Source: Opitutaceae bacterium (GTDB taxonomy: Bacteria; Verrucomicrobiota; Verrucomicrobiia; Opitutales; Opitutaceae). Taken from it: DNA of 62,804 nt. A model generated the notes under the pieces. It ran no database searches. It was not told the origin of the DNA and was given only the letters and a program-made list of their open reading frames with translations. Made by a program: the position numbers and the translations under genes. Positions 1 to 62,804 of this stretch are shown here, piece by piece; position 1 is the first letter of the stretch; the number at the start of each line of letters is the position of its first letter. The stretch is from positions 1-62,804 of the forward strand of contig JAIXQE010000050.1 of assembly GCA_027485815.1 (NCBI GenBank), in the 5' to 3' direction.

Positions 1-1446
1 ACCGTCACCGCCACAAATTCCGTCGGCACCGCCACCAGCGCGCCCGCGGTCCTCACGGTCGCCACCTCGTCCGGCGCGCCGGTCTTCACCCTGCAGCCTG
101 TGAGCCAGAGTGTGATCAAGGGTGGGAGCGTAGCTCTGCAGGCGGCGGCCAGCGGGAATCCCGCCCCGACGATTCAATGGTACAAGGATGGCGTGGTACT
201 CCCGGGCGCCACCGGGGGACTCTACGGGATCGCCAACGCGGTCACGGGCAGCGCTGGGGCCTACTACGCGGTCGCTCAAAATTCCGCGGGGAGCGCGACC
301 AGCGCCACGGCGTTGATCACGGTGAGCCCCGCACCGGCCCTCCCGGTTATCACCAGCCAACCCGTGGGCCAGACCGTGATCGTGGGAGCGACCGTGACCT
401 TCACCGTGATCGCGACCGGGAGCCCAGCCCCGACCTACCGCTGGTGCTTGCAGGTCAAGTCCGGACGCACGGTGACCAAGACCTATCTCTCTGGGGCCAC
501 GAACCCCAGCCTGACGCTGACCAACGTCACGACCGCGAACGCCGGCACCTACGCGGTCGAAGTCACCAACTCCGCTGGAACCATCACGAGCGCGGGCGCC
601 ATCTTGAAGGTGACGACCACCTCCACCAAGGGACCGAAGACCCAGACCACGCTCGCGAGCGGAACTACCGTGGCGGCGGCGCTACCTAGTCCGTTCGCGG
701 ACACGCTGCGGGTCGATTTCAACGCGGACCGGCGGGCGGACCTCGTCTTCCAGCACCTATCCAGCGGAGCCGCCAAGGCTTGGTTGCAAGGGAGCCCCAC
801 GCGCAAGGCGGAGCTCCAACTGGCCGCACCGACCAAGGCGTGGCGTCTCGCGGCGGCGGCGGACTTCAATGGTGACGGCGCCGGCGACCTCGTCTGGCAG
901 CACTCGGCCGCGGCCGCCGCGGAGATTCACCTCGTCGCGGGGGCGAAGCGGATCGGCACGGTGAGTCTCTCCAAGATCCCCGCGACGTGGCAGCTCGCAG
1001 CCGCGGGTGACTTCACGGGTGATGGGCAGCCCGATCTGGTGTTCCAAGCCAGCGACACCGGCGAGCGGACCGTGCTGGCGCTCCACGGTCTACAGGCCGA
1101 CGGGCTGCTGCCGCTGGAGTCTCTTCCAGTGGAGTGGAACATCGCGGGCGCCGGCGACTTCAATGCCGATGGAGCCATGGACCTGCTGCTCGAGAACCTG
1201 CTGACCGGCGAATGCCAGCTCTGGCTCCTGCGGGGCACCGCGACCCTAGGTCGGGCGAGTCTCGGGCGGCCCGGCGCGCTCTGGGAACCAGCCGGCGCGA
1301 CGGACCTTAACGGCGACGGCCGCTCGGATATCCTCTGGGAGCACCCGGGCACCGGCGAGCGCCTGGCTTGGCTGCTAGTCCCTTCGGGCGCGCCCGTCGC
1401 GGTGCCCCTCGGCCGCGAGAACCCCGGCTGGCTGCTCGCCCACTGA
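1..1446 (+). CDS. Ig-like domain and VCBS/FG-GAP repeat secreted protein (5' end cut by window)
   Basis: The frame is open from base 1, so the protein begins outside the window; about 481 residues are visible. The first part is the end of one immunoglobulin-like domain and two further Ig-like domains (about 82-330 and 336-620 in bases), each with the Q-W-Y/R-W core and the A-G-x-Y-x-V-x-x-x-N-S-A-G strand typical of bacterial Ig repeats. The rest is five tandem VCBS/FG-GAP-like blades starting with D-F-N-x-D-G/R-x-x-D-L, at an exact 49-residue spacing. Such proteins are exported and act in adhesion or polymer binding; the DxNxDGxxD motifs probably bind calcium. The actual ligand cannot be told. 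No C-terminal sorting signal is visible; the protein stops right after the last blade. Confidence 0.8.
   Translation, partial: TVTATNSVGTATSAPAVLTVATSSGAPVFTLQPVSQSVIKGGSVALQAAASGNPAPTIQWYKDGVVLPGATGGLYGIANAVTGSAGAYYAVAQNSAGSATSATALITVSPAPALPVITSQPVGQTVIVGATVTFTVIATGSPAPTYRWCLQVKSGRTVTKTYLSGATNPSLTLTNVTTANAGTYAVEVTNSAGTITSAGAILKVTTTSTKGPKTQTTLASGTTVAAALPSPFADTLRVDFNADRRADLVFQHLSSGAAKAWLQGSPTRKAELQLAAPTKAWRLAAAADFNGDGAGDLVWQHSAAAAAEIHLVAGAKRIGTVSLSKIPATWQLAAAGDFTGDGQPDLVFQASDTGERTVLALHGLQADGLLPLESLPVEWNIAGAGDFNADGAMDLLLENLLTGECQLWLLRGTATLGRASLGRPGALWEPAGATDLNGDGRSDILWEHPGTGERLAWLLVPSGAPVAVPLGRENPGWLLAH
715..1446 (+). repeat. Five in-frame 147-bp (49-residue) VCBS-like repeats
   Basis: The Asp codon of the D-F/L-N-x-D motif occurs at 715, 862, 1009, 1156 and 1303, so every interval is exactly 147 bases; the last unit ends in the stop codon. 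The units differ in sequence at both DNA and protein level, but each ends with a hydrophobic W-L or A-L strand (AWLQG, IHLVAG, VLALHG, LWLLRG, AWLLVP). This looks like a propeller or FG-GAP array. Confidence 0.85.
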
Positions 1447-1477
1447 GGCCCGCCAGGGACGCCACGACCCAGCGCGC

Positions 1478-2149
1478 TCAGTGTTCGCTGCCGCCCGCCC
1501 GCCGGAGATCCCGGCGCCGGCGGGCGGCCTCGTTTAGGGCCAGCGCGACTCCCCGGATCTGGGCGGCGAGCGGCAGTACGGGCACCGGCGATCCCGGCGG
1601 CGCCACCGCGGCTGGAACGTGGATGAAGCCAGCCCGGACCCGGCGGCGCCGGACCGCGTGCATCAGCGCATAGAACACGTGATTGCAGACAAACGTGCCC
1701 GCAGAGTGGGACACCGCGGCCGGAATGCGCTCCCGTTCCAGAGCCGCGACCATCGCCTTCACCGGCAGCGTGGACCAGTAGGCGGCTGGCCCGCCCCGGA
1801 CCACGGGACGATCCCGCGGTTGGGCCCCGGCATTATCCGCGATGCGCGCATCCTCGAGGTTGATCGCCACCCTCTCGGGGGTGATGCCCGCGCGACCCTC
1901 GGCTACCCCAAGGCATACCACCACCGTCGGGCGATGTTGGCGCAGCCGGCGGGCCAGTTCACGGCGCGCCGCGCCGAACACGCAGGGCAACACCGCTCCC
2001 GCAATTCGGTGCCCTGCCGCCGTGGTACCGTCCAAAGCCAGCACGATATCCCGCGAGGGATTCGTTACCGCCCCGCCAAAGGGCTCGAATCCAGTAAGCA
2101 GGAGCACCGGCGCAGCGGGAGAGAGGGTACGTGACCGAGAAGTCGACAT
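1478..2149 (-). CDS. pcp: Pyroglutamyl-peptidase I (peptidase family C15)
   Basis: A cytoplasmic cysteine peptidase that removes N-terminal pyroglutamate from peptides, releasing 5-oxoproline. The 223-residue protein is close to the family's usual 200-220. It has the N-terminal LLTGFEPFGG motif (17-26), the TPERVAIN segment carrying the likely catalytic Glu92, SAGTFVCNHVFY with the nucleophile Cys155, and FIHVP with the catalytic His177. The ATG directly follows the TGA of the upstream 5-oxoprolinase subunit A gene with no gap, so translation is probably coupled. Context supports the call: the neighbours hydrolyse the 5-oxoproline that this enzyme produces. The C-terminus is Arg/Ala-rich and a little longer than usual. 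Confidence 0.92.
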   Translation of the reverse strand: MSTSRSRTLSPAAPVLLLTGFEPFGGAVTNPSRDIVLALDGTTAAGHRIAGAVLPCVFGAARRELARRLRQHRPTVVVCLGVAEGRAGITPERVAINLEDARIADNAGAQPRDRPVVRGGPAAYWSTLPVKAMVAALERERIPAAVSHSAGTFVCNHVFYALMHAVRRRRVRAGFIHVPAAVAPPGSPVPVLPLAAQIRGVALALNEAARRRRDLRRAGGSEH

Positions 2150-2911
2150 TCAGCACGCGGGGGGCACGTGAAAACCTTGGACCCGGACACCCGCCGCGGC
2201 GAGCGCCGACCGCAGCCGGAGCGCGAAGCCCACCGGATCGGGACCATCCCCGTGGAGGCAGAGCGTATCGGCGGAGAGTGGGGTCTCGGCGCCCGACCAC
2301 GTGCGGACCCGGCCCGAACAGATGATCTGCAGCGCCTGACGCTCGGCCGCGTCCGCATCCGGGAGCAGCGCGCCTGGCAGGTCGCGTTTCCGCAGGCTGC
2401 CCCCCACCTCGTAGCCACGATCCGCGAACGCCTCCGCGCGCACGGGCGCACCGAGGTGCCGGCGGGCCGTTTCCTCGAGCACGCTCCCGGCTAGGGCGAC
2501 CAAGGGTAGTCCGGGAAACGCGTCCGCCAGCGCCCGTACCATCACCTCCGCCAGCGCGGCGTCGCGGGATACCTGATTGTACAGGGCCCCGTGTAACTTC
2601 AGGTGCGCGAGCGCGGAACCCTGCGCCGCCGCGATCCGCTGAAGCCGCCGGGTCTGCCGCACCACGAGTTCCGCCGCGGCGGCGGGCGTCACCGGCAGTT
2701 CGCGCCGGCCGAAGTGGACCGGATCCTCGTGCCCCGGGTGCGCCCCCAACCCCACCCCGTGTTGCCGGGCGAGTCGGACCGTCGTGGCCATCGTCGCGTC
2801 GTCCCCGGCATGCCCGCCGCAAGCGATGTTGGCCGAGGTGATGAGCGGCATCAGGGACGCATCCGCCACCCCACCCTCGCCCAAATCACAGTTAAGGTCG
2901 ATGGTCAGCAT
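2150..2911 (-). CDS. pxpA: 5-oxoprolinase subunit A (LamB/YcsF family)
   Basis: Part of the ATP-dependent prokaryotic 5-oxoprolinase PxpABC, which opens 5-oxoproline to glutamate in the cytoplasm. The 253-residue product has the family signature DLNCDLGE (5-12), the SANIACGGHAGD segment, GAHPGHED and the C-terminal LCLHGDGP motif. The ATG at 2911 was chosen because it begins MLTIDLNCDLGE, exactly as in the family, and it overlaps the TGA of the upstream fused subunit gene by seven bases. A longer open frame upstream is an antisense or out-of-frame shadow of that gene. The operon order here is pxpBC, pxpA, pcp. Confidence 0.93.
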   Translation of the reverse strand: MLTIDLNCDLGEGGVADASLMPLITSANIACGGHAGDDATMATTVRLARQHGVGLGAHPGHEDPVHFGRRELPVTPAAAAELVVRQTRRLQRIAAAQGSALAHLKLHGALYNQVSRDAALAEVMVRALADAFPGLPLVALAGSVLEETARRHLGAPVRAEAFADRGYEVGGSLRKRDLPGALLPDADAAERQALQIICSGRVRTWSGAETPLSADTLCLHGDGPDPVGFALRLRSALAAAGVRVQGFHVPPAC

Positions 2912-4518
2912 CGCCGCCCCTCCAGGCCGAGCCGCAGCTCGCGCAACGTGCGCTCCCGTGCGGCCAGCAGGGCCCGCGCCTCCCCGAGCTCGACCGCCCG
3001 GAACCGCAGCTGATCCCCGGGACGCAGTTGTCCGAGCCGGGGCAGATCCGCGCTGATGACGTGGCCGAGGCGGGCGTATCCGCCCAGCGTCTGCGCGTCC
3101 GCCAGCAGGACGATCGGCCGGCCATCCGGCGGCACCTGCACCGTGCCGGGAATCACGGGGAATGAATCCAAGCCCCCGGACGGCGGCCGCGGGCAGGCCT
3201 CGCCCTCGAGCCGCAGCCCCATCCGGTCCGAGCGCGTTCCGACCGTGAACGCGCGCTCCGCCCAGCCCGACCACTCCGCCGCGGCCGGCCCCGGCAAAAA
3301 TCGCAGCTCGACCTCTCCCTCGACGGTGGGTCGGAGCCGCGGATCAACGTGCCAGCGCACGGGAGCCCGGACTGTTCCCGCGCTCCGCAGGGGCAGCCAG
3401 TCGCCCATGCGCAAGGCACGGCCGGCAAGTCCCCCGAAACCCGCGCGCAGGTCGGTGCCAACGCCACCCAACACGCGCGGCAGCCCGAAGCCGCCCGCGC
3501 ACGCGAGGTAGCTGCGCAGTCCTCCTATCGTGGCCCCCAACCGCAGCCGCGAACCCGGGGCCAGGTAGATCGGACGGCCCCAGGGAAGCCCGTCGATTGG
3601 CGCCCCCCCGACGGCCACGAGAGCTCCAGCAGGAAACTCGAGTTCCGGTCCCGTCTGGGTCAGCTCCAGCGCCGCCTCGCCCTCAGCGTTACCGACCAGC
3701 AAGTTGGCCATCCGGAGCGAGAACGGATCCGCGGCCCCGGCCGGGGAAACCCCACTCGCCCGCCACCCCGGGCGGCCGAGATCCTGGACCGTTGTCAGCG
3801 CCCCCGGGCGCCGCACCACGATGCTGGGCCCCTCCGGTTTTACCGGCGTCTCATCGGGCGGGGGAAAATCACTCTCCGCCAAGGGCTGGAAACGCACTTC
3901 GTCACCAACCTCCAACCGCGCGGGTGGCGTGTCGCGGGGATCAAACAGGCGCCAGGGTGAACGCCCGATCAGGTTCCAGCCACCCGGGCTCGCCTGCGGG
4001 TAAATGCCGGTCTGCGCGCCCCCGATCCCGACGGAACCCGCGGGAACGCGGATCCGGGGCGTCGAGCGTCGGGGCCGAGCGAGCGCGGGCGGCAAACCGC
4101 CCAGGTAGGGGAATCCCGGGGCGAAGCCGATGGCGCGCACGAAATACTCGGCGCCCGCGTGCAATTCCACGGCTGCGGCCGAGGACAGGCCCGCGGCCGC
4201 GGCGACTTCGGGCAGGTCGGGGCCGGACTCCCCGCCGTAGACGACCGGAATCTCCACGACGCGCGGGCGCGCCAGGGCGACCGGACCCGCCGCCGCTGGC
4301 GCCAGCAGGGACGCCAAAGCCTCAGTTGCGGGCGGGGGCATCCCCGGCTCAAAAAAGAGTGCGACGTTTCCAAACGCCGGCAGGACCTCGCGCACCCCGG
4401 GGGGGAGATTGTCGCGCAGGCGGTCCGCGACGGCGCGGACGCGCCGGGCGACGTTCCGATCCGCGCCGTCTCCGAGGGAGAAAACGACCGCGGAATCCCC
4501 AAGGACCTCCTGCCTCAT
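2905..4518 (-). CDS. pxpBC: 5-oxoprolinase subunits B and C fused (KipI-KipA, biotin-dependent carboxylase-like)
   Basis: A 537-residue fusion of the two cyclophilin-like subunits that are usually separate genes. Residues 1-215 are the KipI/PxpB part (GFAPGFPYLGGLP at 131-143, GSVGIGGAQTGIYP at 161-174, GGWNLIGRSPW from 179). Residues about 230-537 are the KipA/PxpC part, starting VVRRPGALTTVQDLGRPGW and ending with the IVLLADAQTLGGYARLG segment. A short Pro/Asp/Glu-rich linker joins them. With PxpA it would form 5-oxoprolinase; fused forms are known in allophanate hydrolase-like and oxoprolinase families. Start at 4518 (MRQEVLGDSAVVF) matches the family N-terminus; an ATG at 4584 would add 22 residues without homology. 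No clear Shine-Dalgarno. Confidence 0.9.
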   Translation of the reverse strand: MRQEVLGDSAVVFSLGDGADRNVARRVRAVADRLRDNLPPGVREVLPAFGNVALFFEPGMPPPATEALASLLAPAAAGPVALARPRVVEIPVVYGGESGPDLPEVAAAAGLSSAAAVELHAGAEYFVRAIGFAPGFPYLGGLPPALARPRRSTPRIRVPAGSVGIGGAQTGIYPQASPGGWNLIGRSPWRLFDPRDTPPARLEVGDEVRFQPLAESDFPPPDETPVKPEGPSIVVRRPGALTTVQDLGRPGWRASGVSPAGAADPFSLRMANLLVGNAEGEAALELTQTGPELEFPAGALVAVGGAPIDGLPWGRPIYLAPGSRLRLGATIGGLRSYLACAGGFGLPRVLGGVGTDLRAGFGGLAGRALRMGDWLPLRSAGTVRAPVRWHVDPRLRPTVEGEVELRFLPGPAAAEWSGWAERAFTVGTRSDRMGLRLEGEACPRPPSGGLDSFPVIPGTVQVPPDGRPIVLLADAQTLGGYARLGHVISADLPRLGQLRPGDQLRFRAVELGEARALLAARERTLRELRLGLEGRRC

Positions 4519-4641
4519 CGGGTGGTTATCGGCCGACGGGCGCGGACCGGCAAAGCGAAAAACCGGCGGGTCGGGGCGGTGCAACTACGGATGCCGGATT
4601 GGGTTGAAGTTTTGCGTTAACCGCGCGAGTTACCCTCGCTT

Positions 4642-5265
4642 ATGAAGGTCTTCCCGCCCTGCTTGCTCGCGCTGGTCCTCGGCTTTGCCCCGGGCTGCCA
4701 GAAGCAAGAGATTACCACTTACCGGATCCCGAAGGAGCAACATCCGGCGGCCAAGGCGGCGACGAGCGCAACTCCCGCGGCCAATCCGGCGCCGGCGGGG
4801 GGCGACATGGCCAACACCGCGGTCGCGACCGCCTCCGGTGCGCCGTTGACGTGGACCGCCCCCGCCGCGTGGACGGCCAAACCCGCCGGAGCGATGCGCA
4901 AGGGCAGCTACACCGTGAAGGGGCAGGAGGGCGAAGCCGACTTCGCGATCACCGCCTTCCCGGGCGACGTGGGCGGCGACCTCGCGAACCTGAACCGCTG
5001 GCGCGGACAACTCTCGCTCCCCGCCCTCACCCAGGCGGATTTCGGCGCCGCGACCGAGCACGTGGACCACAACGGCCTACACATGACGGTGGTCGACATC
5101 GTCGGCACCGGCGACCAACCCCAGCGCATCCTCGGGGCGATGATCCCCCACGGAGGTGCCACCTGGTTCTTCAAGCTCACCGGCCCCGCGGCCCTCGTCG
5201 CGCGCGAGAAGGCCGCCTTCACCGCGTTCCTCGCCACCATCAAGCCGGCCGCCCCCGCGAAATGA
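4642..5265 (+). CDS. Predicted lipoprotein upstream of the cytochrome c maturation genes
   Basis: A 207-residue protein with a lipoprotein signal peptide: Lys at position 2, a hydrophobic stretch and the lipobox FAPGC, with Cys19 as the likely lipidated residue. An Ala/Pro linker (about 35-65) leads to a globular domain with T-W-T-A-P-A-A-W near its start and a C-terminal stretch beginning TWFFKLTGP. The domain resembles small lipoproteins commonly annotated as hypothetical beside resB/ccsA in Verrucomicrobiota; the role is unknown. The stop codon overlaps the ATG of the ResB gene (ATGA), which suggests a role connected with cytochrome c maturation or respiration. A TACCCT hexamer ends five bases before the ATG, but no well-spaced -35 was found. 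Confidence 0.8.
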   Translation: MKVFPPCLLALVLGFAPGCQKQEITTYRIPKEQHPAAKAATSATPAANPAPAGGDMANTAVATASGAPLTWTAPAAWTAKPAGAMRKGSYTVKGQEGEADFAITAFPGDVGGDLANLNRWRGQLSLPALTQADFGAATEHVDHNGLHMTVVDIVGTGDQPQRILGAMIPHGGATWFFKLTGPAALVAREKAAFTAFLATIKPAAPAK

Positions 5266-6440
5266 ACGACGTCACCCGCCAGTTCCGGGATTTCTTCACC
5301 TCCCTTACCCTCACCGTCGTCCTGCTCGTCCTCGGGATGGTGCTCGTGTTCGCGGCCACCCTCGACCAAGTGAACCTGGGCATCTGGGCGGTCCAGGAGA
5401 AGTACTTCCGCTCGTTCTTTGTGCTCGCGCGCTTCGGCGACATCCCGGTGCCGGTCTTCCCGGGAGGTTACTTCATCGGCGGGCTCCTCCTGATCAACCT
5501 GATCGCGAGCCACGTCTACCGCTTCAAGGCGACGCTGCGGCAACTCGGCATCCAGCTCGCCCACGCGGGCCTGATTCTGCTCCTGATCGGCGAACTGCTG
5601 ACCGGCATTCTGCAGGATGACTTCAGCATGCGACTCAGTCAGGAGGAGCCGCGCAATTACTCGGAAAGCTTCCGGGAGAACGAGCTCGCCATCGTCGACA
5701 CCACCGATCCCAAGCACGACGAAGTGGTGGCCATCCCCGAGTCGATCGCGGCCCGCGGGGAGACGATCCAGCACCCGAAGCTGCCGTTCCGGGTCATCAC
5801 CCGCCTTTACTATCCCAATTCGCTGATTCGCAACCGCGAGGCCGGCACGCCCGCTTCGCCCGCGGCGATCAAGGCCACCAAGGGCATCGGGATGAACGTC
5901 GACCTCACCCCCCTGCCCATCACCTACAAGCAGGACGAGCGGAACCTGCCCGGAGCGTTCGTCGAGCTCGTTGGCAGCGAGGGCATCATCGGGACCTGGA
6001 TGATTTCCGCCGACCCGCGGATGCCGCCTCAGCGCTTCGACTACGGCGGGCGGAACTACACCATCGCCCTGCGCTTCACCCGCGCCTACAAGGACTACAC
6101 GCTGACGCTGCTCAAGTTCAGCCACGACAAGTACTCGGGCACCGAGATCCCCAAGAACTTCTCCAGCCGGATCCGGCTGCAGACCCCCGGCGGCGCCGAT
6201 GACCGCGAAGTTCTCATCTACATGAACAACCCGCTGCGCTACGCGGGCTACACCTTCTATCAGGCGAGCTTCGAGCCCGGGAACGACAAGGTCACCATCC
6301 TGCAGGTCGTCCGGAATCCCAGCTGGCTCATCCCCTACATCGCCTGCAGCTTGATGACGCTCGGCCTCCTCTGGCAGTTCACGATCCACCTGCTCGGCTT
6401 CATCGCCAAGCGCCGCCGCCCCATCCCCGCCGTCGCATGA
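5262..6440 (+). CDS. resB: ResB-like cytochrome c biogenesis protein (System II)
   Basis: Partner of CcsA in System II cytochrome c maturation, which moves haem across the inner membrane and attaches it to apocytochromes. The 392-residue protein has three N-terminal membrane helices (about 14-32, 64-84 and 96-116), a large periplasmic region, and a last helix around 345-370. The NNPLRYAGYTFYQASF segment (about 325-340) is characteristic of ResB. The start was set at 5262 because it forms an ATGA overlap with the lipoprotein gene and is followed by MNDVTRQFRDFFTSLTLT; the frame stays open much further upstream only as an out-of-frame shadow. The stop overlaps the ccsA start by four bases. Confidence 0.9.
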   Translation: MNDVTRQFRDFFTSLTLTVVLLVLGMVLVFAATLDQVNLGIWAVQEKYFRSFFVLARFGDIPVPVFPGGYFIGGLLLINLIASHVYRFKATLRQLGIQLAHAGLILLLIGELLTGILQDDFSMRLSQEEPRNYSESFRENELAIVDTTDPKHDEVVAIPESIAARGETIQHPKLPFRVITRLYYPNSLIRNREAGTPASPAAIKATKGIGMNVDLTPLPITYKQDERNLPGAFVELVGSEGIIGTWMISADPRMPPQRFDYGGRNYTIALRFTRAYKDYTLTLLKFSHDKYSGTEIPKNFSSRIRLQTPGGADDREVLIYMNNPLRYAGYTFYQASFEPGNDKVTILQVVRNPSWLIPYIACSLMTLGLLWQFTIHLLGFIAKRRRPIPAVA

Positions 6441-8287
6441 AAAAGGCCGCCCCGTTCCTCGTCCTCGCCCTCGTGCTCGCCTGGGTGGCCAGCACCCTGC
6501 GCGCCCCGCGCAACCCTGCCGCCTACGACATCCAGGGCTTCGGGCGCCTGCCCGTGCTCGTCAACGGGCGCCTCAAGCCCCTCGACACCGTCGCCCGCAG
6601 CTCTCTGCTCCAGCTGCAGGGCCGCCAGACCGTCACCACCCCCGACGGCCGCCGGCTGCAGCCCATCGAGTGGCTGCTGGACGTGACCTTCCGCCCCGCG
6701 AAGGCCGACACCTACCAGCACTTCGAGATCGTCAACCCCGACGTGCTCGCGATCTTCGACCTGCGCACGTCCGACGGCCAGGGCGAGAAGCGCTTTTCCC
6801 TGCGCCAACTGGAGCCCAAGATCGCGGAGCTCCAGCGCCAGGCCAAGCTGGCCGATCAGGTCGAATCCGCCGTCCGCACCCCGTTTCAGCGCGGCGTGCT
6901 CCAGATCTACGGCAACCTGGTGCACTACCAGCGGCTCCGTCACGCGTTCGTCTCGCCGGGCCGGCCGGACTTCCTCGGGGAACTCCTCCAGTTCCAGGAT
7001 CAGGTCAAGGCGGGGGTCGAGGCGGTGCGGGCCAAGCAGGCCGGGCAGCCCCACGATGAGGCCGCCGCAAAGGCGATGACCGACATCGGGGAGCGCTTCG
7101 TGGTGATGGCGGAATCGACGACCTTCCTCGTCGTGCCGCCCGACGCGGGCAATCCGGACCTGACGGCTTGGAAGTCGGCTGGCGCCGCCCTGCTCGAGAC
7201 CTTCCGCGTGGGCACGGTGAACCCCGCCGCCCTCGCCTACGCCGGGTTCGCCCACTCGTGGTACGGGGAGAAGCCGGAGCAGTTCAACAAGCTGGTGGAG
7301 CTCTTCCGCGCCGACCTGAGCAAGCGCTTCGAGGCCAAGCTCCGGAAGTGTGACCTCGAGACGCGCTTCAACGCGGCCCAGCCGTTCTACACCAGCTCGG
7401 TGCTGTACGCCCTGGCCTTTTTCGTCGCCCTCTTCTCTTGGCTGATTTGGCCATCCCTCCTCGGCCGTTCCGCCTTCTGGATCATCACCGTCGCCTGGGT
7501 GGCGGCCACCGCCGGCATCGCCTGCCGGATGTGGTTGGAGGGTCGCCCGCCGGTCACCAATCTCTACTCGTCGGCCCTCTTCGTCGGCTGGGGCGCCGTG
7601 GGCCTCTGCCTGCTGCTCGAGGCGATCTACCGCAACGCCATCGGCAGCGTCGCGGCCGGCGCGATCGGCTTCTCGACGCTGGTGATCGCGCACCACCTCT
7701 CGCTGAGCGGAGACACGATGGAGATGATGCGCGCGGTGCTCGATTCGAACTTCTGGCTCGCCACCCACGTCGTGGTGATCACCGCCGGCTACTCGGCGAC
7801 GTTCCTCGCCGGCTTCCTCGGAATCATCTACGTCCTCCGCGGCCTGTTCACCCGCGGCCTCGACCGCCCCACCGCGGACGCGCTCACCCGGATGACCTAC
7901 GGGATCACCTGCTTCGCCACGCTGTTCAACTTCGTGGGCACGATCCTCGGCGGCATCTGGGCCGACCAGTCTTGGGGTCGCTTCTGGGGCTGGGACCCCA
8001 AGGAGAACGGAGCCCTCATCATCGTCCTCTGGAACGCGATCATGCTGCACGCGCGCTGGGGCGGCATTGTCCGCCAACGGGGCTTCATGGCCCTGGCCAT
8101 CGGGGGCAACATCGTGACCTCCTGGAGCTGGTTCGGCACGAACATGCTCGGCGTCGGCCTGCACAGCTACGGGTTCACCGACGCGGCCTTCATGGCGCTC
8201 TCGTCCTTCGTCGCCAGCCAGCTCGTCCTGATCGCCCTCGCCAACGTGCCGTTGCGGCTGTGGCGGAGCGGCCCGGCCGGCGCCTGA
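6437..8287 (+). CDS. ccsA: CcsA/ResC-type cytochrome c assembly protein
   Basis: Integral membrane haem-handling protein of System II cytochrome c maturation. It is 616 residues, longer than simple CcsA, because an N-terminal helix (about 4-22) and a soluble periplasmic-facing region of roughly 290 residues precede the multi-helix CcsA domain (about 315-610). The haem-binding tryptophan-rich motif WGRFWGWDPKENG is at about 511-523. Flanking conserved His residues are visible in AHHLSLSGDTMEM and in LHARWGG. Its ATG overlaps the resB stop (ATGA). The soluble N-terminal region may be a ResB-derived or accessory portion; I cannot assign it from sequence alone. Confidence 0.92.
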   Translation: MKKAAPFLVLALVLAWVASTLRAPRNPAAYDIQGFGRLPVLVNGRLKPLDTVARSSLLQLQGRQTVTTPDGRRLQPIEWLLDVTFRPAKADTYQHFEIVNPDVLAIFDLRTSDGQGEKRFSLRQLEPKIAELQRQAKLADQVESAVRTPFQRGVLQIYGNLVHYQRLRHAFVSPGRPDFLGELLQFQDQVKAGVEAVRAKQAGQPHDEAAAKAMTDIGERFVVMAESTTFLVVPPDAGNPDLTAWKSAGAALLETFRVGTVNPAALAYAGFAHSWYGEKPEQFNKLVELFRADLSKRFEAKLRKCDLETRFNAAQPFYTSSVLYALAFFVALFSWLIWPSLLGRSAFWIITVAWVAATAGIACRMWLEGRPPVTNLYSSALFVGWGAVGLCLLLEAIYRNAIGSVAAGAIGFSTLVIAHHLSLSGDTMEMMRAVLDSNFWLATHVVVITAGYSATFLAGFLGIIYVLRGLFTRGLDRPTADALTRMTYGITCFATLFNFVGTILGGIWADQSWGRFWGWDPKENGALIIVLWNAIMLHARWGGIVRQRGFMALAIGGNIVTSWSWFGTNMLGVGLHSYGFTDAAFMALSSFVASQLVLIALANVPLRLWRSGPAGA

Positions 8288-8316
8288 ACGCGGCCGGATC
8301 GCCCGTCCCCCCGCCC

Positions 8317-8682
8317 TCAGCCGATCCGCGCCAGCCGGTAACCCAACGCAACTGCCGCCAGGCAGAGGCAGACGCTCCCGAGGACATTGCCCGCGGCCCG
8401 GGCCCAGTCCCCCTCCTGCGCCAGCCGGAGGGTCTGTAGGCTGAAGCTGGAGAAGGTGGTGAAGCCCCCGAGCACTCCGGCCATCAGGAACTGACGGGCC
8501 TCCGGGCTCAGAATCTCCTCGCGCGCCGCCAGCACCCCGATGAGGGCGGACCCGCTCACGTTGACCAGCACGGTGCCCCAGGGGAAAGCCCCGCCCAGCC
8601 GTGCGCCGACCCAGCCCGCGAGCAGGAACCGCGCCGCCCCTCCGAGGGCGGAACCGAGGGCGACGAGCAGCAGGGCACGCAT
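8317..8682 (-). CDS. crcB: Fluoride-specific ion channel CrcB/Fluc
   Basis: A small inner-membrane channel that exports fluoride as a dual-topology dimer. The 121-residue product has four predicted helices and the family motifs: GSALGGAARF near the N-terminus, the NVSGSALIG segment with the conserved pore Asn, and GGFTTFSSFSLQ with the phenylalanine box. The ATG at 8682 (MRALLLVALGSALGG) fits the normal length; an upstream in-frame ATG would add 85 residues that overlap the divergent gene. No fluoride riboswitch could be recognised in the 102 bases upstream. It converges with ccsA across 29 bases. Confidence 0.92.
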   Translation of the reverse strand: MRALLLVALGSALGGAARFLLAGWVGARLGGAFPWGTVLVNVSGSALIGVLAAREEILSPEARQFLMAGVLGGFTTFSSFSLQTLRLAQEGDWARAAGNVLGSVCLCLAAVALGYRLARIG

Positions 8683-8784
8683 CGCCGGAGCTTGGGCCCG
8701 CCGCCGGGATTGCGGCAAGCCTCCGCCCCGCCGCTTCTGATTCGACAAGCAGGCGCGCGGCCGGCGAGGCTCACCGCCTACCCA

Positions 8785-9834
8785 ATGGGCCTCCCCAAGC
8801 GACTCGACCAGAAACTGGCGCGGATCCACGCCGGCCAGGCGACCCGGCAGGACTTCATCATCGCCGACGCCAAGGACGCGGACATGGCCTTCGGCATCAC
8901 GGCGCCCGGCCCCGGCCAGTGCCGCCCGGAACGCCACCGCGAGGCCGAGGCCTGCTGGAAGTCCCTCGCTGACTACCGCGCCCAGATCCGCGCGGTGATC
9001 GCGCAGGACATCGTGGACATCGTCCTCCTCTCCGCCTCCAACGTGGAGCAGCTGGCGATCCAGGAGGGCCTCTTCCGCGGATCGGCCATCACCCCGGCGG
9101 CGCGGGCCAACGACACCAGCGACATCTGGGTGGTGCGCGGCGGCAAGTACCCCACGCTACCCTCCCGCGCCTTCCGCACGGCGACGATCGAGCATATGAA
9201 GTACGGGCGCCTGCAGGCGGACTGCACGCAGCCCTTCCCGGGCGCCGACCTCGGCCTCTACTCGATCACCTTCACCAACAACATCGACTGGGATTACCGC
9301 GCGCTGGAGGACTTCGCCGCCTTCCGGCTCGAGGCCGAGGCGAAGCGCTTCCGCTACTTCCTCGAGATCTTCAACCCCAACGTCGACCCGGGCATCCCGG
9401 CCGGCCAGGTCCCCGGTTTCCTCAACGACCACATCGTGCGCACGCTCGCGGGCGTCACCTCCGCGGGTCGGCCCGTGTTCCTGAAGATCCCCTACAACGG
9501 TCCCGGTCCGCTCGAGGAACTGGTGGCCTACGACCCCCGCCTCGTCGTCGGCATCCTCGGCGGCAGCAGCGGCACCACCCTCGACGCGTTCCAGCTCATC
9601 CATGACGCCCAGCGGTACGGGGCGCGCGTCGCGCTCTTCGGGCGCAAGATCAACCTCTCGGAACACCCGCTCGCGTTCATCGAGTTCCTCCGCCGAATCA
9701 CCGACGGTGAGCTCGAGCCCGTCGAGGCGGTCAAGGCCTACCACGGCGTGCTGGAAAAGCTCGGGATCAAGCCGCAGCGCCCGCTGCAGCGCGACCTCCA
9801 GCTCACCCCCACGTCCACCCACTACCGCCGCTGA
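8785..9834 (+). CDS. TIM-barrel aldolase-like protein of unknown substrate
   Basis: A 349-residue cytoplasmic protein. The C-terminal half reads like a class I aldolase barrel: PVFLKIPYN around residue 233, where the Lys is a plausible Schiff-base residue, then ILGGSSGTTLDAF around 256-268, a glycine-rich phosphate-binding-like loop, and VALFGRKIN. An N-terminal section with a FGITAPGPGQC motif and VLLSASNVEQLAIQEGLF is well conserved in style but not known to me. The next gene is a PfkB sugar kinase only three bases downstream, so a kinase-aldolase pair is likely, as in tagatose or inositol catabolism. The substrate is unknown. The start at 8785 is preferred over an in-frame ATG at 8692 because the intervening residues look non-homologous. 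Confidence 0.65.
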   Translation: MGLPKRLDQKLARIHAGQATRQDFIIADAKDADMAFGITAPGPGQCRPERHREAEACWKSLADYRAQIRAVIAQDIVDIVLLSASNVEQLAIQEGLFRGSAITPAARANDTSDIWVVRGGKYPTLPSRAFRTATIEHMKYGRLQADCTQPFPGADLGLYSITFTNNIDWDYRALEDFAAFRLEAEAKRFRYFLEIFNPNVDPGIPAGQVPGFLNDHIVRTLAGVTSAGRPVFLKIPYNGPGPLEELVAYDPRLVVGILGGSSGTTLDAFQLIHDAQRYGARVALFGRKINLSEHPLAFIEFLRRITDGELEPVEAVKAYHGVLEKLGIKPQRPLQRDLQLTPTSTHYRR

Positions 9835-9837
9835 ACG

Positions 9838-12232
<2,395 letters not shown>

Positions 12233-12243
12233 TCCCGTCCACT

Positions 12244-12278
12244 GGGCGCGGGGCCGGCCGACCGCCGGCCCGCGCCCC
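12244..12278 (+). terminator. Probable terminator hairpin after enolase
   Basis: GGGCGCGGG and CCGGC on the left arm (12244-12258, one bulged G) pair with GCCGGCCCGCGCCC on the right (12264-12277), with the loop CGACC. The stem is about 14 bp and almost all G-C. The following bases (CCTTGCTCC) lack a real T run, so it may be Rho-independent only in the loose sense seen in GC-rich genomes. Confidence 0.6.
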
Positions 12279-12302
12279 TTGCTCCCCGACCCGCCCGTCC
12301 CC

Positions 12303-12331
12303 TCGACACGGGAGGCCTTCGGGCCTAGGCT
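12303..12331 (+). promoter_or_regulatory. Candidate sigma-70-type promoter giving a leaderless transcript
   Basis: TCGACA (12303-12308) and TAGGCT (12326-12331) are separated by 17 bases. The ATG of the following gene lies only five bases beyond the -10 box, so the expected start of transcription coincides with the start codon. Confidence 0.5.
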
Positions 12332-12336
12332 GACCC

Positions 12337-12957
12337 ATGAAAACGACGACGGCCCTGGTTTCCCTGCTGCTGATGACCCCGGGGCCCGTGCTCCGGGGCG
12401 CTGACGAGCCCGCCCCGAAGTCCTCGGCCAAGGAGGCGCTGCGGGCCAGGATGGCGGAAGGCGCGCGGACCGCCGCCCCCGTTGCCCCCAAGGCGGTCCC
12501 CGCCCCGGCCCCGGCCAACCCGCCGCCGTCCACGGCCGCCGCCACGCCGCCGGCGCCCGCCTCCCCGTCCGCTCCAACGCCCACCGCCGAGTCGCCCGCG
12601 GTGCTCCCGCAGGTGGAGGTGCGCAAGGGCAAGTTCTCGGAACGCGACTACCGTCTGGCCCAGGAGCTCAACCAGCAGGAGCAGGCGATCGAGCGCGAGC
12701 GCCGCAACCTGAAGACCACCGAGACGGACCGGGCGCTGAACGACGCGCAGGTCAGCCGCACGCTTTCCATTTTCGGCGGCAACTCGGCCGCCTTCCGCCA
12801 GCGGGTCGCCTCCGAGCGGGTTGAACTCCTCGAGGCGGAAAAGGACATCATCGAGCAGATCGCGATTGCCCAGCAACCCGAGGAGAAGAAGGCGCTGCAG
12901 CGCCAGCTCGACGAGTTGCGCGCAATGCGCCGCCAGCTGGACCAGAGCCTGCGCTAA
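12337..12957 (+). CDS. Exported coiled-coil protein of unknown function
   Basis: A 206-residue protein with a signal peptide (MKTTTALVSLLLMTPGPVLRGAD, cleavage probably after residue 21). A low-complexity Ala/Pro linker (about 45-90) follows, then a highly charged helical region (about 100-206) rich in Glu, Gln, Arg and Leu that should form a coiled coil. I recognise no family. It likely sits in the periplasm. It is separated from eno by a terminator-like hairpin and has its own candidate promoter. Its 3' end meets the convergent methyltransferase gene across a small hairpin at 12966-12984. Confidence 0.75.
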   Translation: MKTTTALVSLLLMTPGPVLRGADEPAPKSSAKEALRARMAEGARTAAPVAPKAVPAPAPANPPPSTAAATPPAPASPSAPTPTAESPAVLPQVEVRKGKFSERDYRLAQELNQQEQAIERERRNLKTTETDRALNDAQVSRTLSIFGGNSAAFRQRVASERVELLEAEKDIIEQIAIAQQPEEKKALQRQLDELRAMRRQLDQSLR

Positions 12958-12965
12958 GCCGCGGA

Positions 12966-12984
12966 CGGGCGGCTATTCCGCCCG
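12966..12984. terminator. Small hairpin between convergent genes
   Basis: CGGGCGG (12966-12972), loop CTATT, CCGCCCG (12978-12984): a perfect 7-bp stem. It lies just after the stop of the coiled-coil gene and includes the last codons of the convergent methyltransferase gene. No T run on either side, so termination is only a suggestion. Confidence 0.4.
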
Positions 12985-14175
12985 CAGCAGGTAGCCGCGC
13001 AGGTACTCGCTCTCCGGCATCGTCGCCAGGACCGGGTGGTCGACGGGCTGATGCGCCCACTCCACGACGCGGAGGCGGCGCCGGGAGTCCGCCGCCACCT
13101 CCGCCAGCACGTGCCGCAATTCCGCGTCCTGCATGTGGTGGGAGCAGGTGTAGGTCGCGAGCAGTCCGCCGGGGACCAGGCGCTTCACCGCGCGCAGGTT
13201 GATCTCCTTGTAGCCGCGGAGGGCACCCTCGAGCGCGGAACGCGATTTTGCGAACGGCGGCGGGTCCAGGATGATCACGTCCCACAACGGCTCGATGCCG
13301 CGCGCCGGATCGTTGAACCAATCGAAGACGTTGGCGGCCTGGAAATCCGCCTTCAGCCCGTTGCGCTCCGCGTTGCGCCGCGCCGCCGCCACCGCGTCCT
13401 CCGCGCTGTCGAGGCCGAGCACCTCCAACGCGCCGGCCCGCGCGGCCTGCAGCGCGAAGGCGCCCTGGTTGCAGAACGCGTCCAGCACCCGCGCCCCCGC
13501 GCAATGGCGTGCCACCGCCGCGTGCTGGAAGCGCTGGTCGAGGTAGAAACCCGTCTTCTGCCCCGCCTGCAGGTCGAGCCAGTACTCCAGCCCGCCGATG
13601 CGCACCCACCGCGCCTCCCACGGCCGGCCGGAACGGGTCCGCACCTCCAGGGGCAGGCCCTCCAGCCGCCGGATGGACGCGTCGTTGCGGAAGATCACCT
13701 CCGCCGGCCGGAGCAGCTCCGCCAGCAGGTCACCGATCAGCGCCGCCCGCCGCTCCATCGCCAGCGTCTGGAGCTGCACCACCAGGGTGTCCTCGAACTG
13801 GTCCACCACCACCCCCGGCAAATCATCCGATTCGCTCCACACCAGGCGTCGCGCCGCCTCCGGAGCCCGCCGGGCGATCGCGCGGGTCAACGCCCCGCGA
13901 AGGTAATCGGCGTCCAGCACCACCCGGTCCCGGCTCAGCCGCCGCCAGACGATCTGGGACCGGGAATTATGGATGCCCGTCCCGATGAAGCGCCCGGTGC
14001 GGTCGCGGCACTCGACGACCTCGCCATCGAACTCCGCCGCCAGCGGCGCCTCCACCTCGTTGGTGAAGACCCACGGATGCCCCTGCAGGGCACGCGGACG
14101 CACGTTCGGACGGAGCTTGAGGAAGGGCGCGGCGGACACGCGGCGGACGATGCGCGCTTCCCCCGGCGGCGCCAC
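12973..14175 (-). CDS. Class I SAM-dependent rRNA methyltransferase, RlmI-like
   Basis: A 400-residue protein of the RlmI/YccW group, which methylates cytosine-5 in 23S rRNA. The N-terminal PUA-like domain carries RALQGHPWVFTNEVE (about 28-42) and GRFIGTGIHN. The catalytic Rossmann domain has GQKTGFYLDQR, the SAM motif VLDAFCNQGAFALQAA and LDPPPFAKS. The cysteine in TYTCSHHM is in the position of the catalytic thiol of m5C enzymes. Translation starts with GTG immediately after the TGA of the P450 gene, so the two are coupled. Which rRNA position is modified cannot be read from sequence. Confidence 0.85.
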   Translation of the reverse strand: MAPPGEARIVRRVSAAPFLKLRPNVRPRALQGHPWVFTNEVEAPLAAEFDGEVVECRDRTGRFIGTGIHNSRSQIVWRRLSRDRVVLDADYLRGALTRAIARRAPEAARRLVWSESDDLPGVVVDQFEDTLVVQLQTLAMERRAALIGDLLAELLRPAEVIFRNDASIRRLEGLPLEVRTRSGRPWEARWVRIGGLEYWLDLQAGQKTGFYLDQRFQHAAVARHCAGARVLDAFCNQGAFALQAARAGALEVLGLDSAEDAVAAARRNAERNGLKADFQAANVFDWFNDPARGIEPLWDVIILDPPPFAKSRSALEGALRGYKEINLRAVKRLVPGGLLATYTCSHHMQDAELRHVLAEVAADSRRRLRVVEWAHQPVDHPVLATMPESEYLRGYLLRAE

Positions 14176-15318
14176 TCAAATGCGCTCCAGGCGCAGCTTG
14201 AGGGATTCGAACCCGAGGGGACGGTCGTATCCCGCCTCCCGTTCCACCCGCTCCCGCGCCGCGACCACCGTCACGCGCCGCACGCGCTCGCAGCACAGCC
14301 GCAGGAGCGTCCGCAGGATGAGCCGGGCGTGCGGCGCCCCGAGGCAGAGGTGGGGGCCGAACCCGAAGGACAGGTGCGGGTTTGGTTTGCGGTCGAGCTT
14401 GATCCGCTCCGGCTCGGGGAACGCCGCCGCGTCGAAGTTCGCCGAGGCCCAGGCGAGGGAGACGCGTTCCCCGGGGGCCACGTGCACTCCGTGCACCTCG
14501 GCCCCGGCCGGGCAGACGCGGCCGATGTGCGTCAGGGGCATGAAGACCCGGAAGAACTCCTCCGCCGCGTGCACGATGCGGCGCGGATCCGCCCGGAGGA
14601 ATTCGAGGTCCTCGGGCCGCGCGGCAAGGTGCGCGAGGGCACAGCAGATCGTGTGGATGATGGTGTCGCGGCCCCCCGCGAAGGCCAGGTTGGCGAAGCC
14701 CATCTGCTCGGCCCGCGTCAGCGGACGCCCGCGGAAAGTGGCCGTGACCAGCGCGCTGAAGAAATCCGCCCCGGGCTGGCGCTCCGCCTCGTCGAACTTC
14801 CGCGCCAGGTAATCCTCCAGCACGGTGCCCTGCTTGAACTCGCCGCCGGTGACCTTGAACACGTGGACCCCCCAGCCGATCCAGATCTCCGCCTCCGCCT
14901 CGGGCACGTTGAGCAGGTGCGTCAGCGCGCGGGACTGCACCGGCAGCGCGAAGCCGTGCACAACCTCGGTGGGCCGCCCCGCCAGCAGGGGCTCCAGCTC
15001 CCGCGCCATCAGGGCCTCCACCCGGGCCATCACCGCCGGATCCTTCGCCCGGTCGAAAAACGGCTCCACCAGCGCCCGATACTCGCCGTGCTCCGGCGGG
15101 TTGGTCTCGATCGGCAGCTGCCGCATCGAGCGCACCGCCTCCTCGGAGGGAATCGGGACCCGGAACGGCGCGTCCGAGGAAAACCGGGCCCAGTCCCGCG
15201 CCGCCGCCCGGACCTCGGCGTGGCGTAGGATCATCGTGATCTCCTCGCCATGGAACGGGCAGCGGAGGACGCCGCGGGACTCGCGGGCGTCACGGAAGGG
15301 ATCGGCGGGGGCGGACAT
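14176..15318 (-). CDS. Cytochrome P450
   Basis: A 380-residue soluble bacterial P450, slightly shorter than the usual 400. The I-helix oxygen-activation motif is AGGRDT, the K-helix ExxR is EEFFR, and the haem-thiolate loop is [16 protein letters not shown] with the axial Cys. [15 protein letters not shown] near residue 80 is the typical B-C region. It needs a ferredoxin and reductase, which are not encoded nearby. The substrate is unknown; the fold resembles CYP families acting on small hydrophobic compounds. It shares a TGA/GTG junction with the downstream methyltransferase gene. The gene is divergent from prfC with only 46 bases between the start codons. Confidence 0.92.
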
Positions 15319-15350
15319 TGGCGGACGCGCCGAGCAGGAGCCCCCCGCGC

Positions 15351-15356
15351 GGGAGG
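15351..15356 (+). promoter_or_regulatory. Shine-Dalgarno sequence that fixes the prfC start
   Basis: GGGAGG ends eight bases before the GTG at 15365. Clear Shine-Dalgarno sequences are rare in this window, so this one supports the GTG rather than any longer frame through the divergent P450 gene. Confidence 0.6.
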
Positions 15357-15364
15357 GTCAAACC

Positions 15365-17065
15365 GTGAACGCGCCCATTTTCCGCTTCCCTGCGCCGGCC
15401 CCCGGCCGTTTGCTCGACCGCTCCCGTCCCTTGACTCCCGCCGCCGAAATCGCCCGCCGTCGCACCTTCGCGATCATCTCCCACCCGGACGCGGGCAAGA
15501 CGACCCTGACCGAGAAGTTCCTCCTCTACGGGAACGCCATCCACCTCGCGGGCACGGTCACCGCGCGCAAGAACCAGCGCGCCACGACCTCGGACTGGAT
15601 GGAGCTGGAGAAGCAGCGCGGGATCTCGATCAGCTCCACCGTCCTGCAGTTCGATTACGGCGGGTTCGCGGTCAACCTCCTCGACACCCCCGGCCATAAG
15701 GACTTCTCGGAGGACACCTACCGCGTGCTGACGGCGGTCGACGCCGCCCTGATGGTGATTGATGCGGCGAAGGGCGTAGAGGCGCAGACGCGCAAGCTGT
15801 TCGAGGTCTGCCGGCGTCGCGGGGTGCCGATCTTCACCTTCATGAACAAGTGCGACCGGCCCACGCGCAACGCGCTGGAGCTGCTCGACGAGCTCGAGAC
15901 CGTGCTCGGCCTGCAGTGCTCGCCGGTCATCTGGCCCCTCGGCAATGGCCCGGGCTTCCGCGGCGTCTTCGACCGCCGCTCCCGCGCGGTGCACCTGTTC
16001 GAGCGCGTCCCGGGCGGCAAGTTCCGCGCCCCGGTCAACGTGGCCTCTCTCGAGGATCCGCTGGTCCGGGAACGTCTCGACGACTACACTTACGGCGAGG
16101 TCACGGAGCAGTTGGCGATGCTCGACGGCGCCGGCACCCCCCTTGACCTCGCGGCGATTCGCGCCGGCCGCCAGACCCCGGTCTATTTCGGCAGCGCGGT
16201 GAACAACTTCGGCATCGAACTGCTCCTCAACGGCTTCCTCCAGGATTCGGTCCCGCCCGCCCCCCGCATGAGCGCCCGCCCGGCCGGCGGCGGGGGCACC
16301 CCCGCGGCCGAACGTACCGTGGTCCCCGTCGAATCGCCCCGCTTCTCCGGCTTCGTCTTCAAGATTCAGGCGAATATGGATCCGAAGCACCGCGACCGCA
16401 TCGCGTTCCTGCGGGTCTGCTCGGGCAAATTCGAGCGCGACATGCTCGTCACCCACCAGCGCACCGGCCGCACCGTCCGCCTCTCCTCCTCGCACAAGCT
16501 CTTCGGGCAGGAACGGGAGACCGTCGACGAGGCGTGGCCGGGCGACGTCATCGGCCTCGTCGGGCATAGCGACTTCGGGATCGGGGACACGCTGACGGAG
16601 GATAAGGGCATCCTCTTCGACGAGATCCCACGCTTCCCACCCGAGGTCTTCACCTACATCTCGAATCCCAACGCCGGGGACGCGAAGAAGTACCGCGCCG
16701 GCCTGGAGCAACTGCTGCAGGAGGGCGTCGTGCAGGCCTTCAACGCCCGCAACGCCCCGCCCGGCTCGACCCTCCTCGCCGCCGTCGGTCCCCTCCAGTT
16801 CGAGGTCGTCCAATGGCGCCTCCAAAGCGAGTACGGCGCCGAATCCCGCCTCGCGCCCACCCCCTGGACCCTGCTCCGCTGGATCGAGCCGCATCCCAGC
16901 CTCGCGCAGCCGGGGATGCTGGTGACGGCCAGCGGCGTGAGCTTCGGCACCGACAAGCTGGACCAGCCGATCGTGCTTTTCCCCTCGGAGTGGACGCTCC
17001 GCTACTTCCAGGAGAAGAACCCGGACCTCCGGCTGCACGAACTGCCGCTGGAGCAGACGCGTTGA
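15365..17065 (+). CDS. prfC: Peptide chain release factor 3
   Basis: Translational GTPase that recycles RF1/RF2 from the ribosome. The 566-residue product has G1 ISHPDAGKTTLTEKF (about 37-51), G2 TSDWMELEKQRGISI, G3 DTPGHKDF (about 107) and G4 NKCD (about 160), followed by domains II and III with QANMDPKHRDRIAF and QFEVVQWRLQSEYG. A Gly/Pro/Ala-rich insertion (about 300-316) enlarges it compared with the usual 530. The start is a GTG at 15365 preceded by a clear Shine-Dalgarno; about 30 residues precede the G domain. It converges with the HAD gene. Confidence 0.95.
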   Translation: MNAPIFRFPAPAPGRLLDRSRPLTPAAEIARRRTFAIISHPDAGKTTLTEKFLLYGNAIHLAGTVTARKNQRATTSDWMELEKQRGISISSTVLQFDYGGFAVNLLDTPGHKDFSEDTYRVLTAVDAALMVIDAAKGVEAQTRKLFEVCRRRGVPIFTFMNKCDRPTRNALELLDELETVLGLQCSPVIWPLGNGPGFRGVFDRRSRAVHLFERVPGGKFRAPVNVASLEDPLVRERLDDYTYGEVTEQLAMLDGAGTPLDLAAIRAGRQTPVYFGSAVNNFGIELLLNGFLQDSVPPAPRMSARPAGGGGTPAAERTVVPVESPRFSGFVFKIQANMDPKHRDRIAFLRVCSGKFERDMLVTHQRTGRTVRLSSSHKLFGQERETVDEAWPGDVIGLVGHSDFGIGDTLTEDKGILFDEIPRFPPEVFTYISNPNAGDAKKYRAGLEQLLQEGVVQAFNARNAPPGSTLLAAVGPLQFEVVQWRLQSEYGAESRLAPTPWTLLRWIEPHPSLAQPGMLVTASGVSFGTDKLDQPIVLFPSEWTLRYFQEKNPDLRLHELPLEQTR

Positions 17066-17081
17066 CCCGCGCGGCCGGGAC

Positions 17082-17741
17082 TCACCCGAGCAGACTAGCC
17101 CGCACCAGCGCGTAGGCCTCGGCCGGGGTCGCCACGTCACGCCAGCAAGCCGCGGTCACCTCCGGCGCGATCGTCCGCTGGTGCCGGATCAGCACCGTCT
17201 CGACGCCCCCGGCGTGGCCGCCGAGCACATCCACATCCGCATCGCCCACGAGCAGCACCTCCCCGGGAGCGCAGCCCAGGCGGTCGACCACCGCCAGCAG
17301 GCCTTGCGGGTCCGGCTTGTGCGTCGGGAGATCATCGCCGCAGACCACCGCGTCCACGATGCCGTCCAGGTGGTGCGCGGCCATCAGCGTCCGGGTGGAA
17401 GCCCGATCGCGCCCGGTCCAGATCCCGGCCGGAATGCCCCGCGCCCGCAGCTCCCGCAGGGTTTCCGCCGCCCCCGCGTAGGGCTGGATCAGGTGGTGGT
17501 TCCGGTGGTGATACGTCACCATCCGCCGCAGCGCCTCGGGCACGTGGACGGGGTCGGGCAGCAGGTCCGCGAGGAAACGCTCCGGCGGGCCGCCGAGGCG
17601 GGCGAAGATGTCCATCGTGGGTGAACCCCCGAAGGGCTCCAGGGCGTGACGGATGGCCTCGAGGACCAGGGGCAGGCTGTCGATCAGCGTGCCGTCGAGG
17701 TCGAAGACGACGGCCCGCTTGGGCCGGGCGGGTAGCTTCAT
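17082..17741 (-). CDS. HAD-superfamily phosphatase, phosphoglycolate phosphatase-like
   Basis: A 219-residue haloacid-dehalogenase hydrolase. Motif I is VVFDLDGTLIDS (about 11-22) with the nucleophile Asp, motif II lies in IWTGRD, motif III Lys is in THKPDPQ and motif IV is LVGDADVDVLGG. A helical cap domain (about 25-90) places it near Gph/PGP-type phosphatases; the substrate is uncertain. The ATG at 17741 overlaps the TGA of the LolA-like gene upstream by four bases, so they are translationally coupled. An in-frame ATG 39 bases further upstream would lie inside that gene. Confidence 0.85.
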   Translation of the reverse strand: MKLPARPKRAVVFDLDGTLIDSLPLVLEAIRHALEPFGGSPTMDIFARLGGPPERFLADLLPDPVHVPEALRRMVTYHHRNHHLIQPYAGAAETLRELRARGIPAGIWTGRDRASTRTLMAAHHLDGIVDAVVCGDDLPTHKPDPQGLLAVVDRLGCAPGEVLLVGDADVDVLGGHAGGVETVLIRHQRTIAPEVTAACWRDVATPAEAYALVRASLLG

Positions 17742-18607
17742 TCGACGGGGAGAACGAGGGCGGCGGCGGGGGGCGCCCAAGGTTCAGCCAACGACGCCGG
17801 CGCGAAGGCCCCGGCCGGCAAGGGCAGGTTGAGGGCCGCCCCGGTGACCTGGAACCGCGTCTTGTCGCGCGTCAGCTCGTTGCGGTAGTCGGCCTGCCGG
17901 GGGACGTACTGCTCCCCGACCTTCTTGAGGCTCACGAGGTAGAATGTCTTCAGGACGCCGCCGTTGGCCGCCACCAATTCGGTCTGCATCAGGGCGTTGA
18001 ACTGGGTATCCAGGTAGGCGCGGGCCGCGGCGAATCCACCTCCCTGCTCGAGGAAACCGGCGGGCGCCTTGAAGAGATAGGAATAGGCGGGACGGCCAAA
18101 GGCCCGGGCCAGCTTCTCCAACTGCGCCTCCGGCCAGTACAGGAACGGCATCTGCAGATCGAAGGGGGAGACCTCCACCCCGGGAAACAGCGGGGCCACC
18201 GCGGCCGCCGGGGCCAACTGCTCGACCGCCCCGCCCGCCCAGCGCCAGACGCCGCCCTCGACCCCGTTCCGCAGGATCAGCCGGTGCGCCCCACCCCGGC
18301 CATCCTCGATCTCCAGACGGAACGCGGGACCGCTCGCCTCCCGACCGCCCCACAACCGGCCCGGGAACACGCGTTCCTCGCCTCGGCGGGGCAAGGCGCG
18401 CAGCTCGATCGCCAGGTAGAAATTGCCCGCTAGGCCAGCCTGCCGAAACTGCTCGAGAATTCGCGCTGCCTCCACGTCCCCTGGCCTTCCGACCTGGGCG
18501 AGCTCCGGGGGGCGATTGGGAGCGGCGGCGAAGACATCCGCCAGCACCCAGGCGGCCCAGACCACTCCCAGCCGCCAACCTGGCCGGACAAGGACGGACG
18601 GGCCCAT
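17738..18607 (-). CDS. Outer-membrane lipoprotein-sorting (LolA-like) protein
   Basis: A 289-residue exported protein with a signal peptide (about 1-29). The order of elements, GNFYLAIELRALPRRGEE, a strand-rich middle, SPFDLQMPFLYWPEA and DTQFNALMQTELVAANG, resembles proteins annotated as LolA-like outer-membrane lipoprotein-sorting domain proteins in Verrucomicrobiota; they share the unclosed barrel that binds lipid. It may carry lipids or lipoproteins in the periplasm, but that is inferred from fold resemblance. It lies between secG and the HAD gene on the same strand (13-base gap and 4-base overlap). Confidence 0.65.
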   Translation of the reverse strand: MGPSVLVRPGWRLGVVWAAWVLADVFAAAPNRPPELAQVGRPGDVEAARILEQFRQAGLAGNFYLAIELRALPRRGEERVFPGRLWGGREASGPAFRLEIEDGRGGAHRLILRNGVEGGVWRWAGGAVEQLAPAAAVAPLFPGVEVSPFDLQMPFLYWPEAQLEKLARAFGRPAYSYLFKAPAGFLEQGGGFAAARAYLDTQFNALMQTELVAANGGVLKTFYLVSLKKVGEQYVPRQADYRNELTRDKTRFQVTGAALNLPLPAGAFAPASLAEPWAPPAAALVLPVE

Positions 18608-18620
18608 CCGGGGAACCGCT

Positions 18621-19010
18621 TTACTTCTTGGGCGCCTCGGGCGCCGGGGTCGCGGGAGCGGGGGTCGCGGGAACCGTCACCGCGGGGGCAGCCGCCGCCG
18701 GGGCGGGAGCGGGGGCGGCGGGAGCCGTGATGGTCGGGAGGGCTCCGCCGGCGGCGCCCTTGTCGGTCTTGCGCTCGTAGATGCGGCCCAGGTACAGGAG
18801 GAAAGCCAGGATGAAGAAGAGGATCGCCGAATACTTGGTCGCCTGCACGAGCACATTGTTGGTGTCGGCGCCAAACGCGGCCTCCGCGGCACCACCGCCC
18901 AACGCGGAACCGATCCCGCCGTCCTTCGACTTCTGCATCAGCACGATGAGGACCAGGAAGACGGAGACGAGGATCAGGATGAACGTCAGGATGCCAAGGA
19001 CGATGCTCAT
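18621..19010 (-). CDS. secG: Preprotein translocase subunit SecG
   Basis: Auxiliary subunit of the SecYEG protein channel. The 129-residue product has two membrane helices (about 3-22 and 50-72) with the family loop LMQKSKDGGIGSALGGG and AFGADTNNVLVQATKYSAI between them. The C-terminal 50 residues are an Ala/Pro/Thr-rich tail not found in the E. coli protein. The start at 19010 (MSIVLGILTFILILVSVFLV) puts the first helix at the N-terminus as normal. A perfect TTGACA lies 34 bases upstream. Confidence 0.92.
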   Translation of the reverse strand: MSIVLGILTFILILVSVFLVLIVLMQKSKDGGIGSALGGGAAEAAFGADTNNVLVQATKYSAILFFILAFLLYLGRIYERKTDKGAAGGALPTITAPAAPAPAPAAAAPAVTVPATPAPATPAPEAPKK

Positions 19011-19020
19011 GGGAGGGGGA

Positions 19021-19049
19021 GAGGTGCCTCCCCCGCGACCGGATGTCAA
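19021..19049 (-). promoter_or_regulatory. Candidate promoter of secG
   Basis: On the minus strand, TTGACA (19049-19044) is followed after 17 bases by CACCTC (19026-19021), a poor -10 hexamer, and then by the secG ATG ten bases later. The -35 is perfect; the -10 is weak. Confidence 0.4.
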
Positions 19050-19082
19050 CCGCGAGTTCGCCCGCGGGCGCGAACCCCGCGC

Positions 19083-19850
19083 TCAGGGTCCGCGACCGGG
19101 AGAAGTTGGGGCCGGCGCCGGCTCAGCCCCCCGCCGGCGGATGAAGTCCACGTCGGCCCCGTCCGCCTGGACCTTCACGGTCCGCTGGCTCGAGGTGTCG
19201 GAACCGATGTAGTCCACCGTGGCGGAGGCCAGGATCGGCAGGTACTTCCGCAGGTCCTTGCTCTCGTCCTCCGTGCTCGCGTGGATGCTCCAGAGTTCCC
19301 CCGGCGGACGGCCCTCGCTGGCGGGACGATTCTCCCGGGCGGAGATCCGCACGTACTTTTCGTAGACCGTCACCATCCGCGGCACCTCCTCGTAGCCGAC
19401 GATCTCGTTCCGGGGCGGCTGGTACACCGCGACGGTCCGGAGCGTGGCGTTGCCCCGGGAATCAGTCGACGGCACGGTGTCATAACGCACCCCGCCCCCC
19501 ACCTGCGCGTAGACCGGGACGCTGACCCGCTCGATCTTCGAACGCGGCGCCTCCATCCCGTAATCGAGCTCCACCACCATCTCCGCGCGCTCCGCGGACG
19601 GTGCCTCATAGAGACCCTTGCCGGCGAGCGCCGTGCGGATGAAGTCCGCGGCCTCGCGATGCCGGAGGCTCTCCTCGCCCTTGGTCGGATCCTTGGACTT
19701 CAGCACGTAGGACTGGGCCTCGGTCCGCGCCGGCCGCGCGATCGCGTCGACCTTGACCGCATGCGCCGGCGAACCACAACCCGCGACCAGCAATCCGGCG
19801 ACCACCAGCGCCGCCAGCGCGAACAACCGGTTCCGGGAAAGGGGGCGCAC
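19083..19850 (-). CDS. Predicted lipoprotein of unknown function
   Basis: From the GTG at 19850 the product has 255 residues with the signal sequence VRPLSRNRLFALAALVVAGL and the lipobox LVAGC, so it should be anchored in a membrane facing the periplasm. The remaining part has EMVVELDYGM, SVPVYAQVGGGVRYDTV and the TVYEKYVRISARE segment, a beta-rich pattern like DUF4136-type lipoproteins, but I cannot assign a family. Another GTG at 19883 would overlap the preceding gene by 20 bases; 19850 is 13 bases behind its stop and puts the positive residues close to the N-terminus. It probably forms an operon with the upstream glycine-zipper lipoprotein. Confidence 0.72.
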   Translation of the reverse strand: MRPLSRNRLFALAALVVAGLLVAGCGSPAHAVKVDAIARPARTEAQSYVLKSKDPTKGEESLRHREAADFIRTALAGKGLYEAPSAERAEMVVELDYGMEAPRSKIERVSVPVYAQVGGGVRYDTVPSTDSRGNATLRTVAVYQPPRNEIVGYEEVPRMVTVYEKYVRISARENRPASEGRPPGELWSIHASTEDESKDLRKYLPILASATVDYIGSDTSSQRTVKVQADGADVDFIRRRGAEPAPAPTSPGRGP

Positions 19851-19863
19851 GGGAAAGGCGGGC

Positions 19864-20508
19864 TCAGGGCCCCGTCCGGCCACTCGCGGGCGGGGTCACG
19901 CCGGTGGCGGGCTCCCCCGGCGGGAGCGGGGCCCCGGGGACGGTCTCGCCCTTGAGGCGGGCCAACTCCTCCTCCAACCGGGCGATCTCCGCCTCGGTGG
20001 AGAGCGTCTTCGCCTGCGCGTCGTCGAGTTCCTTTTTCTTCGCCAGCGCGGCATTGCGCTCGCCCTGCAGCCTCTTCAGCCGGTCGGCGGCGGAGTCGAG
20101 CTTGCGCTTGGCCTCGTTCAACTCGAGGTCCGAAATCCGGAATCCCTCGGCGATGGCCAGTTCCTCCTCGAGGGCCGCCTTCGCCTTGGCCTCCTCCTGC
20201 AAGCGCTTCGCCTTGTCCTGCTGAAACGCCCGCTCCTGCGCCAACCGGTCCTGCTCCCGGCGGTCCTTCGCGTCCTGCACCATCCCCACGATCCCGCCGA
20301 TCAGGGCGCCCGCGGCCGCCCCGCCGACCAGGCCGGTCCCCGCCCCCATGCTGCTGTTGCTGCCGACCACCGCGCCACCCGCCGCGCCAATCATCGCCCC
20401 GGTGCCGGCGCCGGTGGCAGTCTTCGAGGGCGCCACGCCGGACTGGCAGCCGGACAACACCGCGAGCGAAACGAGGGCGCTGCCGAAGCGGAACAGGCGG
20501 GTTTTCAT
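19864..20508 (-). CDS. Glycine-zipper lipoprotein with coiled coil
   Basis: A 214-residue lipoprotein. The signal peptide ends in the lipobox LAVLSGC. A glycine zipper follows (about 31-75: GAGTGAMIGAAGGAVVG and MGAGTGLVGGAAAGALIGG), a motif able to insert in membranes or pack as in SlyB/OmpA-like lipoproteins. Then comes a long charged coiled coil (about 80-200) rich in Glu, Ala, Lys and Leu, and a Pro/Gly tail. Function is unknown; envelope-stress or peptidoglycan-associated lipoproteins have similar layouts. The start at 20508 (MKTRLFRFG) gives a normal signal peptide. Candidate promoter at 20584-20611. Confidence 0.75.
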   Translation of the reverse strand: MKTRLFRFGSALVSLAVLSGCQSGVAPSKTATGAGTGAMIGAAGGAVVGSNSSMGAGTGLVGGAAAGALIGGIVGMVQDAKDRREQDRLAQERAFQQDKAKRLQEEAKAKAALEEELAIAEGFRISDLELNEAKRKLDSAADRLKRLQGERNAALAKKKELDDAQAKTLSTEAEIARLEEELARLKGETVPGAPLPPGEPATGVTPPASGRTGP

Positions 20509-20583
20509 CGGGCGGAGACAGGAGGGTCGGGGGAACTCCATGAGAAGGGACGGAAGCGGACGGGGAAGGTTGCTCCGGGACCG

Positions 20584-20611
20584 ACTAAAATTGGGATCGC
20601 GGCGAATTCAA
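20584..20611 (-). promoter_or_regulatory. Candidate promoter for the lipoprotein pair
   Basis: Minus strand: TTGAAT (20611-20606), 16-base spacer, TTTAGT (20589-20584). The region is visibly richer in A and T than the surroundings. It directs transcription away from the divergent channel operon. Confidence 0.5.
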
Positions 20612-20656
20612 CCCCGGCGAGGAAAAAGGTCGGAGGCGCCCGGGGAGGCCGAAAGT

Positions 20657-20686
20657 TTGAACTTTCCGGGGAAACGGTCATAACCT
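20657..20686 (+). promoter_or_regulatory. Candidate promoter of the channel-Hsp70-vWA operon
   Basis: TTGAAC (20657-20662), 18-base spacer, TAACCT (20681-20686); the first ATG is 42 bases beyond the -10 box. It lies in the 220-base divergent region 20509-20728, which otherwise shows no coding signal. Confidence 0.5.
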
Positions 20687-20728
20687 CCGCCTCCGGCCTG
20701 GCGTCCTGCCGGTTACCCTCCTCCTCCC

Positions 20729-21580
20729 ATGCCTTTCCGAACCAAGGGGATTTTCTCCGCGGACTTCCTGGTCCCCGTCTTGGGCCTCCTGCTCGCCGTC
20801 GCCCTCGTGGAACCTTACTACGCCGCCGTCGTCCGCCCGCGCGTGGCGGAGATCGAGCTGAAGCAGCGCGTGATGGCGGCCCGCGGCGGGACGGCCGGCG
20901 CGACTTCGGAACAACGTTCCTTCCACATCATCATCAAGGACCCGGAGCAGCAGATTGAGATCATCTTCGCCCTCTGGGGCGCCTTCCTCCTCGGCTACAA
21001 ACTGCTGGAAGTGCGCCGGGAGCGGAGCCTGCTGCGGCACGATTTCGTGCCCCTGCAACCCGGGGAACGCATCCTGCCCGAGGACGCGCTCGACCGTCAC
21101 CGGGAACTCTCGGCGAGCGTGGAACGGGAGTCCCGCTGGCGGGGCCGGCTCCTGCCCGAATGCATCCTCGCCGCGCTGCACCGGTTCCACGCCACCCGTT
21201 CGGTGCAGGACGCCGCGAACGCCGTCAAGGAACGCGCCGAACTGGCCGCCGACCGGCTCGACTCTTCGCTGTCCCTCGTGCGCTACATCGCCTGGGCCAT
21301 CCCGGCGATCGGCTTCATCGGCACCGTCCGCGGCATCGGCCTCGCCCTGGCCTTCGCCGAACAGGCGATCAAGGGCGACATCAGCCCGGTGATCGAGGCG
21401 CTCGGCCTCGCCTTCAACTCGACCCTCGTGGCGCTCGTGCTCTCCATGGGACTGATGTACCTGATGCACGTCGTGCAATCCCGGCAGGAGGCCCAGATCA
21501 TCGAGACCCAGACCTATTGCCGGGACGCGGTGATCGACGTGATGAAGGTGCCGACCCGCGAGGAGGGATCCGCCGCGTGA
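20729..21580 (+). CDS. MotA/TolQ/ExbB-type proton channel protein
   Basis: A 283-residue inner-membrane protein with four predicted helices (about 11-34, 76-95, 184-210 and 222-250). The last two carry the family signatures: IPAIGFIGTVRGIGLAL (191-207), matching the P-x-x-G-x-x-G-T-V pattern of the ion-conducting helix, and IEALGLAFNSTLVALVLS (222-239). The cytoplasmic loop between helices 2 and 3 is about 85 residues and charged. TolQ, ExbB and MotA work as pentamers around a dimer of a partner with one helix bearing an Asp; here the two vWA proteins downstream are the probable partners. It is the first gene of a four-gene operon; the stop overlaps the next start (GTGA). Not a typical TolQ, ExbB or MotA: no cognate TolR, ExbD or MotB is present. 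Confidence 0.88.
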   Translation: MPFRTKGIFSADFLVPVLGLLLAVALVEPYYAAVVRPRVAEIELKQRVMAARGGTAGATSEQRSFHIIIKDPEQQIEIIFALWGAFLLGYKLLEVRRERSLLRHDFVPLQPGERILPEDALDRHRELSASVERESRWRGRLLPECILAALHRFHATRSVQDAANAVKERAELAADRLDSSLSLVRYIAWAIPAIGFIGTVRGIGLALAFAEQAIKGDISPVIEALGLAFNSTLVALVLSMGLMYLMHVVQSRQEAQIIETQTYCRDAVIDVMKVPTREEGSAA

Positions 21581-23064
21581 AGCCCACCGCGCCGCTCCCC
21601 ACCCTCGGACTGGAACTCGCGGATGCCGGCCTCGCGGCGGCCGGCGGCGACCCCGCGCGGACCGACCCGCAGCCCCTCCTCGTCCCGGATCGCCAGGGCG
21701 CGCGGGACTGGCCCGGTTACGCCTGCAGCGACGGGAAGGCAGTGACGCTCGGGCGCGCCGCGGAAGACCTGTGGTTCGTGCATCCGCGCCGCATCGACCT
21801 CCAGTTTTGGGCGCGCCTCGGGCACGACCCCTCCGCGCTGCAGCTCAACGGCAAGCCCCTCTCCTCTTCGGAACTGGCGTTCCTGTTCCTGCGGGAATTC
21901 CTCGCCCGGCTGGAGCCCGTCGCCGGCCGGCCCGCCCGGGTGGTCCTCGCCGTGCCGGGCGCCTACCTCCGCGATCCCGCCATCGAGGAGGAACGGGTCG
22001 GGCTGCTGCTCGGGCTGGCCCACGAACTGCGGCTCCCGCTCGTCGGGATCGTTGACGCCGGCCTCGCCGCGCTCTGCGCCCCCCAAGGTCCCGGCTGCGA
22101 CCCCAGCCTGCCCGTGGTGCTCGTCGACGCCGGCCTGACCGGGGCCGAACTCACCCTCCTGCAACCGCGCGCGGGCCGGTTGGCGCGCGCGGCCCACCTG
22201 CACCTGCCCCCGGCCGGCCTCGCCGCGCTGCGGCGGCAGCTCACGGCCACGCTGGGCAACCGCTTCCTCCGACACACGGCGTTCGACATCCTCACCGACG
22301 GCCGCGTGGAGCAGGCCTTCTTCCGCCAGGTCGACGACTTTCTGCGCGGGGACGCGGCCGAACACCGGTTCCTCATCAGCACGGGAACGCGCACCTATGA
22401 GATGAGCGCGAAGCGCGAGCAACTCGCCGCCGACGCGCCCGGCCCCGCGGCGGCGATCGTCCAGGGCCTGCAGGAACTGCTCGCGCGCGGGCACGGCGGT
22501 CCCGCTCCTGGCACGGTGGCCTTGACCGACCGCGCCGCCCGGATCCCCGGGCTGGAGGCCCGGCTGCGCGCCGTGACCCCCGCACGCCTCGTCCGCCTGC
22601 CTCCGGATGCCGCGGCGATCGGCGCCGCCCGCCTCGGCCAGACGATCCCGGAGGGCCCCGTCGACCTCGCCGAAGTCCCGGTCTGGAGCGGGATCGACCT
22701 GGACGCCGTGACGCCGATCCCCCCGGGATCCTGGCGGCTGCGGGTCGCGCGTGGCGGCCACGACGGTCCCGAAACCGTTCCCACCCACCTCGTCCTCGCC
22801 GGCCTCGCCCACCCCTTGCCGCGGCAGCGCCAGCTCACCTTTGGGCCGCCGTCCGCAGCCCCGGACCTTACCCTGCCCCTGCCGTCTGGCTCCCCGGCCT
22901 GGACCCTGGTGCAGGAGGGCGGACGCTGGCGCCTTGCCGACACGGACGCCGCGGATCCGGGCGCACCGCTGACGGCGGGCGATCGCCTCGAACTGACCCT
23001 CGGGGATGACCGGACGGAACTGCTACTGGTGCACTGCCTGCCGTCCGCGGGCGCAATGCCCTGA
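21577..23064 (+). CDS. Hsp70/actin-fold-like protein of the channel operon
   Basis: A 495-residue cytoplasmic protein starting with a GTG that overlaps the channel gene stop (GTGA). The N-terminal 190 residues follow the layout of an Hsp70 ATPase domain: LGLELADAGLAAA (about 10-22) in the place of phosphate-1, ARVVLAVPGAYLRD (about 120-133) matching the V-x-T-V-P-A-Y strand, LVGIVDAGLAAL (about 155-166) at the place of INEPTAAAL and VVLVDAGLTGAEL (about 177-189) at phosphate-2. The canonical glycines are partly replaced, so nucleotide hydrolysis is uncertain. The C-terminal 180 residues contain no recognisable Hsp70 substrate domain. I assign the fold from these patterns only. It probably couples nucleotide state to the membrane channel. 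Confidence 0.6.
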   Translation: MKPTAPLPTLGLELADAGLAAAGGDPARTDPQPLLVPDRQGARDWPGYACSDGKAVTLGRAAEDLWFVHPRRIDLQFWARLGHDPSALQLNGKPLSSSELAFLFLREFLARLEPVAGRPARVVLAVPGAYLRDPAIEEERVGLLLGLAHELRLPLVGIVDAGLAALCAPQGPGCDPSLPVVLVDAGLTGAELTLLQPRAGRLARAAHLHLPPAGLAALRRQLTATLGNRFLRHTAFDILTDGRVEQAFFRQVDDFLRGDAAEHRFLISTGTRTYEMSAKREQLAADAPGPAAAIVQGLQELLARGHGGPAPGTVALTDRAARIPGLEARLRAVTPARLVRLPPDAAAIGAARLGQTIPEGPVDLAEVPVWSGIDLDAVTPIPPGSWRLRVARGGHDGPETVPTHLVLAGLAHPLPRQRQLTFGPPSAAPDLTLPLPSGSPAWTLVQEGGRWRLADTDAADPGAPLTAGDRLELTLGDDRTELLLVHCLPSAGAMP

Positions 23065-23088
23065 ACCGGCGCGACCCCGCTCCCCGCG

Positions 23089-24165
23089 ATGTCCCAACTG
23101 GCCCGGAAACGACGGCAGACCGAGGTGTTCAGCCTCTCGTTTCTCGACTGCATCTGCTGCGGCTTCGGGGCGGTCCTCCTCATCTTCCTCCTTACCATTT
23201 CAAAGAAGGGGGACGTCGATCAGGCGGACGTGGACCTCGCCCGGGAGCGGCTGCGCCAGATCCAGTCGGAAGTGAAGCGCAACCAGGAGGACCTCGACCG
23301 GCTGGCGGCGGCCCTCGCCCAGACCCGCCAGGACCTCACGGAGGCCGAACGCCGCGTCGAGGAGGACCGGACCCGGATCTCGGACCGGCGCCGGGAACTG
23401 CTCCTGATGCTGCAGCGGACCGGCGCCCTGCGCGATGCCCTGCAAACCCTCCTCGGGGAGAAGCAGGCCCTGCCGACCGAAGCCGAGCCGCCCCCGGTGC
23501 CGGTGCCCAACGTCGACCGCCGCCAGTACCTCACCGGCGTGAAGCTGCACGGGGAGTTCGTCGTCTTTTTGCTCCGCGCCTCGGGTTCGATGCTGGACGA
23601 CACCATCGACGGGGCGGCGGCCCGGCTGCTGGATGCGGACGAGAAGAAGCGGGAGGCCCCGAAGTGGCGGAAGGCGATCGACGCCCTCACGTGGATGCTG
23701 GCCGCGCTCGAACCCGGGACCCGCTTCCAGATTTTGGTCTTCAACGACGAAACCGCGCCGCTCCTGCCGGGCCGCGGGGAGGAGTGGTTCAACCCGCAGG
23801 ACCGCGAGACGATGACCCAGGTGCTCACCCGCCTGAACGCCCTCGTCCCCAAAGGCCCCGCCAACCTCGAGCGCGCCTTCGCCACCATCCGGACGCTTCC
23901 CCGCCTGCCGGACAGCATCGTGCTCCTGACGGACGGTCTGCCGACCCGCAGCGACTCCCTCGCCCTCGAGGGCGACATCGACGAGGCCAGCCGCGTCCGC
24001 TTCTTCGAGATCGCGGCGCGTCAGCTCCCGCCCCGGGTGCCGGTCAGCACGATCCTGTTCCCGCTGCTCACCGGGGACCCCGGCGCGCCGGGGCTCTTCT
24101 GGGAGCTCGCCAACGCCACCAAGGGCGCACTGGTGAGTCCGGCGAAATCCTGGCCCGACACATGA
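23089..24165 (+). CDS. Membrane-anchored vWA-like protein with degenerate MIDAS (channel partner 1)
   Basis: A 358-residue protein with a short cytoplasmic Arg/Lys-rich N-terminus, one membrane helix (about 17-39) led by FSLSFLDCICCGFGA, a coiled coil (about 45-120) and a vWA-like domain (about 150-345). The Asp before the helix recalls the proton-carrying Asp of ExbD, TolR and MotB. In the vWA part the metal-site motif D-x-S-x-S is altered: Arg163 stands where Asp is expected, followed by A-S-G-S-M; LLTDGLPT keeps the later Asp. It probably does not bind Mg in the usual way. The gene begins 24 bases after the Hsp70-like gene and overlaps the next start (ATGA). Confidence 0.75.
   Translation: MSQLARKRRQTEVFSLSFLDCICCGFGAVLLIFLLTISKKGDVDQADVDLARERLRQIQSEVKRNQEDLDRLAAALAQTRQDLTEAERRVEEDRTRISDRRRELLLMLQRTGALRDALQTLLGEKQALPTEAEPPPVPVPNVDRRQYLTGVKLHGEFVVFLLRASGSMLDDTIDGAAARLLDADEKKREAPKWRKAIDALTWMLAALEPGTRFQILVFNDETAPLLPGRGEEWFNPQDRETMTQVLTRLNALVPKGPANLERAFATIRTLPRLPDSIVLLTDGLPTRSDSLALEGDIDEASRVRFFEIAARQLPPRVPVSTILFPLLTGDPGAPGLFWELANATKGALVSPAKSWPDT
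23143..23172 (+). repeat. 30-bp identical segment, copy 1 (membrane-helix signature)
   Basis: Identical to 24204-24233. Encodes L-D-C-I-C-C-G-F-G-A of the membrane helix in the first vWA gene. It marks the two vWA genes as paralogues or the motif as under strong constraint. Confidence 0.85.
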
Positions 24166-25181
24166 TCCGCCGCCGCCAGACTGAGATCTTCAGCCTGTCG
24201 TTCCTCGACTGCATCTGCTGCGGCTTCGGGGCGATCATCCTGATCTTCGTGATCAGCATCGGCTCCCGGCAACGGGAGCAGCTCGACGTGCTGCTCGCCC
24301 TCCAGCGGGCGCTCGCCGAGCAGGCCGCGGCCCTGACCCGGATCGAGTCGACCCAACTCGAGGCCCGCCGCGAGCAGCAGCGCCTTGCCCCGCGCCTCGA
24401 GGAGGCCCGCCGGCGCCAGGATTCGCTGCAGGCGATGATCGACCAGCTGGAGCGCAGCCTCCAGCAGGAGAGGCAGGGGCAGCAGGCCCTCCTCGTGGAC
24501 CTCGACGCGCTGCGCAAGGAGATCGCCGCCCGGCAGCGCAAGCCGGACCACGAGCTCGTGCTCAAGGAGGTCCCGCCCGCCCCCGTCGGCCTGCCGGTGG
24601 GCAGCAATTTCCTGGCCTTCGTCGTCGACACCTCCGGCTCGATGCGCGACCCGAACTTCGGCGGCCTCTGGCCCGTCGTCATCCGCACCATCGAGACCGT
24701 GCTCGATGCCTACCCCAACGTGCAGGGCATCCAGCTTATCGACGGCGACGGCCGCTTCATCCTCGGCCGCCGCGGCAGCGGCACCGCCGGCTGGCTCCCC
24801 GACTCCCCCCAGACCCGCGAGGCCATCAAGCGCACGCTCCGCCGCTACGATCAGGACACCGTCAGCAACCCAGTCCCGGGCATCTACAACGCGATGCGCT
24901 TCCTTTACGACAAGGAGAACGCCGGCATGCGGATGGGGATCTTCGTGTTTGGGGATGAGTTCAACTCGCCCCAGTCCGCCGACGAGGTGATCCGCCGACT
25001 GGACGAGCTCAATCCCGCGAACAATCAGGGAGCCCGCGCCGTGACGATCAACGCGGTGGGCTTCCCCACCACCATCCGTTACCAGTTCTCCATGGGGAAC
25101 ACCGGCCTCCGCTTCGCCAACCTGATGCGCACCGTGACCTACCTCCACGGCGGCGCCTTCATCGCGCTGCAGGACCTCTGA
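24162..25181 (+). CDS. Membrane-anchored vWA protein with intact MIDAS (channel partner 2)
   Basis: A 339-residue protein laid out like the preceding one: basic N-terminus (MIRRRQTEIF), membrane helix about 12-34 opened by FSLSFLDCICCGFGA, a coiled coil (about 40-125) rich in Gln, Arg and Glu, and a vWA domain (about 147-335). The metal site is canonical: FVVDTSGSMRD with Asp156, Ser158 and Ser160. IFVFGDEF supplies a further acidic residue. With the helix inserted N-in, the coiled coil and vWA domain would be periplasmic. The two vWA proteins could form the heterodimer inside the TolQ-like channel. Its ATG overlaps the stop of the first vWA gene by four bases; it ends the operon. Confidence 0.8.
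   Translation: MIRRRQTEIFSLSFLDCICCGFGAIILIFVISIGSRQREQLDVLLALQRALAEQAAALTRIESTQLEARREQQRLAPRLEEARRRQDSLQAMIDQLERSLQQERQGQQALLVDLDALRKEIAARQRKPDHELVLKEVPPAPVGLPVGSNFLAFVVDTSGSMRDPNFGGLWPVVIRTIETVLDAYPNVQGIQLIDGDGRFILGRRGSGTAGWLPDSPQTREAIKRTLRRYDQDTVSNPVPGIYNAMRFLYDKENAGMRMGIFVFGDEFNSPQSADEVIRRLDELNPANNQGARAVTINAVGFPTTIRYQFSMGNTGLRFANLMRTVTYLHGGAFIALQDL
24204..24233 (+). repeat. 30-bp identical segment, copy 2 (membrane-helix signature)
   Basis: Second copy of the segment at 23143-23172, in the same reading frame of the second vWA gene. Flanking codons differ at third positions while the protein stays nearly the same over about 20 residues. Confidence 0.85.
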
Positions 25182-25208
25182 GGCCCGACCGCGCCGCGGG
25201 AAAGGCGC

Positions 25209-25238
25209 TTGACGCCCGGCGGAGCCGACGCCTACAAC
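25209..25238 (+). promoter_or_regulatory. Promoter of rpmF-plsX-fabH
   Basis: TTGACG (25209-25214), 18-base spacer, TACAAC (25233-25238). One of the best sigma-70-like matches in the window; it leaves a leader of about 60 bases before rpmF. Confidence 0.6.
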
Positions 25239-25303
25239 CGGACCCTTTTCCTCCCGCGAACCGCGACGCCCGCGCGACGCTCCGCCTCCACCACCTTCCT
25301 CCC

Positions 25304-25483
25304 ATGGCCAATCCGAAACGCAAGCAGTCCAAACGCCGCAGCGCCAACCGCCGGGCGGCCAACGCCTTCAAGGCCCCGGAATTCGCCAAGGATCCGACCG
25401 ACGGCACCGCCTTCCGCCCCCACCGCGTCAACCCCAAGAACGGGATGTACCGCGGCCGTCAGGTGCTGAACGTCGAGGTCTGA
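25304..25483 (+). CDS. rpmF: 50S ribosomal protein bL32
   Basis: A 59-residue basic protein beginning MANPKRKQSKRRSANRRAA, the typical bL32 N-terminus (normally M-A-V-P-K-R-K-x-S), and continuing to HRVNPKNGMYRGRQVLNVEV. The zinc-binding cysteines seen in some bL32 proteins are absent, so this is the Cys-less form. It precedes plsX and fabH, the standard order in many bacteria. The usual upstream yceD (DUF177) gene is missing. It has its own promoter at 25209-25238. Confidence 0.93.
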   Translation: MANPKRKQSKRRSANRRAANAFKAPEFAKDPTDGTAFRPHRVNPKNGMYRGRQVLNVEV

Positions 25484-25520
25484 GCCTTTCCGGCTCGATC
25501 CCAAGTCTCCCCGTCAGGCG

Positions 25521-26579
25521 ATGGGCCCCCCCCCGACCGCCGAGGCCCGCATCGCGGTCGACGCGATGAGCGGCGACCTCGGTCCCGTCGAGGTCGTGGC
25601 GGCCGTCAAGCTGGCCCGCGAGACCCTGCCCCAGCTTCCCCCGATCACCCTCGTCGGTGATTCGGCCGTGCTCGAGGACCTGTTGCGCCGCGAGCAACTG
25701 GCCCCCGACGAGCGCCTGCAGCTCCTGCACGCGAGCGAGGTCATCACGATGACCGACAAGCCGATGCAGGCGCTGAAGCGCAAGAAAGACGCCTCGATGG
25801 TACGCGCCATCGAGCTGGTGAAGTCCGGCGCTGCCTCCGTCGTGGTCTCCTGTGGCAACACCGGCGCTCTGATGGCCGGCGGCACCCTGAAGCTCCGCAC
25901 GATGGCCGGGGTCGCCCGCCCGGCCCTGGCCGCCATCGGTCCCCGCCGGGGCGGACACTTCGTCCTCCTCGACGCGGGTGCCAACCCGGAGGCCAAGACC
26001 GAGTACCTGGTCCACAACGCGATTTTGGGCAGCCATTACTGCCGCGTGATGCTGGGGGTCGAGCGGCCGCGAATCGGCCTGATGAGCATCGGGACCGAGG
26101 AGGGCAAGGGCACGGCCCTGATCACCGAAACCCACGAGCAACTGAAGCGCCTCGGGGACCTGATCCATTACGTCGGCCCAATCGAGGGCTTTCAGGTCTT
26201 CACGGACCAAGTCGATGTGATCGTGTGCGACGGCTTCACCGGCAACATTCTGATCAAGAGCTGGGAGTCGCTGGCCAAGTTCTTCTCGCACCTCCTGAAG
26301 GAAGAACTGCGGGCCAACCCGCTCCGCGCCACCGGGGCCATGCTCGCCCGCGGCGCATTCCTGGCGCTCAAGGAGCGGATGAACCCGGAGCGTTATGGCG
26401 GCGCCCCGCTGCTCGGCCTCAACGGCAACATCCTCAAGGCCCACGGCTCCTCCAACCGTCACGCCATCGTCAGCGCGCTCAAGGCGGCCGGCGAGATCCT
26501 CCACGCGGACATGAACCGCCACATCGAGGCGGACATCGCCCGCGCGAACCAGGTGCTCGCGACCCCGGCCGCGGCCTGA
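25521..26579 (+). CDS. plsX: Phosphate acyltransferase PlsX
   Basis: Converts acyl-ACP to acyl-phosphate, the first step of glycerolipid synthesis with PlsY (encoded at 58558-59214). The 352-residue protein has the family's N-terminal [12 protein letters not shown] (canonical AxDAMGGDxxP with Ser for Gly), [47 protein letters not shown] and [11 protein letters not shown]. It lies between rpmF and fabH, with 37- and 38-base gaps. Peripheral inner-membrane enzyme in other bacteria. Confidence 0.95.
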
Positions 26580-26617
26580 GCCCGCACCGTCGCGCCCGCG
26601 GGTTCGCCCCTTCGTCC

Positions 26618-27583
26618 ATGACGAACCGTTCCACCGTGATCCTCGGCACCGGGTCCCACGCCCCCGAGCGCGTGGTGACCAACGGCGACCTGGCGCTCCA
26701 GGTGGAGACCTCGGACGAGTGGATCCGGACCCGCACCGGCATTCGGGAACGACGGCTCGCCGCACCCGCGACCACCACCTCCGACCTCGCGGTCGCAGCC
26801 GCGCTGCCGGCCCTCGCCCAGGCGGGGCTCACCCCGGCGGACATCGACCTGCTGATCGTGGCCACGATCACGCCCGACACTCCCGTGCCTGCCTGCGCCT
26901 GCCACGTGCAGCGGAAGCTCGGCGTACCCACCCACGCCGCCTGCTTCGACCTCAACGCCGCCTGCTCCGGTTTCCTCTACGCGCTCGACACGGCGGCCGC
27001 CCTGCTGACCTCCGGCCGATACCGGCGCGCCCTCGTGATCGGGGCGGAAAAGCTCTCGGGCATCGTGGACTGGCAGGACCGCACCACCTGCGTGCTCTTT
27101 GGCGACGGAGCCGGGGCGGTCGTGCTGGGCACCAGCGACGAACCCGGCCGGGGCCTGCTGGGCACCCGCCTCGGTGGCGACGGCACCAACGCGGAGCTGC
27201 TCTGCGTGCCCCCCCCCTCTCCCGGGGAGCGCGGCCCGTTCCTGCGGATGCGAGGCAAGGAGATCTTCAAGCTCGCCGTCCGCGCGATGGACGACGCCGC
27301 CCGCGAAATCCTGGAACACCACGGCCTGCGGGCGGATCAGGTGTCCCTCGTGATTCCCCATCAGGCCAACCAGCGCATCATCGACGCCATCGCGGAGTAC
27401 CTCGAACTGCCGCCCGATCGCTTCTTCGTGACCCTCGATCGCTCCGGCAACACCTCCGCCGCCTCGATCCCGCTCGCCTTGGACGAGGCCCATCGCGCCG
27501 GCCGGATCCAGCGCGGCGATCTCGTGCTGCTCGTGGCCTTTGGGGCGGGCTTGACCTACGGAAGTGCCCTGCTTCGCTGGTGA
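26618..27583 (+). CDS. fabH: Beta-ketoacyl-ACP synthase III
   Basis: Starts fatty acid synthesis by condensing acetyl-CoA with malonyl-ACP. The 321-residue protein has a complete catalytic triad: Cys116 in [13 protein letters not shown], His248 in [10 protein letters not shown] and Asn278 in [27 protein letters not shown] near the N-terminus is typical. The ATG at 26618 gives the standard length; a longer open frame upstream is a shadow of plsX. The stop is ten bases before the start of the BamD-like gene. Confidence 0.96.
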
Positions 27584-27593
27584 TTCCATCGTG

Positions 27594-28655
27594 ATGTCCC
27601 TCCTCCCTGCCCGGCTGCTTCCCGCCCTCAGCCTCCTCGCCTGCCTGCTGGGCGTGGCGGTGCCGATTGCCCGCGGGGAACTGGTCTGGACCAAGGAATC
27701 CGGCTGGCGGGTCGAGGGTGGGGCCCTTTCCGGCCTCGCCGGGGCCGACGGGCGCAACGCCCTTGATCAGATGAACCGGGCCCGCGATTCCGAGGAGGGC
27801 GGCAGCAAGCGCGGCGCGGTCCGCACCTACCAGGCGGTCGCCAAGAAATACCCGAATTCGATCTACGCCCCGGAGGCCCTTTACCGCTCCGCGCGCCTCC
27901 GCCTCGCCCTCGGCGACTACGCCAAGGGGTTCGAGGACTACCAGCAGGTCCTGTCCCGCTACCCCAACACCCGCCGCTTCAACGAGATCGTCGGCGAACA
28001 GTACCGGATCGCCAGCGCCCTCCTCGACGGCGTGCGCGGACGGATGCTGTGGGGCCTCCTCCCCGGGTTCACCCAGCGCGACAAGGCGCTCGAGTTCTTC
28101 GAGACCATCCTCGCGAACGCCCCCTACAGCGACTACGCGCCCCTCGCCCTGATGAACATCGCCCGCGGGCACCAGAAGCTTGGCAACACCGAGAACGCGA
28201 TCGATGCGCTCGACCGGATGATCAACAACTACGGGCAAAGCCTCCTCGCCCCGGATGCCTACCTGAAGCTCGCGCAGACCCACGCGTCGCTGGTCGACGG
28301 CCCCCATTACGATCAGGGCGCGACGAAGGAATCGATCACCTACTTCACCGACTTCATGCTGCTGTTCCCCGGCGACACGAACGTCGCCACCGCCGAAAAG
28401 GGCCTCGACGGGATGAAGACGATGCTCGCCGAGAGCAAGATGCGGATGGGCGACTTCTACTTCTACAAGCGCTCCAACTTCAAGGCGGCCAGGGTTTTCT
28501 ACAACGAGGCCATCACCGCCTACCCGGAGTCCGCGATCGCCACCCGGGCCAAGGGACGCCTCGCCGAAGTCGAGGCCAAAGCCGCCGGCCAGCCCGCCCC
28601 GGCCGCCGCTCCCGGTCAGGAGCCACCGAAGAAGAAGCGGTTCTTCTTCTTCTGA
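27594..28655 (+). CDS. Exported TPR protein, BamD-like
   Basis: A 353-residue protein with a signal peptide (about 1-28, ending IARGELVW) and repeated tetratricopeptide-type helices. Units such as YQAVAKKYPNSIYAPEALYR, YQQVLSRYPNTRRFNEI and YNEAITAYPESAIATRAKGR show the Y-x-x-x-x-x-x-Y-P-x-S pattern of BamD/YbgF proteins. In Gram-negative bacteria BamD works in outer-membrane protein assembly, but there it is a lipoprotein; here no good lipobox is present (LLAC is followed by further hydrophobic residues). The C-terminus is odd: Lys-Lys-Lys-Arg followed by four Phe. The next gene is LptE-like, so an outer-membrane assembly role fits. Confidence 0.75.
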   Translation: MSLLPARLLPALSLLACLLGVAVPIARGELVWTKESGWRVEGGALSGLAGADGRNALDQMNRARDSEEGGSKRGAVRTYQAVAKKYPNSIYAPEALYRSARLRLALGDYAKGFEDYQQVLSRYPNTRRFNEIVGEQYRIASALLDGVRGRMLWGLLPGFTQRDKALEFFETILANAPYSDYAPLALMNIARGHQKLGNTENAIDALDRMINNYGQSLLAPDAYLKLAQTHASLVDGPHYDQGATKESITYFTDFMLLFPGDTNVATAEKGLDGMKTMLAESKMRMGDFYFYKRSNFKAARVFYNEAITAYPESAIATRAKGRLAEVEAKAAGQPAPAAAPGQEPPKKKRFFFF

Positions 28656-28684
28656 ACGGACCGCCCCGGGCAACCGGGCCCGCC

Positions 28685-29197
28685 ATGCGACGCTTCCTCG
28701 CGCTCCTGGCCTCGCTGATGCTGGCGGCCCTGCTCAGCAGCTACGCCCATTATCGCCTCGGCACTGGCTCCACCCCGGCGTTCCGCTCCCTCCACGTCGC
28801 CCCCGCCGACTCCCGGATCGCCGTGCCGCAGGGTGCCGCCCTGCTCTCCGGCCGGCTCCGGGAAAGCCTGCTCCGCGATGGCCGGGTCGATCTCCGCCCC
28901 GATCCCGCCGGAGCCGAAGCCACCCTGAAGGTCACGCTGGTCGAGTACCGCCGCGAAATCGCCGCGGCCCGCGCCGACGACACCGGCCTCGCCCGTAAAT
29001 TCAACGTGACCCTGACCGCGGCCTGCACCCTCCGGGATCCCCGCACCGGCCGCACGCTCTGGACCGAGCGCCGCATCAGCGTCCGCCGGGAGGTCTTCAC
29101 CGACCGCGGCCAGCTGCAGGCCGAATACCAGACCCTCGTCCTGCTGACCGAGGCCCTCGCCGCCCGGATCACCAGCGACCTCGTGGAAACCTGGTAG
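28685..29197 (+). CDS. LptE-like LPS-assembly protein
   Basis: A 170-residue exported protein with a short signal region (MRRFLALLASLMLAALLSSYAHYRLG). HYRLG followed by residues placed like the LptE/RlpB start, SLHVAPADSRIAVPQGAALL and the DPAGAEATLKVTLVEYRRE strand, resembles LptE, which plugs LptD in the outer membrane. The usual lipobox Cys is missing: Ser-Ser-Tyr-Ala stands where the Cys should be. The ATG at 28685 lies 29 bases after the BamD-like gene. A longer frame upstream is a shadow. Assignment rests on pattern and position; moderate confidence. Confidence 0.65.
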   Translation: MRRFLALLASLMLAALLSSYAHYRLGTGSTPAFRSLHVAPADSRIAVPQGAALLSGRLRESLLRDGRVDLRPDPAGAEATLKVTLVEYRREIAAARADDTGLARKFNVTLTAACTLRDPRTGRTLWTERRISVRREVFTDRGQLQAEYQTLVLLTEALAARITSDLVETW

Positions 29198-29312
29198 CGG
29201 AAGTCGTAGCGCCCGCGATTGACCCCGCGGGAGGGGACGCCACCGTGTTGCAACTCACCCGCCGCCCCGGCCATCCCCGGCCCCGGCCAAGCCATCCCTC
29301 CGCTCCCTCCCA

Positions 29313-32300
29313 ATGAACGGAACCTGCTTCCGCCGCCTGCTGCTCCCGCTCGCAGGAATCCTGCTCGCCTCCGCGCCGTTCGCTTCCGCCCAGGAAGCCC
29401 GCCTGATCAATCTGTCGACGCGCGCCCAAACGGGCGCCGGGGCGAACATCCTGACCGCCGGCTTCGTGGTGGGACCCGGTGAACCCCGGCAGGTCCTGAT
29501 CCGCGCCGTGGGCCCCACGCTCGCCGGCTTCGGGGTCACCGGAACCATCGCCAACCCCGTCCTCACCGTGTTCGATGCGGACGGGAAGACCGTCGCGTCG
29601 AATGATGACTGGGGCACCCCCAACGCCAGTCAGGCCAACCTCGCCGCGACCTTCGCGCAGGTCGGCGCGTTCCCGCTCGCGGCCGGCGGCCGGGACTCCG
29701 CCCTGGTCACCACCCTCCGGCCCGGCAGTTACACCGCCCAGGTCGCCAACGCGACGGGGGCCACCGGCGAGACACTGGTGGAAGTCTATCAGATCGGCGA
29801 AACCGGCGCGAAGCTGGTCAACCTGTCCACCCGCCTGCAGGTCACCGCGACGACGAGCCCGATCATCGGCTTCGTCGTCGCCCCCGGTGCGGGGACCCGG
29901 CGACTGCTCGTCCGCAACGCCGGACCCGCCCTGGGCGCGTTCGGTCTCACCGGGACCCTGCCCGACCCCACCCTGCGCCTCACCGACGCCACCGGCCGCG
30001 TGCTGGCCAGCAACGACAACTGGAGCGTGCCGGCCAATCCGCAGGCCGCGGATGCCGGGCTGCTCGCGGCCGCCTTCGGCGTCGCCGGCGCCTTTGCCTT
30101 CCCCCCAGGCTCCAATGACGCCGCGGTGATGGTCGACCTCGGTCCCGGCAACTACGGCATCCAGGTGGGCGGCAACGCTGGGGCGGGATTGGCGATCGTG
30201 GAGGTTTACGACCTGACCCCGGTCGATCCTCCGACGATCACCATCGTGGCCAGCCGCGCGGCGGCCGACGAGTCCGGGCTGCGCCCGGGCGAGTTCACCT
30301 TCACCCGCACCGGGGGAAACCTCAGCCCGCTCACCATCCGGTACTCGGTCGGCGGTTCGGCGGTGAACGGCACCGACTACGGCCGCCTCTCCGGCACGGT
30401 CTCCTTCCCGGCGGGTAGCGCCACCGTGACCCTGCCGGTGGTCCCGAATCCCGATGTCCAGAGCGAGGGCACCGATTCCGTGGTCGTCACCGTCGCCCCC
30501 GGCCCCAACTACCTCATCGGGAACAGTCGCTCGGCCACCGTGACGATCGGGGACAGCCCCGCGACGCTCTTCATCGCGACGGTGCGCCCGACCACGGCGG
30601 CAACCGGCGGCTCCACCGGCTACGGCACCGCGACCATCCTGCTCAGCTCCTCCGGCGCGGTCGCCGCGGTGAACCTCTCCTTCGCCAACCTCAGCTCCGC
30701 CCAGACGACGGCGCACCTCACCTTGGGCGCCAACGAGGACTACGTGATCGCGCTGCCGGTCGGACAGGTGAGCGGGGCCGTGTGGACCTTTGCCCCGGTC
30801 GCCCCCTACTCCACGGCGGAACTTCAGGCGGCGCTGCGCAACGGCCAGATCGCGGTGCGCATCGACTCCGCGAAGTATCCGGGCGGTGAACTCAAGGGTA
30901 GCTTTATCGCGGGGGCGGGTTCGCGGACCTTCGTGGCCCCCGCCGCGGCCCCCGCCGCCAAGCTCACCGGCCTGACGGCCAACGAGGCGGCCCGCTTCCT
31001 CACCCAGACCACCTTCGGGCCGACGCGCGCGGAGATCGACGCGCTGACCGGCGGGAGCATCAACGCCTGGCTCGACGCGCAGATGGCGCTGCCCTTCAGT
31101 TCCCACCGCACCGCGATTCAGGACGATCGCCGGACCTTCGGCGGCTCCAGCAGCTTCACCAACTGGAACGCCACGCACCCACCGAACCGCCAGGCCGCTT
31201 GGTGGAAGCTGGCCCTGACGGCGCCCGACCAGCTTCGCCAGCGGGTCGCCTTCGCGCTGAGCCAGATCCTGGTCGTGTCCGACGTGGCCCTGGGCGACGA
31301 CAGCAAGGCCGAGCCGCTCGCGGCTTACTACGACATTCTGGGACAGGAGGCCTTCGGGAATTTCCGGACGCTGCTCGAGCACGTCACCCTCAACCCGATG
31401 ATGGCGGAATACCTGAGCTCGCTGCGCAACTCGAAGGCGACCTTCGACCCTGCGGGGGCGCTGCTCACGACGCCCGACGAGAACTACGCGCGCGAGATCA
31501 TGCAGCTGTTCTCGATCGGTCTGGTGCGCCTCCAGCCGGACGGCACCCTGCTGCTGGGCGACGACGGTCTGCCGATTCCGACCTATAACCAGAACACCAT
31601 TACCGAACTGGCCAAGGTGTTCACGGGCTGGGCCTATCCGTCGACGAACGCGAGCGCCTTCCGCACCGCCGGAGCCAATTACTACAACCCGCTCCAGCTC
31701 TTCCCCGCGTTCCACGACGACGGCACCAAGAACCTCGCCCCGGTGCTCGCTGCGCCCATCCCCGCCAACCAGGGCGGAACGAAGGATCTGCAGCTCGCCC
31801 TCGACGCGCTGTTCCAGCACGCCAACACCGGACCCTTCATTTCCAAGCTGCTGATCCAGCGTCTCGTCACGAGCAATCCCAGCCCGGCCTACGTCTATCG
31901 CGTGGCGCAGCGCTTCGCGGACGACGGTGCCGGAGTGCGCGGCAACCTGGGGGCGGTGGTGCGGGCAATCCTCACCGACCACGAGGCGCGTTCCGCCGAG
32001 GTCGCGGCCACCCCGAGCTTCGGCAAGCTCAAGGAGCCGATCCTGCGCCTCTCTGGCATCCTCCGGGGGCTGAAGGCATCGTCCAGCAGCGGCCGCTACG
32101 TGGGCTTCCGCGTGACGGTGGACGGCGAGCCGATCACCAGCGCGACCCCGAAGCCGGCGACGGCCGAACAGATCAATCGCGCCCCGAACGCCTACTCGGG
32201 CACGCGGCTGGACGGGGTGCAAGGGAGCATCGCGCAGGCGGCGCTCCGTTCGCCCACGGTCTTCAACTTCTATCATTCCGATTACGTGCTGCCCGGACCG

Positions 32301-32666
32301 CTCGCGGCCGCTGGCCTGGTGGTCCCGGAATTCGAAATCACGGATGACAACTTCGCGATCAGCGTGCCGAACTTCCTGCGCACCTTCGTCAACGCCACGC
32401 TCCCCACCACCAACGGCGTGCTCACGCCAGCCGCCCCATACACGCTGACGCCAGACCTGAACCACGAGCTGACCTTGGTGAACGATCCCGCGGCGCTGGT
32501 CGCCCACTTCAACTTGGTCTTCGCCGCGGGCTCCCTGAACGCGGACGCACAGGCCCGCATCCGCTCCTCCCTCGCTGCGTTGCCCGCCAGCACCGCGGCG
32601 CTCGACCGGGTCCGCACCGCCCTGCTCCTCACGCTCACCGCCCCGGCCGCCGCGATCCAGAAATAG
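29313..32666 (+). CDS. DUF1800 protein with repeat, Calx-beta and CHRD-like domains
   Basis: A 1117-residue exported protein with a signal peptide (1-26, ending ASAQ). Two related beta-rich units follow (about 28-160 and 165-300), each with N-L-S-T-R, V-L-I/V-R-A/N-x-G-P-x-L and S-N-D-x-W. Next come a Calx-beta-like domain (about 310-415, AVNGTDYGRLSGTVSFPAGS) and a CHRD-like domain (about 425-535, ending YPGGELKGSFIAG). The C-terminal half is DUF1800 (from LTANEAARFLTQTTFGPT). Proteins with DUF1800 lie next to DUF1501 genes throughout Verrucomicrobiota and Planctomycetota and are thought to act in the cell envelope; the reaction is unknown. Eight bases separate it from the DUF1501 gene. Confidence 0.88.
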   Translation: MNGTCFRRLLLPLAGILLASAPFASAQEARLINLSTRAQTGAGANILTAGFVVGPGEPRQVLIRAVGPTLAGFGVTGTIANPVLTVFDADGKTVASNDDWGTPNASQANLAATFAQVGAFPLAAGGRDSALVTTLRPGSYTAQVANATGATGETLVEVYQIGETGAKLVNLSTRLQVTATTSPIIGFVVAPGAGTRRLLVRNAGPALGAFGLTGTLPDPTLRLTDATGRVLASNDNWSVPANPQAADAGLLAAAFGVAGAFAFPPGSNDAAVMVDLGPGNYGIQVGGNAGAGLAIVEVYDLTPVDPPTITIVASRAAADESGLRPGEFTFTRTGGNLSPLTIRYSVGGSAVNGTDYGRLSGTVSFPAGSATVTLPVVPNPDVQSEGTDSVVVTVAPGPNYLIGNSRSATVTIGDSPATLFIATVRPTTAATGGSTGYGTATILLSSSGAVAAVNLSFANLSSAQTTAHLTLGANEDYVIALPVGQVSGAVWTFAPVAPYSTAELQAALRNGQIAVRIDSAKYPGGELKGSFIAGAGSRTFVAPAAAPAAKLTGLTANEAARFLTQTTFGPTRAEIDALTGGSINAWLDAQMALPFSSHRTAIQDDRRTFGGSSSFTNWNATHPPNRQAAWWKLALTAPDQLRQRVAFALSQILVVSDVALGDDSKAEPLAAYYDILGQEAFGNFRTLLEHVTLNPMMAEYLSSLRNSKATFDPAGALLTTPDENYAREIMQLFSIGLVRLQPDGTLLLGDDGLPIPTYNQNTITELAKVFTGWAYPSTNASAFRTAGANYYNPLQLFPAFHDDGTKNLAPVLAAPIPANQGGTKDLQLALDALFQHANTGPFISKLLIQRLVTSNPSPAYVYRVAQRFADDGAGVRGNLGAVVRAILTDHEARSAEVAATPSFGKLKEPILRLSGILRGLKASSSSGRYVGFRVTVDGEPITSATPKPATAEQINRAPNAYSGTRLDGVQGSIAQAALRSPTVFNFYHSDYVLPGPLAAAGLVVPEFEITDDNFAISVPNFLRTFVNATLPTTNGVLTPAAPYTLTPDLNHELTLVNDPAALVAHFNLVFAAGSLNADAQARIRSSLAALPASTAALDRVRTALLLTLTAPAAAIQK

Positions 32667-32674
32667 TCCCGCCC

Positions 32675-34114
32675 ATGCGCAAGAAAACCGCCCCCGACGT
32701 TTCCCGCCGCGAATTTCTCGGCAGCGCCTGCTGCTCCGCCGTCGGCGCCACCGGCCTGCTGTCCACCCTGGGTAGCCTGCGCCTGATGGCCGCCGCGGCC
32801 TCGCCCGCCACGGCCGTCGCGCAGACCCCGCCCCGGGCGGCCGCCATCGCCCCCGACTACAAGGCCTTGGTCTGCCTCTTCCTCAACGGCGGCAACGACG
32901 CCAACAACCTGATCGTACCCACCGGCTCCGGCTACGCCGCCTACGCCGCCGCCCGCACCAACCTCGCCCTGCCGCAGACCGGCCTGCTGGGCCTCCGCCC
33001 CCGCACCGCCGATGGGCGCGACTGGGCGCTCCATCCCTCGTTCGCCGAGGTCCACCGCCTCTTCGGCGAGGGCAAGGCCGCCCTGCTCGCCAACGTGGGC
33101 ACCCTGGTCTACCCGACCACCAAAGCCCAGTACACGGCCCGCAGCGTGCCCCTGCCCCCGCAGCTCTTCTCCCACAGCGACCAGCAGGTGCAGTGGCAGC
33201 ATAGTGTCCCCGACAAGCCGACGCAGACCGGCTGGGGCGGCCGCGTCGCGGACCTGCTCAGCGCCTTCAACTCCAGCGACCGCATCTCGATGTCGATCAG
33301 CCTGGCCGGGAAGAATACCTTCCAGGTCGGCAACCGCGTCGCCCAGTACGCGGTCGGCACCGGCGGGGCCACTACCCTCGCGGGCAGCACCTCGAGTGCC
33401 ACCAGCCTCGATGGCATCCGCTTCCGCGCCCAGAAAGACCTTTTCGCCCAAAACCAGGCCTCCCTCCTCGAGACGGCCTTCGGGGGCGCGACCGGTGACG
33501 CCATCGTCAGCGCCGACCTGCTGAACTCGATCCTCGCCGCCTCGCCCGCGGTCGCCACCGCGTTCCCGAACACGACCGCCGGCAACCAACTGCGGATGGC
33601 CGCCCGCCTGATCGCCGCGTCGCCCTCCCTCGGCCTCAAACGCCAGGTGTTCTTCGTCCAACTCGGCGGCTGGGACACCCACGCCTCCCAGTTGACCAAC
33701 GCCGCCCCCACCACCGGCGCGCACGCCGGGCTGCTCGAGCAGGTCAGCAAGGCGGTCGACGCCTTCCACCGCTCCACCATCGAGCTGGGGATCGAGAACC
33801 AAGTCACCCTCTTCACCGCCTCTGATTTCGGCCGCACCTTCCGCTCCAACGGCGACGGTTCCGACCACGGCTGGGGCAGCCACCACCTCGTCGTCGGCGG
33901 CGCGGTCCGGGGCGGCGACCTCTACGGCCGGATGCCCGTCCTGAGCGTCAACGGTCCGGACGACACCGGTCTGGGCCGCTGGATTCCGACCACGAGCGTG
34001 GACGAGTACGCCGCCACGCTCGCGTCGTGGTTCGGCGTGAGCGCCACGGATCTTCCGGTGGTGCTGCCGAACATCGGCCGCTTCGCGAAGCCGAACCTCG
34101 GCTTCCTCACCTGA
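32675..34114 (+). CDS. DUF1501 family protein (exported)
   Basis: A 479-residue protein with a Tat-like signal peptide: SRREFLGSACCSAVGATG near residues 9-26. The body has LFLNGGNDANNLIVP (about 69-83), SDQQVQWQHSVP, QVFFVQLGGWDTH, LFTASDFGRTFRSNGDGSDHGWG and HHLVVGGAVRGG, all characteristic of DUF1501, a sulfatase/alkaline-phosphatase-like fold. The G-G-W-D-T-H and D-H-G-W-G motifs could be metal ligands. It is paired with the DUF1800 gene upstream and starts eight bases after it. Confidence 0.92.
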   Translation: MRKKTAPDVSRREFLGSACCSAVGATGLLSTLGSLRLMAAAASPATAVAQTPPRAAAIAPDYKALVCLFLNGGNDANNLIVPTGSGYAAYAAARTNLALPQTGLLGLRPRTADGRDWALHPSFAEVHRLFGEGKAALLANVGTLVYPTTKAQYTARSVPLPPQLFSHSDQQVQWQHSVPDKPTQTGWGGRVADLLSAFNSSDRISMSISLAGKNTFQVGNRVAQYAVGTGGATTLAGSTSSATSLDGIRFRAQKDLFAQNQASLLETAFGGATGDAIVSADLLNSILAASPAVATAFPNTTAGNQLRMAARLIAASPSLGLKRQVFFVQLGGWDTHASQLTNAAPTTGAHAGLLEQVSKAVDAFHRSTIELGIENQVTLFTASDFGRTFRSNGDGSDHGWGSHHLVVGGAVRGGDLYGRMPVLSVNGPDDTGLGRWIPTTSVDEYAATLASWFGVSATDLPVVLPNIGRFAKPNLGFLT

Positions 34115-34123
34115 GCCTGCGCG

Positions 34124-34657
34124 ATGCTCTGGCGCCTGCTGCTCGTCGCCGCGGGGCTGCTGGTCGCCCTTTACCTCTGGCGTTGGGGTCGTCCCGAACC
34201 GGCCGAACCAGGGCGCCCCGCATCCTCCACCGCCGCCCCAGCGTCGTCGACGGCGCCATCGGCCGGTGCGGCAGCCAAACCGATTCCCCCCGGTGCCGAC
34301 CCGGCTGCGCCGACGGGCTTTGAGGGGCTGCAGGGGTTGCATTCCCCCCAGGGGGACAGCGCCGGGGATCTGCGGATCGTGCAGGCGGTGCTGGAGGCCT
34401 TCCGCACCAGTTTTCCCGCGGAGGGCAACCCGACGGGTTCCAACGCGGAGATCACCGCCGCGCTCGCCGGCGCCAACCGCCTCCGCCTCGTGCTCGTGCC
34501 CAAGGGCCACCCTGCCATCAACGCGGACGGGGAACTTTGCGACCGCTGGGGCACCCCGTACTTCTTCCACTCCGAATCCCGCCGGCGCACCACGGTCCGC
34601 AGCGCCGGCCCCGACCGGCGGATGTGGACCGACGACGACGTCGAGCACGCGCCCTGA
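34124..34657 (+). CDS. Small membrane-anchored protein with GspG-like C-terminus
   Basis: A 177-residue protein with an N-terminal membrane helix (about 3-20), a Pro/Ala/Ser-rich linker (about 25-65) and a small domain. Its end, CDRWGTPYFFHS and AGPDRRMWTDDDVEHA, resembles the calcium-binding C-terminus of type II secretion pseudopilin GspG (D-P-W-G-x-P-Y and G-P-D-G-x-x-G-T-x-D-D). A prepilin peptidase site is absent, so it is not a normal pseudopilin. It follows the DUF1501 gene by nine bases, and this trio order recurs in related genomes to my recollection. Function unknown. Confidence 0.7.
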   Translation: MLWRLLLVAAGLLVALYLWRWGRPEPAEPGRPASSTAAPASSTAPSAGAAAKPIPPGADPAAPTGFEGLQGLHSPQGDSAGDLRIVQAVLEAFRTSFPAEGNPTGSNAEITAALAGANRLRLVLVPKGHPAINADGELCDRWGTPYFFHSESRRRTTVRSAGPDRRMWTDDDVEHAP

Positions 34658-34662
34658 GCCAA

Positions 34663-34701
34663 AAGCGGAGGGTCCCGCAAGGAACTAGGGCGCCTCCGCT
34701 T
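34663..34701. terminator. Bidirectional terminator-like hairpin
   Basis: AAGCGGAGG (34663-34671) pairs perfectly with CCTCCGCTT (34693-34701); three inner G-C pairs extend the stem around an 11-base loop. It sits between the convergent GspG-like and sialidase genes and includes the last codons of the latter. On the minus strand the stem is followed by TT. Confidence 0.6.
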
Positions 34702-35935
34702 CCAACCACGCCTGGTTGAAGCGGGCGAGGGTGAGCCGCGCATACGGCCAATCCTCCCGCCGGGACCCCGGGCGCAGCGCCCCCGGCCGGCCGCGCTCAT
34801 AGAAGCAGAGGAGTGTACCGTCGGGTAGCACCGCGAGGTCGCTGTAGGCGCTGGGGCCGGGCTCGAGCACGCGGGAGACCGGCCACGTGGCGCCCCCGTC
34901 CCGGCTGAGCTTGATCGTCAGGTTGCGCCGGTCCCGGCGGTCGCCCGGCCGCGGCTCCCGACCGGCCACGCCCAAGTGGTCCGGATTCGAATGCACCAGC
35001 GTCGCCGAAGGCCGCCCGGCGGCATCGGGTAGAGTGATCAGTCCCGACATGCACACGGGCTCAACCAGATCCGGGACCAGCTCCGGCCGGCTCCAGTCAC
35101 CGGCACCGTCCGGACTGATCGTCGCCACCTTGCGATGACCCGCGGAGCGCGTGCGGGCCAGCAACAGCACCCGGCCTCCCGGCAGCTCCGTGGCGATGGC
35201 CTCGCTCGGTCCGGGGGTCCGGGCGTCGTTGGGCACGGCGATCGCCCCAGCCTGCCACGAGCGGCCGCCATCGTCGCTGAAGATCGTGGCGCTGACGCCG
35301 CGGCCGTGCGGGCTGCCTTCGGCGAGGGCGATCCAGACCGGAACCACCAGCCGGCCGGACTGGAGCTGCAGGCCGTGCCCGGGCCCGAGCGCCAGGACGC
35401 GCCACGGCCACGCGGGGCGGAAGCCCGCGAACGCCCCCGTAATCTCCACCGGGGCCGACCAGGTGAGGCCGTCGTCCTCGCTGCGGACGTGAAAGGCCCG
35501 CTGATACTCGACGCAGTAGAGGAGGTGCACCGAACCCTCGCGGGTGGCGATGGCGACCGGGTTGTTGACGGTCTGTTCGTCCGGCCCGCCGTGCTTCCCG
35601 CCCGGGTGCTCGGCGAGCACCGGATGGCGCGGCAGACGCGGACCCAAATGCGCGACCTGCTGGGCGGGGGCAAAAGTGCGGCCGCCGTCCTCGCTACGCC
35701 GCAAGTGCACCTCGATCTCGCCCCAGTCGGCGCCGGAAAACTTCCGCGCCTCGCCATAGGCCAGGACGATGCCGCGCGCCGTGACCACGAGCCCCGGGAT
35801 GCGGTAGGACACGAAGCCGCCCGTATGCTCCGTGAACACGTCCGTCTGCTCGAGGAAAGGCGCGGCCGCGCGGACGACCGCCGCCGCGCAGAGCGCGAAG
35901 AGCAGCCGCCAAAGGGGAAAGCGGATACGCTTCAT
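34685..35935 (-). CDS. Exo-alpha-sialidase (GH33-like)
   Basis: A 416-residue exported glycosidase predicted to remove terminal sialic acid from host or mucin glycans. Signal peptide about 1-23. The YRIPG motif (about 44-48; F/Y-R-I-P with the substrate-binding Arg) is followed by Asp boxes SEDGGRTF, SEDDGLTW, SDDGGRSW and SRDGGATW, which mark the blades of the sialidase propeller. Nearby genes on the same strand encode a NanM-like epimerase, so a sialic-acid salvage cluster is plausible. No lyase or transporter gene for sialic acid is seen here. Confidence 0.9.
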   Translation of the reverse strand: MKRIRFPLWRLLFALCAAAVVRAAAPFLEQTDVFTEHTGGFVSYRIPGLVVTARGIVLAYGEARKFSGADWGEIEVHLRRSEDGGRTFAPAQQVAHLGPRLPRHPVLAEHPGGKHGGPDEQTVNNPVAIATREGSVHLLYCVEYQRAFHVRSEDDGLTWSAPVEITGAFAGFRPAWPWRVLALGPGHGLQLQSGRLVVPVWIALAEGSPHGRGVSATIFSDDGGRSWQAGAIAVPNDARTPGPSEAIATELPGGRVLLLARTRSAGHRKVATISPDGAGDWSRPELVPDLVEPVCMSGLITLPDAAGRPSATLVHSNPDHLGVAGREPRPGDRRDRRNLTIKLSRDGGATWPVSRVLEPGPSAYSDLAVLPDGTLLCFYERGRPGALRPGSRREDWPYARLTLARFNQAWLEAEAP

Positions 35936-35942
35936 CGGGCAA

Positions 35943-36989
35943 TCAGTTCGGGCGAAGGGCCCAGACGGCGGGGGAACGCACCCCCGGGCGGACCTCGCCC
36001 GTGGGCATCACCCAGGCATCACCCCAGCGGACGAGTGGCGTGGTGACGTGTGCCTTGGGCATGCGACCGGCCTCGCTCCAGCGCCGGGTGCGGGGGTCGT
36101 AAGCGTAGATCAAGCCGGGGAATCCGGGGTGCCGGTCGAGTGGCGCGAAAGTCGCCCGGGAACCATCGTCGCCGCCCAAAATCAGGAGCCGGCCCGCGGC
36201 ATCGAGGGGGGCGGGGGTCGGCGCCGCCACCGCCGCCATCGGCAGATCGGGCAGGCGGCTCCAGCCGGTCACGGCTGACCAGCGATAGGCGTCCCGGAGG
36301 TAGGTGCGGACGGGCTTGCCTGCCGCATCGGATGCCAGCGAAGTCCCGCTGAAGAGGAAGAAATCCCGGCCGTCCGTCCCCGCGATCGCGAGCATCCGGC
36401 CCGGGCCCGGCCAGGGCTCAAGTTCCCGCCAACCGTTTCCCGGTGACGCCAAATCGAAGGCCCAGAAGGTGTGCAGCGCGGCGGTGGCAGTGGGCGTCTC
36501 GATCCCGCCGGCAACGTAGACCGTGCCCCCCACCTGGACCCCGCAGAAATTCGCCAGCGGTCGCGGCAGCGGTGGCAGGGATCGGGTCTCCAGCCTGCCC
36601 CCAGCCCAGCGCAGCAGGAAGGCGTCCGCGTGATGTCGCGCGGGGTCGCTGCCACCGAGGCACAGCACGCCCTCGGGGGTCGAAAGCGAAACCCCATAGC
36701 CGAGGGGACGGGGAAGCTTTCCCGCCACGCGCCAGGATCCGCCCGGTGACTCGAGCACAAAGACGGTGTCGTACCAGACCTTGGCCCCACCCTCCCATGG
36801 CTTCTTCCCGGGGAAGTTCGCGCCCCCCGCCACGAGCAGCGCTTCCCCGTGAACGCCGGCGTAGGGATACGCAAAGCCCTCGGGATCCGGCAAAGGAGCC
36901 AGCGGGGACCACGTCGGCCCGGGAGTCGCGGCCCGCACCAGGGCAACGGCGGCCAGCCACCACACCAACGGGAAGATCCGGCGATTCAT
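35943..36989 (-). CDS. Kelch-repeat N-acetylneuraminate epimerase (NanM-like)
   Basis: A 348-residue exported propeller protein. Signal peptide about 1-20 (MNRRIFPLVWWLAAVALVRA). Several Kelch-like blades are visible, with diglycines in VAGGANFPG, CLGGSDPARH, VAGGIETPT and ILGGDDGSRA. The GGANFPGKKPWEGG segment is typical of NanM mutarotases, which interconvert sialic acid anomers in the periplasm. It lies seven bases upstream of the sialidase gene in the same direction, fitting sialic acid use. The ATG at 36989 is supported by the signal peptide; the frame also runs further upstream. Confidence 0.82.
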   Translation of the reverse strand: MNRRIFPLVWWLAAVALVRAATPGPTWSPLAPLPDPEGFAYPYAGVHGEALLVAGGANFPGKKPWEGGAKVWYDTVFVLESPGGSWRVAGKLPRPLGYGVSLSTPEGVLCLGGSDPARHHADAFLLRWAGGRLETRSLPPLPRPLANFCGVQVGGTVYVAGGIETPTATAALHTFWAFDLASPGNGWRELEPWPGPGRMLAIAGTDGRDFFLFSGTSLASDAAGKPVRTYLRDAYRWSAVTGWSRLPDLPMAAVAAPTPAPLDAAGRLLILGGDDGSRATFAPLDRHPGFPGLIYAYDPRTRRWSEAGRMPKAHVTTPLVRWGDAWVMPTGEVRPGVRSPAVWALRPN

Positions 36990-37168
36990 TGGTCGCCCTC
37001 CGTGCACTGAGGTATCCTCTCCGGTCCTGACTCCAGCCGCCACGGATCGGGGGTGGGCGTCCATTCCGCGATCCGAGCCGGCTGGAGACACGCCCAACAC
37101 TCGCGGAGCGCCGCGCCGACTAGATCGAAGCGGAAGCTCCGCTGGAGGCGCATCGGCATCGGCGTCAC
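36986..37168 (-). CDS. Short ORF or gene remnant upstream of the epimerase gene
   Basis: A 60-residue frame (MTPMPMRLQRSFRF... ending CTEGDQ) fills most of the 185-base space between the lactonase and epimerase genes, and its TGA overlaps the epimerase ATG (ATGA). By hand count GC is about 68, 53 and 80 percent at codon positions 1, 2 and 3, a weak coding-like pattern. It has Trp and Cys-rich segments but no family I know. It may be a small gene or the 3' end of a decayed one. Confidence 0.3.
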   Translation of the reverse strand: MTPMPMRLQRSFRFDLVGAALRECWACLQPARIAEWTPTPDPWRLESGPERIPQCTEGDQ

Positions 37169-37174
37169 CGCCGT

Positions 37175-38308
37175 TCAGGGACGCGTGAAGACGATGCAGA
37201 TCGGAGCCGGGACGTTGATGACTCCCTTGGTCTGATAAGTCAGCCGGCCCGTCGCGGGATCGACGCGATGCACCGCCACCGTGTTGGAATCCGCCCCCGC
37301 GGCCAGCAACCAGCCACCGCCCGGCGCGAGGTTGATGTTGCGGGGGAACGCGCCCCGCACCGGCTGCACCTGGAGCACATCGGCCGCGCCCGTCGCGGGA
37401 TCCAGCCGGTAAACCGTGACCGAGTCGTGGCCGCGGTTGGAAAAGTAGCCGAAGCGGCCCGCGGGATGCAGGACGATCTCCGCGCCCGAGTTGAAGGCCT
37501 CGCCCGCCTTCGCCGCCTCGGTGAGCGAAGGTACCGTGCCGAGCAGGCGAGCCGTGCCCGCGGCGGCGTCCCAGGCGAAGGTGCTGAGGGCCAGACTAAG
37601 CTCGTTGAGCAGATGGATGAAGCGGCCGTCCGGGGAGAACTTCAGGTGGCGCGGCCCGCCGCCGGCCGGACCCGCGGCGAGCCCGTGGCGCTCCAGGTAG
37701 GGGGCCGCCGGCAGCACCCGGTAGATCACGATCGCGTCCAACCCGAGGTCGGGCACGAGCGCGAAACGGCCGTCCGGAGACCAGCCGACATAATGCGGGT
37801 GCGGGCTGTCCTGCCGCCGGTCGACGACGCGCGAGCCGCCGGTGTGGCGGTGGAGGACGGCGGCGCCCAGACGCCCGCCCTCGCCGAGCGGGAAGACGGC
37901 GACCGAACCTGCGCCGTACTGCGCCGTGGCGGCGAAGCGGCCGGAGGGGTGCACGGCGATGTGGGCGGCGCCGCCGTCGCCCGTGGGCGCCGCGTTGATC
38001 AGCGTCAGCGCGCCCGCGGGACCGATGCGATAGGCCGCTGCGCCCGGCGCGCCTCCGAGGGTCGCGGTCGCGTAGAGCTTGTCGCCGTCCGGGTGGACCG
38101 CGAGGAACCCCGTGTTGCCGGCTTCGGCCGCGAGTTCCGCCGCGCCGAGCTTGCCGGTCGCGGTGTCGAAGCTCGCGCGGTAGATCCCCTTCGCGCCGGG
38201 GCCGCCGGTCCCGAGGAACACGTGCCAGGCTGAGCCGGAAGCGGCGGCGGGGGCCAGCACCGGAAGGGCAAAGCAGGAGGCGAGCAGGAGCAGGGTACGG
38301 GGTTTCAT
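37175..38308 (-). CDS. Lactonase-family seven-bladed propeller protein (exported)
   Basis: A 377-residue protein with a signal peptide (about 1-23) and seven propeller blades of the YbhE/6-phosphogluconolactonase type. Typical blade ends are LAVHPDGDKLYAT, IAVHPSGRFAAT, SPHPHYVGWSPDGRFALV, PRHLKFSPDGRFIHLLNEL and YFSNRGHDSVTVY. Because it is exported it is unlikely to serve the pentose phosphate pathway; exported members are common in Verrucomicrobiota and may act on sugar lactones outside. It is divergent from rpe. A TTGGCG-N18-TAGCTC promoter lies six bases upstream of the ATG. Confidence 0.85.
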   Translation of the reverse strand: MKPRTLLLLASCFALPVLAPAAASGSAWHVFLGTGGPGAKGIYRASFDTATGKLGAAELAAEAGNTGFLAVHPDGDKLYATATLGGAPGAAAYRIGPAGALTLINAAPTGDGGAAHIAVHPSGRFAATAQYGAGSVAVFPLGEGGRLGAAVLHRHTGGSRVVDRRQDSPHPHYVGWSPDGRFALVPDLGLDAIVIYRVLPAAPYLERHGLAAGPAGGGPRHLKFSPDGRFIHLLNELSLALSTFAWDAAAGTARLLGTVPSLTEAAKAGEAFNSGAEIVLHPAGRFGYFSNRGHDSVTVYRLDPATGAADVLQVQPVRGAFPRNINLAPGGGWLLAAGADSNTVAVHRVDPATGRLTYQTKGVINVPAPICIVFTRP

Positions 38309-38314
38309 CGTTCC

Positions 38315-38344
38315 GAGCTAGCACGGCCCCGCCGGCCGCGCCAA
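38315..38344 (-). promoter_or_regulatory. Candidate extended -10 promoter of the lactonase gene
   Basis: Minus strand: TTGGCG (38344-38339), 18-base spacer, TAGCTC (38320-38315), with TG one base before the -10 box. Six bases separate it from the ATG, so the transcript would be leaderless. Confidence 0.45.
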
Positions 38345-38403
38345 GGCCGATCGGCGCCGGGTTCAGCCTTGCCCGCCGCGCCGGCGCGGGCTCCCCTCCC
38401 GCC

Positions 38404-39060
38404 GTGCACGCCGCGATTCTCGCCCCTTCCCTGCTCGCGGGCGACCACGCCCACCTCGCCGCCAGCGCCGCCGCCGCCGCCACCGCCGGGGCCCCGTGGC
38501 TCCACCTCGACCTGATGGACGGCGCCTTCGTCCCGAACCTCACCTTCGGTCCGGAAACCCTCGCCGCGCTCCGCCGCGCCGGCTGCCGGCTCTTCTTCGA
38601 CACCCACCTGATGCTCGCCGAGCCCGACCGCTACGTGGAGGCCTTCGCCCGCGCCGGCGCCGATCTCATCACGGTCCACGTGGAGCCTCCGGGCGACCGC
38701 CACGCCACCCTCGCGCGAATCCGGGCCCTCGGCTGCCAGACCGGCCTCGCGCTCAACCCGGACACGCCCGCCGCCGCCGCCGCCCCATTTCTGGACCAGG
38801 TCGACCTCGTGCTGGTGATGACGGTGCAGCCCGGCTTCGGCGGCCAGCCCTTCCGCCGCGAGATGCTGCCCAAGCTTCGGGAACTCGACGGCTGGCGGAG
38901 CGCGCGCGGCCTCCGTTTCCGCCTCGAGGTCGACGGCGGCATCGATCTCGGCACCGCCGCCGAGTGCCGCGCCGCCGGTGCCGACACGTTCGTCGCGGGG
39001 ACCTCGTTTTACCGGGCCCCGGATCAGACGGCCTTCGCCCGCGCCGTCGCCCAACTCTAG
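38404..39060 (+). CDS. rpe: Ribulose-phosphate 3-epimerase
   Basis: Pentose-phosphate-pathway enzyme interconverting ribulose 5-phosphate and xylulose 5-phosphate. The 218-residue barrel starts with GTG at 38404 and has LAPSLLAGD, LHLDLMDGAFVPN (metal-binding His and Asp), FDTHLMLAEP, VMTVQPGFGGQPF and LEVDGGID. All are family signatures. Its stop codon TAG shares the palindrome CTAG with the stop of the convergent propeller gene. Confidence 0.95.
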   Translation: MHAAILAPSLLAGDHAHLAASAAAAATAGAPWLHLDLMDGAFVPNLTFGPETLAALRRAGCRLFFDTHLMLAEPDRYVEAFARAGADLITVHVEPPGDRHATLARIRALGCQTGLALNPDTPAAAAAPFLDQVDLVLVMTVQPGFGGQPFRREMLPKLRELDGWRSARGLRFRLEVDGGIDLGTAAECRAAGADTFVAGTSFYRAPDQTAFARAVAQL

Positions 39061-40313
39061 CGCGTCTCGATCCGGTACAGCCGGCTCTCGGTGCGGATGA
39101 GCAGGGCCCGCCCCGTCACCGCGTAGGACGCGAGGGTGCGCTCGCCCAGCGGGTTGGTCGCCAGCCGCCGGAATTCGCGCCCTGTCGCCAACACGGTGCC
39201 CAGGCCGTTCTCGTTCTGGAAATAGATCTTCCCGTCCGCCAGCAGCGGGGACGCCGAATAGCCGCCCTCCAGCTTCTCCTGCCAGTGCACGTTCCCCGTG
39301 CGCGCGTCCCAGCAGGTCGCGACCCCCATATCCGAGACCCCGTACAATTCGTCTCCATCCAGCACCAGCGACGGCGTGAGCGGGGCGCCCTTGGTCGTCC
39401 GCCACGCCACGTGCGTGTCGGTCACGTCTCCGGCCCCTCCAAGCCGGATCGCGAGCAAGTCGGCCCGCGCGTAGCCAGTGGCGACAAACACCATCCCATG
39501 GCCCGCGACGGGGCGCGGGACGACCGAGAATCCGCCGCCGTAGCGGACGTGCCAGAGCTCGCGGCCGTCCCGCGGATCCAGGGCCGCGACCGCGCCGCTC
39601 GCGGGGCTGATCAACTGCGCGCCGGCGCCCTCACCCACCAGGAGCGGCGTGGCGAAGGAGAACGTCTGCTTCGGACGCACCGACCGCGCCGTCCGCCAGC
39701 GTTCGGCCCCGGTCTTGCGGTCAAGCGCGACGACGAAGGGATCCTTCGCTCCATCGACGTGGTAAATGAACAGGTCTCCCGCCAGCACCGGGGAGCCGCC
39801 GTTACCGTGCACGGGATCATACCGCACCTCGTTATTCCGCCAGATGACCCGCCCTTCGCGGTCGAGGCAGGCGGAACCGTGGTGGCCGAAATGGACGTAC
39901 ACCCGGCCGTCGGCCAGCAAGGGCGTGGGGCTCGCGGGGCTGTTCTTGCGGTGTAACGGCTGGGCCTCGATGCCGGGCCCGGCAAACACCTCCCGATCCC
40001 AGACGAGGCGGCCCGTGGCCGCCTCAAGGGCCAGGACATGGAGCGAGGCGCCGCCCTCGGCCCGCGGCAGGCCGGTGGTGAGAAACACCCGGCCTTCACT
40101 GACCACGGGAGAGGACCAGCCGGCGCCCGGGATCGACGTGACCCAGGCGACATGGCGCGTCTCCGACCATTCGACGGGCAGGCCACGGGCGTCACTACGA
40201 CCCTGGCCGGTGGGACCGCGGAACTCGGGCCATTCGGCGGGAACCGCGGCGGAGACGGCGACCGCGGCGAGCGCAAAGAGCAGGAGGCCGGGGGAGAACG
40301 GCGAGGCGGACAT
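39057..40313 (-). CDS. Exported PQQ-like beta-propeller protein
   Basis: A 418-residue protein with a signal peptide (about 1-24) followed by WPEFRGPTGQGRSD, a common start of Verrucomicrobial and Planctomycetal PQQ-binding-like propellers. Blades show the tryptophan-docking pattern, for example LEAATGRLVWDREV, LDRKTGAERWRTA, LDPRDGRELWHVRYG and WDARTGNVHWQEKL. Such proteins may bind PQQ or serve as binding scaffolds; the ligand is unknown. The last codon overlaps rpe at the shared CTAG. It lies 13 bases downstream of the ABC binding-protein gene on the same strand. Confidence 0.85.
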   Translation of the reverse strand: MSASPFSPGLLLFALAAVAVSAAVPAEWPEFRGPTGQGRSDARGLPVEWSETRHVAWVTSIPGAGWSSPVVSEGRVFLTTGLPRAEGGASLHVLALEAATGRLVWDREVFAGPGIEAQPLHRKNSPASPTPLLADGRVYVHFGHHGSACLDREGRVIWRNNEVRYDPVHGNGGSPVLAGDLFIYHVDGAKDPFVVALDRKTGAERWRTARSVRPKQTFSFATPLLVGEGAGAQLISPASGAVAALDPRDGRELWHVRYGGGFSVVPRPVAGHGMVFVATGYARADLLAIRLGGAGDVTDTHVAWRTTKGAPLTPSLVLDGDELYGVSDMGVATCWDARTGNVHWQEKLEGGYSASPLLADGKIYFQNENGLGTVLATGREFRRLATNPLGERTLASYAVTGRALLIRTESRLYRIETR

Positions 40314-40326
40314 CTGGACAACGCGT

Positions 40327-41967
40327 TTAGGTCGGATCCTCGCCGCGCGCAATCCGTTCCGCGCGGAGGTAGTTGGCGCGGAAAAAGGCCGCCAGTTCGG
40401 CGGCGAGGCGCACCTCCTCGACCTTGTTGCGGGCCGCGAGCCGCGGGCGCACGTCGGCCAGGACGCGGTTGTAGGCCACCCGGGAGACATCCTGCAGCAC
40501 CGCCAGCGCCGCCTCCCGGCGCGGCGCGGGCGCCTCCTGCACGGCACGCCACGCGCGGCGGAGCTCGACGTGGGTATCCTGGCACATCACGCGGATGATG
40601 AGGGACATTTCGCGGAAGATGCGGCCCGTCCACGCGTCGCGGTAAACGAGGGGCTCGGCGATCGCGTAGGGGGCGTCCTCCGGGTCGCTGCGGCGCGCGG
40701 CGCCGTCCGGCTCGGCGTAGAACTCCTTGCGCACGGGCAGCCGGCGCAGGGCGAAGCGTTCAGGACCGCCGGCGACGCCGGGGCGGTAGTTCCACAGCCG
40801 CTGACCCTCGAGGGAAAGCGTGTACTCGATGAACAAGCGCCCGACCTCCGCGTGCGGCGCGCCGCGGAGCAGCCCGATCGGGTCGACCGAGGCGGTGGAG
40901 CCGCCCACCGGGGAGACGTAGCCGACGCGGTCCGAGCGGTCCCGGCGGCGGACGGCCTCCTCCTGCTGGCGCCCGTAGAAGTCGATGCAGAGCCCGATGG
41001 CGCAGTTGCCCGCGGCGACGTCGATCGGCGGCTTCTGGGAGGTGTCGGTGAAGTAGCGTGCGTTGGCGCCGATGCGCTGCAGCAACTGCAGGCCCGCGCT
41101 CCAGCCTTCCCGCACCGCCTCCGCCTCGAGGGCCGCGGGCTCGGCGCCGGGCCGCTCCCGCCGCAGCGCGCTCAGGCGCCGCTGCATCTGCTGCTGGATG
41201 ATGTTTTCAAAGGCCTTGGCCACGGAGCCGCTCTTGGTCGGGTCGGCGAGCGCCACCTCGCCCGCCAGCCGCGGATCCGCCATATCCTCCCACTGCGCCG
41301 GCGCGCGGTCGAAGCCGAGGCGGCGCAGGGAATCGCGGTTGAAGATCATCCCGTAGGAACTGAGCACGGTGCCGATCCAGCGCCCCTGGGGATCCCGGAA
41401 GGTCTCCCCGGCGAAGGCCGCCGGGATCGCCTGGTCGCGGAACCACTCGGGCCGCCGCGCGGCGAGGCCGGAGTCGATCAGCCGCCCGGCCTGCGCCTGC
41501 CGCTCAAAGTCGTACGTGCCGCCGCCGAAGAAGACGTCGATGCCGCAGCCCACCGTGGAGGCGAGGAACGCCGCCCGCGCCTCCCGGGCGGCCGCCGATG
41601 CTTCCGCGGGCAGCCGGGGGTTGGCGAACGCCGCCTGCACCTCGAGGCTCCACGGCCGGCCCAAGCGCCGCGTCCAATGCTGCTCGAAGGCCGAAGCGTA
41701 TTCGCCCTCGAGGAAGCGCGCGATCTCGCTGGTGCCGCCGACGATCCGCCAATCCAGCGCCACGGTCCGCCCGGTCCGTTCCCGGTACCAGGCGGCGAAC
41801 CCGCGCCCATATTCGTGACGGATCGCCTCGTTGTGCGGCGTGATCACCACCAAGGTGTCGTCCGCGGAGCCCGGCGCGGGACGGGAGGGCCGCAGCGCGA
41901 AGGGCAGCGCCACGATCACCGCCAGCGCCAAGATCAGGGCGAAGCGCTTCATCGCGGGCAGCGTCAC
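40327..41967 (-). CDS. ABC transporter substrate-binding protein (iron/spermidine-like)
   Basis: A 546-residue exported protein with a signal peptide near MKRFALILALAVIVALP and a type II periplasmic binding fold: TLVVITPHNEAIRHEYGRGF, GTSEIARFLEGEY, DVFFGGGTYDFERQ, SYGMIFNRDSLRR and GSTASVDPIGLLRGAPH are typical of Fe3+/2-aminoethylphosphonate/putrescine binding proteins. It is longer than the usual 340; the C-terminal 130 residues are extra helical sequence. GTG at 41967 overlaps the ATPase stop (GTGA); an ATG at 41952 starts 15 bases inside. The permease gene expected between or after is missing. Substrate unknown. Confidence 0.78.
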   Translation of the reverse strand: MTLPAMKRFALILALAVIVALPFALRPSRPAPGSADDTLVVITPHNEAIRHEYGRGFAAWYRERTGRTVALDWRIVGGTSEIARFLEGEYASAFEQHWTRRLGRPWSLEVQAAFANPRLPAEASAAAREARAAFLASTVGCGIDVFFGGGTYDFERQAQAGRLIDSGLAARRPEWFRDQAIPAAFAGETFRDPQGRWIGTVLSSYGMIFNRDSLRRLGFDRAPAQWEDMADPRLAGEVALADPTKSGSVAKAFENIIQQQMQRRLSALRRERPGAEPAALEAEAVREGWSAGLQLLQRIGANARYFTDTSQKPPIDVAAGNCAIGLCIDFYGRQQEEAVRRRDRSDRVGYVSPVGGSTASVDPIGLLRGAPHAEVGRLFIEYTLSLEGQRLWNYRPGVAGGPERFALRRLPVRKEFYAEPDGAARRSDPEDAPYAIAEPLVYRDAWTGRIFREMSLIIRVMCQDTHVELRRAWRAVQEAPAPRREAALAVLQDVSRVAYNRVLADVRPRLAARNKVEEVRLAAELAAFFRANYLRAERIARGEDPT

Positions 41968-43034
41968 GCCGTGAGCACGACCACGTCGGCGGGATCCGCC
42001 CCCGCGTAGACCTCGCCGCGGTCCGGTTGGTCGAGGAAGCGCGGGTTGAGCTCAACAATCTTGAGGTTCAGACTCCCCGCGGTCAGCTCATGTTGGGCGA
42101 ACTCGCCGAGGTAGACCGAAGCCCCGATCCGGCCACGCACCGCGTTGGCCGCCGGCGCCTCGCGGCTCAGCACCCAACACTCCGGCCGCACCGAGACGGT
42201 CACGGCCGTGCCGGCCGCCGGCCGCGCCGCGGGATCGCCCAGCACGCCCCGCATCGGACCGACCGGCGTGTCCACGTGCGCCCAGCCGTCCGCCAGGCCC
42301 CGCAGCGTCCCGGGAATGAAGTCCGTCTCCCCAATGAAGTCCGCCACCACCCGGCAGACCGGCCGCCGGTAGACCTCGCGGGGCGCTCCCACCTGCAAAA
42401 TCCGCCCGCCGTCGAGGATCGCCATCCGGTCCGACACCGACAGCGCCTCCTTCTGGTCGTGCGTCACGTACACCGTCGTCAGCCCGGCCTCCTTGCACAC
42501 GCGGCGGATCTCCGCCCGCATCTCCAGCCGCAGCTTGGCGTCGAGATTCGACAACGGCTCGTCCAGCAGCAGGCAGCGCGGCCGGATGACCAGCGCACGC
42601 GCGAGGGCGACGCGCTGCTGCTGGCCGCCGGAGAGCTCATTCGGCCGGCGCGCGGCGTAGGCCTCCATCCGCACCGACGCGAGGGCGTCGCCCACCCGCC
42701 GCGTGATCTCCGCCCGCGGCACCCGCCGCTCCTCCAGGCCGAAGGCCACGTTCTCCGCCACCGAAAGGTGCGGCCACAGGGCATAGCTCTGGAACATCAT
42801 CCCGGTGTTCCGCTTGTGCGGCGCCAGGCGCGTCACGTCCTCGTCCCCGAAGAAGATCTTCCCCTCCTCCGGCAGGTAGAAGCCAGCGAGGCTCCGCAGG
42901 AGGGTGGTCTTGCCGCAGCCGCTCGGCCCAAGGAGGAAGAACAGCTCCCCGGGCGCGATGGCCAGGTCGAGGTGCTGCAGGGCGGTGACGGCACCGAAGC
43001 GCTTGGTCAGCTGCTGGACGCGGATGGAGATCAT
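41964..43034 (-). CDS. ABC transporter ATP-binding protein (FbpC/PotA-type)
   Basis: A 356-residue ATPase driving import across the inner membrane. Walker A is GPSGCGKTTL (about 36-45), Q-loop in MMFQSYALWPH, signature LSGGQQQR, Walker B LLLDEPLSNLDA and switch His in THDQKEAL; the C-terminal quarter is a TOBE domain. It is closest in style to iron(III), spermidine and maltose-type ATPases. The start at 43034 (MISIRVQQLTKRFG) fits the family; an upstream in-frame ATG would add 24 residues. The next gene encodes the binding protein (GTGA overlap), but no permease gene lies beside them. Confidence 0.9.
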   Translation of the reverse strand: MISIRVQQLTKRFGAVTALQHLDLAIAPGELFFLLGPSGCGKTTLLRSLAGFYLPEEGKIFFGDEDVTRLAPHKRNTGMMFQSYALWPHLSVAENVAFGLEERRVPRAEITRRVGDALASVRMEAYAARRPNELSGGQQQRVALARALVIRPRCLLLDEPLSNLDAKLRLEMRAEIRRVCKEAGLTTVYVTHDQKEALSVSDRMAILDGGRILQVGAPREVYRRPVCRVVADFIGETDFIPGTLRGLADGWAHVDTPVGPMRGVLGDPAARPAAGTAVTVSVRPECWVLSREAPAANAVRGRIGASVYLGEFAQHELTAGSLNLKIVELNPRFLDQPDRGEVYAGADPADVVVLTA

Positions 43035-43105
43035 CGGGGCGGCGACCTTGTGGGGGGCGCCGGCGGCGAGGGCAAGCGCCGAGGCGGCGCGGCGCATCTC
43101 GGGCA

Positions 43106-43134
43106 TTGACGCGCTTTTTGCCCGGGCGTTTCCT
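43106..43134 (+). promoter_or_regulatory. Candidate promoter of pyrH-frr-proB
   Basis: TTGACG (43106-43111), 17-base spacer, TTTCCT (43129-43134). The pyrH ATG follows eight bases after the -10 box, so the leader would be only about one base long. Confidence 0.45.
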
Positions 43135-43142
43135 CACCCTCC

Positions 43143-43883
43143 ATGCGCGAAACGAAGTCCGCGGGCTCCGCCCTGAAGTACAAACGGGTCATCCTCAAGC
43201 TCTCCGGCGAGGTGCTCCGCGGGGGCAAATCGGGCGACCCGATCGACAGCGACACCCTCTTCCAGGTGTGCAGCCAGGTGCGCGAGATCCACCAGCTCGG
43301 CGTCCAGGTCTGCGTGGTCATCGGCGGAGGCAACATCTTCCGCGGACTCAACGGCGAGAAGCGCGGCGTCGACCGCCTGACCGGCGACTACATGGGGATG
43401 CTCGCCACGGTCATCAACGGCCTCGCGCTGATGGACTGCCTCGAGAAGATGGGCGTCAGCACCCGCGTGCAGTCCGCCATCCCGATGAACCAGATCGCGG
43501 AGCCGTTCATCCTCCGCCGCGCCGTCCGCCACCTTGAGAAGGGCCGCGTCGTCATCTTCGTCGCCGGCACCGGCAACCCCTACTTCTCCACCGACACCAC
43601 CGCCGCGCTCCGCGCCTCCGAGATGAAGGCCGACATCATCATGAAGGCCACCAAGGTAGACGGGATCTACGACAAGGATCCGAAGAAGCACGCCGACGCC
43701 GTCCGCTACGACCACCTCACGTTCATCGAGGCCCTCAAGCAGCGCCTCAACGTGATGGATTCCACCGCCTTCTCGCTCTGCATGGACAACAACGTGCCGA
43801 TCCTTGTCTTCGACCTCCACGACGAGCACGCGATCCGCAAGGCGATCTCCGGCCAGAAGATCGGCACCTTGGTCCGCAACTGA
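43143..43883 (+). CDS. pyrH: UMP kinase
   Basis: Phosphorylates UMP to UDP for pyrimidine nucleotide synthesis. The 246-residue amino-acid-kinase-fold protein has [76 protein letters not shown] and [17 protein letters not shown], all family signatures. frr follows ten bases later, the common pyrH-frr order; tsf, often upstream, is not here. Confidence 0.97.
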
Positions 43884-43893
43884 TCCTCCGCTT

Positions 43894-44439
43894 ATGTCCC
43901 ATCCCATCCTTACCGACGCCACCGCCCGCATGAAGAAGGCCGTGGACCACACGCTCCACGAGTTCAGCTCCATCCACACCGGCAAGGCCACTCCCGCGAT
44001 GATCGAGTCGGTCACGGTCGAGGCCTACGGCTCGATGGTCCCGCTCAAGCAGTGCGCCGCCATCTCCACGCCCGACGCCCGTCTCATCCAGATCCAGCCC
44101 TGGGACGTCAGCCTGGTGAAGGCCATCACCAAGGGCATCATCGATGCCAACCTCGGGTTCAACCCCATCCCGGACGGCAAGACCATCCGCGTCCCCCTGC
44201 CGGAAATGAGCCGCGAGCGCCGCCAGGAGTTCGTCAAGAACGCCCACCGTCTCGCCGAGGAGGGCCGGGTCCACGTCCGCAACGTCCGCCGCGACTCCCT
44301 GGAGCAGGGCAAGAAGGCCAAGCTCCCCGAGGATGAGCAGAAGCGGCTCGAGAAGGACATCCAGACCGCCACCGACAAGGCGATCGCCGACATCAACAGC
44401 CACCTCGCCCACAAGGAGAAGGAGCTGCTGACGGTTTGA
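43894..44439 (+). CDS. frr: Ribosome recycling factor
   Basis: Works with EF-G to split ribosomes after termination. The 181-residue protein is of normal length and has the three-helix bundle pattern: FSSIHTGKATPAMIESVTVEAYG, IQIQPWDVSLVKAITKGIIDANLGFNP in pieces, RVPLPEMSRERRQEFVK and VRNVRRDSLEQGKKAKLPEDE. In many bacteria the first motif reads RTGRASP; here HTGKATP. The ATG at 43894 lies ten bases after pyrH. Confidence 0.96.
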   Translation: MSHPILTDATARMKKAVDHTLHEFSSIHTGKATPAMIESVTVEAYGSMVPLKQCAAISTPDARLIQIQPWDVSLVKAITKGIIDANLGFNPIPDGKTIRVPLPEMSRERRQEFVKNAHRLAEEGRVHVRNVRRDSLEQGKKAKLPEDEQKRLEKDIQTATDKAIADINSHLAHKEKELLTV

Positions 44440-44449
44440 GCCCGCGCGG

Positions 44450-45574
44450 ATGACGGCCAGTCCCGCCCTCCCCTCCTCCGCCCGCCCACCCCGGCGGCTG
44501 GTGGTCAAGCTTGGCACCGGCGTGCTCACGTCCGGCGTCGGCCAACTCGACCAGGCCCGCATCGCGGCAGTCTGCGCCGAACTCGCCGCGCTCCGCGCCG
44601 CCGGCACCGAGGTGATCGTCGTCTCCTCCGGCGCGGTCGGGCTCGGGATGGGTGCGCTCGGCTTGGAGCGGCGCACGCGGGAACTGGCCCGCAAGCAGGC
44701 CTGCGCCGCCATCGGCCAATCGCGCCTGATGCAGGTCTGGCAGGCCGGGCTCGACCCCCACGCCCTCACCGCCGCCCAGGTGCTGCTCACCCACGAGGAC
44801 CTGCGCGCCCGCTCCCGCTTCCTCGGCGTCCAGGCCACGCTGCGCCAGCTGATCGCCTACGGCACGATCCCGGTGATCAACGAGAACGACACCGTCAGCG
44901 CCGCCGAGATCAAGTTCGGCGACAACGACACGCTCTCCGCCCTGGTCGCCAGCCTCATCCAGGCCGATCACCTGGTGATCCTGTCGACCGCCCCCGGGCT
45001 GATCGACCTGCGCGGCACCGGGCAGATCGTCCCCGTGGTCGAGCGCATCACGCCCGAGATCGAGGCGATGGCGGGCGGCACCACCAGCGAGACGGCCGTC
45101 GGCGGGATGGTCTCGAAGATTTCCGCGGCCCGCCTCGCGACGCGCGCGGGCTGCGGGGTGTTCATCGCCAGCGGCGCGGAACCGCGCATCCTCGCGCGCC
45201 TCCTCTCCGGCCAGGGACCTGGCACGTTCTTTGTCCCCAGCGGCCTGCCCTTGGAGGCCCGGAAGCGCTGGCTCGCCCATTTCCAGCGGCCCATCGGGAC
45301 GCTCCGGGTCAACGCCTGCGCCATCCCCGCCCTCCGGGAACGGGGCGGCAGCCTGCTCGCGGTCGGCGTCACCGGCGCGGAGGGCGAGTTCGCGGCCGGG
45401 GATATCGTGAACATCGCCGGGCCGGACGGGCACGTGTTCGCGCGCGGCAAGGCGGGATACGGCCGCGAGGAGATCGGGGGCCTCGCGGGCCGGCAGGGCG
45501 ATGAACTGGCCCGCCTCTATCCGGGCCGCCGCCGCCTCGAGGTCGTCCACCGCAACGACCTGGTCGTGCTCTGA
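44450..45574 (+). CDS. proB: Glutamate 5-kinase
   Basis: First enzyme of proline synthesis, phosphorylating glutamate. The 374-residue protein has an amino-acid-kinase domain (RLVVKLGTGVLTSG, VSSGAVGLGMGALGL, QVLLTHEDLRARSRFL, PVINENDTVSAAEIKFGDNDTLSA, GGMVSKISAARLATRAG) and a C-terminal PUA domain (about 280-370). It is ten bases behind frr, probably in the same transcript, an unusual neighbour for translation genes. A proA gene is not seen in the window. The first 12 residues are Ala/Pro/Ser-rich and may be untranslated if a later start is used. Confidence 0.95.
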   Translation: MTASPALPSSARPPRRLVVKLGTGVLTSGVGQLDQARIAAVCAELAALRAAGTEVIVVSSGAVGLGMGALGLERRTRELARKQACAAIGQSRLMQVWQAGLDPHALTAAQVLLTHEDLRARSRFLGVQATLRQLIAYGTIPVINENDTVSAAEIKFGDNDTLSALVASLIQADHLVILSTAPGLIDLRGTGQIVPVVERITPEIEAMAGGTTSETAVGGMVSKISAARLATRAGCGVFIASGAEPRILARLLSGQGPGTFFVPSGLPLEARKRWLAHFQRPIGTLRVNACAIPALRERGGSLLAVGVTGAEGEFAAGDIVNIAGPDGHVFARGKAGYGREEIGGLAGRQGDELARLYPGRRRLEVVHRNDLVVL

Positions 45575-45603
45575 GGCCGCCGCCCGGCCGCTCCCTTCCG
45601 CCC

Positions 45604-46128
45604 ATGGACCACTACGCCTTCCCCGCCCGCTTCCGCGCCCTCCACGACCTCGCGGCGCAACGCTACGCCGCGGGCCACCGCACCGCCGCCGGCCTGCTTA
45701 CCCCCGCGGACGAGGCCTGGCTGGCGGCTAACGGCGTGTCTGCCCAGAACCTGCTCGATTACGCGGAGGACTTCACCGCGTCCGGCGAACCGGGACCCGA
45801 GCTGGCTCTGGCGATCGAGCTGGTGCGGCGCGACTACTTCCTCAACGCGCAGGGCGGACGCCCTTCCGGCAAGGTGCTCGACCCGGACACGATGCCGGCG
45901 AAGGCCGACGCCGTTCGCGGCGTGGCGTGGCTGCCCCGCCTCATCCCGAAGGCGCGGGCGAAGCTCCGCGGCGAACTGCCGCCATCGCTGATGTTCTGCT
46001 GCGGCGGCGACCGCCGCTTCTTCCGCGAACGCGGGATCCTGCCCGCCGAATTCCTGAGCCTCGTCTGGCGCGAACCGAAGGATGAGGCGGTGGTGGAGTG
46101 GGTGCTGGGGCGGGCGGCGGGGAAGTAG
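45604..46128 (+). CDS. DUF5069-like protein
   Basis: A 174-residue cytoplasmic protein with no signal peptide. The C-terminal part has GVAWLPRLIPKARAKLRGEL, FCCGGDRRFFRERGI and EAVVEWVL, the pattern of DUF5069, a family common in Verrucomicrobiota and without known function. It starts 29 bases after proB on the same strand and may share its transcript. It ends the operon; a 251-base spacer with a hairpin separates it from the convergent dctA. Confidence 0.65.
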   Translation: MDHYAFPARFRALHDLAAQRYAAGHRTAAGLLTPADEAWLAANGVSAQNLLDYAEDFTASGEPGPELALAIELVRRDYFLNAQGGRPSGKVLDPDTMPAKADAVRGVAWLPRLIPKARAKLRGELPPSLMFCCGGDRRFFRERGILPAEFLSLVWREPKDEAVVEWVLGRAAGK

Positions 46129-46179
46129 CGGGTAGTGGTTAATCCGGGGAGCAAGATGCGGCTCGCCGGTTTGTTGTCG

Positions 46180-46198
46180 CCGGGGCGCGTCGCCCCGG
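46180..46198. terminator. Hairpin in the convergent spacer 46129-46379
   Basis: CCGGGGCG (46180-46187), loop CGT, CGCCCCGG (46191-46198): a perfect 8-bp stem. It lies between the convergent DUF5069 and dctA genes. Without a T run; it could be a terminator or a REP-like element. Apart from it the spacer shows no coding pattern. Confidence 0.4.
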
Positions 46199-46379
46199 TC
46201 GCCGCTAACGAAAGCCCATCATCGCGCCGCGATTCCGTCGCCGACGCCGAGACAAATCGCTCCGCTGCCCTGGTTTTCTTCAGCCGTGAACTGGGCGGCG
46301 TGCCCCGGCTACACCAGACCTAGGTCCGCGGGCTCGAGGCGCAGCGGGCCGCGCCCTCCGCAGCCTTGGCGTGGAAGGG

Positions 46380-47672
46380 TCAGGGGCGGCGCGCGAGGAT
46401 TTCTCCGGCGCGGGACTGGTCAAAGGCTCCGTCCCAGCGCGCCACCACCAGGGTCGCCACCGTGTTGCCGATGAAATTCGTGACCGCCCGCGCCTCGGAC
46501 ATGAAACGATCCACGCCCAAAATGAGGGTCATCCCAGCGACCGGGATCTTGTCCATCGCGGCCAGGGTGGCGGCGAGGGTGATGAAGCCGCTGCCGGTGA
46601 CACCGGCCGCGCCCTTGGAGGTGAGCAGCAGCACCGCCAGCAGGGTGAGCTGGTCCGTGAGGGTGAGCGTGACGTCGGTCGCCTGCGCCACGAACAGGGC
46701 GGCGAGGGTCAGGTAGATGCAGGTGCCGTCGAGGTTGAAGGAGTAACCGGAGGGAACCACGATCCCGACGACCGGGCGGGCGCAGCCGGCCTGCTCCATC
46801 TTGTGCATCAGGCCGGGCAGCGCGGACTCCGAGGAGGAAGTGCCGACCACGAGCAACAGCTCCTCCTTCACGTACCGGATGATCCGCAGGAGGCTGAAGC
46901 CGGCGGCGCGGGCGATGGCGCCGAGCACGACAAAGATGAAGACGGCGCACGTGAGGTAGACGCAGGCCAGCAGGAACCCCAGGCGCGCGAGGGCACCGAG
47001 GCCGAAGTGCCCGATGGTGTAGGCCATCGCGCCGGCCGCCGCGAGCGGGGCGAGCCGCGTGACCATCGAGACGATCCCGAAGAAGACCCGGGCCAGCTCG
47101 TTCAGGAGGTTCAGGATCGGGCGCCCGTGGTCACCGAGCTGGCCCAGCGCCAGGCCGAAAAGGACCGCGAGGAGCAGCACCTGCAGGATCTCGCCCTCGG
47201 CGAAGGCACTGACGAAGGTCTTCGGGATCAGGTGCAGCAGGAAATCAACCGTGCTCATCTGCCCCGCGGCGGTCGTGTACCGGGCGAGGCCCTTCGCGTC
47301 GAGGGTCGCCGGATCGGCATGGAAACCCGCCCCGGGCGCGAAGACGTTCGCGACCACGAGGCCGATCACGAGGGCGATCGTCGTCACGACCTCGAAGTAG
47401 AGAAGTGCCTTGAAGCCCACGCGGCCGACCTTCTTCAGATCCCCCATCCCCGCGAGCCCGACCACCACGGTGGTGAAGATGATCGGGGCGATGAGCATCT
47501 TGACCAAATTGACGAACCCGTCGCCCAGCGGCCGGAGCGCGACGCCCCAAGACGGCTGGAGGTAACCGAGGAGTCCGCCCAGAATGATCCCAATCAACAC
47601 CTGGAGGTAGAGGTGCATCCGCCGGCGAGGGGGCGATTCCGGCTCAGCGGGCGTGGCTGGGGCAGAGGTCAT
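46380..47672 (-). CDS. dctA: C4-dicarboxylate/cation symporter DctA
   Basis: A 430-residue inner-membrane transporter of the DAACS family, importing succinate, fumarate or malate with H+ or Na+. Eight transmembrane segments plus re-entrant loops are suggested. The motifs [51 protein letters not shown] and [15 protein letters not shown] are those of DctA, and the C-terminus [21 protein letters not shown] (in pieces) is near-diagnostic. Single gene; start at 47672 follows the Ala/Pro-rich N-terminus and [11 protein letters not shown]. Confidence 0.93.
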
Positions 47673-47771
47673 CCGCGCAGCCTCGACAGCGAGGGGCGCA
47701 CCTCCAAGCCAAATGTGCAGCCGGGCAATGAGGGCGCTGCGGCCCGCACGGGGCCCGGTCCGCCGCGAGGC

Positions 47772-49073
47772 CTAAGCGATCAACTCGCGGTACCAGTCCC
47801 GGAGCTGGCGCGTGGAAGGGCGGTCGTCGAGGAACATGGCCGTGGCGTGCGCGCCCAACCCCGAGCGCACGAAAGTCGCCGGAACTCCCATCGCGTCCAT
47901 CAGCGGCTGGAAGCGCTCGGCCGAGTTGTCGGTCTGGAACACCGAGCGCCCGCGGAACCGCCGCGCCCGCTCCATCGCCCCGGCCCAGGTCGCGCCGTTC
48001 CAGCCGTCGCCGTCGTAATGCTGGCAGGCGTGGAATCCCTTCCACCACGCCGCGATCCGGTCATCGCGCAGGCCGATGTAGCCGCACGCCAGCGCACCCC
48101 GCGAAAATCCCGTGAGCACCGTGTTGGCCGGATCGGCACCCCAGTCGTCCCGCACCTGCGCCAGCATCGCGAGGGCGTAGGCCACGGTCTCGTCGGGGTT
48201 GCCCCACCCGTTCTCGGCGATGCGGCCCGCGCGACGGTCGACGAAGGGCAGGCCGAGGCAGATCGATCCGCGGCCCAGCGTCATCCCGGCGGCGATCACC
48301 CCCTGCTCGGGCAGCCCGGGGGAACGACAGCCCGGGACGTGGTAGAGGTTGCCGGGGTACTCGACCACCAGCGGCCAGCGGCGACCCGGCGTCCAGTCCT
48401 CCGGCAAGTGCAACACCGCGTGGAGCGCCGGCTGGCGCTCCCCCGCCAAGCGCAGTCGCACCCGCCGCCCCGGCGCCGGCGCCGCGTCCATCACCTCGGG
48501 CACGGCGACGCGCCCCGGAGGCGAAACCCACGCTGGAGCGTCCCCCGCGGCGTGGACCGCGCCGAGTTCGAGGGCGACGGGCCCGCGCGGCCGGCCCCGC
48601 AGGACGAGCTCCAGCGCCGCGACCCGGCCGGGATCGAGCTTGGGCGTACCATCCGGGAACACCTCGCGCAGCGGGCACTCGAGCACGCAGCGCTCGCCGG
48701 GCGCCAGGCGGGCGGCGGCCGGCACCGCGTCCCAGCCGCTCGCGCCCACCGCCCACAAGATGAGGTCCGCCGGCTCCGCCCCGCGGTTGGTGACCGTGGT
48801 TGCGAGCACGGAGCGGCGGGAAAGGTCCCAGCCGCCGCCGGGCGCTGGAAACGTGGCCCACGCATAGGGCGGAGCCGCAGGGGCGCCGGGGCCCGGCGCG
48901 GGCAGCCCGATCAGGCGCACGGAGCCGGAATCCGACCCGGGCTCCTGCCGGAAGCCGCGCAAGTCCGCGGTGGCGATTCCGCGCTCCCAACCGGCGAGCG
49001 GCACCGCCTTCACGCGCCCGGCGGCGCACCAGGCGAGCGCACCCAGGGTGAAGCGGCGACGGGAATAAGGCAT
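47772..49073 (-). CDS. Exported alpha/beta-hydrolase (esterase-like)
   Basis: A 433-residue protein with a Tat-like signal peptide (MPYSRRRFTLGALAWCAAG). An N-terminal beta-rich region (about 30-215) is followed by a hydrolase domain from WPLVVEYPGNLYHVPGC onwards. The nucleophile elbow is VLTGFSRGALACG with the catalytic Ser; SGLGAHATAMFLDDRP may carry the catalytic His. It resembles carbohydrate esterases or poly(ester) depolymerases of Verrucomicrobiota; the substrate is unknown. The ATG at 49073 gives the signal peptide; the frame runs further upstream through non-homologous sequence. Confidence 0.75.
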   Translation of the reverse strand: MPYSRRRFTLGALAWCAAGRVKAVPLAGWERGIATADLRGFRQEPGSDSGSVRLIGLPAPGPGAPAAPPYAWATFPAPGGGWDLSRRSVLATTVTNRGAEPADLILWAVGASGWDAVPAAARLAPGERCVLECPLREVFPDGTPKLDPGRVAALELVLRGRPRGPVALELGAVHAAGDAPAWVSPPGRVAVPEVMDAAPAPGRRVRLRLAGERQPALHAVLHLPEDWTPGRRWPLVVEYPGNLYHVPGCRSPGLPEQGVIAAGMTLGRGSICLGLPFVDRRAGRIAENGWGNPDETVAYALAMLAQVRDDWGADPANTVLTGFSRGALACGYIGLRDDRIAAWWKGFHACQHYDGDGWNGATWAGAMERARRFRGRSVFQTDNSAERFQPLMDAMGVPATFVRSGLGAHATAMFLDDRPSTRQLRDWYRELIA

Positions 49074-49090
49074 CGGGGCGGGGAGCGGAG

Positions 49091-49120
49091 ATCCAAGTGC
49101 CCCGGCACCACGCGCGTCAA
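49091..49120 (-). promoter_or_regulatory. Candidate promoter of the hydrolase gene
   Basis: Minus strand: TTGACG (49120-49115), 18-base spacer, TTGGAT (49096-49091), then 17 bases to the ATG. Confidence 0.4.
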
Positions 49121-49259
49121 ACCCGCTGACGGGCGTCCGCTTGAACAGGACAGCCAGGCGCCGGTGGTCGGATCCGCCGTGGCCCCCGGCCAGGTCGTGC
49201 GCTGGATGCTGCCGCGCGTGCGCCACGGCTGGACCGCCCGCGCCACGTACACGTTTTGA
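49119..49259 (+). pseudogene. Possible 3' remnant of an outer-membrane barrel gene
   Basis: On the plus strand a frame ending in TGA at 49259 encodes about 46 residues that finish W-T-A-R-A-T-Y-T-F, the alternating pattern with a terminal Phe seen at the end of outer-membrane beta-barrels. Over the last 36 codons GC is roughly 72, 53 and 94 percent at positions 1, 2 and 3, the coding signature of this genome. No start or upstream part exists: the frame runs into the 5' region of the antisense hydrolase gene. I infer a decapitated remnant, perhaps of a TonB-dependent receptor; chance cannot be excluded. Confidence 0.35.
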
Positions 49260-49271
49260 AGGCGCTGGCGC

Positions 49272-49300
49272 TTGACCGCGCCCGCTCCCCGCGCTCCCTT
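49272..49300 (+). promoter_or_regulatory. Weak candidate promoter of the molybdenum hydroxylase genes
   Basis: TTGACC (49272-49277) with TCCCTT (49295-49300) after 17 bases; the -10 match is poor. The ATG follows 20 bases later. Confidence 0.3.
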
Positions 49301-49320
49301 TCCCTCCACCCCCTCCCCGT

Positions 49321-49806
49321 ATGAAGTACTCCCTCACCGTCAACGGCGCGAACCGGACCGTGGACGTCGCGCCCGACACTCCGCTCCTTTGGGTGCTCCG
49401 CGACCACCTCGAGCTCACCGGCACCAAGTTCGGCTGCGGCATCGGCCAGTGCGGCGCCTGCACCATCCACCTGAACGGCGTGCCCGCGCGCGCCTGCATG
49501 ACGCCCGTCTCCACGGTGGGCCGGATGAAGGTCACCACGATCGAGGGCCTCGCCCCCGCGGCGGGGAAGCTCCATCCGCTGCAGCAGGCGTGGACCGAGC
49601 TCGACGTCGCCCAGTGCGGCTACTGCCAGCCGGGCCAGCTGATGACCGCGGCGGCGCTGCTGCGGGACAACCCGAAGCCGACCGACGAGGACATCGACGG
49701 CGCGCTGGCGGGGAACATCTGTCGCTGCGGCACCTACACCCGCATCCGGCAAGGCATCAAGCGCGCCGGCGAGATCCTCGCCGGCGGGAAGGGGGTGGCC
49801 CAATGA
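49321..49806 (+). CDS. (2Fe-2S)-binding small subunit of a molybdenum hydroxylase
   Basis: A 161-residue protein carrying two [2Fe-2S] clusters that relay electrons from the molybdopterin subunit. The plant-ferredoxin-like cluster is ligated by [12 protein letters not shown] (about 38-49) and a later Cys in RACMTP; the second by QCGYCQPGQ and [12 protein letters not shown]. This is the IorA/CoxS type of the xanthine-dehydrogenase family. Its stop overlaps the ATG of the large-subunit gene (ATGA). Confidence 0.95.
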
Positions 49807-52031
49807 GCGCCTCCACCGCCCCGCGCGCCGTCAACCGGCGCGACTTCCTCAAGCTGACCGGCCTCGCCGGTGGCGGGCTCGCCCTCGCCTTCCAGATCCG
49901 CTCCGCCCACGGCGGCGCTACCCCGGCCGGCGGTGAATTCCGGCCCAACGCCTTCATCCGCCTCGCCCCCTCCGGCGCGGTCACCATCGTCTCCAAGCAG
50001 CCCGAGATGGGCCAAGGGGTGAAAACCTCCCTCCCGATGATCATCGCGGAGCAGCTCGAAGTTCCATGGTCGGCGGTCACGATCGAGCAGGGTGACTTCG
50101 ACGAGAAACTCTACGGCGGCCAGAGCGCCGGCGGCAGCCGCTCGACGCCCAACAACTACGACCAGTTCCACCTGCTCGGCGCCACTGTGCGCACGATGCT
50201 GGTGGAAGCCGCGGCTCGAACCTGGAAGGTGCCCGCCGCCGAGTGCCAGGCCGTCGAAGGCACCGTGGTGCACAGCTCCGGGAAGAAGCTCGGCTACGGC
50301 GCCCTCGCCGCCACCGCCGCGACCCTCGAGGTGCCGGCCAAGGAGAACGTCCGACTGAAGGAGCCCAAGGACTTCAAGCTGCTTGGCCGCCGCATCGCCC
50401 AGGTGGACACGCCGCGCATCGTCACCGGCCAGCCCCTCTTCGGCCTCGACCTCCAGCTGCCCGGAATGCTGTACGCGGTTTACGAGAAATGCCCCGCCTT
50501 CGGCGGCAAGGCGGTCAGCGCCAACCTCGACTTCGTCAAGACGCTCCCCGGCGTGAAGGACGCTTTCATCCTCGAGGGCAACGGCAAGGTGAAGGAGCTC
50601 AACCCGGGCGTCGCGATCGTCGCCGACTCCACGTGGGCCGCCTTCAGCGCCCGCCGCCAGCTCAAGGTGACCTGGGACGAGGGCAAGGTGGCCGGCGAAA
50701 GCTGGGATAAGTTCGTCGCCGAGGCCCGGGCCAAGGCCGCCGAGCCCGGGCAGCGTACCCTGCGCCGCGACGGCGATGTCGCGCAGGCACTCGCCGGCGC
50801 CGCCAAGAAGGTCTCCGCCGAGTACCTCTACCCGTTCATCTCCCACGCGAACCTCGAGCCGCAGAACACCACCGCCCACTTCCGCGATGGAAAACTCGAG
50901 GTCTGGTCCCCGACCCAGGTGCCGGCCGCCGGCGTCGCGATGGTGACGCGCGTCCTCGGCATCCCGGCGGACAAGATCACCCTCCACCTGACGCGGGCGG
51001 GCGGCGGCTTCGGCCGCCGGATCGGCGCGGACTACCTCGTGGAGGCGGCGGCGATCGCGCAGCGCGTGCCGGCGCCGGTGAAGCTCACCTGGTCGCGCGA
51101 GGATGACCTCCGGCACGACCAGTACCGTCCTGGCGGCCTGCATTTCCTGCAGGGTGGTCTCGACGCGCAGGGCCGGGTGACGGCGTGGAAGAACCACTTC
51201 TTCACCTTCGGCGAAGGCGGTCAGCCGGGCAGCGGCGGCTCCCTGAGCCCCGATGAGTTCCCCGGGCGCTGGATCCCGAACTTCCTGGCTGAGCAGACGA
51301 TGTTCGACACCGGTTGGCCGATGGGCCCGTGGCGCGCGCCGGGCAGCTGCGTGTTTTCGTGGGTCTTCCACTCGTTCATCGACGAGCTGGCCCATGCGGC
51401 GGGCCGCGACCCGCTGGCGTTCCGGCTCGATCTCCTCGGCACCCGGGACGAGATGCCCGCCGGCGGCGGTGGCGGCGGCGGCAAGGGCAAGCAGGGCGGC
51501 GGCTACAGCGTCGCCCGGATGCGCAACATCCTGAAGTTCACCGCGGAGAAAGCCGACTGGGGAAAGAAGCAATTCCCCCGCGGCTCCGGCGCCGGCATCG
51601 CGTTCCACTTCAGCCACCAGGGCTACTTCGCCCAGGTCGCCGAGGTGACCGTCTCCAAGGACGGCCAGCTGCGCGTCGACCGGTTCGTCTCGGGCGGCGA
51701 CGTCGGCCGCCAGATCGTGAACCTGAGCGGTGCGGAAAATCAGGTCGAAGGCTCGGTGGTGGACGGCCTCGGGGCGCTGCTGACGCAGGAGCTCAACATC
51801 GAGCGCGGCCGCGTCGTGCAGGGCAACTTCCACGAGTACCCGCTCATCCGCATCACGGAGGCGCCGGCAAAGATCGAGACACACTTCCTCTCCACCGACC
51901 ACCCGACCACGGGGATCGGCGAGCCGGCGATCCCGCCGGTGGCGCCGGCGGTGTGCAACGCGATCTTCGCGGCGACCGGCAAGCGCGTGCGGCAGATGCC
52001 GCTCTCGCGCGTCGACCTGCGCTGGAGCTGA
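49803..52031 (+). CDS. Molybdopterin-binding large subunit (IorB/aldehyde oxidase type)
   Basis: A 742-residue protein with a Tat signal ([20 protein letters not shown]), so the folded enzyme is exported to the periplasm. [58 protein letters not shown] and [20 protein letters not shown] with the active-site Glu match isoquinoline 1-oxidoreductase/aldehyde-dehydrogenase large subunits. The substrate may be an aldehyde or N-heterocycle. A glycine-rich insertion (about 552-567) interrupts the second half. Membrane-cytochrome partner genes found with some relatives are not adjacent. Confidence 0.92.
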
Positions 52032-52041
52032 CGGGCTTCCG

Positions 52042-52065
52042 CCGGTCCCGCGCGGGCGGGACCGG
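52042..52065. terminator. Strong hairpin between convergent genes
   Basis: CCGGTCCCGC (52042-52051), loop GCGG, GCGGGACCGG (52056-52065): a perfect 10-bp stem. It lies in the 46-base gap between the molybdenum hydroxylase and the small membrane protein gene and can serve both directions. Confidence 0.6.
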
Positions 52066-52077
52066 CCGGGCCGCGAC

Positions 52078-52416
52078 TCAGAGCGGGCGGGTGTAGACCA
52101 TCAGCACCGCCACGAAGACGAGGGCGATGGCGATCGGCGCGAGGGCACCGGCCGCGCCGCGGCGGCGGTACCCAATGCCCGCAAGGGCCGACAGGGCGAG
52201 CCAGCAGGCGAGCTTCACGAAGAGCCAGCCCGGCCAGCCCACCTTGAGCTTGGCCTGCAGCCCGAAGCCGCCGACCAGCACGAGGAAGCTGGCGATGCCG
52301 GTGATCATCAGCACCCGCTTGCGGGTCTCGGGCGGGGCGGCGAAGGCGTAAAACGTGTAGCCGGTCAGCACCAGGATGGAGACCAGGTGCAGGATCTGGT
52401 AGAAGGTTGCGCTCAT
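52078..52416 (-). CDS. Small integral membrane protein, four helices
   Basis: A 112-residue protein starting MSATFYQILHLVSILVL with four predicted membrane helices and few charges. The pattern HLVSILVLTGYTFYAFA and PPETRKRVLMITGIASFLVL resembles small membrane proteins annotated as hypothetical in Verrucomicrobiota. Function unknown. The ATG at 52416 removes a 40-residue Arg/Pro-rich, non-homologous extension. It is 76 bases downstream of yicC. Confidence 0.75.
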   Translation of the reverse strand: MSATFYQILHLVSILVLTGYTFYAFAAPPETRKRVLMITGIASFLVLVGGFGLQAKLKVGWPGWLFVKLACWLALSALAGIGYRRRGAAGALAPIAIALVFVAVLMVYTRPL

Positions 52417-52492
52417 GGGTGGCTCGGAAGTGAACCCGCTTCCGCGGGGCGTCCACTCTTTTCCCCGGGGACGCGGGGGAAAGCCAGCCGGC

Positions 52493-53365
52493 CTATTCCA
52501 CGTTGGCCATCTGCTCGCGGATGCGCTCGAGCTCATTCTTCAGCTCGAGGACGGCGCGGGAGATGGTGAGGTCGTTGGCCTTGCTGCCGATGGTGTTCAC
52601 CTCGCGCCCGATCTCCTGCAGCAGGAATTCCGCCCGGCGGCCGATCTCACCCTCGGCGCGCAGCAGGCCGGCGAACTGTTCGAAGTGGCTCCGCAGCCGC
52701 GTAAGCTCCTCGGCGATATCGCAGCGGTCCGCGAAGAGCGCGATCTCGCGCAGCACGCGTTCGTCGTCGAGGTCCAGGTCGAGTCCGGCCTCGCGCAGGC
52801 GGCGATGGAGCTGGCCGCGGTACAACTCCGGGACCTGGGGCGCGCGGGCGGCGATGAGCTCCAGCTGGCGGTGCAGGATCTCGCCGCGCTGGATGAAGTA
52901 GACCAGCAGGGCCTCGCCCTCGCGGGCGCGCATCGCGGCGAACCCGCGCAGGGCCTCGGCCAGGGCTTCCCGCACCGCAGGCTCGGCCAGCTCCACCGCC
53001 GGGAGGCTGCGCGCGCGCCGTTGGGAGTTGAGAATCGACCAGAGGAGCTCCGCCGAGGGGCGGAATTCCACGCTCTCCCGCAGCGCGAAGGCCTGCAGGC
53101 GGTCCAGCGCGGCGCCCGCCGCCTCGTCATCCCATCCGGCCGCCTCGCCGGCGGCGTCCCCCGTGAGCTCGACGTCGACGTGCACCTTGCCGCGGGCGGC
53201 CACGCCGCGCACCAGTTCCCCCACCATCGGTTCCAGCGCCGTCCACACCTCGGGCAGGGCGACGGTGAGGTCGAGGCTGCGCCGGTTCACCGAACTGACC
53301 TGCACCGTCAGGGTGCGGCCCTCGAAGGCGGCCGTGGCCCGCCCGTAGCCGGTCATGCTGCGCAT
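52493..53365 (-). CDS. YicC/YloC family endoribonuclease
   Basis: A 290-residue cytoplasmic protein. The N-terminus MRSMTGYGRA and SVNRRSLDL and the C-terminus EIGREVNTIGSKANDLTISR and VLELKNELERIREQ are diagnostic of YicC proteins, which are endoribonucleases involved in stationary-phase RNA decay in E. coli. It often precedes gmk, which is not present here. It follows trpB by six bases in the same direction. Confidence 0.93.
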   Translation of the reverse strand: MRSMTGYGRATAAFEGRTLTVQVSSVNRRSLDLTVALPEVWTALEPMVGELVRGVAARGKVHVDVELTGDAAGEAAGWDDEAAGAALDRLQAFALRESVEFRPSAELLWSILNSQRRARSLPAVELAEPAVREALAEALRGFAAMRAREGEALLVYFIQRGEILHRQLELIAARAPQVPELYRGQLHRRLREAGLDLDLDDERVLREIALFADRCDIAEELTRLRSHFEQFAGLLRAEGEIGRRAEFLLQEIGREVNTIGSKANDLTISRAVLELKNELERIREQMANVE

Positions 53366-53371
53366 CGCGGA

Positions 53372-54592
53372 TCAGCGGCGCCCCAGGAGGGCCTGCACCT
53401 GCTGGACGTCCTTGTCGCCGCGGCCGGAGAGGTTGATCACCAGCACCTCGTCCCGGCGCATCGCGCGGGCGCGCTTGAGGCCGTGGACCAGCGCGTGGGT
53501 GCTCTCGAGGGCGGGAATGATACCCTCCAGACGCGAGCAGAGCTGGAACACCTCCATCACCTCGTCGTCGCCCGCGTGGGCGAACTCGATGCGACCCTGC
53601 TCCCGGTAGAACGCGTGCTCGGGCCCGATCGCCGCGTAATCGAGGCCGGCGCTGACCGAGTGGGTCAGCTCGATCTGCCCGTCGTCGTTCTGGAGGATGA
53701 ACGTCTTGCAGCCCTGCAGGACGCCCAGCTTGCCTCCCTCAAAGCGGGCAGCGTGGTCGCCGCGGCGGATTCCGCGGCCCCCGGCCTCGACGCCGACCAG
53801 CCGGACGCCGGGCTCGTCGAGGAATTCGAAGAAGAAGCCCATCGCGTTGGAGCCGCCGCCGACGCAGGCGATCATCTCGTCGGGCAGGCGGCCCTCGCGG
53901 GCGAGGATCTGTTCGCGCGTCTCCTGGCCGATCACGCGGTGGAAATCCCGCACCATCATCGGGTACGGATGGGAACCGAGGGCGGAACCGAGGATGTAAT
54001 GCGTGGCGCGGACGTTGGTCACCCAGTCGCGCATCGCCTCGTTGATCGCCTCTTTGAGCGTCTTCTGGCCGGCCTCGACGCCGCGAACCTCGGCGCCCAT
54101 CAGGCGCATCCGGAAGACGTTGAGCGCCTGGCGCTCCATGTCGACGGCGCCCATGTAGACGACGCAGGCGAGACCGAACTTCGCGCACACCGCGGCGGTG
54201 GCGACGCCGTGCTGGCCGGCTCCGGTCTCGGCGATGATGCGCTGCTTGCCCATCCGGCGGGCGAGCAGGGCCTGGCCGAGGGCGTTGTTGATCTTGTGGG
54301 CGCCGGTGTGGAGCAGGTCCTCGCGCTTGAGGTAAATCCGCGCGCCGCCGCAGTGGGCGGTCAGGCGCTCGGCGAAGTAGAGCTCAGTGGGGCGGCCGGC
54401 GAACTCCTTCAGGTGGTGGCGGAGCTCACGCTGGAAGGCCGGATCCTCGCGGGCCACCGCGTAGGCGGCACCGAGGTCCTGCAACGCGGTCATCAGCGTC
54501 TCCGGGACGAACACGCCGCCGTAGCGGCCAAAGTGGCCGCCCGGGTCGGGCTGGCGAAGACGGGGGGCGGGCGCGGCGGCGACGGCGGACAT
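53372..54592 (-). CDS. trpB: Tryptophan synthase beta chain
   Basis: PLP enzyme joining indole and serine. The 406-residue protein has [16 protein letters not shown] near the N-terminus, [20 protein letters not shown] with the PLP Lys, [22 protein letters not shown] and [16 protein letters not shown], all family signatures (type 1 TrpB). Start at 54592 ([16 protein letters not shown]). trpA and other trp genes are absent from the window; it sits 50 bases behind thrC and six bases ahead of yicC. Confidence 0.96.
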
Positions 54593-54642
54593 CGGCAAAG
54601 ACGCAACGCCCGGCGCGCGCGATGGCAACCCGTTTCCGGACT

Positions 54643-56004
54643 TCAGCGGACCGCGTGGGCGCGGACGTAGTCGCGGATCGCGCCAGCGTCGGCCGGCAGC
54701 CGGTGGCGCACGATCGGGCGGGACTTCAACGCCTCGAGGCTCGGGTGGACGGGCTCGAGCCCGATCGCGGCGCGCAGCGTGTCGGGAAACTTCGCCGGGC
54801 TCGCCGTGGCCAGGACGACGCTGGGCCGGTCGGAGGCGAGGTCCTGGAAGCCGCAGGCGGTGTGCGGGTCGGCGACGTAACCGAATTCGCGGTGGACGCG
54901 GGCGATCAGTCCGGGGATCTCGGCGTCCGTGGCGCGGGAGGCGCGGAGGCCGTCCGCGCGGAACCCGGGGAGCCGCACGGCGCCCTCGCGGCGGAAGGCG
55001 GCCATCACCTCACGCACTTGGGCCGGGTCGCGGTTGACGGCGTAGTACAGGAAGCGCTCAAAGTTGGACGCGACCTGGATGTCCATCGAGGGGGCGAGGC
55101 TGGGCAGCACGGGGCCGAGCCGGTACTCGCCGGTGGTGAAGAGCCGGTGGAGGATGTCGTTCTGGTTGGTGGCGACCCGGAACCCGCCGAGGGGCACGCC
55201 CATCCGGCGGAGCAGCCAGCCGGCGAACACGTTGCCGAAGTTACCCGTGGGCACGACGAACTCGGCCGTAGCGCGCTCGGCCGGCGGCAGGCGGAGCCAC
55301 GCCCAGAGGTAATAGACGCACTGGGCGAGAATCCGCGCGAGGTTGATCGAGTTCACCGCCGACAACCGGTGTCGCAGGCGGAAGTCCTGATCGGCGAAGA
55401 TCTCCTTCAGCGCGGTCTGGGCGTCGTCGAAGGTCCCGTCGATCGCCAGGGCGTGGACGTTGGCGGCGCCGGTGCAGGCCATCTGGCGCTCCTGCAGCGG
55501 CGAGACGCGGCCGTACGGGTACAGGATGAAGATGGCAGTGCCGGGGCGCCCGAGCAGACCGTGGATGGCGGCGGCGCCGGTGTCGCCGGAGGTGGCCCCG
55601 AGGACGTTGATCGCCTCGCCGCGGACGCGGCACTGGTGGCCGTAGAGCTCGCCGAGCAGTTGGAGCGCGAAGTCCTTGAAGGCCAGCGTCGGTCCGTGGA
55701 AGAGCTCGAGCACGTGCAACCCGGGGCGGAGCGTCCGCAGCGGGGCGATGTCCGGATGCGTGAACCGCGGATAACTCGCGGCGACGAGGGCGCGGAGCGT
55801 CTCGAGCGGGATGTCGGTGGCGAAGCGGGCGAGGAAGTCCGCGCAGAGCGCCGGGTAGTCGAGCGCGGCGAGGCGCGGCAGGTCCCCGGAGAGGTCCGGG
55901 AGCGATTCGGGCAGGTAAAGTCCGCCGTCGGGCGCGAGGCCGGTGGCGACGGCGTCGCTGAAGCCGAGCGGCGGGGTCTGCCCGCGGGTGCTCAGGAACC
56001 GCAT
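54643..56004 (-). CDS. thrC: Threonine synthase
   Basis: PLP enzyme turning O-phosphohomoserine into threonine. The 453-residue product has MRFLSTRG at its N-terminus, [19 protein letters not shown] with the PLP Lys, [29 protein letters not shown] and DPHTACGF, as in the E. coli/yeast type of ThrC. Start at 56004; a longer open frame upstream is a shadow of lysC. Eleven bases separate it from lysC in a contiguous lysC-thrC arrangement. Confidence 0.95.
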
Positions 56005-56015
56005 CGGACGGGCCC

Positions 56016-57233
56016 TCAGGCGCCGGCGTCGAGGCCGAAGGCGGCGTGGGCGGCGCGGGCGGCCTCGTCGGCGCGGTCCTTGGCGATGACGACGGAGATC
56101 TTGATCTCGGAGGTGCTGATCAGCTCGAGGTTGATCCCGGCGCGGGCGAGCGCGTCGAAGAGGGTGGCGGCGACGCCGCTGTGGGTGCGCATCCCGACGC
56201 CGACGACCGAGAGCTTGGCGATGCGTTCGTCGAAGGCGACCTCCCCGCCGGTCTCGCGCAGCGCGGGGGCGAGGGCGGCGACGGCGCGGTCCTTCTCGGA
56301 GAGCGGGACGGTGAACGAGAGGTTCGCGAGCCCGCCGCGGCCGACGTTCTGCACGATCATGTCGACGTTGATGTTGGCCTCGGCCAGCGCGCGGAAGACG
56401 CGGGCGGCGGTGCCGGGCTTGTCGGCGATGCTGCTGACGACGACCTTGGCCTGGTCCTTGTCGACGGCGACGCCGCGGACGACGACCTTCTCCATGTAGG
56501 CGACTTCCTGTTTCACGATGGTACCTGGGTTTTGGTTGAAGGAGGAACGGACCTCGAAGACGACCCCGTACTTGGCGGCGAACTCCACCGAGCGGGTCTG
56601 CATCACCTTGGAGCCGAGCGAGGCGAGCTCGAGCATCTCGTCGTAGCTGATCTCCGGCAGCTTGCGGGCGGCGGGCACCACGCGGGGGTCGGCGGTGTAG
56701 ACCCCGTCGACGTCGGTGTAGATCTCGCACTTGTCCGCCTGGATGGCGGCGGCGAGGGCGATCGCGGTGAGGTCGGAGCCGCCGCGGCCGAGGGTGGTCA
56801 CCTGGCCGTCGTCGTTGATGCCCTGGAAGCCGGCGACGATGATGACGTTGCCGTCGGCGAGGTCCTTCTCGAGCGGGGCGGCGTTGATCGTGCGGATCTT
56901 GGCCTTGGTGTGGACCTTGTCGGTGAAGATGCCCGCCTGCGCGCCGGTGTAGCTCACGGCGCGGACGCCGATCCCGTGGAGCGCCATCGCGGTGAGGGCG
57001 ATGGTCTCCTGCTCGCCGATGGCGAGGAGTTGGTCGAGCTCGCGCTCGCTGGGCAGCGGGCAGAGGGCCTTGGCGCGGGCGATGAGCTCGTTGGTGACGC
57101 CGGCGCGGGCGGAGACGACGACCACCAGCTCATTGCCGGCGTCGCGGGCGGCCTTGATGCGGCCGGCGACGTTCTTGATGCGGTCGACGTCACCCACGGA
57201 GGTGCCGCCGTACTTCTGGACGATGCGGGCCAT
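56016..57233 (-). CDS. lysC: Aspartate kinase
   Basis: First step of the aspartate family pathway. The 405-residue protein has VQKYGGTSVGDVDRIKNVA at the start, TTLGRGGSDLTAIALAAA, EIYTDVDGVYTADPRVVP and SLGSKVMQTRSVEFAAKYGV in the catalytic domain, and two ACT domains (about 265-405), suggesting feedback by lysine or threonine. Normal length for monofunctional class. Eleven-base gaps both sides tie it to hom upstream and thrC downstream. Confidence 0.97.
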   Translation of the reverse strand: MARIVQKYGGTSVGDVDRIKNVAGRIKAARDAGNELVVVVSARAGVTNELIARAKALCPLPSERELDQLLAIGEQETIALTAMALHGIGVRAVSYTGAQAGIFTDKVHTKAKIRTINAAPLEKDLADGNVIIVAGFQGINDDGQVTTLGRGGSDLTAIALAAAIQADKCEIYTDVDGVYTADPRVVPAARKLPEISYDEMLELASLGSKVMQTRSVEFAAKYGVVFEVRSSFNQNPGTIVKQEVAYMEKVVVRGVAVDKDQAKVVVSSIADKPGTAARVFRALAEANINVDMIVQNVGRGGLANLSFTVPLSEKDRAVAALAPALRETGGEVAFDERIAKLSVVGVGMRTHSGVAATLFDALARAGINLELISTSEIKISVVIAKDRADEAARAAHAAFGLDAGA

Positions 57234-57244
57234 ACGGAAAAGGG

Positions 57245-58561
57245 TCAGGGGGCGAAGTCCCCGATGCGGAGCAGCACCGGGTCCTCGAGGACGGCCGCGA
57301 GGGCGCGGAGGCGGCGGAGGGTGCGCGCGAGGGCGCGTTCATCGCTCTGGTGCGTCGTGAGCACGAGCGAGGCGGCGCGCGGGCGCTCGGAGGGGCCCTG
57401 GATGACCGTGGCGATGCTCACCCGGTGGCGGGCCATCGTGGCGGCGACCCGCGCGAGGACCCCGGGCTCATCGCGCACCGTGAGGCGCACATAGTACCGG
57501 CTGAGGATCCGCTCGGGCGGCGCCAGGCGGCAGCGGGCGGGCGCGACCGCGTCCTCCCCCAGCAGGTGGGCGCCCTTGCCGTGGCGGAGCAGCGCGGCGG
57601 CGTCGGCGAGGTCGCTGATCACGGCGCTGGCGGTGGCATCGCGCCCCGCCCCGCGGCCGCTGTAGAGCGTGGTGCCGACGACGTCGCCCGTGACGGAGAT
57701 CGCGTTGAAGACGCCATTGACGTTGGCGATGACGTCGCCGGCCGGCAGCAGCGTCGGGTGCACGCGCACGGACAGCTCCTCCCGCCGGAAGTCGCGGGTG
57801 ATGACGGCCAGCAACTTGATGCCGTAGCCGAGGGTGGCGGCGTTGCGGAGGTCGGCCGGCGTCAGGCGCGAGATGCCCTCGACGACCATCTGGTCGGTGC
57901 GGACCCAGACCCCGTGGGCCAGCCACGCGAGCACGGCGGCCTTGTGGGCGGTGTCCCAACCGTCGACGTCAAGGGATTCATCGGCCTCGGCGTAGCCCAG
58001 CCGCTTGGCCTCGGCGAGGACCTCGGCGTAGGGCGCGCCCTGCTCCCGCATGCGGGTGAGGATGTAATTGCAGGTGCCGTTGAGGATCCCGTAGATCCGC
58101 GGGAAGCGGTTGGCGACGAGGCCCTCGCGCAGGGCCTTGATGATCGGAATGCCGCCGGCGACGGAGGCCTCGAAGAAGAAATGCCCCCCGTGGCGGCGGG
58201 CGGTGGCCATGATCTCCGCGCCGTGCTCGCAGATGAGCGCCTTGTTGGCGGAGACGACGACCTTGCCGAGGCGGAGCGCCGTGAGGGTGACCTGGCGGGC
58301 GACCGTGGTGCCGCCCATCAGCTCGCACACGATGTGGATCGCGGGATCGCGGGCGATGGCGAGCGGGTCCGTGGTGAGCAGGCGGCGCGGGAGGCGGACG
58401 TCGCGGGCGCGGCCGAGGTCGCGGACGGCGGCGCGGGCCAGGTGGAGCCGGACGCCCAGCCGGGCCTCGAGCCGCGCGCGGTTGGCGGAGAGGTGTTGCC
58501 ACACGCCTTGGCCGACGGTGCCGAAGCCGCAGATGCCAATGTTGAGGACGGGGACGCTCAT
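57245..58561 (-). CDS. hom: Homoserine dehydrogenase
   Basis: Reduces aspartate semialdehyde to homoserine. The 438-residue product has the NAD(P) motif GICGFGTVGQGVW (about 9-21), LMGGTTVARQ, VSANKALIC, FFFEASVAGGIPIIKALREGL in the active site region, and YAEADESLDVDGWDTAHKAAVLAWL in pieces, plus a C-terminal ACT domain (about 355-438). Its ATG overlaps the stop of plsY by four bases (ATGA). Confidence 0.96.
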   Translation of the reverse strand: MSVPVLNIGICGFGTVGQGVWQHLSANRARLEARLGVRLHLARAAVRDLGRARDVRLPRRLLTTDPLAIARDPAIHIVCELMGGTTVARQVTLTALRLGKVVVSANKALICEHGAEIMATARRHGGHFFFEASVAGGIPIIKALREGLVANRFPRIYGILNGTCNYILTRMREQGAPYAEVLAEAKRLGYAEADESLDVDGWDTAHKAAVLAWLAHGVWVRTDQMVVEGISRLTPADLRNAATLGYGIKLLAVITRDFRREELSVRVHPTLLPAGDVIANVNGVFNAISVTGDVVGTTLYSGRGAGRDATASAVISDLADAAALLRHGKGAHLLGEDAVAPARCRLAPPERILSRYYVRLTVRDEPGVLARVAATMARHRVSIATVIQGPSERPRAASLVLTTHQSDERALARTLRRLRALAAVLEDPVLLRIGDFAP

Positions 58562-59214
58562 GCGGAGGGGGAGGCGGACGGCGGCGGGGTCTTGCCCCCG
58601 ACCCGGGCTTCGGTGCCCGCGAGCAGCCGGGAAATATTGGACCGGTGGCGGAGGATCACGAAGCCGGCGGCACCGCAGGCCACGCCAATCAAAAGGGCGG
58701 AGCGGCCCAGCACGACGGAGGAGGCGGCGAGGGCGACCGCCCCGAGTATCGAGGAGAGCGCGACGTAGCGGAAAAGGGCGAGCGTCAGGCCAAAGACCAC
58801 CAGCGCGGTGGCCGCCCCGGCGGGAAACAGGACCGCGAAGCCGCCGGCGGCGGTGGCGACGGACTTCCCGCCCCGGAAACCGGTGAAGCAGGAGAAGCTG
58901 TGGCCGAGGAGGGAACCCACCAGGCAGACCGTGCTCAGCAGCTCCAATGCCCCGGCGTCAAAAGGGCAATGCTCCGGACCCAGCCGGTGCAGCAGCGGGA
59001 ACAGCCCCGCGGCGAGCGCCCCCTTGGCGCCGTCGAGGAAGAAGACGAGGCTCCCTGGTCCCGGCCCCATGACACGGAACACGTTGGTGGCGCCGGCGTT
59101 GCCGCTCCCCACCTTGAAGATGTCGACCCCCTTCGCCCGCGCCACGAGGTACGCGAAAGGCACTGCGCCCAGCAGGTAACCGGCGGCGGCGGCGAGGAAG
59201 GCCTGCGTGCTCAT
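58558..59214 (-). CDS. plsY: Glycerol-3-phosphate acyltransferase PlsY
   Basis: Inner-membrane enzyme transferring the acyl group of acyl-phosphate (made by PlsX, 25521-26579) to glycerol-3-phosphate. The 218-residue protein has about six helices. Motifs GSGNAGATNVFRVMG (after YLVARAKGVDIFKV), LGHSFSCFTGFRGGKSVATAAG and the GAVALAASSVVLGRS segment are those of PlsY. It is embedded in an amino-acid operon between serA (13-base gap) and hom (4-base overlap). Confidence 0.95.
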   Translation of the reverse strand: MSTQAFLAAAAGYLLGAVPFAYLVARAKGVDIFKVGSGNAGATNVFRVMGPGPGSLVFFLDGAKGALAAGLFPLLHRLGPEHCPFDAGALELLSTVCLVGSLLGHSFSCFTGFRGGKSVATAAGGFAVLFPAGAATALVVFGLTLALFRYVALSSILGAVALAASSVVLGRSALLIGVACGAAGFVILRHRSNISRLLAGTEARVGGKTPPPSASPSA

Positions 59215-59227
59215 GCCCTGCGGGGAG

Positions 59228-60817
59228 TCAGAGCTGGACGAACTTCGCCAACTTGATCGAGGCGTGGCCCTTGATCACCTTCCGGGCGGCCTCGCTCGGC
59301 TCGTGGTCGACGCGCACCACCATGTAGGCGGTGCCGCCCGCGGTGAGCCGCGAGAGCGACATGTCCGCGATGTTCACCCCGTCGTTGCCGAGGATCGTGC
59401 CGACCTGACCGACCATTCCGGGCACGTCCTGGTTCTCCAGCACGAGCAGCTTGCCGTCGGCCACCACCTCGACCTCGCGGCCGTTGATCTCGACGATCCG
59501 GGGCTGGTTGCCCTTGCCGATCAGCGTGCCGGAGGCGGACGAGATGGTGCCGTCGCCCGCGACCGCCTCGACCTTGATGAGATCGGTGTAACCGGAGTCG
59601 TCGGTCGACTTCACTACCTCCGCGCGGACCCCGAGGCGTTCCAGCGTGGAGGGGGCGTTGACGAAATTGACGGACTCCCCGCTGATCCGGCGCAGGAACC
59701 CACGCTGGATCGAACGGGTGACCGCGTTGACGTCGAGGTCGACGATCTTGCCCCAATAGGTGATGCGGAGGGTGGCGATCTGGGCGGGGCCGATCTGCTG
59801 CACCAGGGTGCCGAGCTTCGCGCCGAGGTCGAGGTAGGGACCGAGGACCTTCACCGCGTTGGCGTCCATCGACGGCATGTTGACGGCGTTGCGGATGATC
59901 CCACCGTTGAGCACGTCCGCGATCTGCTCGGCGATCTCGATGCCGACGGACTCCTGGGCCTCGGCGGTCGAGGCGCCGAGGTGCGGCGTGAGGGTGACGT
60001 TCGGAAGGGTGCGGAACTCGCTGTCCTTGGCGAGAGGCTCGTCCTCGAACACGTCGAGGCCGGCGGCGGCAACCTGACCGCTCTTGAGGGCGGCGAGCAG
60101 GGCGCTCTCCTTGATGATGCCGCCGCGGGCGCAATTGAAGATCCGCACGCCCTTGCGGCACTTCGCGAAGGCCGCCTCGTCGATCATGTACTTCGTGTCC
60201 TCGGTGAGCGGCATGTGCACCGTGATGTAGTCCGCCTGGCGCAGCAGTTCGTCGAGGGTCACGCCCTCGACCTGCATCGCCTTGGCGCGGCTGGGGGCGA
60301 GGTAGGGGTCGAACGCGAGGACGCGCATGCCGAAGGCCTGGGCCCGCTTGGCGACCTCGCCGCCGATGCGGCCGAGGCCGACGATGCCGAGGGTCTTGCG
60401 GAAGAGCTCGATGCCGGAGAACGACTTCCGGTCCCATTGGCCGGCCCGCATCGACGCGGCCGCCTGGGGCACGGGGCGGGCGCCGCAGAGAAGGTGGGTG
60501 AAGGTCAGCTCGGCGGTCGCAATCGTGTTGCCGGCAGGCGTGTTCATCACGACCACGCCGTGCTGCGTCGCCGCCTCGACATCGACGTTGTCCACGCCGA
60601 CCCCCGCGCGCCCGACGACCTTGAGCAGCGGGGCCGCGGCGAACACCGCCGCCGTGATCTTGGTCTCCGACCGTACCGCGATCGCGTGGACGTCACGCAC
60701 CAGCTCGAGGACCTTTTCCGGAGAGGAGCCGTACGCCTCGACCACTTCCAAGCCCGGCTGCTGGCGCAGCAGGGCGACTCCCTTGGGTGAGATCTTGTCG
60801 GCGACGAGGACTTTCAT
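59228..60817 (-). CDS. serA: D-3-phosphoglycerate dehydrogenase
   Basis: First step of serine synthesis. The 529-residue type I enzyme has KVLVADKISPKGVALL at the start, VGRAGVGVDNVDVEAAT, TLGIVGLGRIGGEVAKRAQAFG (in pieces; the NAD fold), NCARGGIIKESALLAAL, GLDVFEDEPL and LTPHLGAST with the catalytic His. An intervening domain (about 315-450) and a C-terminal ACT domain (about 455-529) follow. Start at 60817 (MKVLVADK) as in the family. It heads the minus-strand block serA-plsY-hom-lysC-thrC-trpB-yicC. Confidence 0.97.
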   Translation of the reverse strand: MKVLVADKISPKGVALLRQQPGLEVVEAYGSSPEKVLELVRDVHAIAVRSETKITAAVFAAAPLLKVVGRAGVGVDNVDVEAATQHGVVVMNTPAGNTIATAELTFTHLLCGARPVPQAAASMRAGQWDRKSFSGIELFRKTLGIVGLGRIGGEVAKRAQAFGMRVLAFDPYLAPSRAKAMQVEGVTLDELLRQADYITVHMPLTEDTKYMIDEAAFAKCRKGVRIFNCARGGIIKESALLAALKSGQVAAAGLDVFEDEPLAKDSEFRTLPNVTLTPHLGASTAEAQESVGIEIAEQIADVLNGGIIRNAVNMPSMDANAVKVLGPYLDLGAKLGTLVQQIGPAQIATLRITYWGKIVDLDVNAVTRSIQRGFLRRISGESVNFVNAPSTLERLGVRAEVVKSTDDSGYTDLIKVEAVAGDGTISSASGTLIGKGNQPRIVEINGREVEVVADGKLLVLENQDVPGMVGQVGTILGNDGVNIADMSLSRLTAGGTAYMVVRVDHEPSEAARKVIKGHASIKLAKFVQL

Positions 60818-60917
60818 CGAAAAAATGGCCGCGAGCGAAATCCCGGGCGCCGGACCTAGCAAGGAAAAGCTTTGGCCGCGGACGGGGGAAAAAACGCCGG
60901 GCCGGGCGCCCCCGCCT

Positions 60918-60946
60918 TTGACAAGCACGGGGCAGAGCGACCAACT
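60918..60946 (+). promoter_or_regulatory. Candidate promoter of the RND efflux genes
   Basis: TTGACA (60918-60923) is a perfect -35 box; the hexamer CCAACT (60941-60946) 17 bases later is weak. The ATG follows 44 bases later. The rest of the 173-base divergent spacer shows nothing else I can name. Confidence 0.35.
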
Positions 60947-60990
60947 CCTCCGCCAGCGGCCCCCCAGCCGCGCCGCCCCACCGACCGTTT

Positions 60991-62208
60991 ATGATGCTGC
61001 GCCCCCCTCCCCTTCTCCGCCTCGCGCCCGCCCTCGCGCTCGCTCCCTTGCTCCTCCTGCTGACCGGCTGCGGCGGCCAAGCTCCCGCCGGCGGCGGCAA
61101 GGCGGGCAAGGGCGCCAAGGGGGGCGCCGCCCCGGTGCTCGTGGCCCGGGCCGAACGCAAGGTGGTCCCCCTTGCCCTCGAGGCCATCGGCGCCGTGGAG
61201 CCCATCCGCAGCACCGCGGTCCGCTCCCAGGTCACCGGCACCCTGCTCAAACGCGTGATCCGCGAGGGTCAGGACGTGCGTCAGGGCGAGGTGCTCTTCG
61301 AGATCGACCCCCGTCCCTTCCGCAACGCGCTCCAGGCCGCGGAGGCCGACCTCCAGAAGGTGCGGGTCCAGCTCGAGACCGCCCGGGCCCAGGTGGCCCG
61401 CTACCGCAGCCTCACCGCCGACCAGATGGTCTCGAAGGAGCAGTTCGAGAAGATCAACGACACCGCCCGCGCCCTCGAGGCGGAGGCCCTCTCCGTCGAA
61501 TCCCGCCTGGCCACCGCCCGCATCCAGCTCGAATACTGCTCGATCCGCGCGCCCCTCGCCGGCCGCTCCGGCCAGATTTCGCTGCACGAGGGCGACATCG
61601 TCCGCGCCAACGACACCGGCATCCCCCTCACCACGATCCATCAGCTCAGCCCGATCAATGTCACCTTCGGCGTGCCCCAGCAGTACCTCGGGGCCCTGCA
61701 GCGGTACCGCGCGGCCGGCCAACTCGCCGTCGCCGCCACCCCGCCCGGCGCCGACGAGAAGCCCGAGAATGGGGAACTGACGTTCCTGGACAACGCGGTC
61801 GAGTCCGCCACCGGCACCCTGCGCCTGAAGGCCGCCTTTCCCAACGCGGCGCAACGCCTCTGGCCGGGGCAGTTCGTCACGGTGGCGCTGACCCTTGCCA
61901 ATCCCGAGGTGATCGCGATCCCCGCCAGCGCCCTCCAGACCTCGCAGGCCGGCCAGTACGTCTACGTCGTCAAGGCCGACCGCACCGCCGAACTCCGGCC
62001 CGTCACGGTGGAGCGCACCGTGGGCGCGGACGCGGTCATCGCCCAAGGGCTCGCGGCCGGCGAGACGGTGGTCACCGAAGGCCAGCTGCGGGTCGTGCCG
62101 GGACGCGCGGTCGACGTCCGCGATGCGGCCGGCGGCACGCGCCCCGCCGCGAAGGCGGCCCCCGGCGCCAAGGAGCCCAAGGGCGGGAAGGAGGCGGCCA
62201 AGCCATGA
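60991..62208 (+). CDS. RND efflux periplasmic adaptor (membrane fusion protein)
   Basis: Links an RND pump to the outer-membrane channel. The 405-residue lipoprotein has the lipobox LLTGC near residue 27, a Gly/Lys linker, and the HlyD/AcrA layout: RSQVTGTLLKRVIREGQDV and LFEIDPRPFRNALQAAEADL of the lipoyl half-motif, a coiled-coil hairpin (about 110-175), then YCSIRAPLAGRSGQISLHEGD and the beta-barrel. Closest in style to MdtA-type adaptors. Start at 60991 (MMLRPPPLLRL). Its stop overlaps the pump gene start (ATGA). Candidate promoter at 60918. Confidence 0.92.
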   Translation: MMLRPPPLLRLAPALALAPLLLLLTGCGGQAPAGGGKAGKGAKGGAAPVLVARAERKVVPLALEAIGAVEPIRSTAVRSQVTGTLLKRVIREGQDVRQGEVLFEIDPRPFRNALQAAEADLQKVRVQLETARAQVARYRSLTADQMVSKEQFEKINDTARALEAEALSVESRLATARIQLEYCSIRAPLAGRSGQISLHEGDIVRANDTGIPLTTIHQLSPINVTFGVPQQYLGALQRYRAAGQLAVAATPPGADEKPENGELTFLDNAVESATGTLRLKAAFPNAAQRLWPGQFVTVALTLANPEVIAIPASALQTSQAGQYVYVVKADRTAELRPVTVERTVGADAVIAQGLAAGETVVTEGQLRVVPGRAVDVRDAAGGTRPAAKAAPGAKEPKGGKEAAKP

Positions 62209-62804
62209 ACATCCCCGAACCCTTCATCCGCCGCCCGGTGATGACGACGCTCGTCACCGCCGCCATCACGCTCTTCGGCTGGATGGCCTACGAGAAGCTG
62301 CCGGTGAACGACCTGCCCAGCGTCGATTTCCCGACCATCTCCGTGTCCGCCAGCCTGCCCGGCGCCAGCCCGGAGACGATGGCCGCCTCGGTCGCCACCC
62401 CGCTGGAACAGCAGTTCTCCAGCGTCGCCGGCATCGAGGCGATGACCTCCGTCAGCTCGCTCGGCAGCACGCAGATCTCGATCCAGTTCAACCTCGACCG
62501 GAACATCGACGCCGCGGCCCAGGACGTGCAATCGGCGATCGCGGCCGTCCAGCGCCGGCTCCCGCGGGACATGCCGACGCCGCCGACGCTGCGGAAGAAC
62601 AACCCGGCGGACGACTCGATCATGCTGCTCTCCCTCACCTCGGAGACGCTGAGCCTCGCGGAGGTGAACGAGTACGCCGAAACCATCCTCGCCCAGCGAA
62701 TCTCGACCGTCGACGGCGTCTCGCAGGTGGGGGTGCTCGGGGCCCAGAAATACGCCGTGCGCGTGCGGCTGGACCCCCGGGCCCTCGCGGCGCGGGGCAT
62801 CGGC
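62205..62804 (+). CDS. RND efflux pump inner-membrane subunit (3' end beyond window)
   Basis: Only the first 200 residues are visible. The N-terminal helix and following region, FIRRPVMTTLVTAAITLFGW, PVNDLPSVDFPTISVSASLPGASPETM in pieces, and SVSSLGSTQISIQFNLDRNID, match the start of AcrB/MdtB/MdtC-type transporters (HAE1 family). It should export drugs or other toxic hydrophobic compounds by proton antiport. Overlaps the adaptor gene by four bases. Confidence 0.95.
   Translation, partial: MNIPEPFIRRPVMTTLVTAAITLFGWMAYEKLPVNDLPSVDFPTISVSASLPGASPETMAASVATPLEQQFSSVAGIEAMTSVSSLGSTQISIQFNLDRNIDAAAQDVQSAIAAVQRRLPRDMPTPPTLRKNNPADDSIMLLSLTSETLSLAEVNEYAETILAQRISTVDGVSQVGVLGAQKYAVRVRLDPRALAARGIG

Follow-up and report, generated by a model that had tools for sequence, protein, structure and literature searches.

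A six-gene locus in the window, the whole 62,804-nucleotide stretch of DNA that was analysed, probably encodes a proton-driven trans-envelope motor, whose vWA heads would act on outer-membrane lipoproteins and whose pseudo-Hsp70 would be a scaffold or regulator; we hold this reading with moderate confidence. In particular, the genes for a TolQ-type channel, a pseudo-Hsp70, two vWA proteins and two lipoproteins come and go together, and the placement of the vWA proteins where TolR or MotB would otherwise be is well supported, because vWA protein 2 (at least 154 bits) is found in 23 of 24 channel-bearing Verrucomicrobiota genomes and has no match at E 1e-10 in any of the 363 genomes of that phylum that lack the channel. 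The model is built on the genes themselves, their adjacency and joint inheritance, on residue conservation and on the predicted folds of two of the proteins.

Gene layout and the divergent lipoproteins

Four consecutive genes on the forward strand encode the tolQ-type channel (20729..21580, 283 aa), the protein with an Hsp70 nucleotide-binding domain (NBD) fold (21577..23064, GTG start, 495 aa), vWA protein 1 (23089..24165, 358 aa) and vWA protein 2 (24162..25181, 339 aa), and the open reading frame coordinates bear out the junctions first described for them, namely GTGA, a 24-base gap and ATGA. Two conserved lipoprotein genes, absent from the original prediction, lie just upstream of tolQ and are divergent from it on the reverse strand; therefore, the unit is larger than positions 20657-25181. 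The nearer gene (19864..20541, with a likely start at the ATG at 20508) encodes a glycine-zipper/coiled-coil lipoprotein, and the second is listed as an open reading frame at 19083..19883 whose true start is uncertain. The divergent intergenic region spans 20542..20728, or begins at 20509 if translation of the lipoprotein starts at the later ATG. The proposed promoter, TTGAAC-N18-TAACCT, is present at 20657-20686 but carries 7 of 12 consensus bases, which is not above chance; it was rejected as evidence, as a consensus scan covering 19500-26500, where 0.2 promoter-like sites were expected, listed none.

The glycine-zipper lipoprotein matches Gly-zipper_YMGG at 5.6e-5, below the Pfam cut-off, and has an LSGC lipobox followed by Gln (alignment A5); the second lipoprotein has a VAGC lipobox (alignment A6) and no Pfam match. 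Both alignments combine genome_contigs loci with stretches of other genomes. In all 43 channel-bearing genomes of the family, the glycine-zipper lipoprotein gene adjoins tolQ divergently, 170-276 bp apart, with a best match of at least 157 bits, whereas the 77 other family genomes reach 94.7 bits at most. The second lipoprotein family is likewise present in 43 of 43 channel-bearing genomes, versus relatives in 6 of the 77 without the motor, and its gene lies beside tolQ on the same contig in 37 of the 43; in L037, L040, L043 and L052, no copy was found next to tolQ, and the source genome has further copies. Outside family f1, which was taken as Opitutaceae, neither lipoprotein gene was found as a neighbour of tolQ, except for weak glycine-zipper matches in family f2.

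The genes flanking the locus have a housekeeping-like appearance. Downstream rpmF and plsX were rejected as locus members, being present only in L031 and L034; they are taken as chance neighbours, because other loci that reach as far do not have them. A foreign origin was also rejected on composition, where the G+C content of 68-74% across all 2-kb steps gave no sign of it.

The channel and its vWA partners

The first protein, predicted from the outset to be TolQ/MotA-like, matches Pfam MotA_ExbB (PF01618) at 5.8e-11, over the cut-off. We read its layout as MotA-like with four helices, the last of which lies about 34 residues from the C-terminal end. Thr199 and Thr232 are invariant in alignment A4 (21 rows, the window and 20 others), and align with the Thr of four MotA_ExbB paralogues from the same genome. 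Profile A4 found no solved TolQ, ExbB or MotA chain in the PDB, returning chance matches only, so that the residue mapping rests on Pfam and the in-genome paralogues; a single-sequence search likewise found no PDB relatives of the channel. Of the other four MotA_ExbB genes in this genome, three adjoin an ExbD/TolR-like gene, as read by eye; no tolR or exbD gene was found beside the channel gene in the operon, as read by its open reading frames and Pfam.

The last two proteins do carry vWA domains, as originally described: vWA protein 1 by a Pfam VWA_3 match (7.1e-9), and vWA protein 2 by a predicted vWA fold (Z 16.9, 164 residues, rmsd 2.5), its VWA match by sequence being weak (0.0054, below the cut-off). 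These are two different proteins, each with a single TolR-like helix bearing an Asp. vWA protein 1 consists of a basic N-terminus, the helix with Asp20, a coiled coil and the vWA domain; vWA protein 2 consists of the helix with Asp16, a long helix at residues 36-110 and the vWA domain. The FSLSFLD-opened helix is indeed common to both, and no row of alignment A2 (19 rows, the window and 18 others) or A3 (18 rows, the window and 17 others) departs from its Asp. The first MIDAS Asp is missing from vWA protein 1, where Arg163 takes its place (alignment A3), and the MIDAS DxSxS of vWA protein 2 is intact (alignment A2 and the predicted fold). The invariant helix Asp, the invariant channel Thr, the operon's lack of TolR/ExbD and strict co-occurrence all favour the earlier proposal that the vWA proteins replace TolR/MotB.

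The Hsp70-fold protein

Residues about 6-360 of the second protein are predicted to adopt the Hsp70 NBD fold (AlphaFold2 pLDDT 87.5, pTM 0.82), and the fold search (VIA) returned Hsp70 NBDs at a Z of 33.0 over 353 residues (rmsd 3.6), in agreement with its first description as Hsp70-like. Pfam, NCBIfam and PADLOC, searched at E 1, gave no match to the protein, and a single-sequence search found no PDB relatives. DnaK of the same genome aligns in register with the family profile at a non-significant E of 0.037, and the assignment to Hsp70 therefore rests on the fold. The protein has no evident signal or membrane helix, consistent with the cytoplasmic side proposed for it. In a motif tally over 20 sequences (alignment A1, the window and 19 of 24 loci), whose register was set by the non-significant DnaK alignment and the fold match, the nucleotide loops DLGTT and DLGGGT and the adenosine GG are each kept in 0 of 20; as modelled, the protein is a pseudo-Hsp70 with degenerate ATP loops. 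The alignments omit truncated loci and some complete ones (e.g. L043 and L051 in A1).

Ssz1, the Hsp70 of the yeast-type ribosome-associated complex, is not known to hydrolyse ATP. Among the tied best NBD fold matches are 4gni_A (titled Ssz1, Z 32.7) and the ribosome-associated complex entry 5mb9_B (Z 33.0), although the function is unrelated. The cytoplasmic parts of PilM and GspL, from type IV pili and type II secretion, have an actin-type fold. By analogy, the Hsp70-fold protein may resemble them as a cytoplasmic-face protein of a trans-envelope machine, as such proteins are presented in part of PMC3724824.

As regards an Hsp70 substrate-binding domain, the remaining C-terminus (residues about 385-490) is beta-rich and barely covered by the fold search. 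Against PDB profiles, its top match is the CHFR FHA domain, weakly, at E 0.21; with hhalign, it matches a 3-sequence FHA profile at 8.3e-5 and single FHA sequences at 0.014-0.023, where the best of 80 single-sequence controls reached 0.057. Pfam FHA has no match in 20 members of the family. By sequence, the C-terminus thus appears weakly FHA-like.

Joint occurrence and gene order

The TolQ profile identified the channel in 24 of 387 Verrucomicrobiota genomes at 221 bits or more, with the next match at 103 bits; the single channel-bearing genome without a vWA protein 2 match, G320, has its tolQ 271 bases from the contig end. Within the family, the channel is present in 43 of 120 sampled genomes, and the Hsp70-like gene in 42 of the 43, compared to 0 of the 77 others. 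The suggestion that homologues of the channel, Hsp70-like and vWA genes would be found together is thus upheld in the phylum and in the family, both counted within Verrucomicrobiota. Counts consider the best 6 candidates per genome for tolQ, the best 5 for vWA protein 2 and the best 4 for the Hsp70-like gene, or its best 13 in the family sample. Within genera g1, g5 and g111, the genes change jointly between present and absent. In 24 of 24 genome_contigs loci the Hsp70-like gene follows tolQ and, where the contig reaches, vWA protein 1 comes next in 22 of 22 and vWA protein 2 in 19 of 19; the sets overlap, L048 and L055 representing a single contig.

In G404 and family f2 (L066-L068 and L120), no Hsp70-like gene separates tolQ from the vWA genes, and none was found elsewhere in these genomes among the best 4 or 13 candidates per genome; the core can therefore do without the gene. 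The gene in the Hsp70-like slot of f20/f25 is only remotely similar, and G157 and G158 have portions of the set on different contigs. A plasmid collection yielded three weak TolQ matches and no match to vWA protein 2 or the Hsp70-like protein.

In the proposed mechanism, whose stoichiometry, proton flow, rotation and lipoprotein ligand we infer, five TolQ/MotA-type subunits would ring a vWA1-vWA2 heterodimer, whose helix Asp would ferry protons past the Thr ring of the channel, turning or pulling the vWA pair. The long coiled coil would hold the vWA heads out in the periplasm, where they could act on one or both of the divergently encoded lipoproteins, presumed to lie in the outer membrane. 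The cytoplasmic Hsp70-fold protein may be a non-hydrolysing scaffold or regulator, accessory and missing in some lineages; any cellular purpose is equally conjectural, though envelope maintenance seems likelier than defence. A more far-reaching reading is possible but less likely than not: in a proton-driven 5:2 motor, the cytoplasmic Hsp70-fold subunit would have been converted from a chaperone ATPase into a switch or scaffold with an FHA-like reader, and the periplasmic vWA heads would grip outer-membrane lipoproteins. Such a motor would add another way of transmitting force across the envelope to those of TolA, TonB and MotB.

The Hsp70-like protein could instead help only to assemble or chaperone the vWA proteins, outside the working motor, as its dispensability (missing in G404 and f2) and the chaperone origin suggested by its fold would allow; however, the ATP-loop glycine motifs are lost in 20 of 20 sequences and, in the family sample, the gene occurs only with the motor, making this role unlikely. 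A gated ion channel or signalling complex, reporting vWA ligand binding inward through the Hsp70/FHA-like protein, would suit the weakly FHA-like C-terminus and a Rhizobium plasmid TolQ relative that adjoins PP2C, FHA and Ser/Thr-kinase genes; that relative, however, has a different partner, with no recognised vWA domain adjoining, and the invariant Asp and Thr are those of the 5:2 motor family, so that we consider signalling improbable. To a similarly low degree, the same motor may serve surface gliding or adhesion, as in AglRQS/GldLM, with an adhesin borne by the vWA heads or lipoproteins. Gliding is proposed for a related vWA family in PMC12204202, and occurrence across the family is patchy, but no adhesin or gliding gene was recognised among the six locus genes. 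Flagellin is present in 28 of 43 genomes with the motor versus 41 of 77 without it (p 0.25), which gives no sign that the motor replaces another motility system, and a replacement of flagella was rejected.

Least probable is Zorya-like anti-phage defence, also raised by the original prediction, in which the motor would sense phage envelope damage and trigger an effector. PADLOC gave weak ZorA matches for the channel (best 24.2 bits, 3.9e-6) and weak coiled-coil matches to JetC/LmuB for vWA protein 1 (best 5.1e-4) and vWA protein 2, and the within-genus distribution is patchy. ZorA has a long tail. The channel has none of that type, and the four proteins have no ZorB, ZorC, ZorD or ZorE match, leaving weak motor-domain similarity and membership of the 5:2 motor superfamily as the likeness to ZorAB. 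Moreover, no homologues were found among viral contigs or phage records, the lipoprotein partners are conserved and the flanking genes are housekeeping-like; the defence reading was rejected.

Compared with known systems, the core of the favoured trans-envelope motor is not novel, because Williams-Jones et al. 2025 (PMC12204202) predicted a motor of TolQ and paired TPH-vWA proteins in Proteobacteria and Verrucomicrobia, which supersedes the earlier statement that no characterised system of this make-up was known. As far as its main text describes it, that motor shares a TolQ-like gene without tolR/exbD, a conserved Thr ring and a heterologous vWA pair with a TolR-like helix and conserved Asp, and its function and partners are given as not known. 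The same main text contains no Hsp70, chaperone, ASKHA, MIDAS, glycine zipper or Opitut-; relative to it, the locus adds the pseudo-Hsp70, the two lipoproteins and the degenerate MIDAS of vWA protein 1. The Hsp70-type part and the lipoprotein pair look new against the consulted parts of the open-licence PMC literature, including PMC12905483, PMC12505986, PMC7159879 and PMC3724824; PMC7159879 describes conflict systems bearing vWA and HSP70, and neither MotA, ExbB nor a proton channel appears in its main text.

For the vWA-type motors, the locus family offers concrete candidates both for a component that exerts control from the cytoplasm and for a target at the outer membrane. If the model is correct, the Hsp70 fold would have been recruited to a membrane motor, which is an unusual role for it. 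The locus differs from TolQR-TolA-Pal and ExbBD-TonB in having vWA heads in place of the TolR/ExbD periplasmic domain, with no TolA or TonB recognised among its six genes; it shares with them a MotA_ExbB channel, an Asp-bearing helix and a presumed proton drive.

The channel–vWA core

The operon lies in a 4.08 Mb genome of 232 contigs, and a sequence search for relatives found MAGs with the titles Opitutaceae, Opitutae, Opitutus or Verrucomicrobia. Reading the sequence bore out the four predicted open reading frames, namely the channel gene tolQ (20729-21580, +), an Hsp70-like gene (21577-23064, +), vWA1 (23089-24165, +) and vWA2 (24162-25181, +), together with their GTGA and ATGA overlaps and 24-base gap. 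The promoter proposed upstream of tolQ was not recovered: a promoter scan of 7 kb around the operon yielded no promoter-like site. The neighbours are a LolA-like protein (below the Pfam cut-off) and SecG on one side (17738-19049) and, on the other (25304-27583), what we take to be RpmF, PlsX and FabH.

The tolQ product is a MotA_ExbB protein (Pfam, 5.8e-11) with helices around residues 8-26, 191-209 and 221-249 in a hydropathy scan; we read a weaker stretch near 77-93, below the hydropathy threshold, as an additional helix, so that four helices would be arranged as in MotA. All 21 rows of the TolQ alignment have Thr199 and Thr232, and these align with Thr residues in four further MotA_ExbB proteins encoded by this genome. 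By eye, an ExbD/TolR-like gene adjoins three of these four genes, and none was seen beside the fourth (locus L080).

Both vWA proteins comprise a basic N-terminus, one helix (hydropathy scan), a coiled coil and a vWA domain. The Asp at the helix, singled out in the original prediction, is present as FLD, FMD or FID in all copies read at the helix, which leaves out the first of the vWA genes at locus L068. vWA2 keeps DxSxS wherever the motif was read, including families f2, f4, f20 and f25. In vWA1, the first MIDAS Asp is replaced by Arg in most copies from f1 (taken as Opitutaceae) and by Glu in f2, and is intact in f20 and f25; the copies at loci L062 and L114-L117 have no recognised MIDAS motif. 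The motif counts contain a single reversed row, which comes from L040, where the two vWA genes were entered in the opposite order. Further, vWA2 has a long helix of about 75 residues, arithmetically about 11 nm (model confidence is modest there), which could hold the head at a considerable distance from the inner membrane.

PMC12204202 reports, in its main text, a family of vWA proteins with a TolR/ExbD-like helix that co-occurs tightly with tolQ, without tolR, in Proteobacteria and Verrucomicrobia; the vWA proteins form heterologous pairs with a conserved Asp, AF3 models show a Thr ring, and no phenotype is given there. This locus has the helix, the Asp, the conserved channel Thr residues and the heterologous vWA pair in common with that family, and its core therefore belongs to an already predicted family. 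The same main text mentions neither Hsp70, chaperone, ASKHA, MIDAS nor glycine zipper, and no other description of such a tolQ-vWA system was found in the open PMC literature. The original prediction, which knew no characterised system of this make-up, is confirmed in part and largely anticipated in its core. New with respect to that main text are the pseudo-Hsp70 fold, two divergent lipoproteins and the differing MIDAS motifs of the paired vWA proteins.

The Hsp70-like protein and its link to the channel

The Hsp70-like protein has no match in any family library searched, and a Pfam search at E 0.5 matched none of the 20 members of its alignment to HSP70 or FHA. In an AlphaFold2 model (20-row alignment; pLDDT 87.5, pTM 0.82), residues 6-360 match Hsp70 NBDs, the best being 5mb9_B (Z 33.0, rmsd 3.6, 353 aligned; rows differing by <1 counted as tied), and the best Foldseek match is 4b9q_A (E 8.5e-19). 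In the register of an alignment to the genome's own DnaK that is non-significant by itself, 20/20 sequences lack the glycine motifs of phosphate-1, phosphate-2 and adenosine but keep acidic residues at the corresponding places; the protein is therefore probably a pseudo-ATPase, which may still bind ATP. By eye it has no signal peptide, and a stretch barely above the hydropathy threshold (141-159) lies inside the NBD. The C-terminus is weakly FHA-like: its top PDB profile match is an FHA domain (E 0.21), and hhalign gave 8.3e-5 for a profile of three FHA sequences; for FHA sequences taken singly it gave 0.014-0.023, where the best of 80 single-sequence controls was 0.057. On our reading, the usual phosphothreonine residues are missing from it.

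Profile searches that scored the best few candidates per genome found the channel with a score of at least 221 bits in 24 of 387 phylum genomes (next match 103 bits; 44 in all pass E 1e-20). The expected co-occurrence held for vWA2, found at 154 bits or more in 23 of these 24 and in none of the 363 others at E 1e-10. The Hsp70-like gene has matches in 12/24 channel genomes versus 0/363 at E 1e-6 (a more permissive local profile also found the gene in G119, locus L062, at 90 bits) and, among 120 family genomes, in 42/43 channel genomes versus 0/77, counts in which genomes are not independent events. In family f2 and genome G404, tolQ is followed directly by a vWA gene, so at least two lines have lost the Hsp70-like part or had yet to acquire it. 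The G404 locus (L151, 4842-6842), with vWA1 directly after tolQ, is otherwise a typical family member, and represents either a knock-out that arose naturally or the more ancient condition. In f20 and f25, the slot after tolQ holds a gene of 268-374 aa, tied to the Hsp70-like family by profile comparison. Five f20 sequences combined gave E 9e-7 and L060 gave 3.7e-6, where 60 unrelated controls reached 0.0088 at best; 3/5 f20 sequences, compared one by one, failed to beat that control. The set is spread over contigs in G158 (tolQ on a different contig from Hsp-vWA-vWA, the latter at a contig end) and G157 (vWA2 and tolQ on separate contigs), and in G320 the contig stops 271 bases after tolQ. The link of the Hsp70-like gene to the channel, strict yet dispensable, is also new.

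Divergent lipoproteins

The four-gene unit stands as originally drawn, but it omitted two lipoprotein genes divergent from tolQ, a glycine-zipper gene (19864-20541, -) and a second one (19083-19883, -). The former lies beside tolQ on the opposite strand in 32 of 33 f1 loci compared, the sole exception (L036) having just 23 bases upstream; matches are weak at L066-L068 (f2), and none was found beside tolQ at L058-L065 and L118-L120. Among the 120 family genomes, its profile scores at least 157 bits in exactly the 43 channel genomes, always divergent from tolQ and 170-276 bp away by match boundaries (split over two contigs in G446 and two matches in G465), versus at best 94.7 bits (G453) in the 77 others; we regard the weaker matches (E 1e-8 or better) in 27 of the 77 as other zipper lipoproteins. 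The second family occurs in 43/43 channel genomes versus 6/77 others, and in 37/43 it shares a contig with tolQ and lies next to it; of the remaining six, G446, G466 and G403 have a contig that begins at tolQ or the zipper gene. Both profiles were built from copies beside tolQ, and their scores favour such copies. These counts, too, do not stand for independent events, but the tolQ, Hsp70-like and glycine-zipper genes are present or absent together within genera g1 (four genomes with the set, G010 without), g5 (G155 and G274 with, G075 and G122 without) and g111 (G422 with; G375, G442 and G459 without). The window's genome holds further copies of the second family at G000:C206:1570-2247 and G000:C46:18309-18863.

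A Cys follows the hydrophobic N-terminus in both families wherever that region was read (the second-lipoprotein sequences of L041, L045 and L054 stop short of it); a strict lipobox pattern recognised 22/35 and 23/30, most others having forms such as WSGC, GAGC or QWGC. In E. coli, a non-Asp residue after the lipoprotein Cys directs the protein to the outer membrane. No copy read at the next residue has Asp there, which points to a predicted outer-membrane location. Of the two functions originally entertained, we infer that an envelope machine is more likely than a defence system because of the two divergent lipoproteins; mechanism and function alike are put forward in this conditional sense.

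Other TolQ relatives

Elsewhere in Verrucomicrobiota, TolQ relatives (L070, 5587-8795; L071, 5044-8594; L073, 6024-8652; L074, 5538-9044) are paired with two unlike TolR-type coiled-coil proteins, in which no vWA domain was seen; one of the two partners at L070, and likewise at L074, has a helix without Asp at the usual place. On Anabaena (L076, 5734-8313) and Microcystis (L077, 5518-8118) plasmids, a MotA/TolQ/ExbB gene precedes a pair of small hypothetical genes; close by are type III-B CRISPR and viperin genes in the former and a helicase/methylase gene set in the latter. These are possibly motor-type defence systems. Rhizobium leguminosarum plasmid pRlBT01d (NZ_CP125637.1, 157000-192000; L148, 1-17816) carries a TolQ relative and a TolR-like coiled-coil protein (FSMSVLD helix) next to genes for PP2C, FHA and vWA-FHA proteins and two Ser/Thr kinases, as if a motor were under phospho-control.
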